Made by a program: the position numbers and the translations under genes. From assembly GCA_029560515.1 (NCBI GenBank), contig JAKQKT010000324.1, forward strand, positions 1 to 39,422: 39,422 nt of DNA, given 5' to 3'. Source of the DNA: Pseudomonadota bacterium. GTDB taxonomy: Bacteria > Pseudomonadota > Gammaproteobacteria > Xanthomonadales > Xanthomonadaceae. Below, piece after piece: positions 1-39,422 of the stretch (its first letter is position 1; the number at the start of each line of letters is the position of its first letter). The notes under the pieces are model-generated. The model made no database searches, was not told where the DNA came from, and saw only the letters and a program-made list of their open reading frames with translations.

Positions 1-80
1 CCGGAACGCGCTGCTGCGATGACCGCATCCAGTGACAATGGACCGACTTGCTGTTCGCCGCGACGATAGTGATATTGCAT
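1..80 (-). CDS. N-terminal fragment of a protein with a GYF_2-like start (MQYHYRRGEQQVGPLSLDAVIAAARS...), truncated by the window edge
   Basis: ATG at 80-78 on the minus strand, open to the window edge; the 'Y..xGxQxVGPLSLxxv' pattern resembles GYF_2 domains. Too short to appear in the ORF track. Confidence 0.5.
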   Translation of the reverse strand, partial: MQYHYRRGEQQVGPLSLDAVIAAARS

Positions 81-181
81 GTAGGTACCCTGCTTGAATG
101 AATGCGGCAAAGTTTACGACATCCCGTATTTCCGACACTACCGAATGAGCGCGATAAATGGCTCAAAGCGAAAAAATTACA

Positions 182-216
182 AAAAAATACCCGGGTCAAA
201 AACATCAGACCCGGGC
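182..216 (-). terminator. Rho-independent terminator of the 244..1491 gene
   Basis: cccgggtc (190-197) / gacccggg (208-215) perfect stem, followed on the minus strand by a T-run (aaaaaaa on plus at 181-187). Confidence 0.75.
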
Positions 217-243
217 CAGGTGAGAAAACGGAAAACGTGGAAA

Positions 244-1491
244 TTACTTTGCCGGCATGATGCCCAGCAGCCAGGAGAAATCCTGTTTGATCCAATTGCC
301 TGCCGGTGGTTTGCCGGGATTGCCGATCGGCGGCGTGCCGGGGAAGGCACCGAAATTTGGATTTTCGGAGGGCGGATTCGTTGCGGTATTCATCATGGCG
401 TAGGAATGGCAACTGACGCACGAAGCTTGTTGTGCGGGCACCGAAGCATTGTATTCAACGAATGAATTTCCCAGCTTCATGGTTTTGTTGGGGTCGCTGT
501 AAGTGGTTTGAATGCCCACCAAACGGTAGTTGCGGAACTCTACCGGCAGACCGGCTTGATCCATCAAATTGGTCAGGTTTTTGGTCGCAGCCGTGGCTTT
601 GCCGGTACTGACGGCAGGATTGGAACCCCAAGCATCATTGCAGCTTGAATACAGATTCGGGTTGCAGCGATTGGGGTTGGTGATGGAATTTTGCGGCTCG
701 AAAGTCGCCCACAGCCAGTTCGGATAAAGCTTCGAGGAAATATGCATACCGACCAGGGCATAGCATTTGCCGTCGATAACATCCACGAAAACGCCTTTCG
801 GTTTGTTATTGGTGCAGTTAAAGCTGGCGGTACCGGTGACCGATGTTGCCGGCAACCAATCGATCTTCAATTCCACGGCAGAGGTTGGGAACGTCAGCGT
901 ACCCTTCGCCTTGATGTAGGCAGCTTGACCCGTCAGTGTTTGCAGGTTTACTCCGGCAGCAGCACCCGGTGGTGATTTGATAAAAGCCGCTTCTGCATTG
1001 TTGACGAAGACTTCTTCGCAAAATACCGCGCTTGAGCTCAGGTTCTTCGGCACGAAGGGTTTCAGTGACGGATCAGGAGGGTTTTGGCCGCTGAACGAGG
1101 CTGGCGTAATCATGGGACTGCAATCATTCGACAGGCCTTGCAGGCCGTCCTGGGTTGCTTTCAGATGAAGGCGGCTGGCATGCAGGAAGCGTTTCTTGGC
1201 GGCGCCGGCAGTATTGCCGCAACCTGGCGTGGAAGGTTTCAGCAAGCAGGTTTGCTCGGTCCAGTTTTCCCAGGCGAATTGGCCGTTGTTCGTGCAATTG
1301 ACGGCGGTGAATATTTGCCAGGCAGTTTGCTCGGGAGTGCCTGCCCTCGTCGTTGGCACCGTGCAGAACTTGTTCGGGCCGGCGGCGGCAACTTGCGCGC
1401 CCGCCGCATGCACGGAAGACGCAGGCTGTATCAGTAAAATCAATGCGGCAGTCGCGATGATGCCGGCAGATGCAAATAAAGTCTTTTTCAT
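244..1491 (-). CDS. Secreted protein with a C-terminal CxxCH (SCVSCHSY) c-type haem-binding motif; function unknown
   Basis: ORF 244..1518; internal start MKKTLFASAGIIATAALILLIQPASSVHA gives a clean signal peptide with an upstream AAAGGGG Shine-Dalgarno; single CxxCH near the C-terminus. Confidence 0.75.
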   Translation of the reverse strand: MKKTLFASAGIIATAALILLIQPASSVHAAGAQVAAAGPNKFCTVPTTRAGTPEQTAWQIFTAVNCTNNGQFAWENWTEQTCLLKPSTPGCGNTAGAAKKRFLHASRLHLKATQDGLQGLSNDCSPMITPASFSGQNPPDPSLKPFVPKNLSSSAVFCEEVFVNNAEAAFIKSPPGAAAGVNLQTLTGQAAYIKAKGTLTFPTSAVELKIDWLPATSVTGTASFNCTNNKPKGVFVDVIDGKCYALVGMHISSKLYPNWLWATFEPQNSITNPNRCNPNLYSSCNDAWGSNPAVSTGKATAATKNLTNLMDQAGLPVEFRNYRLVGIQTTYSDPNKTMKLGNSFVEYNASVPAQQASCVSCHSYAMMNTATNPPSENPNFGAFPGTPPIGNPGKPPAGNWIKQDFSWLLGIMPAK

Positions 1492-2026
1492 TTCATGCCC
1501 CTTTTCATTTGATGACAAGCAAAACGGCTATTTCTCTACCACCCCTGGCAGCCGAATTGCACCGGACTAAACGGCAAAACCAACCATGATTGACGCTGCA
1601 GCTCGATCATCTCTGGCCACTTTCAAAAGCAAGTACCAAAACCTCTAACCATCGGGAACCGAAGGCAAGCCAGCCATCGCAAACGAGGATTGGGATTTCC
1701 GGCTGGCTCGCCACAGAACACGAATACGGCAGCCATGTTTCAGTACTTATCCCCAATAAGCACCCCTCTGAAAAAAGACGACTCGTCGCACTGCACCGAC
1801 ACCCTATTCCACCGGGCGGGCTTTGTCCTTACGGTTTCCTGACTTGCTGCAATATCGACATATCGAGCCAAATCAGGCGATGAGGGCTTGTCACGAGGGC
1901 AGGTTTTCGGGCTCAATAGGGCGCAAGTGGCCTAAAACCCGTCCCGGTCGCGTTAGAATCATGGAGCGCCATGTCATGGTCGCCCGTTCAATCGTTTGCG
2001 TATGCAAGCAAGGATAAGCAGGAATC

Positions 2027-2569
2027 GTGAAATCGTCGAAAGCACAACATTTCCTGATCGACGACTGGATCGTGGCGCCTCCGGAAAATATCATTCTGCG
2101 CGGCGACACCCGCATTCATCTCGAACCGAAAGCGATGGATGTGCTATGCCATCTATCGCAGCACTCGGATCGTGTCGTGAGCTCCGAACAATTACTGATG
2201 CAGTGCTGGCCAGAGACGACTCTGGGCGATGGCGTGGTCTACAAGAATATCGCCATCCTGAGAAAGGCTCTCGGCGAAAAGGAACACGGCTCCAGATACA
2301 TCACCACCATTCCCAAGCGCGGCTATCGCCTGCATGCCAACGTGGTTCCGCTGAAGTCGAAAAACCTTCAGCACAACATCATCGAGCAGGAAAATCTCGA
2401 GCGTGTGCTTCGAATACTGAACCGGCTGACGCAAAAGCAAATCCAGAACAAGGAATTTTCCGAACTGGATTTCCAGCAGCTGAAAAAGAGCAATGGATTA
2501 TTGCTGAAAATCAGCAAGCGCTTGCTGGATTACGTGACCGGCATACCTAGATATGAAGAGCTGCCCTGA
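2027..2569 (+). CDS. Winged-helix (OmpR/PhoB-type Trans_reg_C, CadC-like) DNA-binding protein without receiver or TM domain
   Basis: GTG start; 'LEPKAMDVLCHLSQHSDRVVSSEQLLMQCWPE...VYKNIAILRKALGE...YITTIPKRGYRL' is the typical wHTH; the C-terminal ~75 aa are polar, with no TM segment. Confidence 0.85.
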   Translation: MKSSKAQHFLIDDWIVAPPENIILRGDTRIHLEPKAMDVLCHLSQHSDRVVSSEQLLMQCWPETTLGDGVVYKNIAILRKALGEKEHGSRYITTIPKRGYRLHANVVPLKSKNLQHNIIEQENLERVLRILNRLTQKQIQNKEFSELDFQQLKKSNGLLLKISKRLLDYVTGIPRYEELP

Positions 2570-2571
2570 GG

Positions 2572-3606
2572 CTAGGGTCTGAGAAAAGTTCGAATCGCAA
2601 TCTTGCCTTCAGGCGTCAAGAAGGGCCCGAGATCTTTGTAAGGAATGATGAATTCCTTTTCGCATCCGTCACCAAATGCATTTTCCCAAAACTTCATGCC
2701 GGTGGATTCGAGCGTTACGTGGTATTCGCCTTCGCCGTAGTACTCGTGCCTGCATTCCGCTTCTATTTCCGCATCCTTGATCAGGCGTTTTTTCAGCTGA
2801 TCTGGTAACGGGGACATGTCACTGTAGGAATAAGACCGGGCACCAAACCACTTCCATAAATCGACTTCTTCACCGGTTTTCATATTCCAGGTACGGTAGT
2901 TCAGACTGATACCACGAGCACCAAAACCTGCAGCCCAACGATAGTAGTGCACGGTGATCCAGTCATCGGACCAGTAATAGGGTTGTGCAAATGTTTCATC
3001 TTCAGCTGCATAGCCGATGTTGCCGAGGAACTCGCGACGCTTCACGAAATATTCGTCGAGGTCCGCTTTCGATTTTGGCAAGACATCGCGCAGCTTCTGA
3101 TTTACTTTTCCGACAGCAGTTTCGGATGACATCAGCTCGATGGTTTCAACATCGGCGATTCGAAGTTTCCGGTATTTCCTGCCATTGAAATTTTCGATAT
3201 TTCCTATTTTCAGTTTTGGAAAAACTTCCAGTGTCTGATTGTATTCATTACTTGCGCAAGGCTGATCGTCTTTTTCATTGCTCGGCGAGCCTAGAGTTAT
3301 AACGAGTGATTTTCCATTTTGCGGTGCCTGCCAAACACCCTGCAGCTTTTTTGCTGCTGGAAGATCCAGTTTCCAGCTTCCGGTGTTAGCCTCTTCCATC
3401 CAGACATTACTTTTTTCTTCACGGCTTAAGCGAATCGCCTGCTTATGGCGTATGTAGTAATAGTTGCCGCTTTGTTCGCCATTGAAGCAGGCAACGATAT
3501 CCTTATCCCCGAGTTTTCCCCGCCATACCCCGTTCAGGGTAGACGTCACGGCGTACGCCGGATTTATCGTTAGCATGAAAAGAAAAATGATTGTCAGGCT
3601 GCGCAT
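2572..3606 (-). CDS. Secreted/periplasmic hypothetical protein
   Basis: ORF 2572..3675; internal start MRSLTIIFLFMLTINPAYA is a good signal peptide. No family recognised. Confidence 0.7.
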   Translation of the reverse strand: MRSLTIIFLFMLTINPAYAVTSTLNGVWRGKLGDKDIVACFNGEQSGNYYYIRHKQAIRLSREEKSNVWMEEANTGSWKLDLPAAKKLQGVWQAPQNGKSLVITLGSPSNEKDDQPCASNEYNQTLEVFPKLKIGNIENFNGRKYRKLRIADVETIELMSSETAVGKVNQKLRDVLPKSKADLDEYFVKRREFLGNIGYAAEDETFAQPYYWSDDWITVHYYRWAAGFGARGISLNYRTWNMKTGEEVDLWKWFGARSYSYSDMSPLPDQLKKRLIKDAEIEAECRHEYYGEGEYHVTLESTGMKFWENAFGDGCEKEFIIPYKDLGPFLTPEGKIAIRTFLRP

Positions 3607-3737
3607 TTCAGTCCTGTCGACAATGCCGTTCCGGATTGGAGCGTGCCTATCGTACGTGAAATTCAGGACCAGCATTCTGATCGATGACGCATTGTTTTGC
3701 GTTAGAATCGGCGAAAACCGGATAATTCATAATCAAC

Positions 3738-4373
3738 ATGAAAAAACTTTGCATTTACCTCACCCTCGCAGCATCGCTTATATCTGCTACCGCCATCTCG
3801 CAAGAGGCTGCTGCGACTAAATCTCCCTACAAATTGATTGTTTGGGCAGATGTCGGTTTTGATGAAAGCTCGCAATTATTGCAAATTGTATTCCCGGAAA
3901 AAGAGACTCTGCCTGCACCTTTTGTTGGCTTTTTGTCCAATTCAATCACTACCAGTACTTTGACAACCCCTGAAAATTCCGAAGCCAACAAGCAGCTTGA
4001 AAGCGGTTTGCGAGTGACAGTAGAAATCGATCCGAATATGTCGAGGGCAAAAATCCTGAGCAGGGAACTGATGCCTCGCCCGCTTCGCAGCGAACAGCAA
4101 ATCGAGCCGCTTATCAGGGTAAAAGGGGAATGGTCCGGTAGAATTTTCGTTACCTGCACGATCAACAGGAATGGCCGCTGCTCAAAACCGAAAATCGATC
4201 CGTCTGCCAATGCTCCTACGGAAATCTCCAAAGTTTTGCTGGCCACGCTCGGTTCATGGCGCTTTGCACCGCAGAAACGGGCCGGTATCCAGGTAGATGG
4301 CGAGTTCAATACCTGGGTGACGATTGAAGCAGACAATTCCGCACCGCCAAAATCATTTGGCAAGCAAATTTGA
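3738..4373 (+). CDS. Exported protein with TonB C-terminal-like domain
   Basis: Signal peptide MKKLCIYLTLAASLISATAIS; 'GRIFVTCTINRNGRCSKPKIDPSAN...LLATLGSWRFAPQKRAGIQVDGEF' resembles TonB_C. Confidence 0.6.
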   Translation: MKKLCIYLTLAASLISATAISQEAAATKSPYKLIVWADVGFDESSQLLQIVFPEKETLPAPFVGFLSNSITTSTLTTPENSEANKQLESGLRVTVEIDPNMSRAKILSRELMPRPLRSEQQIEPLIRVKGEWSGRIFVTCTINRNGRCSKPKIDPSANAPTEISKVLLATLGSWRFAPQKRAGIQVDGEFNTWVTIEADNSAPPKSFGKQI

Positions 4374-4394
4374 TTTTGCATAGCGTGATCCAAA

Positions 4395-4426
4395 CAAAAA
4401 AAGCCACCCGAAGGTGGCTTTTTCTT
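4395..4426. terminator. Bidirectional intrinsic terminator between the TonB-like gene and tRNA-Val
   Basis: aagccacc-cgaa-ggtggctt stem-loop (4401-4420) flanked by A-run and T-run. Confidence 0.8.
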
Positions 4427-4430
4427 GATC

Positions 4431-4505
4431 TGGTGGGCGGTACAGGGTTTGAACCTGTGACCCCTGCCGTGTGAAAGCAGTGCTCTACCGCTGAGCTAAC
4501 CGCCC
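4431..4505 (-). tRNA. tRNA-Val (CAC)
   Basis: Reverse complement GGGCGGTTAGCTCAGCGGTAGAGCACTGCTTTCACACGGCAGGGGTCACAGGTTCAAACCCTGTACCGCCCACCA; 7-bp acceptor, anticodon loop TTCACAC, CCA encoded. Confidence 0.93.
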
Positions 4506-4518
4506 GGTGAGGCTGGGA

Positions 4519-4547
4519 ATTTTACGTTTAAGTACCTGTTCGGTCAA
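4519..4547 (-). promoter_or_regulatory. Sigma70-type promoter for tRNA-Val
   Basis: Minus strand TTGACC - 17 nt - TAAAAT, about 14 nt upstream of the tRNA 5' end. Confidence 0.7.
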
Positions 4548-4559
4548 TAAAAATCGGTC

Positions 4560-6200
4560 TTATTCTAGTTTACTGCCTCGCAAAGCACGGACTTTCGCGG
4601 GCGGCCGGAAGGCATCACTGCTGGCTTCATGCCAGAAGGTCTGAAACGCCGGATGATTGGGTAATACGTCGCCAAGCAAATCACCCTGTTTCAGGAACTT
4701 GTGCAATACGGCCAAGGCACGCACTTCAGTGGAAGAAACGCGACGAATAATGTGCTCGGGACCGATTTCATCGGGATGCTGCAAACCCGCGGCAGCCACC
4801 AATTCTTTCAGCGCCTTCAAGGTATTTTCGTGAAAATGAAATACGCGTGTTGCCTTGTCTTCCGGCACCAGTGCCTTCTGGCGTGAGGGATCTTGCGTGG
4901 CCACACCTGTTGGACAGCGATCAGTATGGCAACTTTGCGATTGAATGCAGCCCAGGGCAAACATATAACCGCGGGCGGCGTTGCACCAATCGGCACCGAG
5001 TGCAAGGGTGCGGGTGATATCGAAAGCCGTGACGATCTTGCCCGCCGCACCAATACGAATATGCTGCCGTAGATTCAACCCCACCAGAGTGTTATGCACC
5101 AGCAGCAAAGCCTCACGCAAAGGTGCACCGACATGGTCGGTGAATTCCAGAGGTGCTGCACCGGTACCACCCTCGCCGCCGTCGACAACAATGAAATCGG
5201 GAAGAATATTCGTTTCATGCATCGCTTTGGCGATACCGAACCACTCCCAGGGATGGCCAACGGCGAATTTAAATCCCACCGGCTTGCCACCGGACAGATT
5301 TCTCAGGCGGTCGATAAATTGCAGCAGTTCTTTCGGCGTTGAAAATGCCGAATGCTGTGCCGGCGAAACGCAATCTTCACCCATCGGCACGCCACGCGCG
5401 GCGGCAATTTCTGCTGATACTTTGGCTGCGGGCAACACGCCGCCATGCCCGGGTTTGGCGCCTTGCGAGAGTTTCACTTCGATCATCTTGACCTGATCAG
5501 AAGCAGCATTCCTGATGAAATTTTCTTCACTGAAATTACCGGCGCCGTTACGGCAACCGAAGTAACCGGAGCCGATTTCCCAAACCAGATCACCACCGCG
5601 TTCACGATGATATTGCGAAATGGAACCTTCGCCGGTGTCGTGATAGAAACCGCCGCGTTTTGCACCCTCATTCAAGGCACGAATGGCATTGGCCGACAAA
5701 GCACCAAAACTCATCGCGGATATATTGAACACACTGGCGGAATAGGGTTTTGCACGGTCTGGTCCGATCATGATCCGAAAATCATGCGAATCTATTTTCG
5801 CCGGCAGCATGGAGTGGTTAATCCATTCGTAATCATCGGCATAAACATCCATCTGCGTGCCGAATGGACGCTTGTCCATGACGTTTTTCGAACGCTGATA
5901 AATAATGGCGCGTTGTTGCCGTGAATACGGGTTTTCCTCGGTATCGGTCTCGATAAAGTATTGGCGAATTTCGGGCCCGATGGATTCCAACGCATAACGG
6001 AAATGGGCAAGAATCGGGTAGTTACGTCGTACTGCCTGCCGCGTTTGCAGCAAATCCAGCGTACCGATGGCAGCGAGGCTGGAAAAAACCAGCAATAAAA
6101 AATAAAGCCAGTCGTGCGATGGTGCAATCAAAAGCAGCATGACAGACGTTGCCGCACCCAAAAGACAAAATGCATATAACCAATAACGGGATGGCAGCAT
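4560..6200 (-). CDS. FMN-binding glutamate synthase family protein (stand-alone GltB central/FMN-domain-like) with N-terminal TM segments
   Basis: ORF 4560..6278; 'FNISAMSFGALSANAIRALNEGAKRGGFYHDTGEGSIS', 'QGAKPGHGGVLPAAKVS', 'CIQSQSCHTDRCPTGVATQD' are glutamate synthase domain motifs. Start taken at MLPSRYWLYAF, after the tRNA. Confidence 0.88.
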   Translation of the reverse strand: MLPSRYWLYAFCLLGAATSVMLLLIAPSHDWLYFLLLVFSSLAAIGTLDLLQTRQAVRRNYPILAHFRYALESIGPEIRQYFIETDTEENPYSRQQRAIIYQRSKNVMDKRPFGTQMDVYADDYEWINHSMLPAKIDSHDFRIMIGPDRAKPYSASVFNISAMSFGALSANAIRALNEGAKRGGFYHDTGEGSISQYHRERGGDLVWEIGSGYFGCRNGAGNFSEENFIRNAASDQVKMIEVKLSQGAKPGHGGVLPAAKVSAEIAAARGVPMGEDCVSPAQHSAFSTPKELLQFIDRLRNLSGGKPVGFKFAVGHPWEWFGIAKAMHETNILPDFIVVDGGEGGTGAAPLEFTDHVGAPLREALLLVHNTLVGLNLRQHIRIGAAGKIVTAFDITRTLALGADWCNAARGYMFALGCIQSQSCHTDRCPTGVATQDPSRQKALVPEDKATRVFHFHENTLKALKELVAAAGLQHPDEIGPEHIIRRVSSTEVRALAVLHKFLKQGDLLGDVLPNHPAFQTFWHEASSDAFRPPAKVRALRGSKLE

Positions 6201-6282
6201 CGTTCTTCTCCCTGTCCAGGCCGACAGCATAACGAGGTGCAAAAAATATAGGGCGCTAGCACATGCTGCGCCCCGCAAAAAA

Positions 6283-6368
6283 TGGTGCCTGAGGCGGGAC
6301 TCGAACCCGCATGAACTTGCGTTCGAGGGATTTTAAGTCCCTTGCGTATACCATTTCGCCACTCAGGC
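6283..6368 (-). tRNA. tRNA-Leu (TAA)
   Basis: Class II tRNA with long variable arm; acceptor GCCTGAG/CTCAGGC, anticodon loop CTTAAAA, CCA encoded. Confidence 0.93.
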
Positions 6369-6440
6369 AGCGTATGCATATTGCAGCAATAAACACGTTG
6401 AATAAAGACGTTTTATCGCGGCTTTTGTTTCATTTGTTCA

Positions 6441-6462
6441 CAAAAAAGCCCCTGACGGGGCT
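6441..6462 (-). terminator. Intrinsic terminator-like hairpin between tRNA-Cys and tRNA-Leu
   Basis: agcccc-tgac-ggggct stem (6447-6462) followed on the minus strand by T6. Confidence 0.65.
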
Positions 6463-6466
6463 AAAT

Positions 6467-6540
6467 TGGAGGCCGAGGTCGGAATCGAACCGGCGTACGC
6501 GGCTTTGCAGGCCGCTACATGACCACTCTGCCACCCGGCC
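6467..6540 (-). tRNA. tRNA-Cys (GCA)
   Basis: Anticodon loop CTGCAAA, acceptor GGCCGGG/CTCGGCC, TCCA end. Confidence 0.93.
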
Positions 6541-6605
6541 AAGGGTGAAACATCAGACTTTAGTTTAACCTAACCAATATTTATTGGTAAATAAAAACCA
6601 GACTC

Positions 6606-6640
6606 TGAAAAAACAAAACCCCGGCGAACCGAGGTTTTTG
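6606..6640 (-). terminator. Intrinsic terminator downstream of tRNA-Gly
   Basis: aaccccgg-cgaa-ccgaggtt hairpin, followed by a T-rich tract on the minus strand (TTTTGTTTTTT). Confidence 0.7.
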
Positions 6641-6644
6641 AAAC

Positions 6645-6720
<76 letters not shown>

Positions 6721-6731
6721 GGAGAACGCAT

Positions 6732-6760
6732 ATTCTTATGGATTTGCGCTTTTGTGTCAA
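6732..6760 (-). promoter_or_regulatory. Sigma70-type promoter for tRNA-Gly
   Basis: Minus strand TTGACA - 17 nt - AAGAAT, ~12 nt upstream of the tRNA 5' end. Confidence 0.7.
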
Positions 6761-6805
6761 CACCTTTTTTGAAAAATTATCGCAAGAGCCCGTCAATCAA
6801 GGCTT

Positions 6806-7363
6806 TCAGCCCTTGCGCATTGTCGGCCATGCAGCACGCATATAATCAAAACCCGACCAGAGTGTGAGTGCTGCGGCAATAGCGAGCAACCATTCGCCAA
6901 TCTTGAAAATCGGTATGCCGAACAGGTCTTCGTAAAATAAAACAAAACTGATCGCAACCATCTGCACGATGGTTTTTATTTTGCCGAGCGCGGCAACCTT
7001 TACCAAACCATGCGCACCCATCTGCGCCATCCATTCACGCAATGCCGATATCGTGATTTCACGACCGACGATAATGGCGCTCAAAATCGCGATCCATGCG
7101 GTATGGTGTTTCTGTGTCACCAGAAACAGCGCAAAGGCTACGGCCAATTTATCGGCGACTGGATCAAGGAATGCCCCGAAGGCGGAATACATGTCGTAGC
7201 GGCGTGCAATCCAGCCATCGAGCCAATCGGTCAGGGCACCGAGCACAAATACCGCACAGGCCAGAATATTGCTCCAGGGATGATGCCAATAAAACACCAG
7301 GACCAATACCGGCACCAATACGATGCGAAACAGGGTCAGCATGGTCGGAAGGGTTAGATTCAC
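6806..7363 (-). CDS. pgsA: CDP-diacylglycerol--glycerol-3-phosphate 3-phosphatidyltransferase
   Basis: CDP-alcohol phosphatidyltransferase motif 'LTDWLDGWIARRY...GAFLDPVADKL'; GTG start overlapping the uvrC stop by 1 nt; classic uvrC-pgsA order. Confidence 0.95.
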   Translation of the reverse strand: MNLTLPTMLTLFRIVLVPVLVLVFYWHHPWSNILACAVFVLGALTDWLDGWIARRYDMYSAFGAFLDPVADKLAVAFALFLVTQKHHTAWIAILSAIIVGREITISALREWMAQMGAHGLVKVAALGKIKTIVQMVAISFVLFYEDLFGIPIFKIGEWLLAIAAALTLWSGFDYMRAAWPTMRKG

Positions 7364-9225
7364 TACGGTTCCAGTGGCGGCTCAGGCAAGTTCGCCTTGG
7401 ATTCTAACCCATGTAGCGAGGCATAAATACGCGCCGCCAGCTCAGCGTTCACGCCGGCTACACGGGCAATTTCCTCGGTGCCTGCTTCTTTTAGAGCAGC
7501 AAGCCCGCCGAAATGTTTCAGCAATGCCGAACGGCGCTTCGGCCCAATACCGGGAATATCTTCCAGCCTCGAAACATCCCGCTTTTTCTGGCGGCGGCCA
7601 CGATGTCCGGTGATCGCGAAACGATGGGCCTCATCGCGAATTTGTTGTATCCACTGCAATGCCGGCGAGTGTGCGCCGGGGCGCAATATCCGTCCGTCAG
7701 GCAGCAGGATTTGTTCATCGCCGGCTCTACGTTCGACACCCTTCGCAACCCCCACCAGCATCACCTGGGTCACGCCCAATTCCTTGAGAACATCACGTGC
7801 CTGGGTGAGTTGCCCTTCGCCACCATCGATAAACAAGACATCGGGCACAACGCCTTCTTCCACAGCCCGTTTGAAACGACGGGTAAGCGCTTGATGCATG
7901 GCCGCGTAATCATCACCGGGAGTAATGCCGTCGATATTGAATCGCCGATACTGGTTGCGCAGCGCTCCTTCCTGATTGAACACGACGCAGGATGCTACGG
8001 TCGCCTCGCCTTGCGTATGGCTGATATCGAAACATTCCATCCGTTGCGGCATGTGATCCATGCCGAGCATTTCCTGCAAGGCTTCAAGACGCTTGCGTTG
8101 CGCGACATTACTCGTGATTTCGGTACTCAGGGCCAGCACGGCATTGCTGACGGCCATATCGAGATAACGGGCACGATCACCGCGCACCGATGTTTTTATT
8201 TCTACCTTCCTGCCTGCCTGTGCGCTAAGCACTTTTTCGAGCAATTCCGCATCTTCAATGGCATGGCTCAACACGATCTCACGAGGCGGGCGCTGCTCAA
8301 AATAATATTGGCTGACAAACGCGTCCAACACTTCGCTCGCGTTGTCGACGCCGTTGGTCTTCGGAAAAAACGAACGTGTCCCCAAATTCATGCCATTGCG
8401 GAACGCCAGCAGCAATACACAGGCCGTACCCTGCTCCATCGCGCATGCAAGCACATCCATTTCGGCCTGTTCGCCTTCGATATACTGCTTGGCCTGAATG
8501 CGACGGATACCGGTCACCTGATCGCGCAAGTAGGCGGCGAGTTCGAACTGCAGGCTTGCGCTGGCCGCTTCCATGGAACGAGTCAAATCATCCACGACTT
8601 CGCCGCTGCGGCCATCCAGAAACAACATCGCACGTTTGGTATCGGCATCGTAGTCTCTGGGTGCGATCAAGCCGACGCAAGGAGCGGTACAGCGACCGAT
8701 CTGATGTTGCAGGCAGGGCCGCGAACGATTACGAAACACGCTGTCTTCGCAATTTCGCAGTTTGAAAATTTTCTGCATCAAATCCAGCGTGCTGGTCACT
8801 GCCGAAGCACTTGGATAAGGACCGAAATAACGTCCAGGAACAGCACGCGGCCCGCGGTGGAACGCCAGTCGCGGCCAGGTTTCATCGGTGATCAGAATAT
8901 AGGGATAGCTTTTGTCGTCACGCAGCAATACGTTGTAACGGGGCCGCAATGATTTGATCAGCTGGTTTTCGAGAATCAGCGCTTCACTTTCGGTGCGAGT
9001 GACGGTAATTTCCATCCGCGCGATTTGCTTGATCATCACGGCAATACGGGGCGAGGAAACCGTGCTCAAAAAATAGCTGGTCACCCGTTTTTTCAGTGAT
9101 AGCGCCTTGCCGACATACAGAACGCTATCGTCACTGGAATACATGCGATAAACACCGGGCGCCGTGGTCAAATCCCTGACGAAGGCTTTACCGTCAAAAA
9201 CCGTTGCTGGAGATGCGTCGTTCAT
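7363..9225 (-). CDS. uvrC: Excinuclease ABC subunit C
   Basis: GIY-YIG start 'PGVYRMYSSDDSVLYVGKALSLKKRVTSYF', central UvrC nuclease motifs 'ECFDISHTQGE', C-terminal HhH 'LEDIPGIGPKRRSALLKHFGG'. Confidence 0.97.
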   Translation of the reverse strand: MNDASPATVFDGKAFVRDLTTAPGVYRMYSSDDSVLYVGKALSLKKRVTSYFLSTVSSPRIAVMIKQIARMEITVTRTESEALILENQLIKSLRPRYNVLLRDDKSYPYILITDETWPRLAFHRGPRAVPGRYFGPYPSASAVTSTLDLMQKIFKLRNCEDSVFRNRSRPCLQHQIGRCTAPCVGLIAPRDYDADTKRAMLFLDGRSGEVVDDLTRSMEAASASLQFELAAYLRDQVTGIRRIQAKQYIEGEQAEMDVLACAMEQGTACVLLLAFRNGMNLGTRSFFPKTNGVDNASEVLDAFVSQYYFEQRPPREIVLSHAIEDAELLEKVLSAQAGRKVEIKTSVRGDRARYLDMAVSNAVLALSTEITSNVAQRKRLEALQEMLGMDHMPQRMECFDISHTQGEATVASCVVFNQEGALRNQYRRFNIDGITPGDDYAAMHQALTRRFKRAVEEGVVPDVLFIDGGEGQLTQARDVLKELGVTQVMLVGVAKGVERRAGDEQILLPDGRILRPGAHSPALQWIQQIRDEAHRFAITGHRGRRQKKRDVSRLEDIPGIGPKRRSALLKHFGGLAALKEAGTEEIARVAGVNAELAARIYASLHGLESKANLPEPPLEP

Positions 9226-9309
9226 GCGCTTATTTTCGCATGATTGAGCAGGAAGTTCGTTCCCGGTTCAGATAAAGCCAAGACAGGACAGCACCGGATA
9301 ACGGGTGAA

Positions 9310-10731
9310 TCATTCACCAATCGGCAGACGAACCAATAATTCCGATGCCAGATCGTATCGCAAAATCTCGTGCGCGCCGGCGTCTGCGATCCATAATGCG
9401 CCTGCACCGACAGCAAGCGCAGCCGGTTCATTCAAACTTTGTGGAAGATTCTGTGTACTCATGCCACCGCCACCTAGGCGCAATTTACGCAGGCTGCCGT
9501 TGTAGGTATCGGCAATCCACAGCACGGGCGAATTGGGATCAAGGGCAATCGCTTGCGGAAATTGCAGACGGGCATCGCGGCGCTCGCCGTCCTGATCCCC
9601 GAATTCATACAAACCTTGGCCGACGAGTGTTTGAACCGTATTTTGTTGTAATTGGATTGCACGAACCGAGGATGTTGCTGAATCAACCACGTACAAGCTT
9701 TGCTGGACCAGTGCGACTCCTGAAGGCTGAGCGAACAAGGCATTGCGACCCGGGCCATCTGCGATACCCAGATCGCCGGTTCCTGCGATGAATCGCATGC
9801 GGGCATTGCCGAGTTCGTATTCCCAAATCTGATTGCAACCTGCCATCGCGATATAAAGCTTGTCATTGCTGCCAGTAATACCCCATGGCATGTTCAGACT
9901 GTTTTCCGAAGAATGCTTGCTGACGCCTTCCCTAGGCAGGCCAGCCTTACCTGTTCCCAGAACGGTGGCTACCTCGCCACTAATCAAATTGACCCGACGC
10001 AATGCATGATTGCCGGTATCGGCAACATACAAAGTCTCGCGTACCAGGCAAAGCCCCCGCGGTGCATTGAAAGCGGCTTCGTTGGCAGGGCCATCGTTCA
10101 AATCCGGATGACCGTTGCCGAATTCCCGCAGGATGCGACCCTGGTGCGTACATTCCAGAACACGGTGATGGGAAGTATCGGCGATATACAAATGCGAATC
10201 GGTGACGGCTATCCCCGATGGAAATGATAGTGGAGTCGGTTCTTCGGCATTTTTCGCGCGAAACGCATGCTCGACCATGGAGTGACTGGTACCCGATTCA
10301 TGAATCAGTTCGGCAATCATTTTTTCGAGTATCTCGACCTGGTCGTCACCGGCAATAATTTCGCGAATCACGCCTTCGCCATCAATCAGTGCTACCGATG
10401 GCCAACGGGTAATTCCGAAGTGCTGCCAGGTGATCCAGCCCCGGTCGTTTGCAACTGGAAAAGCGATGCGTTGACGATTGACGGCTTTCATGACGACACG
10501 GTCGTCCACTTCATTGTCAAATTTGGGCAAATGGATGCCCAATACCGCTAGCCCGATCGGATACTTTGCTTTAATGCGGGCCAACCCGCCAATCAGGTTT
10601 TGCGAATAGACAGAACTGGCGTTCCAGAAAACCAATGCCAGGATACGGCCGCGCTGGCCCGCAATGGACTGGCTATCGCTATTAAGCCAATGCAGGTTTT
10701 CATTGAGTTCTGGGGCAAGCATTGCAGACAT
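9310..10731 (-). CDS. Thioredoxin-like/NHL-repeat protein (NHLRC2-like architecture)
   Basis: N-terminal thioredoxin-like fold (cis-Pro segment 'ITRWPSVALIDGEG') followed by multiple NHL/beta-propeller repeats ('PSGIAVTDSHLYIADTSHHRV', 'PRGLCLVRETLYVADTGNHALRRV'). Confidence 0.8.
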   Translation of the reverse strand: MSAMLAPELNENLHWLNSDSQSIAGQRGRILALVFWNASSVYSQNLIGGLARIKAKYPIGLAVLGIHLPKFDNEVDDRVVMKAVNRQRIAFPVANDRGWITWQHFGITRWPSVALIDGEGVIREIIAGDDQVEILEKMIAELIHESGTSHSMVEHAFRAKNAEEPTPLSFPSGIAVTDSHLYIADTSHHRVLECTHQGRILREFGNGHPDLNDGPANEAAFNAPRGLCLVRETLYVADTGNHALRRVNLISGEVATVLGTGKAGLPREGVSKHSSENSLNMPWGITGSNDKLYIAMAGCNQIWEYELGNARMRFIAGTGDLGIADGPGRNALFAQPSGVALVQQSLYVVDSATSSVRAIQLQQNTVQTLVGQGLYEFGDQDGERRDARLQFPQAIALDPNSPVLWIADTYNGSLRKLRLGGGGMSTQNLPQSLNEPAALAVGAGALWIADAGAHEILRYDLASELLVRLPIGE

Positions 10732-10784
10732 TGACTACTCCGTACTGGCTTAAAGCATAACGAATTTTCGATACAAACGCGGAC

Positions 10785-12089
10785 TTATTTCTGGCCCGAT
10801 CCTGCTTCCATCGCATCCTTCCATGCATCTTTTGCCTGCAGCCACCAATATGTCAGCTGTGCGCCAAGAAACCCGGCGGGCTTCATCGCGGAAACCAGAC
10901 CATAAGAAGACAGTGATTGCCAACGCAGATCGTGCTCGGCAATCGCGGACGCGAGCAGCTCCCCCGCAAAAGTCGTCGGGGCGACACCGTGACCGCCAAA
11001 AGCCTGGGCACACCAGAGACCTGGTTCGACTTCGGCAATTTGCGGCATTTCATGTCGCGAGTAACTCATCAGTCCCGACCAGGCGAAATCGATTTTGACA
11101 TCGTGCAATTGCGGAAATACTTTCATCAGATCGCGGTAGAGCAATTTCTTTACTGCTTCCGGGGAGCGATCCAACACTGAAATGCGTCCGCCCCATAACA
11201 ATCGTGAATCGGGCAATGGCCTGTAGTAGTCAAACGCGAAACGGGTATCGTAAATGGCGGCTTTGGTGTGCAGAATTTCCTGCATGCGATCGGCGAGCGG
11301 CTCGGTCACCATCACGTAGGTGGCAATCGGCAATATCGAGGCATCTATTTTAGGATACAGATTTGCCAGATATCCGCCGCAGGCCAATACCACCTGCTCG
11401 GCTTCGATTTCGCCGTCTGGGGTTTTTAACCGCCAGCCTTTGCCGATTTTTTCAAGATGGACGGCTGGCGTATTTTCGTAAATTTCTACTCCCATCGCCT
11501 CTGCCGCCGCGGCAATGCCAATCGCATAATTCAGCGGATGGAAATGCAGCGAATTCTTTTCGTAAAGGGCGTCTTTGTATCGATCCGTGTGAATCAGTTT
11601 TTTCAATTCCGCCTGCGACACGAAATCCCAATCGGTGTCAAAATTTTCCGACAGCAGTTTCTGGAAATCCTTCAGGATGGAGGTGTCCCGAAACCAGTTC
11701 GCCCAATACACGCCGGCATCGGTATGCTGGCATTCGATAGCGTATTTTTTAATACGCGCCCGTATCAGATTTACGGCATCCAGCGTGCCTTTGTATAAGT
11801 GCTTTGCAGCCTCGGGCCCAAGATCATCGAGCAGGCTTTGTGGCCCGCGTGAGAATCCGGCAAACACGAAACCGCCGTTACGCCCCGATGCACCAAAAGC
11901 CAAATGCCTGGCTTCGCACAACACAACCTCTTCTACTCCCCGCTCCGCCAATCCAAGCGCCGTATTGATTCCGGCAAATCCACCGCCGATGATGCAGACT
12001 CTTGCGGATTTTTTTCCGGAAAGACTTGGCCTGACAAACGACGAGTTCGCGGTTACGGAGTAGTAGCTTTGCGATGGGTTAATTTTCAT
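10785..12089 (-). CDS. FAD-dependent oxidoreductase (DAO family; gamma-glutamylputrescine oxidase-like)
   Basis: 'ARVCIIGGGFAGINTALGLAERG' Rossmann motif, 'EARHLAFGASGRNGGFVFAGFS', 'AWSGLMSYSRHEMPQI', 'GGHGVAPTTFAGELLA'. Confidence 0.88.
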   Translation of the reverse strand: MKINPSQSYYSVTANSSFVRPSLSGKKSARVCIIGGGFAGINTALGLAERGVEEVVLCEARHLAFGASGRNGGFVFAGFSRGPQSLLDDLGPEAAKHLYKGTLDAVNLIRARIKKYAIECQHTDAGVYWANWFRDTSILKDFQKLLSENFDTDWDFVSQAELKKLIHTDRYKDALYEKNSLHFHPLNYAIGIAAAAEAMGVEIYENTPAVHLEKIGKGWRLKTPDGEIEAEQVVLACGGYLANLYPKIDASILPIATYVMVTEPLADRMQEILHTKAAIYDTRFAFDYYRPLPDSRLLWGGRISVLDRSPEAVKKLLYRDLMKVFPQLHDVKIDFAWSGLMSYSRHEMPQIAEVEPGLWCAQAFGGHGVAPTTFAGELLASAIAEHDLRWQSLSSYGLVSAMKPAGFLGAQLTYWWLQAKDAWKDAMEAGSGQK

Positions 12090-12139
12090 TCGTTTTCATA
12101 CTTAAGCATTTTCAAATGCAAGGCTTCATTAAAAACGAA

Positions 12140-13021
12140 CTATGCCCCCTTCAAAGCCTGTGTCATATATTCGCGGGCGGCATCGGCCAGATCACCGTGA
12201 TCGAGCGCATATTGAATCGTCGCCTCGATCAGGCCGATGCGGCTGCCGCAATCGAAACGCCGGCCTTCAAACCTGTAAGCCAAGGCTTTTTCCTCTTTCA
12301 GCAAAGCAGCGATGGCATCGGTTAGCTGGATTTCACCGCCTGCACCGGGCTTTGTCTTTTCCAGCAAATCAAAAATGCGACCGCTTAATACATAGCGCCC
12401 GACAACGGCCAGATTACTGGGCGCAACTTCGGGCTTAGGTTTTTCGACGATCGCGGAAATCACGCCTTGCCTGTGATTGAAATTCTCGGTCGCCACGATG
12501 CCATAACTACCAGTCTGCTCCCGCGGAACATCCTGCACGGCAATCACGCTGGCGTTTTCACGTTCGGCGCAATCCGCCATTTGCCTGAGTGCGCCCGGGC
12601 CTTTGTTCCAGATCAGATCATCGGCTAACAAAACAGCAAACGGCTCGTTGCCTATTACCGGTTTTGCACACAATACTGCATGACCCAGGCCCAGAGCTTC
12701 TGTTTGCGTGACGAAGACAGCACGTACATGGCGCGGCAACACATCGCGTATGAGCGCCAGCAATTCCGACTTTCCGGCTTTCTCAAGCTTTTGTTCAAGT
12801 TCGTAGGCTTTGTCGAAATAATCGGCAACCGCATGCTTGTAGCGATTGGTGACAAATACCATCGTGTCGCAACCGGCTTCGATGGCTTCATCGACGGCAT
12901 ATTGAATTAGTGGCTTGTCGACCACCGGCAGCATTTCTTTCGGCACCGTTTTAGTGGCCGGAAGAAAACGTGTACCAAGTCCTGCGACAGGAAAAACGGC
13001 TTTGCGAATACGTTGAGTCAT
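12140..13021 (-). CDS. galU: UTP--glucose-1-phosphate uridylyltransferase
   Basis: '[45 protein letters not shown]', '[22 protein letters not shown]'. Confidence 0.95.
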
Positions 13022-13024
13022 AAT

Positions 13025-14878
13025 TTATTTTTTATCGGTTGTTTGAATAGTGTACTCAGGAACCGCTTCGCGCAGTAGCGAAAGCAGCTTTTCATCATCG
13101 TCACCTTGTCGCAAGGCCCGAGCCAGACGCTCTGCCTGCAACAAGACCAGATTCACGTCAATATCGCGCGGCTTGGCTTCAAGGACACGGCCATTTTCGG
13201 TACGCGTATAAATTTCATCTGGGTGAAACAGGCTTTCATGCAATTTTTCACCGGCGCGCAAACCGGTGTATTGAATCTGTATATCGACACCCGGACGTTT
13301 GCCGGCAAGACGGATCATCTGCTCTGCCAGCTCACTGATGGCAATCGGTTTGCCCATATCCAGCGTGTAAATGACTGCAAATGCTTCGGGCATGCTGAGT
13401 GCCTGAAGAATCAACTGGCAAGCTTCCGGAATCGTCATGAAATAGCGGCTGACTTCTTCGTGCGTCACCGTCACCGGACCGCCTGCGGCAATCTGCTTGC
13501 GAAACATCGGTACCACACTGCCGGAAGAATCAAGCACATTGCCGAAACGCACGATACTGAGCTGGGTCGCACTATCATTGAAAATGGCCTGGCACACCCG
13601 CTCTGCCATCAGCTTGGTAGCACCGAGAATATTGACTGGCTGGATTGCCTTGTCGGTAGAAATCAAAACAAAATGCAAAGCACCATGATCGCGACAGACT
13701 TCGGCCAGTGTCGCGGTCGCATGCACATTATTTCGCAGGCCCTCGCGTGTATGTGACTCGAGCAAAGGCACATGCTTGTTGGCAGCTGCGTGATACACAT
13801 AATCCGGTATTCCGTGCTGCATGGCACGCAGGCAGGCGATTTTATCGCCGCAATCGGATAACAGCGGCACCACTTCCAGACCTGGATCCAGTACGGCCAA
13901 TTCTTCGCATATCTCCAGCAAGGGCAATTCGGCGCGTTCGAGCAAAATCAATTTACTGACCCGGGCCTGGGCGCATTGGCGCGCCAATTCAGAACCGATC
14001 GAGCCGCCAGCGCCGGTGATCAAGACGCATTTCCCACCCAGTTGGCGGCCTATGCTTTGCCAGTCAAACTGAATCGGTTCGCGACCGAGCAAGTCATCAA
14101 TGGCAACCTCATTGAGTTGAACGGGATCATGGGCTTCAAGCCAATCGGTGTAGCGGCCCAACTTGCGAAATGGCATGCCGATGTCGTCGCACAATGAAAC
14201 CACGCGCTGCAATGCCTGGGTCTGAGCCGTCGGTAATGCTATGACACAAAGATCGGCCGCTGTCGCGCGTGCAATTTCACCGAGTTGATCGATGCGACCC
14301 AGTACCTTTACGCCCTGGATTTTTCGGCCCTTCAGTTGCGGGTCGTCGTCAAGCAAACCTACCGTTTCATAACGGCCATCACTGGCAATATCCCGCAAAA
14401 AAACTTCTGCCGAACTTCCTGCACCCGCGACGATGACCCGGGTTGCATCAGTGTGCTTGGAGGCAAGACGCTGGTCTTTCCATACCCGGTAAATCAGGCG
14501 CGGTGCACCGAGAAACAACATCAGGCCTGGCACATACAATACGATGGTCTGCAATGGGAGACGCGAGAAATGCCCAGTCGCCACAAACACCAATAATATG
14601 GCGCCAAGCCCGAAAACCGCAGCGCGAAAAATATTGCTCAAATCAGGCAGGCTGGCAAAGCGCCAGACCCCTCTGTACAGGCCGCTCCACCAGAGCATCA
14701 ATGCCTGCAACAACAGAACCACCATCAATTCGTTCCGGAAACCGGAATTGATCGCCTCATCGTCGCCATGTGCATAGAGCCATGCGAGGCCTATCCAGAG
14801 CAATGCCGTCATCGTGAAGTCATGCAGGACGATCAGCGCACGCGGTAGCAGATAGGAGATGCGGTACGACTTCGTCAT
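13025..14878 (-). CDS. Nucleoside-diphosphate-sugar epimerase/4,6-dehydratase (CapD/WbpM/FlaA1-like) with N-terminal TM region
   Basis: ORF 13025..15067; start at MTKSYRISYLLPR gives a 4-bp overlap with the upstream gene. Four predicted TM segments then 'VLITGAGGSIGSELARQCAQ', 'STDKAIQPVNILGATKLMAE'. Confidence 0.9.
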   Translation of the reverse strand: MTKSYRISYLLPRALIVLHDFTMTALLWIGLAWLYAHGDDEAINSGFRNELMVVLLLQALMLWWSGLYRGVWRFASLPDLSNIFRAAVFGLGAILLVFVATGHFSRLPLQTIVLYVPGLMLFLGAPRLIYRVWKDQRLASKHTDATRVIVAGAGSSAEVFLRDIASDGRYETVGLLDDDPQLKGRKIQGVKVLGRIDQLGEIARATAADLCVIALPTAQTQALQRVVSLCDDIGMPFRKLGRYTDWLEAHDPVQLNEVAIDDLLGREPIQFDWQSIGRQLGGKCVLITGAGGSIGSELARQCAQARVSKLILLERAELPLLEICEELAVLDPGLEVVPLLSDCGDKIACLRAMQHGIPDYVYHAAANKHVPLLESHTREGLRNNVHATATLAEVCRDHGALHFVLISTDKAIQPVNILGATKLMAERVCQAIFNDSATQLSIVRFGNVLDSSGSVVPMFRKQIAAGGPVTVTHEEVSRYFMTIPEACQLILQALSMPEAFAVIYTLDMGKPIAISELAEQMIRLAGKRPGVDIQIQYTGLRAGEKLHESLFHPDEIYTRTENGRVLEAKPRDIDVNLVLLQAERLARALRQGDDDEKLLSLLREAVPEYTIQTTDKK

Positions 14879-15894
14879 TGCAATATTAACTTCGGCTTTT
14901 TTTGATATCGCGCTGATTTTAATACAAAAAGCCTTAACCATTGATGTAAAAGACAGGCCGCGGCAATAAGTGTAAACATGAGAACAGCTTGAGTGGCATC
15001 CGACAATTGCCTGCTGAAGCCTATTATCAAAATCATGCCTGCTGTCCAGCTTGTGTAGCAAAGGCACACCATCGCGTGACTTTGACCATTACGGATTGCA
15101 TATTGGTACAGATGACTTCTATGCGCCTGCGCAAGCTTGTAACCACGAATGCCGCGACGAACGAATGTCATTACGGCATCGACCCAGAGTGCCGATGCAA
15201 GGCAAAGCATTTCCAACCAAGTCCATTGGCCTTCAGCATAAGCGAGCAATGCAAGCCCGACTAACGCCGCACCCAGTACATGGCTTCCAACATCACCTAA
15301 AAATACTCGCGCCACGGGAAAATTAAAGGGGAGAAACCCGAGGCAACAGACAGCCAGGGCAAGTGCATAGTAATAAGTGGTATCCGAAAAATACCCCAAG
15401 GCGAGGAAACCGATCGTACATGCCAAGCTTTGCATGGTGACCAAGCCGTTGCTGCCATCCATGAAGTTCCAGATGTTCACGAAAAGCAGGTAGGCAAAAG
15501 CCGTGATTATTGCTACCGCAAAACCGGTGTGTAACTGAAAAATGGCGACACAACAAAGGATGCCTGCGGCCAGCAAATGCAAAAACAATTTTTTTCCTGA
15601 AGACATCGGTTTGATGTCATCCCAAAAACCGAGTGCAAGATATAAAAAAAGTCCGAAGGCAGGCAATGGCAGGAAATGATTCCAACCGGGCGACCTGAAA
15701 ACAAGAAAGAGGCTGGCCGATAGCATCACCAAGCCGATGCTGATGCCGCCTGCCCTGGGAACATCGGAAAAATGCAAGCGACGCCGCTCCGGCTGATCAT
15801 GGATACGATATTTGCGCGCAACTCTAATCCAGGCCCATGTCAGCAAGGCCGTCGAAAAAAATATCGTGATACTCCAGCCAAGGCCGAGCGGCAT
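14875..15894 (-). CDS. MraY/WecA-family glycosyl-1-phosphate transferase (WbpL-like)
   Basis: Polytopic; 'LGFWDDIKPMSSGKKL', 'NIWNFMDGSNGL', 'ARVFLGDVGSHVLGA' motifs. Confidence 0.9.
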   Translation of the reverse strand: MPLGLGWSITIFFSTALLTWAWIRVARKYRIHDQPERRRLHFSDVPRAGGISIGLVMLSASLFLVFRSPGWNHFLPLPAFGLFLYLALGFWDDIKPMSSGKKLFLHLLAAGILCCVAIFQLHTGFAVAIITAFAYLLFVNIWNFMDGSNGLVTMQSLACTIGFLALGYFSDTTYYYALALAVCCLGFLPFNFPVARVFLGDVGSHVLGAALVGLALLAYAEGQWTWLEMLCLASALWVDAVMTFVRRGIRGYKLAQAHRSHLYQYAIRNGQSHAMVCLCYTSWTAGMILIIGFSRQLSDATQAVLMFTLIAAACLLHQWLRLFVLKSARYQKKPKLILQ

Positions 15895-15897
15895 TCT

Positions 15898-17067
15898 TTA
15901 ACTAGCCGAAGTCAGCAGTGGTTTGATCGTGCCCCAATTCTTGCAGCTCGGGCACTGCCAATGGTGCGCACGAGCACTGAAACCGCAACGCTGGCAACGG
16001 TAGCCCGGTGTATGCACAACCAGAAGATCCGTAATACTTTTGACGGTACGCAAAGCTTCCTGCGGATCGCCATGACCTTCCGAAAGGCTGAGATTGATCA
16101 GCGCGGCTTCACCGCGTACGGACGGGCGTTGCTGTAACTGTTTGGCCAAAAAGGTATAAGCGGCGACCACGCCTTCGTCTTTTTGTATCAATTCGGATAA
16201 AGCAAGCAAAGGGGATACGCCGGCATAATGCTCGGTCATTTCTAGCAGGAAGCTTCGAGCACGGGTTGTTTCGCCTTTGCGTTCATAACTTGCCAATAAG
16301 GCCGGCAACACTTCCGGAAGGTACTCGTAATCGTGGCGAACTACCCGCTCGAAGGCACGAATCGCCCCCGCATCGTCATTTTCCGACAACTCGATTTGTG
16401 CTTCCAGCATACCTGCACGTACAGATTGGTTGTCAGCACTATAGGCATCGGCAATCAGTTTGCGCGCTTCCTTGTTGTCACCTTTTGAGCGCGCCTGATC
16501 GGCCAGCTCGCAATAAAAATGCGAGATAACCTTCGACATCGATTCCCCGCCTACTTCTTCGTATTTTTGTGCATATTCAATTGCCATGTACCAATCGCGT
16601 TCGGCCTGGGTAATTGAAATCAAATGGCGCAAAGCCTGTGGCTTGAAGACTCCCATTTCAACGAGATCATTCAGCAGGGTTTCGGCACGATCCAGCAAAC
16701 CGGCACGCATGTAGTCCTCGCCAAGCGCCAGCACGGCACGGGTTTTTTGATCTTCGCTAAGGCCATGTTTCGCGACCAGACTCTGATGCATGCGAATGGC
16801 GCGATCCACTTCTCCGCGTCGCCGGAACAGATGGCCGAGCGCGAACTGTGTTTCGATGGTGTCCTTGTCGACTTCGGCAATTTGCAGAAAAATTTCTATC
16901 GCCTTGTCCTGTTGCTCGTTGAGCAAATAATTCAAACCGCGGAAGTAGGTGTTCGAAAGACGAGTCACCTGGTTGCCACTTTTAATCTCACCGCCGCGAC
17001 GTCCCAGCAACCAACCGGCAGCGGCAGCGGCGGGAATCATCAACAGCCAGGCTGCGTTGGTCATCAT
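15898..17067 (-). CDS. lapB: LPS assembly protein LapB (YciM), TPR plus C-terminal rubredoxin-like metal-binding domain
   Basis: N-terminal TM, TPR repeats, C-terminal 'YRCQRCGFSARAHHWQCPSCKNWGTI'; adjacent to lapA. Confidence 0.93.
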   Translation of the reverse strand: MMTNAAWLLMIPAAAAAGWLLGRRGGEIKSGNQVTRLSNTYFRGLNYLLNEQQDKAIEIFLQIAEVDKDTIETQFALGHLFRRRGEVDRAIRMHQSLVAKHGLSEDQKTRAVLALGEDYMRAGLLDRAETLLNDLVEMGVFKPQALRHLISITQAERDWYMAIEYAQKYEEVGGESMSKVISHFYCELADQARSKGDNKEARKLIADAYSADNQSVRAGMLEAQIELSENDDAGAIRAFERVVRHDYEYLPEVLPALLASYERKGETTRARSFLLEMTEHYAGVSPLLALSELIQKDEGVVAAYTFLAKQLQQRPSVRGEAALINLSLSEGHGDPQEALRTVKSITDLLVVHTPGYRCQRCGFSARAHHWQCPSCKNWGTIKPLLTSAS

Positions 17068-17333
17068 GGCGAAACATTTCCTTCGGTCGCTATTTTGGCA
17101 GCCGCTTTTTCGGCCTTGGACAGTGCGTTACGCATTGGCCAGACGACAGTCGCCATCACCACCAGACCGCCCAGCAGGCAGCCAATAAGCAAGACAAGCA
17201 GCACGGTCAGACCGATGCTGGCTTGCAATGTCGTAAAAAATAAATCAATGTGCATCACATCACGGTTGAGGGCACCGAATATGATGCCAAGCATGATGAA
17301 AGCAAGCGCAAGTAAAGTTCTGATTAATGGCAT
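17064..17333 (-). CDS. lapA: LapA family (DUF1049) inner-membrane protein
   Basis: Two TM segments, 'GALNRDVMHIDLFFTTLQASIGLTVLLVLLIGCLLGGLV'; overlaps lapB by 4 bp. Confidence 0.88.
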   Translation of the reverse strand: MPLIRTLLALAFIMLGIIFGALNRDVMHIDLFFTTLQASIGLTVLLVLLIGCLLGGLVVMATVVWPMRNALSKAEKAAAKIATEGNVSP

Positions 17334-17382
17334 CTGTCATTCCACCGCAGGTGACAACAGCTTACCCGAAAATGAGGGACAC

Positions 17383-17682
17383 TTAACTTTTGACGGCAGC
17401 CAGGGAAGCATTGACGCGGTCGCGTAATTCCTTGCCAGGCTTGAAATGGGGAACATGTTTTCCGGGCAGTGCAACGGACTCGCCGGTTTTCGGGTTACGA
17501 CCCAAACGTGGTGGACGAAAATGCAGTGAGAAACTGCCAAAGCCGCGAATTTCAATGCGATCGCCATCAGCCAAAGCATTGCTCATCATTTCCAGAATGG
17601 TTTTCACCGCCATATCGACGTCATCTGCTTTCAGATGCATCTGGCGCTTCGAAAGAATTTCGATGAGTTCTGACTTCGTCAT
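17383..17682 (-). CDS. ihfB: Integration host factor subunit beta
   Basis: '[70 protein letters not shown]'; downstream of rpsA. Confidence 0.96.
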
Positions 17683-17742
17683 TTTGAAAACTCGACTCCG
17701 ATAAGTGACGATGGCCCGGATACCGGGCCATCGTCGTATTGC

Positions 17743-19425
17743 TTATTCGCCTTTGTTCAATTGCTCACGCAACAGCGCGCCCAACTTGGTGGTGCCGCTT
17801 GATGCGTCAGCCGCCTTGTTGACTTCGGCCATCGACTCGGCCACATCGGCTTCGTCTTTCGCGCGAATCGACAGTTGCATGGTGCGGCCCTTACGGTCCA
17901 TACCGATGAACTTGGCTTCCACCTTGTCGCCCACTTTCAGATGCTGCGAAGCATCTTCAATGCGCTCTTTGGCGATGTCGTTGGCTTTGATATAGCCTTC
18001 CAGGCCATCTGCCAATTCAATGGTTGCGCCCTTGGCGTCCACTTCCTTGACGATACCGGTAACGATCGCACCCTTCTGGGTCGTTGCTGCAAAGGTACCC
18101 ATCGGGTCTTGTTCCATTTGCTTGACGCCGAGGGAGATACGTTCGCGTTCAGGATCAACGGCCAACACGACTGCTTCCAGGTTGTCGCCTTTCTTGTAGT
18201 TGCGAGCGGCTTCTTCGCCAGTCGAGCTCCAGGAAATGTCGGACAAGTGGACCAGACCGTCGATGCCGCCGTCCAGACCAATGAAGATACCGAAATCGGT
18301 GATCGACTTGATTTGACCGGAGACTTTGTCGCCTTTCTTGAAGATGGCAGCGAAAGCTTCCCATGGATTAGGAACGCACTGCTTGATACCGAGCGAGATG
18401 CGGCGACGCTCTGCATCGACGTCCAGCACCATCACTTCAACATCGTCGCCCAATTGGACAACTTTGGATGGATTGACGTTCTTGTTGGTCCAATCCATTT
18501 CGGAAACGTGGACCAGACCTTCAACACCTGGTTCGATTTCAACGAAGGCGCCGTAATCGGTCACGTTCGAAACTTTACCGAACATGCGGGCATTGGCTGG
18601 GTAACGACGAGCGATGTTATCCCATGGATCTTCGCCCAATTGTTTCAGGCCAAGGCTGACGCGGTTGCGTTCGCGGTCATACTTGAGAACGCGGACTTGC
18701 AGTTCTTCGCCAACGTTGACGACTTCAGACGGATGACGGACGCGTTTCCACGCCATGTCGGTGATGTGCAACAGACCATCGATACCGCCGAGATCAACGA
18801 ATGCGCCGTAATCAGTGAGGTTCTTGACCACACCGGTAACGATCGAACCTTCCTGCAAGCGCTCAAGCATTTGTTCACGCTCGACGCTGTTTTCACTTTC
18901 AACAACCGCACGGCGGGAAACCACCACGTTGTTGCGTTTACGATCAAGTTTGATGATCTTGAATTCGAGTTCCTTGCCTTCCAGATAACCCGGATCGCGG
19001 ACAGGACGAACATCGACCAGGGAGCCTGGCAAGAATGCGCGAACGTCGCGAATGTCGACAGTGAAGCCGCCTTTAACCTTGCCGCTGATGCGACCGGTGA
19101 CGATTTCGCCTGCGTCCATCGAGGTTTCCAGCTCGTCCCACACGAGAGCGCGTTTGGCTTTTTCGCGGGAGAGAACGGTTTCGCCGAAGCCGTTTTCAAG
19201 ATATTCCAAAGCTACTTTGACGGTGTCGCCGACTTTTACGTCGATGTCGCCAGCTTCGGTACGGAACTGTTCGATATCAATGACGCCTTCGGATTTCAGG
19301 CCTGCATTCACGACGATGACGTCGGAACGGATTTCTACGATGACGCCGCTGACAATGGCGCCTGGCTTGAGTTTTGAAAGCGCGTGTTGGCTTGCTTCAA
19401 ACAGTTCTGCAAATGATTCAGTCAT
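17743..19425 (-). CDS. rpsA: 30S ribosomal protein S1
   Basis: Six S1 repeats, e.g. '[44 protein letters not shown]'. Confidence 0.98.
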
Positions 19426-19449
19426 GGTTATTTACTCAGTTGAACACAC

Positions 19450-19502
19450 GGGTTAACGGCGATAATTGCCGGACCCACCTGTTGTGCGTGATGTTTTCAC
19501 GC
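19450..19502 (-). promoter_or_regulatory. Structured rpsA 5' leader (two predicted hairpins)
   Basis: Hairpin gcgtga-tgttt-tcacgc (19486-19502) and compound stem gggt/cggc...gccg/accc (19450-19476), just upstream of a start codon lacking a strong SD. Confidence 0.5.
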
Positions 19503-19580
19503 GTGGAAAAACCCGCGCCGGATGGTACGGGAGTTATTCTGCTGATGATTTTTGCTCGTTAAAGCAGCTAATGAGATGGA

Positions 19581-20267
19581 TCAGCGCGGTCGCAATGAAG
19601 CAGGCAACACCGCTAATACACGTTCAATGACTTCGGTGATCGGCATACCGGTGGAGTCCAAAATGACCGCGTCTTCGGCGGGCTTCAGGGGCGCCACGGC
19701 ACGTCCGGCATCGCGCTCGTCGCGAGCGGCAATTTCGTGCAGCAGACTGTCAAGATTAACCGAAACCCCTTTGTCTTTCAACTGCTTATAGCGTCTTTTC
19801 GCTCTTTCTTCGGCGCTGGCAGTCAAAAAAACCTTGTACTGGGCATCCGGAAAAATCACGGTGCCCATATCGCGTCCATCCGCCACCAAACCCGGGGCCT
19901 GACGAAAACGCTTCTGCAGATCAAGCAAAGCCGTCCGGACCGGCGGATGTGCTGCAATGGCCGATGCTGCAGCCGCTGCCGTTTCGGTCCTCAGTAAACG
20001 CGTGGCGTCTTTGCCGTTAACGTAGACGTGCAGTTCACCCTCATCATTGCTTTCAAAGCGGATTTCCGTTCGCTCGGCACAATGGGCAACCGCTTCAGGG
20101 TCGCTTAAATCGATACTTTCCCAGGCTGCTGCGAGACCAACGGCGCGATAAATGGCACCGGAATCCAGATAATGCCATTGCAATCGCTTGGCGACTGCCT
20201 GGCTGATCGTGCCTTTACCAGAACCCGATGGGCCGTCGATAGTGAGGACTGGAATAGGCTTAGTCAT
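19581..20267 (-). CDS. cmk: Cytidylate kinase
   Basis: '[36 protein letters not shown]', '[32 protein letters not shown]'. Confidence 0.96.
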
Positions 20268-20276
20268 GTTGAGAGT

Positions 20277-21581
20277 TTACTTAATATGAAGCTCGAAACC
20301 CACTGATTTTGATAATTCCAGGAAGCCGGGAAACGAAGTAGCGACGTTGTCACAGTCATTTATTTGCACCACGCCCGAAGCCTGCTGGCCGGCTATTGCG
20401 AGACTCATGGCAATGCGATGATCTCCGTGGCTATCTGCCTCGCCTCCGTGCAAATTCCCGCCTTGAATAATGGCACCATCAGGTGTTTCTTCAATTTGGG
20501 CACCCAGTTCGCGCAAAGCTTGGCTCATTACAGCAATGCGATCCGACTCTTTTACTCGCAACTCGGCGGCCCCCGAGACGCGAGTTTCGCCTTTTGCGAA
20601 GGCAGCGGCCACAAATAAAGCCGGGAATTCGTCAATCATGTCGGGCACGATGCTTTCTGGCACTTCAATCCCGGTCAGAACCACATGCTTCACTCGTAAA
20701 TCGGCGACCGGTTCACCCGCCTGCTCGTGCGAGTTTTGTTTCTGAATATCGGCCCCCATCAACTGTAAAGTCGCCAATAAGCCAGTTCGTCGTGGGTTCA
20801 TGCCCACCGACTTGATCAATAAATCGGAACCGGGAATCAAGGTGGCAGCCACGATGAAAAAGGCTGCCGACGAAAAATCAGCCGGCACCTGGATATCCTT
20901 TGCCTGCAAACGATGCCCCCCACTCAGACGGGCATGGCCGGGGCGGAATTCAATCGGCCAACCGAAGGCTGCCAGCATTTTTTCTGTGTAATCACGGGTC
21001 GGGTGCGGCTCGTAAACTGTCGTCTCGCCTTTAGCGTAGAGGCCCGCGAGCAGGATCGCCGACTTCACCTGGGCACTAGCTACTTCTGTTTTATAATCAA
21101 TACCTTGAAGAGTATTTTTCGAGTTGATTATCAGAGGTGGCAAACCATTTGGTTCCGATTGCAGGCTGGCCCCCATCAAGGATAAAGGCTCTATCACACG
21201 TTTCATTGGCCGCTTCGAAAGCGATGCATCACCCACTAATTTCGAACGGAAGTTCTGACCCGCCAAGAGTCCGGTCAACAATCGCATGGCCGTACCGGCA
21301 TTTCCGCAATCGAGGTCTTCGTTGCTGGCTTTCAGTCCATGCAAACCGACGCCATGGATAATACGCTCGCTCGGCGATGGAGTTTCAATCCTGACGCCGA
21401 GCTGCTGGAAAATTCGCGCGGTAGCGAGTGTATCCTCCCCTTCCAGAAAGCCGCTGACTCTTGTGACGCCTTCGGCAATTGCTCCCAGCATGATGGCGCG
21501 ATGTGAAACCGATTTATCGCCCGGCACGGTAATTTCGCCCTTCAGAGGCCGCCCTGCACTTGCCTGCCAGATCAAACTCAC
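20277..21581 (-). CDS. aroA: 3-phosphoshikimate 1-carboxyvinyltransferase (EPSP synthase)
   Basis: 'GEITVPGDKSVSHRAIMLGAIAEG', 'DCGNAGTAMRLLTGLLAGQ', 'GDASLSKRPMKRVIEPL', 'ASAQVKSAILLAGLYA'. Confidence 0.96.
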   Translation of the reverse strand: MSLIWQASAGRPLKGEITVPGDKSVSHRAIMLGAIAEGVTRVSGFLEGEDTLATARIFQQLGVRIETPSPSERIIHGVGLHGLKASNEDLDCGNAGTAMRLLTGLLAGQNFRSKLVGDASLSKRPMKRVIEPLSLMGASLQSEPNGLPPLIINSKNTLQGIDYKTEVASAQVKSAILLAGLYAKGETTVYEPHPTRDYTEKMLAAFGWPIEFRPGHARLSGGHRLQAKDIQVPADFSSAAFFIVAATLIPGSDLLIKSVGMNPRRTGLLATLQLMGADIQKQNSHEQAGEPVADLRVKHVVLTGIEVPESIVPDMIDEFPALFVAAAFAKGETRVSGAAELRVKESDRIAVMSQALRELGAQIEETPDGAIIQGGNLHGGEADSHGDHRIAMSLAIAGQQASGVVQINDCDNVATSFPGFLELSKSVGFELHIK

Positions 21582-22693
21582 GCCATCACCTCATCCAGAA
21601 TCTTGAGTAGCTGACGATTTTCATCGCGGTTACCTACCGTAACTCGGAGGCAGCTCGGCAAACCATATCCCCGCATCGGCCTCAATACGACGGCACTGTT
21701 CACAAATTTTGCCTCGATATCTGCCGAGTCTTTTTGAAAATCGATCAGTATAAAATTGGTTTGGCTCGGGCCACATTTCAGACCGCGACTTTGAAACTGT
21801 TCGATTAGCCACGCGCGTTCGGCGGCATTCTTCTCGAGAACCCACTGAACATGTGCATCGTCACCCAAAGCGGCTTCGGCTGCAGCCAATCCCAGTAAGT
21901 TCACATTGAAAGATTCACGCACGCGCTCCATCACGGCGACGCATTCTGGATGAGCGACGATATAGCCGACCCGCAAACCGGCCAAACCGTATGCCTTTGA
22001 AAAAGTCCGGGCAACGATAAGATTCTGATAAGCATTGCTCAATGCCAGCGCCGATTGCAGTTCGGGCGCAGTAACAAATTCCAGATAGGCCTCGTCTACC
22101 ACCACCAAAACATTCGCCGGCACTCTTTCAATGAACTCTGCAAACGCCTGACTCGAATACCAGGTGCCGGTCGGATTGATCGGATTGGCAATATAGACCA
22201 CACGTGTTTTTTCATTGATGGCAGATGACAAGGCATGCAGATCGTGGCCACGGGACTGTTCGGCATCTGCGGGCAATGCGTTGGCAATAACCAGCTCTGC
22301 ACCCGCGCATTGGGCCGCCAGCGCATAGACGGCAAACCCATACTGGGACGCAAGCACCTGGGAACCTGGCCCTGCAAACACCTGCGCGATCATCATCAAT
22401 AGTTCATGCGAACCGTTGCCGAGCAATATTTGTTCAGGCTTGATCGAATGCTTTAAGGCAATCGCTTTTTTCAGATCGGCACCCAAAGGATCAGGATAGC
22501 GATGCAATGCATGCAAATTATCCAGAATGACTTCGCGTGCACGCGGACTGGGACCATAGGTATTTTCATTCGACCCCAGTTCCACAAAAAAAAGGTCAGC
22601 ATATTTTTTACGCATGGCCACGATATCGTGCCCAGGATCGTAAGCGCGAAGTCGTTGTATGCCAGCCTGGGCGAGGCTTTGAAAATCAGGCAC
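21578..22693 (-). CDS. hisC: Histidinol-phosphate/aromatic aminotransferase
   Basis: PLP fold type I; 'ELGSNENTYGPSPRAREVI', 'VVDEAYLEF', 'IVARTFSKAYGLAGLRVGY'. Overlaps aroA by 4 bp. Confidence 0.93.
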   Translation of the reverse strand: MPDFQSLAQAGIQRLRAYDPGHDIVAMRKKYADLFFVELGSNENTYGPSPRAREVILDNLHALHRYPDPLGADLKKAIALKHSIKPEQILLGNGSHELLMMIAQVFAGPGSQVLASQYGFAVYALAAQCAGAELVIANALPADAEQSRGHDLHALSSAINEKTRVVYIANPINPTGTWYSSQAFAEFIERVPANVLVVVDEAYLEFVTAPELQSALALSNAYQNLIVARTFSKAYGLAGLRVGYIVAHPECVAVMERVRESFNVNLLGLAAAEAALGDDAHVQWVLEKNAAERAWLIEQFQSRGLKCGPSQTNFILIDFQKDSADIEAKFVNSAVVLRPMRGYGLPSCLRVTVGNRDENRQLLKILDEVMA

Positions 22694-22695
22694 AG

Positions 22696-23865
22696 TTACA
22701 CCAGGGCTACAGGATAAGAACCGAGTATCTTGATCATGGCGGCATATTTGCCCAGTTCCGACAAGGCACGACCAACCTTGTCATCGGCAACATGTCCATT
22801 GACGTCGATAAAGAATGCATATTGCCAACGACCTGTATGCGCGGGACGCGACTCGATTCGGTTCATGCTGACACCATACTTCGCAAAAGGACTGAGTACA
22901 TTATAAAGCGCACCCGGCTCGTCGTTGACGTACACCAGCAAGGAGGTACGGTCGTGGCCGCAAGGCGAAAACAATTCGCGCCCGAGCACGAGAAAGCGTG
23001 TGGTGTTGTCCTGACGGTCTTCAATGGGACCGGCCACGACCTTCAAGCCGTAAACATGCCCCGCGGATTCACCGGCGATTGCGGCAGCATCATCGGAATT
23101 CCTTGCGCGACGTGCCGCTTCTGCATTGCTGGCAACCGGAATTTTTTCCGCTTTCGGCAAATGCTGGCGCAGCCAGGCTTTGCATTGAGCCAGTGATTGC
23201 GGGTGCGAATACACACGCTCGATTTCATCCAGCCGGCCCAGACGCGACAATAAATGTTGATGCACGCGTAACTCGACTTCACCGCAAATCTTGATGCTTG
23301 ATGTCAAAAACATGTCGAGCGTAGATTGAATGGTGCCTTGTCCGGAATTTTCGACCGGAACCACACCGAAATCGGCATTGCCCGCTTCGACTTCTTCAAA
23401 GACTTCTTCGATACTCGCCAGCGGCAGTCCGTGGGCGGAATGACCAAAGTGCTTGAACATGGCCTGCTGCGAAAATGTGCCCTCAGGCCCGAGAAAACCG
23501 ACTTTCAATGGTTCTTGTTGTGCAAGACAGGCCGACATTATTTCCCGAAACAAGCGAACCAGAACTTCATCGGCCAATGGTCCGGAATTGCGATCCAGCA
23601 CTTTCCGCAGAACCTGGGCCTCACGTTCCGGACGATAGTAATCAATCGCGGCTTTCAACGGCCCTTTTGCCTTGCCGACCTGCTGCGCCATTTTTGCGCG
23701 GTCGGCAATTAATGACTGGATTTGCAGATCTATACTGTCAATTCGTGCACGAACTTCATTCAGGGCCGGGGCCGGCACAGAAACTTTTTTTTCGGCATTG
23801 GCGACAGCTGGTTTTTTGACTGCTTTCTTTGCAGACGTTTTAGTTACGTTTTTTTTCGTTGCCAT
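22696..23865 (-). CDS. pheA: Bifunctional chorismate mutase/prephenate dehydratase (P-protein) with Lys/Ala-rich N-terminal extension
   Basis: Chorismate mutase helix 'ARIDSIDLQIQSLIADRAKMAQQVGKAK', prephenate dehydratase 'VGFLGPEGTFSQQAMFKHFG', ACT 'NRIESRPAHTGRWQYAFFIDVNGH'. Confidence 0.95.
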   Translation of the reverse strand: MATKKNVTKTSAKKAVKKPAVANAEKKVSVPAPALNEVRARIDSIDLQIQSLIADRAKMAQQVGKAKGPLKAAIDYYRPEREAQVLRKVLDRNSGPLADEVLVRLFREIMSACLAQQEPLKVGFLGPEGTFSQQAMFKHFGHSAHGLPLASIEEVFEEVEAGNADFGVVPVENSGQGTIQSTLDMFLTSSIKICGEVELRVHQHLLSRLGRLDEIERVYSHPQSLAQCKAWLRQHLPKAEKIPVASNAEAARRARNSDDAAAIAGESAGHVYGLKVVAGPIEDRQDNTTRFLVLGRELFSPCGHDRTSLLVYVNDEPGALYNVLSPFAKYGVSMNRIESRPAHTGRWQYAFFIDVNGHVADDKVGRALSELGKYAAMIKILGSYPVALV

Positions 23866-23917
23866 TTTTGATTCTTCTTATGCTTCTGAACCCCGGCATC
23901 CACCGGGGTGTCGACAA

Positions 23918-25003
23918 TCATCCATTGCGTTTGGCAAAGTCTTGCATGAAATCCACCAAAGCCTGCACGCCTTTCACCGGAATGGCATTGTAAATCGATG
24001 CACGCATGCCGCCCAGCGCGCGATGACCCTTGAGACCGAGCAAACCCGCGGCTTCGGACTCTTTCAGAAACGCCTTGTCCAAATCAGCGTTTGCCATCAC
24101 AAAGGGAACATTCATCCAGGAACGCGCATGGAGTTCGATCGGGTTGGTATAAAAACCGTTGGAACCATCGATCGCAGAATAGAGTAAACGTGCTTTTTCG
24201 GCATTTTGTTTTTCCATTGCCGTCGCACCACCCTGTTGTTTCAACCATTGCAGCACGAGACCTATCACGTACCAGGAAAACGTCGTCGGAGTATTGAACA
24301 TCGAGTCGTTCTTGACCTGATTCTGCAGTTCGAAAATCGGCGGTAAATTGCGGCCATGCTTACCCAGCAAGTCCTTGCGAACGATCACGATCGTGACACC
24401 GGCAGGACCAAGGTTTTTTTGCGCGCCGGCATAGATGACACCGAATTTCGACACATCGACCGGACGCGAAAGTATATTGGATGAAAAATCGGCCACCAGA
24501 GGTACATCGCCGACATCTGGGGTATCGTGGAATTCCACGCCATGAATGGTTTCGTTCGGGGTGTAGTGCAGAAAGGCGGCGTCTTTGGTCAACTGCCATG
24601 AATCCCTCGCCGGGATCGAACGATATGAACCTTCTTTCGCCGTTGCGGCAACGTTGACGTTCACCGACGGCTTCATGTTTTCAAGTGCTTTCTCGCCCCA
24701 ATGACCGGTCAGCACGAAATCGACTGTCTGCTCCGGACGGGCCAGATTCAATGGCAGCAATGCTGACAAGGTCGTGGCGCCACCTTGCAAAAACAACACG
24801 GCATAGTCGTCGCTGATGCCCATCAAATCGCGCAGGTCACGCTCGGCCTGGGCAGCACAATCGATAAAGGCCTGGCCACGATGGCTCAGTTCCATCAGGG
24901 ATGCACGCTCGTTTTTATATTCCAGCAATTCCGATTGGACTTGACGTAAAACAGCTTCGGGCAATGCGGCCGGACCAGCACTAAAATTAAACGCGCGCGA
25001 CAT
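23918..25003 (-). CDS. serC: Phosphoserine aminotransferase
   Basis: 'MSRAFNFSAGPAALPEAVLRQVQSELLEY...SLMELSHRG', 'GVIYAGAQKNLGPAGVTIVIVRKDLLG'. Confidence 0.97.
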   Translation of the reverse strand: MSRAFNFSAGPAALPEAVLRQVQSELLEYKNERASLMELSHRGQAFIDCAAQAERDLRDLMGISDDYAVLFLQGGATTLSALLPLNLARPEQTVDFVLTGHWGEKALENMKPSVNVNVAATAKEGSYRSIPARDSWQLTKDAAFLHYTPNETIHGVEFHDTPDVGDVPLVADFSSNILSRPVDVSKFGVIYAGAQKNLGPAGVTIVIVRKDLLGKHGRNLPPIFELQNQVKNDSMFNTPTTFSWYVIGLVLQWLKQQGGATAMEKQNAEKARLLYSAIDGSNGFYTNPIELHARSWMNVPFVMANADLDKAFLKESEAAGLLGLKGHRALGGMRASIYNAIPVKGVQALVDFMQDFAKRNG

Positions 25004-25086
25004 AAATAATCACCAAAATAAAAGTAAGCGAAAAGAGGAATAGCACTCGAACACTAACATGCTCACAAGCCCTCTAACACCCCATT

Positions 25087-28000
25087 TCAGTGCTTATTTC
25101 CAAACATTTTGTAGAGCCTTTGCTCGAAATCATGGGCACTCAAGGGCTTGTCGTACCAGTAGCCCTGCCCGATTTCGCAGCCCATATCCAACAGCAACTG
25201 TCGCTGGCCGCTGGTTTCGATGCCTTCGGCGGTCAGCAACAATCCGAGATCTTTTGCGAAACCGATGATTGTTTTGACGATAGCCCGGTGACGATGATTG
25301 CTTTCAAGGTCGCGGATAAAAACCTGATCAATTTTCAATGCGTCGAATGCCGAAGCGGCAAATGATTCGAGGGATGAATAACCTGTGCCGAAATCATCCA
25401 CTACCAGGCCAACACCCAATTTTTTGAGAGCCTGCAACCGCTCTTCCGCCATTCCGCGACCTTCCCGGAATACCGTTTCGGTTACCTCAAGCCTCAGGGT
25501 ACTTGGCGGCAAGTTGAAACGTTCAAGCACCATCCTGACCTCTTCGATTATCTCGGCGGAAGTAAGCTGCTTTTCATCCACATTGACGTTCATGAACAAT
25601 TCCTGATGTCGCGGAAATTGCTTGCGCCACATCGAAAGATAATACGCAGCATTCCGCATGACCCAGGTATCCAGCTCGGCAATCAGGCCGGTTTCTTCGG
25701 CTATGCTCAAAAAATCGATTGGGAACAACAGGCCACGGGTCGGATGCAGCCAGCGAACAAGCGCCTCCGCACCGAGCACTTCGCCTGTTTGCAAATGCAT
25801 GATCGGCTGGAAGTGCAAAAGAAATTCGTTGCGTTCAAAAGCGACGCGAAAATCATTCTCGAGTTCGAAGCGCTGTTTGGCCTGCTGATGCATGCGGTCA
25901 TCGAATATGACGAAAGCCGATTTTCCACCAGCCTTGGCACGATACATGGCGGTGTCGGCATCACGAATAAGCTGGTCCGGGGTTATGTATTCATTTCGCC
26001 CCACCACGACACCGATACTGGCTCTTGAAAAGACCAACTGGCTGCCGACATCAAACGGCTGCTCGAACACCCGCAAAACAACCCTTGCCAGCTTGCTCGC
26101 CTGCACTTCATCGCAATCACCGATCGGCAGCAGCGTGAATTCATCGCCGCCATAACGGGCAATCGTGCAAAGCCCGCGAAGCTGGCTTTCAAGGCGACGG
26201 GATATTTCTATCAACAGCCGATCACCGGCATTGTGGCCCAGGCTGTCGTTCACCCATTTGAACCCATCCAGGTCAAGAAACAGAATCGCGTAATCGTAAT
26301 TTTCCGACGCAATCGCGGAGCGGATCCTGTCGGCCAACTGCAAAGTGAAATACATCCGGTTGGGCAGCCCGGTGAGCGCATCATGGGTCGCATGAAAGCG
26401 TAGTTTGCGTTCGGCTTCGCGTTGTTTCGTGACATCAAGCATCGTGCCGGTACGATGACGCTCTCCATCCATCATCACTTCGCCGATACTGGCGTGAATA
26501 AAGAGGCGCTGACCATCTTTGCGAACCAGGCCTATATCGTATTCGCGATCGACCGGCTCCCCCATTTGCAGGCGATTGAATCTTACCAGGGCAGCTTCCA
26601 AATCTTCGGGAGCAATAAACTCGATGATTTGCTTGCCTAGTACCTCATGCTCTTCATAACCGGTCATTGTCAGCAGTGTCTGGTTGCAATACACCAAAGT
26701 GGTTTCTTTCAGAATGAATACGCCCACTTGGCTATGTTCAACCAAGGTACGGTACTTGCTCTCGGAGCTTGCCAGCGCCTGCTGCATGCGTTCACGCTCG
26801 TCCACATCCACCAACGAGCCGGCGAAGCTGCTCGGGTTGCCATGCTCGTCGCGAATCAGGCGAACACTGGCGCTGACCCATCGGCGGTTACCATGGCGAT
26901 CCAGTAGCTGGGTAATATGCTCACTGAAGCCACCTTCGGTTTTTCCCAGCCGCACCAGATAATCACGCTCCTTCGGATCAGCATAGACATCGATCGTATT
27001 TTTTACGTGCTGCTTCAGTTCTTCGACATTCTCGTATTTCAGCATTTTCGCCATGGTCGGGTTGGCATTGATGACCGAGCCATCGAGCGCGCTTTCAAAC
27101 AGGCCACTGGGTACGTTCTCGAACAACTCTCGATACCGGCGTTCCGCCTCTTTCAGCACCATCATGTAACCACGTTCTTCGGTCACGTCACGCATCGTGC
27201 CGGTTGATGCAATGGCGCCTTGATAGTCAACGGCTGCGGCACGAACCTCGAACAGACGATGAGAGCCATTCTTGTGCAGCAGATGGATTTCATAGGTCTG
27301 CAAACCGCGATACCCGCTTTCGCGTTCGGCTTTCCTTTGGGCTTGCTGATCCGCGTCTTCGGAAGCGATCAGATTCATATAACGGGTGCCAACCAATTCA
27401 TCAAGCGTGTAGCCCAGCGCTTCCGCCAGGGCCTGGTTGGCAAACCTTACGATCCCCTGCTGAATCAGGTAGACACCATCACGGCTATGTTCGAGCAAAG
27501 CCTGGTAAAGCTCCTGCGATTGCCGCAATACATTTTCGGCTTCTACCTGCTGGGTAATATCGGTAATGGAGCCCTCCTGGAAGATCAGAAGACCATCGTC
27601 GTTGTAAATATTGCGGACGTTTTCATTTATCCAGATCTTGCTGCGGTCTTTGCGAAAAACCTGCAGGCGTACATTGGTAGCCCGGCCGTGCTTTTTCAAA
27701 TCGGCATAAATTTCATCAAGACGGTCGGGTTCGACGTAAATCGAACGCATGCTGTCCGCATTCGCATTCAGGAAGTCCACCGGATTGTCGTAGCCGAATA
27801 TTCTCGCCAGTGCGGGATTGGCTTCGATAAAACCGCCGGTAGGCAATGCGCGGTAAAGCCCTTCGGTCGCCGTGAGATACAAGGAACGGTAAAACTGGTC
27901 CGTCACATCATCGACCGGTGCCAAAGCCTTCTTCTGCAGCGGATGCAGCACGAACAGGATGCAGACCTGATCGTTGTATTCGATATATTCGGCATTCAGA

Positions 28001-28269
28001 AGATAATCCACGACGGATCCGTCGGCACAACGAATGGCGGCGAAGAGCTGGACAATTCTTTTTTCGGTTCGCAGCATGCCCCAGGACTTGGCACGAAATT
28101 CGAGGTCATTCCATAAACCGACTTCTATCGGGGTAAAGCCGACCAGTTGATCAAGACGATAACCAAAAGCCTTCAGAAAGGCCGGATTTGCTTCCTGGAA
28201 TGCACCGTCTGCAGCACTGAGAATGCCGACCGGGCTAGTTGAAGTTTTGAAAGCATCGATCAGATGCAT
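25087..28269 (-). CDS. Multi-PAS (about five) GGDEF-EAL cyclic-di-GMP signalling protein
   Basis: ORF 25087..28392; start likely at MHLIDAFKTSTSP. Repeated PAS/PAC motifs, 'DALTGLPNRMYFTLQLADRI...IARYGGDEFTLL', 'GAEALVRWLHPTRG', 'VDDFGTGYSSL'. Confidence 0.95.
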   Translation of the reverse strand: MHLIDAFKTSTSPVGILSAADGAFQEANPAFLKAFGYRLDQLVGFTPIEVGLWNDLEFRAKSWGMLRTEKRIVQLFAAIRCADGSVVDYLLNAEYIEYNDQVCILFVLHPLQKKALAPVDDVTDQFYRSLYLTATEGLYRALPTGGFIEANPALARIFGYDNPVDFLNANADSMRSIYVEPDRLDEIYADLKKHGRATNVRLQVFRKDRSKIWINENVRNIYNDDGLLIFQEGSITDITQQVEAENVLRQSQELYQALLEHSRDGVYLIQQGIVRFANQALAEALGYTLDELVGTRYMNLIASEDADQQAQRKAERESGYRGLQTYEIHLLHKNGSHRLFEVRAAAVDYQGAIASTGTMRDVTEERGYMMVLKEAERRYRELFENVPSGLFESALDGSVINANPTMAKMLKYENVEELKQHVKNTIDVYADPKERDYLVRLGKTEGGFSEHITQLLDRHGNRRWVSASVRLIRDEHGNPSSFAGSLVDVDERERMQQALASSESKYRTLVEHSQVGVFILKETTLVYCNQTLLTMTGYEEHEVLGKQIIEFIAPEDLEAALVRFNRLQMGEPVDREYDIGLVRKDGQRLFIHASIGEVMMDGERHRTGTMLDVTKQREAERKLRFHATHDALTGLPNRMYFTLQLADRIRSAIASENYDYAILFLDLDGFKWVNDSLGHNAGDRLLIEISRRLESQLRGLCTIARYGGDEFTLLPIGDCDEVQASKLARVVLRVFEQPFDVGSQLVFSRASIGVVVGRNEYITPDQLIRDADTAMYRAKAGGKSAFVIFDDRMHQQAKQRFELENDFRVAFERNEFLLHFQPIMHLQTGEVLGAEALVRWLHPTRGLLFPIDFLSIAEETGLIAELDTWVMRNAAYYLSMWRKQFPRHQELFMNVNVDEKQLTSAEIIEEVRMVLERFNLPPSTLRLEVTETVFREGRGMAEERLQALKKLGVGLVVDDFGTGYSSLESFAASAFDALKIDQVFIRDLESNHRHRAIVKTIIGFAKDLGLLLTAEGIETSGQRQLLLDMGCEIGQGYWYDKPLSAHDFEQRLYKMFGNKH

Positions 28270-28310
28270 GTGATGCTTTGACGAATCAGGCTCAAACAGG
28301 CCGATTGCAA

Positions 28311-29192
28311 TCAAAGCCCCCCGCGTGGGGCATAGACAAGCAAGGCCGTGAGCGAAGCCGCCAGAATGGCCGCGGCCGCTATCAACCACCATAAGGCACT
28401 GGTGTCTTCACTGCCGTGTTGTGCAGTTTCGGGCTCCTCGACTTGTGTAGATCGATGTTCGACCGGAGTCTTTGATTTGACTGCCTGGATAGTCTGAGTG
28501 TGGGCCACGGTGCCCGACGGCACGGCAACATCACGTCCCCTCAATGGCAAGCCCGGTGCCTCAAGCATAAAGCGGGATTGCTCGATCACAATTTGATCCC
28601 CAGGCGACAACAATGCATCGGTTACCGGAATGCCGTTGACAAAGCTGATGGATTGCGGATTCACCGCACGTAAAACAACCTTGTCGCCATGCAATTCGAT
28701 TTGCGCGTGCTTTTCTGCCACGGAAGCATCTTCGATGACGATGTCGGCATTGACGCCTGAGCCCAGCAACTGTGGATTGACCAAGCCATAGATCCTGCCG
28801 AAATGCTGACCACTCAAGCCTCGCAACAAAACACGAGCCGCACTTACCTGCTGGGTTTCATTCAAGGTATGCGGAGCGTTTTCGGGGATATTGCGTTGAA
28901 TTGCCTTGGCATCAGTATCCCGTAACTGGATTCTGATCTGGTCAAAACAAAGCAGATCGCCAACACGCAGCATCGCCAATTGCTTCACTGGCCTGCCGTT
29001 CAAATGGATCGCCTGACTACCCGGCAAGACTTTCAGCCATAGCCCGCGACGATCCGCAATGATGCTGGCATGATGCGATGACAATCCGCTTTTAGGAAGG
29101 CTGACGAGCATGTCCGGCCGCGAGCCAATGGTCACTTCCCCCGTTTCAAAATTGACATCGCGATGTTCGCCATTGGGGAAGCTGAGCTGCAT
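28311..29192 (-). CDS. FHA-domain protein (two FHA-like modules) with C-terminal TM anchor
   Basis: 'VTIGSRPDMLVSLPKSGLSSHHASIIADRRGLWLKVLPGSQAIHLNGRPV'; second module 'LLGSGVNADIVIEDASVAEKHAQIELHGDKVVLRAVNPQSISFVNGIPV'; TM near C-terminus. Start at MQLSFPN with AAGGAG SD. Confidence 0.85.
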   Translation of the reverse strand: MQLSFPNGEHRDVNFETGEVTIGSRPDMLVSLPKSGLSSHHASIIADRRGLWLKVLPGSQAIHLNGRPVKQLAMLRVGDLLCFDQIRIQLRDTDAKAIQRNIPENAPHTLNETQQVSAARVLLRGLSGQHFGRIYGLVNPQLLGSGVNADIVIEDASVAEKHAQIELHGDKVVLRAVNPQSISFVNGIPVTDALLSPGDQIVIEQSRFMLEAPGLPLRGRDVAVPSGTVAHTQTIQAVKSKTPVEHRSTQVEEPETAQHGSEDTSALWWLIAAAAILAASLTALLVYAPRGGL

Positions 29193-29322
29193 AGGGTCTC
29201 CTTGTGGAAGCAAATTTAACACAATCTTGAGTCCGCAGTTCCCAAGGCAAAGCTCTTGTTAAAACGTAAAAACACCTCAGAATAGGACCAACCTATTCCT
29301 ACCCAGACCCAGACAGGTATTC

Positions 29323-29598
29323 ATGGCCAGCATTGATATACAACGCACCCACGGCAAACCCCTGAAAGACGCAAAGAAAGCGGTAGAAAGGGTCGCAGCG
29401 CATATCGCCGAAAAATTCGATGTGGAATACGAATGGTCCGGCCATACACTCAACTTCAGTCGTTCCGGCGTTGATGGCCATATCGCGGTCAGTGCCAAGG
29501 ATGTCCATGTTTCGGTCAACCTGAGCTTCATGCTGATGATGATCAGGAGCTCGGTCGAAAAAGAGATTCACCGCTATCTGGATGATGAATTCAAATAA
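29323..29598 (+). CDS. Polyhydroxyalkanoic acid system family protein (PHA granule region protein)
   Basis: 91 aa 'MASIDIQRTHGKPLKDAKKAVERVAAHIAEKFDVEYEWSGHTLNFSRSGVDGHIAV...' matches the PHA_gran_rgn pattern. Confidence 0.85.
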   Translation: MASIDIQRTHGKPLKDAKKAVERVAAHIAEKFDVEYEWSGHTLNFSRSGVDGHIAVSAKDVHVSVNLSFMLMMIRSSVEKEIHRYLDDEFK

Positions 29599-29612
29599 GC
29601 CCCGATAGGCAA

Positions 29613-30314
29613 TCAGGCAAAGGGATCTTTCTCGCCTGCAAACAGGCGTGCGGAAACCCGATATTCGCTGGCAGCCACCCTTTCAAGAAATGCATCCGCC
29701 CCCTGCAATTGGGCGAAAGCCTCAAACCCTCTTTCAAGAAAGCCCTGCAATTCCTGCAGACCCGCCAGCCTGGCCGGAGTCCTCGATGCTTTCAGCAATT
29801 TATACACGCCATGCTTCTGGACAGCTGCATCAAGGTTTTTTCCAACGCGGATGATCAGGTCGATTTGGTGGCGCCGCAAACGAGGGCAACCCACTTCACG
29901 ATAGGCTGCTGTGTAACGGGAAAGATCGATATCACCCTTCTTGTCCAGATGGATTGCGTCAGCCATCGCCAGATCAAAGGCATGACTCAGAACCGCCAGC
30001 TCGATCGTATCTACCGCAGCCTGCAACAGGCTTTGCGGCAAAATCCTGGCCATCATCGGCAATATTTTTGCGGCATCGCGATCACGCGCGGAAAAATCCT
30101 TGTCGGCATAAAGATCGGTCAAAAAGAATTCGCCTGCCGGGCGCATTTTCGGGTCGGCCAAAATTCCGGCGAAACTCATCCTCAACCGATTTGACTGCCA
30201 GCGACGCAATGGCCCCAAGGTCGGCAAGCTCAGCCGTGGCTCCGCCTCCAGGTTATTCATGCGTTTTTGCCAGTTCAAACGCTTTGCCAATGCTTGTCTA
30301 AGGGCCTGAGTCAT
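29613..30314 (-). CDS. FFLEELY-motif-type hypothetical protein
   Basis: 'KMRPAGEFFLTDLYADKDFSARDRDAAKILPMMARILPQSLLQAAVDTIELAVLSHAFD' is characteristic of the FFLEELY motif family, here FFLTDLY. Confidence 0.65.
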   Translation of the reverse strand: MTQALRQALAKRLNWQKRMNNLEAEPRLSLPTLGPLRRWQSNRLRMSFAGILADPKMRPAGEFFLTDLYADKDFSARDRDAAKILPMMARILPQSLLQAAVDTIELAVLSHAFDLAMADAIHLDKKGDIDLSRYTAAYREVGCPRLRRHQIDLIIRVGKNLDAAVQKHGVYKLLKASRTPARLAGLQELQGFLERGFEAFAQLQGADAFLERVAASEYRVSARLFAGEKDPFA

Positions 30315-31635
30315 GGGGTTTCGTGAAGAGTTTCCTTGTTTCGCGGATTATGCAGGCTACAATTCTACCGTCTTCCCGATCGGCTTTATCTGCATGCTCG
30401 TTCTACAACCCGCAAAAAACTCCCCATCCAGCCAGGGCCGCATCGGACTGGCCATCGCCGGTGGAGGCCCGATTGGCGGCATGTATGAGCTAGGTGCATT
30501 GCGGGCTCTGGATGCCGCCATCGAGGGACTGGATTTGACCCGCCTCGAGGTCTATGTCGGAGTCAGTTCGGGCGCATTCCTTGCTGCGGGTCTGGCCAAT
30601 CGCCTCAGCACGGCGGAAATTTGCCGGATTTTTATTACCGGTGACAGTAAAGACATTCGCTTCCGCCCGGAGATTTTCCTGCAGCCGGCATTCGCCGAAT
30701 ATCTCAAACGAACGGCTTCGATCCCTGCCATCTTTTTTGACTGGTGGCGAGAAGTGCTGTCGGACCCCATGGGAGCGAAGCTCAGCGATGTGGTTGGTCG
30801 TTTCAGCAGCGCAGTTCCAACGGGAGTTTTCAACAACAAGGAAATTGAAACCTTCCTGCGCCGGATATTTACGATGCATGGCCGCAGTAACGATTTCCGC
30901 ACGCTGGATCGTGCCCTGTATGTGGTTGCAGTGGATCTTGATAGCGGCGAAGCCGTGCGTTTCGGAGGCCCCGGCTGGGACGACGTACCCATTTCGCAAG
31001 CGATACAGGCCAGCGCCGCCTTGCCGGGACTTTATTCTCCGGTCGACATTCGCGGACACCATTTTGTCGACGGCGCGTTGCGACGGACCATGCATGCCTC
31101 GGTGGTACTCGACCATGGCATCGATTTGATGATCGGCATCAATCCATTCGTCCCGTTCAATGCCAGCACTGCGAAATCACAACCTGAAGGAATGAAAAAA
31201 CTGGCCGAAGGCGGGCTGCCTGTCGTGTTGTCGCAAACCTTCCGCACTTTGCTGCAATCTCGCATGCAAGTGGGCTTGGCAAAATACGCACAACAATACC
31301 CCGATGTTGACCAGATGGTCTTTGAACCAAATGATGATGACGGCGAAATGTTTTTTACCAATGTTTTCAGCTTCGATTCGCGCCAGCGCGTTTGCGAACA
31401 TGCCTATCAGACCACTTTGCGGGATCTTGAAAAACGCAAGGCGGAACTCGCACCTGTACTCGCGAAACACGGCTTGAAATTGCGCGAAGATGTGCTGGCG
31501 AATGCATCGAGTTCCTTCATGAATGGGCTAGAAAAACCGATTCGCCAAACGGATGCCACCGCACGCTTGCGACGTGCGCTTGACGATATCGAACGTTCCA
31601 TCAATGCCGGTGCGTATCGTGAATCATCGGCTTAA
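30313..31635 (+). CDS. Patatin-like phospholipase family protein
   Basis: 'IGLAIAGGGPIGGMYELGALRAL', nucleophile 'GVSSGAF', 'FVDGALRR'. The true start may be Met28 (30394). Confidence 0.9.
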   Translation: MGFREEFPCFADYAGYNSTVFPIGFICMLVLQPAKNSPSSQGRIGLAIAGGGPIGGMYELGALRALDAAIEGLDLTRLEVYVGVSSGAFLAAGLANRLSTAEICRIFITGDSKDIRFRPEIFLQPAFAEYLKRTASIPAIFFDWWREVLSDPMGAKLSDVVGRFSSAVPTGVFNNKEIETFLRRIFTMHGRSNDFRTLDRALYVVAVDLDSGEAVRFGGPGWDDVPISQAIQASAALPGLYSPVDIRGHHFVDGALRRTMHASVVLDHGIDLMIGINPFVPFNASTAKSQPEGMKKLAEGGLPVVLSQTFRTLLQSRMQVGLAKYAQQYPDVDQMVFEPNDDDGEMFFTNVFSFDSRQRVCEHAYQTTLRDLEKRKAELAPVLAKHGLKLREDVLANASSSFMNGLEKPIRQTDATARLRRALDDIERSINAGAYRESSA

Positions 31636-31770
31636 ACGCATTTTTTGTACCCATCAGAAATTCGGATGAGCGCTTCATCAAAACAATATTTTGCGTTTGT
31701 CTCTGGTGTGAAAGCTCTAGACATAGCGTGAAAAATCCGCAACACATAAAGCCTTTCGGAGGGAATTCTC

Positions 31771-32466
31771 ATGGCAAAGCTCAAAAAATCAACGCGCAGC
31801 AAATCTACCGGTCACTCGGGTCCGGCATCGGATTTGAAAGCACAAGCAGAACACATGTCGAAATCGATCGTGGATTCCGCACAACAAATCTGGATGGCCG
31901 GCATGGGTGCCTTCAATCGCGCCCAAGGTGAAGGCTCCAAGTTGTTCGAAGCCCTCGTCAAGGAAGGCATGAACATTGAACAACACACTCGCAAGCTCGC
32001 CGGTGGCAAAGTGGATGCAGTTCGTGACGCCGTCGAAAACCGCGTTGGCGTTGCACGTGAACGTGCAACCGATACCTGGGATCGCCTCGAAAAAGTATTC
32101 GAAGAACGCGTGCAGCGCGCCCTGAATCGCCTCGGCGTTCCAAGCAGCGAAGATTTGTCTGACCTCACTTCGCGCGTAAACGGTTTAACCGATTTGCTGC
32201 GCAAACAGGGTGGCAAGCCTGATGCCAAAGCCTCGGTGAAAGCCGTCAAGCCAGGTAAAGCGCCTGCGAAGAAAGTAGCGAAAGTGGCCAAGCCTGCTGC
32301 AAAAAAAGCGGTCAAGACAGCTAAACCTGCCGCCAAAAAAGCCATCAAGCAAGTCAAGCCAGCTGCCAAAACCAGCAAAAAACTGGTTGCAAAAGCCAAG
32401 CCCGCAGCCCGCAAGGCTGCCCTGCCTCAAGCAGTGAAGCCGATTGCTCCTAGCGAAGAAGCCTGA
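31771..32466 (+). CDS. Phasin with histone H1-like Lys/Ala/Pro C-terminal tail (PhaF-like)
   Basis: N-terminal phasin 'SKSIVDSAQQIWMAGMGAFNRAQGEGSKLFEALVKEGMNIEQ'; tail 'AKPAAKKAVKTAKPAAKKAIKQVKPAAKTSKK'. Good SD (GGAGGG). Confidence 0.92.
   Translation: MAKLKKSTRSKSTGHSGPASDLKAQAEHMSKSIVDSAQQIWMAGMGAFNRAQGEGSKLFEALVKEGMNIEQHTRKLAGGKVDAVRDAVENRVGVARERATDTWDRLEKVFEERVQRALNRLGVPSSEDLSDLTSRVNGLTDLLRKQGGKPDAKASVKAVKPGKAPAKKVAKVAKPAAKKAVKTAKPAAKKAIKQVKPAAKTSKKLVAKAKPAARKAALPQAVKPIAPSEEA
32236..32430 (+). repeat. Low-complexity (AKPAAKKA-type) coding repeats in the phasin C-terminus
   Basis: Repeated K-P-A-A-K motifs with synonymous codon drift. Confidence 0.8.
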
Positions 32467-32498
32467 TCAAAAACCAAAACCGCTCACTTAACAGTTGC

Positions 32499-32561
32499 GC
32501 CCGCCAGTCTAAAAACGAAGTACGTCAGATCCCTCCCCTTACGCCCTTCAGACTGGCGGGC
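32499..32561. repeat. Perfect 12-bp inverted repeat (gcccgccagtct ... agactggcgggc) downstream of the phasin gene
   Basis: Arms 32499-32510 and 32550-32561, 39-nt spacer. Confidence 0.85.
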
Positions 32562-32594
32562 CATCTCCATATACTCTCTCACTATCACTAGTCG

Positions 32595-32630
32595 AGTTTT
32601 TGCCCGGACCCTGATCCGGGCATTTTTTTG
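32595..32630 (+). terminator. Intrinsic terminator
   Basis: gcccgga (32602-32608) / tccgggc (32615-32621), followed by attttttt. Confidence 0.8.
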
Positions 32631-32708
32631 CCCGTAATGATGCGGCCAAGACGCCGACGACACGTTACAATGCCATCCCCCCTCTGTTTACCGCCCCGGA
32701 GCCTTTGC

Positions 32709-33695
32709 ATGTCTGCCATCAGCCCCATATTGATTGCCATATTTATCGGGCTTGTGTGTTTTCTGCTGTGCTTCTGGTGGTTCGGCATCATTAAGCGGCG
32801 GCAGGCGGAAATCCAGACAGGCGTGGGTACGCTGGCTGCCATGAAGTGGCGTGAATGTGTTGGACTGGTTATCCAATCGCTTGAAAAAGAGGGCTATCGC
32901 GAAGAAATATCCAGCCGGCAACCAGGTGATGGCGGTACCGAATTCCTGTTGAAGAAAGGTTCGGCTCTCACGCTTTTGAGCTACAAACATGGCACGGCCT
33001 ACCATCTGGGCGAAGCGAATATCCGTGACTTTGCCAATGGCGTCCAGCTGATTGGAGCCAGCAAGGGAATTCTGGTGACTCTTGGCACTATTGAAAGCAT
33101 GGCCAAAGACGTTGCCAGCCGTTACGACATCATGGTGATTGACGGCAATGCTTTATGGCCGCGGATCGAAGGTTTTTTGTCGAGCAATACCCTTGACACT
33201 GTTCGCTCGCAAGCCAGCGCGCAAACTAAATCGAAAGTGCAATTGGGCGCGGCCATCAGTGTTGCTGTTGCGGTTATCAGCTTTTTCGCCTTTGGCGGAT
33301 TGGGTAGCATGGACAACAAGGAACCCGACAAAATCGGCGAACAGGCAAAACAGACTATCGCCAATGCCAACAAATCCATCGACCCAACGGCCGCAAAGCT
33401 TGATGCCACGGCCAAGGCGATGGCCGAAGTAGACAAATTGACGGAGGCGCAACTGGCACAACGCAAAGCCGACAGCGCAAAATCAATCGCGGCAATGCCT
33501 GAAGTCAATTCGGCCATTTGGTACAGCGCGTCCACCTTGCAGTTAAATCTGAATACGGAAAAAAACGACGACAAGACATTGATCGACCAAATCTGCCGGA
33601 TTCTTACCCAGCATGAAGAATTACGATATACCCGCCTGCAATTGGACCCGCCTCCCGGCAGCAATGTGCCGGTGCGATTCAGGCAATGCCTGTAA
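32709..33695 (+). CDS. Membrane protein with Mrr_cat-like (restriction endonuclease-like fold) domain, probably degenerate active site
   Basis: N-terminal TM; 'MKWRECVGLVIQSLEKEGYREEISSRQPGDGGTEFLLKKGSALTLLSYKHG...VQLIGASKGILVTLGTIESMAKDVASRYDIMVIDGNALW'; second TM about residue 210 of the ORF-track protein. Start at MSAISPILIA. Confidence 0.75.
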   Translation: MSAISPILIAIFIGLVCFLLCFWWFGIIKRRQAEIQTGVGTLAAMKWRECVGLVIQSLEKEGYREEISSRQPGDGGTEFLLKKGSALTLLSYKHGTAYHLGEANIRDFANGVQLIGASKGILVTLGTIESMAKDVASRYDIMVIDGNALWPRIEGFLSSNTLDTVRSQASAQTKSKVQLGAAISVAVAVISFFAFGGLGSMDNKEPDKIGEQAKQTIANANKSIDPTAAKLDATAKAMAEVDKLTEAQLAQRKADSAKSIAAMPEVNSAIWYSASTLQLNLNTEKNDDKTLIDQICRILTQHEELRYTRLQLDPPPGSNVPVRFRQCL

Positions 33696-33726
33696 GTCTT
33701 TAATAAAACCGTAAAGCGACCCATAA

Positions 33727-33754
33727 AAAAACCCGCTTTCGCGGGTTTTTTTAT
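33727..33754. terminator. Bidirectional intrinsic terminator between convergent genes
   Basis: aaaaacccgc-tttc-gcgggttttt perfect stem with flanking A/T tracts. Confidence 0.9.
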
Positions 33755-33773
33755 TTTCTGCAAACAGGCCGAT

Positions 33774-35768
33774 TTACCAGTGCACGCCACGCATGACAGC
33801 GGCAAACGCAATCTGCTCGTTGGTCGGCTTCTCGGCTTCCCCACGTCCTTTCATGCCCTTCGCCGCTTGCGAATCCGGGAACATTTCAAACGCGGTGTTC
33901 ATGATGACCTCGTAGGCTTTAGGCACAAGCGCATTGAGCGTCGCCGCAAAAATACCCATGCGGGTGGCCACGCGGCTTGGACGTTCGATAATCGCCCTCA
34001 CCACCATGTCAGCCGCTTCTTCCGGCGTCAATGTCGGAATCGAATCGTACATCTTGGTCGGTGCGATCATCGGCGTTTTCACCAATGGCATATTGATCGT
34101 GGTGAACGCGATATTTTTGCCGCTGAATTCGGCCTGTGCGCAACGGCTGAAAGCATCCAGTGCCGCTTTTGAAGCTACATACGCCGAGAAGCGCGGCGAA
34201 CTGGCCAATACGCCGATCGAGGAAATATTGACGATATGACCTTTCTTCCGTTCGGTCATCACCGGCAGGAAACCCATGATCAAACGCAGGCAACCGAAAT
34301 AATTCAATTGCATGGTGCGTTCAAAATCATGGAAGCGGTCGTAGCTGGCTTCGACCGAACGACGGATCGAACGACCGGCGTTATTGACCAGGATATCGAC
34401 ATGTTTGTGGTCGGTCAGCACTTTCTTGACCAATTCATCGCAGCTCGCAAGATCGGTCAAATCGCAGGTATAGGCCCAGCATTTGCCGCCCGACGCCACG
34501 ATTTCATCACGGGTTTCCGTCAGTTCCTTTTCGCCACGCGCCACGATAATGACTTTCGCACCCGCTTCGGCAATCTTGATCGCCGACGAGCGACCGATGC
34601 CCGACGAACCTCCGGTAATCAGCACGACCTTGTTTTCTACCTTGCCGCGCAGGGACCGATCGACGAACAGATCCGGGTCGAGATGGCGTTCCCAGTAATC
34701 CCACAGTCGCCAAGCATAGCTTTCCAATTCCGGCACCGAAATCTTGCTGCCTTTCAGGGCACGCTCGGTTTCGCGGCTGTCGAAACGGGTCGGATAGGTA
34801 ATGTTTTTGACTACCTGCTGCGGAATGCCCAAATCCTTGAGCAACATATTGCTGAAGCGTTTGACCGGCGGCAGATTCATCACTGCACCGCGAACTGCTG
34901 AAGGCACCACGGCCAACATCCTGGCATCGAGACGCATCGTCATTTCCGGCGCATGGGCCGCACGGCAGAACACGTTCATGATTTCGCCGATGCGCATCGC
35001 ATTCGGGTCCACCAAATGGAAGCAGCCCTTATCCAGGCCTTTCTTGTGAGCGATGTGATCCATCGCATCCGCAACGAAATCGACCGGCACGATATTCATG
35101 CTTCCGCCTTCGATGCCCAGAGTGGGAACCCATTGAGGCAGGGTTTGGCGGATTTTCTTGATCAGGGTGAAGAGATAGTAAGGGCCGTCGATCTTGTCCA
35201 TCTCGCCGGTTTTCGAATGGCCGACCACAAAACCCGGGCGATAAATACGATAGGGAATCTTGCAGGTTTTGCGGACCAGTCCTTCCGACTCATGCTTGGT
35301 ACGGAAATAGGGATCGTTGTCGAGATCCTCGGCTTCCTTGAACATGTCTTCTCGGAAAATGCCGCGATACAAGCCCGCTGCCGCGATTGAGCTGGTGTGA
35401 TGGAAACAACCAGCCTTGATGGCCGTCGCGCATTCAATCGCGTGTTTGGTGCCGTCGATGTTGGCGACTTGTTGCGATGCGCCGTCCGCGCTCAGATCGT
35501 AGATCGCGGCAAGATGGAAGAAATGCTGGATCTTTTTGGTGGTCAGCGCCTTGAGTTGCACCGCCGTCAAACCAAGCTTGGGTTTCGACAAATCACCTGT
35601 GACCGGAATCACACGTTTTTTGTCCCAGCCCATCGAATCGGCGATGGTATTGAATTTTTTTTCCGATCCTTTGCGCACCAGTACATGGATCGTGCCCTTG
35701 CGCTTCAATAAATTACTGACCAGGAAACGACCGATAAAACCGGTGGCACCGGTAACGAAATAGCTCAT
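33774..35768 (-). CDS. Two-domain SDR oxidoreductase, probable fatty acyl-CoA (aldehyde) reductase of the Marinobacter wax-ester FAR type
   Basis: N-terminal 'MSYFVTGATGFIGRFLVSNLLKRKGTIHVLVRKGSEKK', 'FHHTSSIAAAGLYRGIFREDMFKEAEDL', 'IYRPGFVVGHSKTGEMDKIDGPYY', YFRTK; C-terminal SDR 'VLITGGSSGIGRSSA', 'NNAGRSIRRSVEASYDRFHDFERTMQLNYFGCLRLIMGF', YVASK; ends AAVMRGVHW. Confidence 0.9.
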   Translation of the reverse strand: MSYFVTGATGFIGRFLVSNLLKRKGTIHVLVRKGSEKKFNTIADSMGWDKKRVIPVTGDLSKPKLGLTAVQLKALTTKKIQHFFHLAAIYDLSADGASQQVANIDGTKHAIECATAIKAGCFHHTSSIAAAGLYRGIFREDMFKEAEDLDNDPYFRTKHESEGLVRKTCKIPYRIYRPGFVVGHSKTGEMDKIDGPYYLFTLIKKIRQTLPQWVPTLGIEGGSMNIVPVDFVADAMDHIAHKKGLDKGCFHLVDPNAMRIGEIMNVFCRAAHAPEMTMRLDARMLAVVPSAVRGAVMNLPPVKRFSNMLLKDLGIPQQVVKNITYPTRFDSRETERALKGSKISVPELESYAWRLWDYWERHLDPDLFVDRSLRGKVENKVVLITGGSSGIGRSSAIKIAEAGAKVIIVARGEKELTETRDEIVASGGKCWAYTCDLTDLASCDELVKKVLTDHKHVDILVNNAGRSIRRSVEASYDRFHDFERTMQLNYFGCLRLIMGFLPVMTERKKGHIVNISSIGVLASSPRFSAYVASKAALDAFSRCAQAEFSGKNIAFTTINMPLVKTPMIAPTKMYDSIPTLTPEEAADMVVRAIIERPSRVATRMGIFAATLNALVPKAYEVIMNTAFEMFPDSQAAKGMKGRGEAEKPTNEQIAFAAVMRGVHW

Positions 35769-35931
35769 GAATTCCCCCACTCTGGCTAGTCAATGGCCGG
35801 CGACTGCCTGGCCCAGGCCACTAAATTGCCAGACCTGAGCCAATCTTACAAACCCTAATTTTAAGATGCGTTGACCGGTTTCATCCGCCGTGCTTTCATT
35901 GGGGCTTCCGACCTGCCCCGAGAAACCTGTC

Positions 35932-36201
35932 ATGGCCGCCGCAAAAGACGATCTGCAAGCAAAATTCGAACAAGCCACCAAAGATGTCAAAAACCTGAAA
36001 GAAAAACCTGATAACGACACCTTGCTCAAACTTTATGCGCTGTATAAACAAGGTTCTGAGGGCGATGTGAAAGGCGACAAGCCTGGCTTTTTCGATTTCG
36101 TCGGCACCGCCAAATACGAAGCCTGGGAAAAACTCGCCGGCACGAAGCAGGACGACGCCATCAAGAAATACATAGACCTCGTCAAGAAACTGGTCGGCTA
36201 A
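35932..36201 (+). CDS. Acyl-CoA-binding protein (ACBP)
   Basis: 'MAAAKDDLQAKFEQATKDVKNLKEKPDNDTLLKLYALYKQGSEGDVKGDKPGFFDFVGTAKYEAWEKLAGTKQDDAIKKYIDLVKKL' is canonical ACBP. Confidence 0.95.
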   Translation: MAAAKDDLQAKFEQATKDVKNLKEKPDNDTLLKLYALYKQGSEGDVKGDKPGFFDFVGTAKYEAWEKLAGTKQDDAIKKYIDLVKKLVG

Positions 36202-36207
36202 TACACC

Positions 36208-36837
36208 ATGGCAGCTCCCAAAACGCGCCAACGGATTCTCGACACCTCGCTCGCCATGTTCAATCTGCAAGGCGAGCCGAACGTGACCACGAATCATATT
36301 GCCGATGAACTGGAAATTTCACCGGGCAATCTGTATTACCATTTTCGCAACAAAGACGACATCATCGAACAATTGTTCCAGCGTTACGAAGAACGCATGG
36401 ACTCCGCACTGGTTGCACCTGAAGGTCGTTTGCCGAATCTGGAAGATATCTGGCTGCAATTGCATTTGGTATTCGAATGCATTTGGGAATACCGCTTTTT
36501 GTACCGCGATCTGGTCGATATTCTCAGCCGCAATCGCCACCTGAGAATGCGCTTCGCCCGAATATTGAAACGCGCAGCCGGCAATGCCACCACGGTCATG
36601 CGCGGGCTCGTTCAAGCCGGCGTGATGCGTGCTTCCGGCACCGAGATCGAGGGCACCGCAACCAATATTCTGGTAATTGCAACGTTCTGGCTGAATTACG
36701 CCAGCGTGCGTGGCGATAAAGACGAACAGGAAGCCATCCGCAACGGCATCGTGCAAGTGATGATGCTGATCTCGCCGTTCCTGCGTGATGAGGAGCGTGT
36801 GCATCTCAACACCTTGACCTTAGCCTACAAGGTCTAG
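36208..36837 (+). CDS. TetR/AcrR family transcriptional regulator (PhaD-like)
   Basis: 'TRQRILDTSLAMFNLQGEPNVTTNHIADELEISPGNLYYHFRNKDDIIEQLFQRYEE'; C-terminal part resembles PhaD regulators. Confidence 0.9.
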   Translation: MAAPKTRQRILDTSLAMFNLQGEPNVTTNHIADELEISPGNLYYHFRNKDDIIEQLFQRYEERMDSALVAPEGRLPNLEDIWLQLHLVFECIWEYRFLYRDLVDILSRNRHLRMRFARILKRAAGNATTVMRGLVQAGVMRASGTEIEGTATNILVIATFWLNYASVRGDKDEQEAIRNGIVQVMMLISPFLRDEERVHLNTLTLAYKV

Positions 36838-36849
36838 GACCGTATAACT

Positions 36850-36923
36850 GGCGTAGGACCGACGGAAGTCGGGACACGTCCGGGTATCTGCTTGAAAGTC
36901 CCGACTTCCGTCGGTCCTACGCC
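36850..36923. repeat. BIME-like pair of inverted GTAG-headed REP hairpins
   Basis: ggcgtaggaccgacggaagtcgggac (36850-36875) and its exact reverse complement (36898-36923); each arm contains GTAG + ccgac-ggaa-gtcgg. Confidence 0.85.
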
Positions 36924-36932
36924 GGTCCCTAC

Positions 36933-38321
36933 CTACTCAAAACTTCCCATCGCGTCCCGCGCCAGATTATCGAAGCGTGTATATTCGCCAAAGAATTTAA
37001 GTTTGATGGTATCGGTCGGGCCGTTACGATGCTTGGCGATAATCACTTCGGCAAGACCTTTTTCGGCCGAATCCTTGTGGTAGTAATCGTCGCGATAAAT
37101 AAACATGATGATGTCTGCGTCCTGCTCGATACCACCGGATTCACGCAAGTCGGACATGATCGGGCGTTTATCTGTGCGGCTTTCCAGGCCACGATTCAAC
37201 TGCGACAAGGCGATAATCGGAATATTCAATTCCTTCGCCAAGGCTTTTAACGAACGCGAAATTTCCGAGACTTCGTTGACGCGGCCTTCCTTGTTGCCGG
37301 GCACCTGCATCAACTGCAAATAGTCGACCACGATCAGGCCAAGATCATGTTCGCGTTTCAGTCGACGGGCACGGAATGCGAGATCGTAAGGCGACAATGC
37401 CGGTGTGTCGTCGATAAAGATTTTCACTTCCGACAACATCTTGATCGCCATGTTCACACGCGACCAATCTTCGTCTTCCAGCATACCGGTTTTCAGGCGC
37501 TGGGCATTGATGCGACCGATGGAGGAAATCAGACGGAATGCCAACTGTGAAGAGGACATTTCCATCGAATATACAGCCACCGCTTTCTTGGTTTTCAACG
37601 CAGCGAACTCGGCGATATTCAGGGCCAGCGTGGTTTTACCCATCGCCGGACGTGCCGCGAGAATGATCAAGTCGGAATTTTGAAGGCCGGAGGTCAGGTT
37701 ATCCAGATCGTGAAAGCCACTCGGCAAACCGGTAATCGCACCCTGGTTTTCGTAACGTTGACGCAGTTGTTCGAAAGCTTCGACCATCGCGGTGCGAACC
37801 GGCACAAAACCTTTTTTGCCGCGCTCGCCCTGCTCGGCAATTTTGAATACGTGCTGCTCTGCTTTCGCCAACAATTCAGTCACTTCGCGGCCATCAGGAC
37901 GGAAGCTGTCGTTGACGATTTCGGTACCGGCTTCAATCAATTGGCGCAGCACCGATTTTTCGCGCACGATTTCGGCATAGGCCTTGATATTGGCGGCTGA
38001 AGGCGTGGTACTCGCCAACTCGATCAAATAGGCATTACCGCCGATTTGTTCGGACAAATTATTGGCTTCAAACCATTCGCCGAGTGTCACGGCGTCGAAA
38101 GGTTTGTTTTTTTCCGCCAGCTCGCGGATTCCGCGATAAATCAGACGATGGTCGCGCCGATAGAAATCTTCTTCCGACAAGGCATCGCCGAGGATATTCA
38201 GCGACTCCGGCGCAAGCATCAAACCACCGATAACCGCCTGCTCGGCTTCCACCGATTGCGGCGGCAAACGCAAGGCATCTATCTTGCTATCGGAACGGAC
38301 TGAATCGGGGCGTGCGGACAT
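36933..38321 (-). CDS. dnaB: Replicative DNA helicase DnaB
   Basis: 'RLPPQSVEAEQAVIGGLMLAPESL', Walker A 'LAARPAMGKTTLALNIAEFAA', 'LIVVDYLQLMQ', 'ALSQLNRGLESRTDKRPIMSDLRESGGIEQDADIIMFIYRDDYY'. Confidence 0.97.
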   Translation of the reverse strand: MSARPDSVRSDSKIDALRLPPQSVEAEQAVIGGLMLAPESLNILGDALSEEDFYRRDHRLIYRGIRELAEKNKPFDAVTLGEWFEANNLSEQIGGNAYLIELASTTPSAANIKAYAEIVREKSVLRQLIEAGTEIVNDSFRPDGREVTELLAKAEQHVFKIAEQGERGKKGFVPVRTAMVEAFEQLRQRYENQGAITGLPSGFHDLDNLTSGLQNSDLIILAARPAMGKTTLALNIAEFAALKTKKAVAVYSMEMSSSQLAFRLISSIGRINAQRLKTGMLEDEDWSRVNMAIKMLSEVKIFIDDTPALSPYDLAFRARRLKREHDLGLIVVDYLQLMQVPGNKEGRVNEVSEISRSLKALAKELNIPIIALSQLNRGLESRTDKRPIMSDLRESGGIEQDADIIMFIYRDDYYHKDSAEKGLAEVIIAKHRNGPTDTIKLKFFGEYTRFDNLARDAMGSFE

Positions 38322-38412
38322 AGGTTTTCTTTTGGTTTTTATGAGGGAATTACAAGCTGATCATGCTACGGGTAAAAGAAAGAAAGTGTTGCGCGTAAAC
38401 CGGTGGGTTTCC

Positions 38413-38421
38413 TGTGGATAA
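38413..38421 (-). promoter_or_regulatory. Consensus DnaA box (TTATCCACA) upstream of dnaB
   Basis: tgtggataa on plus = TTATCCACA on minus, perfect E. coli consensus, ~92 bp upstream of the dnaB start codon. Confidence 0.55.
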
Positions 38422-38491
38422 GATCATAAACCCGTCTCAATCAATGAGACATCCACCGAGGCCGCAGGTGCGCCTGCTTGCTGCGCCCCTA

Positions 38492-38521
38492 CAAAAAAAG
38501 CCGCCTTTCGGCGGCTTTTCA
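38492..38521 (-). terminator. Intrinsic terminator of the rpsF-rpsR-rplI operon
   Basis: gccgcc-tttc-ggcggc with A/T extensions; T7 on the minus strand. Confidence 0.85.
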
Positions 38522-38539
38522 TTGAACTTCAAAAGACAA

Positions 38540-38989
38540 TTAAGCTTCTGGAGCCACGATAACCTTAACTTTGACTTCAACGTCGGCATGCAGATGCACG
38601 ACTACGTCGAATTCGCCGGTGCGACGGATTGCGCCTTCGCCCATGATGACTTCGGCTTTTTCCAGCTTGTGGCCAGCTTTCGTGAAGGCTTCCGCGATAT
38701 CGCGGGCGCCGACTGAGCCGAACAACTTGCCTTCGGTCGATGCATTCGCATTGATGGTCACGGTGGCACCTTCAAGTGCGGCTTTGCGTGCTTCGGCAGC
38801 AGCCAGTGTTGCATTGGCTTTTGCTTCGTATTCGGCGCGCTTGGCTTCGAATGTGGCGATGTTGGCGGCATTGGCAGGAACTGCCTTGCCGGTCGGGATC
38901 AGGAAGTTGCGGCCGTAGCCCGGCTTCACGTCGACTTGATCGCCGAGACCACCGAGGTTGGTCACTTTTTGCAGGAGGATCAATTGCAT
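38540..38989 (-). CDS. rplI: 50S ribosomal protein L9
   Basis: '[39 protein letters not shown]'. Confidence 0.98.
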
Positions 38990-39055
38990 TTTATTACTCC
39001 GTTACGTTAGCGGGGCGAACCCCGCAACTGTAGCTGTCCGTAAGGACGTGATTGA

Positions 39056-39286
39056 TTAGATATTGTGGTTGTCGCAATACGGGATCAACGCGAGTTCGCG
39101 TGCGATCTTGATTGCCGACGTCAGCTGGCGCTGATACTTGGCCTTGGTGCCGGTGATGCGACTAGGAACGATTTTGCCGTTCTCGGTCAGGTACTGGCGC
39201 AAGGTGTTCAGATCTTTGTAATCGATATGCGTAATGCCTTCGGCAGTGAATTTGCAGAATTTACGACGGCGGAAAAATTTTGACAT
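39056..39286 (-). CDS. rpsR: 30S ribosomal protein S18
   Basis: '[67 protein letters not shown]'. Confidence 0.98.
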
Positions 39287-39300
39287 GTCAGGCTCCTGGC

Positions 39301-39422
39301 TTAAACAGCATCGACTTCAGATTCTGCGTCGGCGTCAACGCCGTCCGCATCACCCAACATCACATCGTCATCGCGACGACGACGGTCACCTTTTTCATCT
39401 TTGTTCTTCATGATCAAAGATT
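39301..39422 (-). CDS. rpsF: 30S ribosomal protein S6, C-terminal fragment
   Basis: Frame ending at TAA (39303-39301) reads ...[39 protein letters not shown]; acidic tail and position upstream of rpsR match S6. Confidence 0.85.

Follow-up and report, generated by a model that had tools for sequence, protein, structure and literature searches.

In Caulobacter crescentus, DnaA boxes are located upstream of dnaB and the gene was assigned to the DnaA regulon (Hottes 2005, as related in PMC8203912), and in M. tuberculosis DnaA binds upstream of dnaB (PMC7738170), which is induced by mitomycin C, partly via PafBC (PMC8151990). In vivo, as revealed by ChIP-seq, DnaA of E. coli occupies pairs of boxes spaced by 2 or 3 bp, and the insertion of a base pair between the purH boxes greatly reduced its binding (PMC11317965). 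The rplI-dnaB spacer of an Arenimonas-like bacterium, considered here, likewise has a putative DnaA site ahead of dnaB, as do C. crescentus and M. tuberculosis from other lineages. The likeness drawn here is one of location, and Lysobacterales add to it a conservation across the order and an adjoining candidate damage operator.

The window, i.e. the whole stretch of 39,422 nucleotides that was analysed, comes from a fragmented assembly of 486 contigs representing an Arenimonas-like MAG (Lysobacterales); Arenimonas species were its nearest named relatives by DnaB (82 and 81% identity). The minus strand carries, in this order, rplI, an apparent intrinsic terminator, the promoter region and dnaB (Table 1), the rplI-dnaB spacer being 218 bp long. 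The terminator is readable in the sequence, though it was absent from the output of the terminator/promoter scan. It should be added that in several genomes of the same genus (G008, G010, G012, G014, G015, G018, G020 and G024) the DnaB match was interrupted around residue 230, the reading frame being approximately 900-1080 codons long, so that dnaB looks as if it contained an intein.

Table 1. Features of the rplI-dnaB region, in coordinates of the window
Feature	Position	Strand	Basis
dnaB, replicative DNA helicase, 462 aa	36933..38321	-	ORF; Pfam DnaB N- and C-terminal domains
TAGCAT, predicted -10 for dnaB	38363..38368	-	comparative placement
TTACGCGCA, weak inner 9-mer with AC next to it, 3 bp beyond the middle 9-mer	38390..38398	-	comparison
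Degenerate middle 9-mer AAACCCACC, 2 bp after the box	38402..38410	-	register inferred by comparison
TTATCCACA, perfect DnaA box in the outer register	38413..38421	-	exact match; conserved in relatives
Palindrome GTCTCA-N5-TGAGAC (GTCTCATTGATTGAGAC), member of the GTCKCRN5YGMGAC operator	38434..38450	.	comparison
Apparent intrinsic terminator of rplI, GCCGCC-GAAA-GGCGGC then T7	38493..38519	-	read from sequence
rplI, ribosomal protein L9, gene upstream of dnaB	38540..38989	-	ORF and translation

The original prediction had pointed at the 9-mer tgtggataa in this spacer as a perfect DnaA box, and it was found exactly where it had been placed. On the dnaB coding strand it reads TTATCCACA, within the consensus TTWTNCACA, 100 bp ahead of the ATG. 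One copy was observed in the window against 0.19 expected from dinucleotide shuffles, corresponding pro rata to approximately 0.001 for the 218-bp spacer. Across the whole genome, the 9-mer was no more frequent than the reversed control pattern (12 copies of each), and the case for the box therefore rests on its position and not on its number. The DnaA protein of this genome has the signature AGRDHTTVLHACR, and TTATCCACA also occurs in the dnaA-dnaN spacer and dnaA leader, so the 9-mer is expected to be read by the organism's own DnaA. At G000:C182:2234-2256, beside a gene whose product was read as PriA, two further copies of TTATCCACA lie in opposite orientation with 5 bp between them.

Phylogenetic footprinting was performed with 263 distinct dnaB upstream regions (80 named loci together with genus, family and order samples), with rplI as the far border of the spacer and a first-order Markov model as the null for both box and palindrome; the sampled genomes are related, and all counts below are non-independent observations. 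TTWTNCACA was present in 100 of 124 Lysobacteraceae spacers (0.8% expected), 76 of them with the perfect TTATCCACA, and in 13 of 17 Rhodanobacteraceae spacers (1.3% expected), 12 of them perfect, with orientation ratios of 99:1 and 13:0, respectively. Among other lineages (Pseudomonas, Woeseiaceae, betaproteobacteria and others) only 2 of 71 spacers had a match, against 1.5% expected. Of the Lysobacteraceae without a strict match, most showed a close variant in the corresponding context (ATATCCACAG, TTGTCCACAG, TTACCCACAG). The commonest natural variants, TTATCCACA, TTATGCACA, TTTTCCACA and TTATACACA, all fall inside TTWTNCACA; base counts of the inner-register box varied mainly at positions 1 (T/A), 3 (A/T/G) and 5 (C/G/A), a pattern close to the DnaA consensus. 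The box is thus kept in place, in orientation and, as detailed below, in distance to the -10 across two families, and the suggestion that a DnaA box is positioned for control of dnaB is borne out at the level of sequence.

Three base pairs beyond the box, most loci have another 9-mer in head-to-tail order, TT[AG]T[CG][TC]GCA, which continues with AC; a TA[CG]GAT-like hexamer comes approximately 20 bp later. In this second box, TTGTCTGCA, 3 of 9 positions disagree with the DnaA consensus, and the conserved box usually appears to pair with it as a DnaA double box, the two being separated by 3 bp. The combined pattern TTATCCACAGNNTTRTSYGCAAC had one match each in 27 of 120 Lysobacteraceae genomes, always shortly upstream of dnaB and nowhere else in these genomes. 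Double boxes of E. coli (nrdA, polA, purH and others; Stringer 2024, PMC11317965) are similar in having two head-to-tail 9-mers spaced by 2-3 bp, one strong and one weak, with a replication-related gene downstream. However, dnaB is missing from the E. coli double-box targets listed there, and the array of Lysobacterales differs in being fixed to the -10 and in having a third register, one turn outward, that can carry the strong box.

A consensus sigma-70 scan returned no dnaB promoter and no recognisable -35, and the -10 was derived from comparison. To this end, a matrix was built from loci with a clear box, its box columns were blanked against circularity, and it was run on 184 loci, 161 of which could be placed. 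A box with at least 8 of 9 matches was found at -42/-43 from the -10 in 133 placed loci and at -53/-54 in 21, so that 154 of 161 had one of the two distances and none had both; other offsets were nearly empty, apart from -63 to -65 (22 cases). A separate distance count, made with a -10 finder biased toward distances near 43, agreed with this placement (135 loci at 42/43 and 22 at 53/54). The offsets are steps of about one helical turn, and the box-to--10 distance is fixed, while the distance to the dnaB ATG differs among loci. Furthermore, some Rhodanobacteraceae and Dyella spacers (L035, L259, L165, L166 and L176) contain a pair of strong DnaA boxes at a distance of exactly 21 bp, corresponding to two helical turns.

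The window belongs to the -53 class, its box lying 53 bp upstream of the predicted -10; the placement score was low (6.8), and this hexamer therefore stays a prediction. Its layout, TTATCCACA-GG-AAACCCACC-GGT-TTACGCGCA-AC...TAGCAT, comprises three registers with spacings of 2 and 3 bp. In most relatives the second box is 2-3 bp from the first; here, the 9-mer 2 bp away is the decayed AAACCCACC, whose register is where most relatives have their strong box, and the next one is the weak TTACGCGCA with AC, the counterpart of TT[AG]T[CG][TC]GCAAC. The canonical 3-bp pair is hence broken, with the middle box decayed and the inner one weak, and by the spacing rule known from E. coli purH (PMC11317965) this array may bind DnaA more weakly than those of the relatives.

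The gtctca and tgagac segments beside the box had been interpreted as one arm of a three-way junction. They rather appear to form a DNA operator, GTCKCR-N5-YGMGAC, which occurs at many repair genes. With up to one mismatch, the palindrome was present at dnaB in 93 of 124 Lysobacteraceae (3.2% under the null), in all 17 Rhodanobacteraceae and in 1 of 71 regions elsewhere. Its location is variable upstream of the boxes or, in Rhodanobacteraceae, between the boxes and the -10. With the same tolerance it was found upstream of recA in 28 of 30 genomes (1.6% null), taken independently of the site sample, and the asymmetric form GTCGCAN5TGAGAC was matched 57 times across 49 genomes, the control twice. 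Genes downstream of the sampled sites, which are a sample and not a census, encoded DEAD/DEAH helicases taken for mrfA-like (13) and included uvrA (6), dnaB (4), rmuC (3), PA0069 radical SAM (3), recA (2) and LexA-family genes (2). Names of the clustered downstream proteins rest partly on reading their sequences; for one partial mrfA-like helicase, TIGR03817 was the best NCBIfam match, below the cut-off. The strict form GTCTCAN5TGAGAC showed no evident gene set in Arenimonas; it was the GTCKC/GMGAC form together with downstream clustering that revealed one. In most of these repair-gene promoters of relatives, a hexamer starting with TA follows the palindrome after approximately N9-11, and no canonical TAnnnT was present at this distance from the dnaB palindrome of the window. 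It should also be added that the window's genome has a further palindrome, GTCGCAGGCTTTGCGAC (G000:C472:1200-1216), between ssb-like and PA0069 radical SAM-like genes, with TAGCTT at N10 upstream of the latter.

Taken from relatives and from this one site of the own genome, these data point to a candidate DNA-damage regulon of Lysobacterales, which would include recA and be distinct from that of the LexA1 box, and the palindrome in the window is probably the site of a separate, LexA1-independent damage regulator. The Xanthomonadales LexA1 box TTAGTArwawTACTAA (PMC2248561) likewise is a palindrome serving a DNA-damage gene of the order as operator, but its sequence differs and GTCTCATTGATTGAGAC does not match it. 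In relatives it sits at the starts of lexA1, and it was not found in the 220 bp that precede recA and contain the GTCKC palindrome. A LexA2-type protein is one candidate reader, the palindrome being present at two lexA2-type genes and, with one mismatch, at four Arenimonas lexA2 genes. Another candidate regulator is a PafBC-like HTH-WYL-WCX protein (G000:C481, L439:1072-2040, plus strand), the sole WYL-domain match in the window's genome, whose closest solved structure is mycobacterial PafBC; a scan upstream of WYL genes, several of them unreliable gene calls, gave no convincing palindrome. Promoters of Caulobacter DriD (PMC12340889) and mycobacterial PafBC RecA-NDp (PMC5656591, PMC11804915) resemble most palindrome promoters of the relatives in having a -35-region site that keeps a constant distance to a weak -10, and in lying upstream of recA and other repair genes. 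Yet their sequences, ATACGAC-N7-GTCGTAT and TTGTCRGTG-N8-TAnnnT, are unlike GTCKCRN5YGMGAC, and the dnaB palindrome of Lysobacteraceae is located further upstream. The window's genome, of approximately 98% estimated completeness, had no RecA (PF00154) or LexA (PF01726) match, presumably due to assembly gaps.

In our reading, a tandem array of up to three DnaA 9-mers, 2-3 bp apart and just upstream of the dnaB core promoter, would be occupied cooperatively by DnaA and would thereby adjust transcription of the replicative helicase gene, with the strong box of the window acting from the same DNA face but displaced upstream by one helical turn; dnaB would thus receive two inputs, from the DnaA array and from the damage regulator of the palindrome. 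We consider this control by a conserved array, with its separate damage input, to be probable on the comparative sequence evidence. As for its direction, boxes at approximately -55 to -35 and the lack of a good -35 make activation the likeliest mode, and the one we would, on balance, expect; strong boxes standing one full helical turn apart, with hardly any between, favour contact with RNA polymerase over a steric block. Repression might set in at high DnaA-ATP, once the -35-proximal box fills. That the array is chiefly a repressor site, at which DnaA-ATP would block the polymerase in a negative feedback on helicase supply, agrees with the overlap of the inner box with the -35 region and with the ability of DnaA to activate or repress nrdAB depending on its level and bound nucleotide (PMC8203912), but the strong boxes precede the -35, with helical phasing of their distances, and a promoter without a -35 suits an activator, which leaves chief repression rather unlikely. 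Double boxes are also found in E. coli datA and DARS (PMC11317965), and the array might accordingly be a reservoir or reactivation site of DnaA merely located at dnaB; against this role without control of dnaB, which we hold to be highly improbable, stand the fixed distance to the -10 despite the variable distance to the ATG and the absence of the combined motif elsewhere in the genomes. It is improbable, too, that a protein other than DnaA reads the 9-mer pair: in favour of it are the poor fit of the second box to the DnaA consensus and the occurrence of the GCAAC-containing motif at dnaB alone, whereas several members would be usual for a DnaA regulon, but the first box fits this consensus, varying only where DnaA tolerates it (position 1 excepted), and the identical 9-mer stands in the own dnaA-dnaN spacer.

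A last alternative takes the box for a chance 9-mer within structured RNA or DNA, in the three-way junction of the original prediction. All complementary segments of this junction are present as described (cggtg 38401-38405, ggttt 38406-38410, aaacc 38428-38432, gtctca 38434-38439, tgagac 38445-38450 and caccg 38454-38458), but the fold built on them found no support. RNA folding of the spacer region was unexceptional (z -1.7 on the plus strand and -1.0 on the minus strand); it predicted the gtctca/tgagac hairpin on both strands and a cggtg/caccg stem in most structures, and none of these contained the ggttt/aaacc arm that would loop the box. Folding as DNA gave z-scores of -2.6 and -2.3, which speak for structure, with pairing that differs from the proposed one, and an Rfam search returned no match at the gathering score. 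Covariation was checked for the gtctca/tgagac arm alone: at the fourth-position pair of 145 dnaB palindromes with up to one mismatch, T-A occurred in 63, G-A in 44, G-C in 20 and T-C in 18, so that the pair was broken in 62. The half-sites vary independently and without compensatory pairing, which argues against a stem and for the operator of a dimeric protein, and the palindrome's position relative to the box differs among relatives. RNA or cruciform structure was therefore rejected, and in view of the conservation of the box a chance occurrence within such a structure is extremely improbable.

The DnaA array and the palindrome may be linked more closely. It is possible, though short of probable, that dnaB is the junction of the helically phased DnaA array and a LexA1-independent damage regulon, perhaps under a PafBC/DriD-like WYL activator, with sites of the form GTCKCRN5YGMGAC, N9-11, TAnnnT at recA, uvrA, the mrfA-like helicase, rmuC, lexA2-type, PA0069 radical SAM and dnaB genes. 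In 31 loci the palindrome stands 26 bp before the box, and the -10 position of the damage promoter coincides with TATCCA of the DnaA box; under this arrangement DnaA and the damage regulator would therefore compete.

No paper on DnaA regulation of dnaB in Lysobacterales and no description of a recA-containing GTCKCRN5YGMGAC damage regulon were found in the literature searched, largely without subscription journals. Control of dnaB by DnaA is a known principle, for which Lysobacterales would be a new lineage; new are the helical phasing of the array, its conservation throughout the order and the candidate damage operator beside it. In that literature, direct control of the helicase gene by the initiator was described in Caulobacter, and binding of DnaA in Mycobacterium as well. 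With such a conserved array in a gammaproteobacterial order, the link between initiator and helicase gene would become more general and could be tested by ordinary reporters, and the adjoining operator points to an order-level DNA-damage regulon including recA. Together, array and operator suggest that these bacteria couple the supply of helicase to replication initiation as well as to DNA damage.
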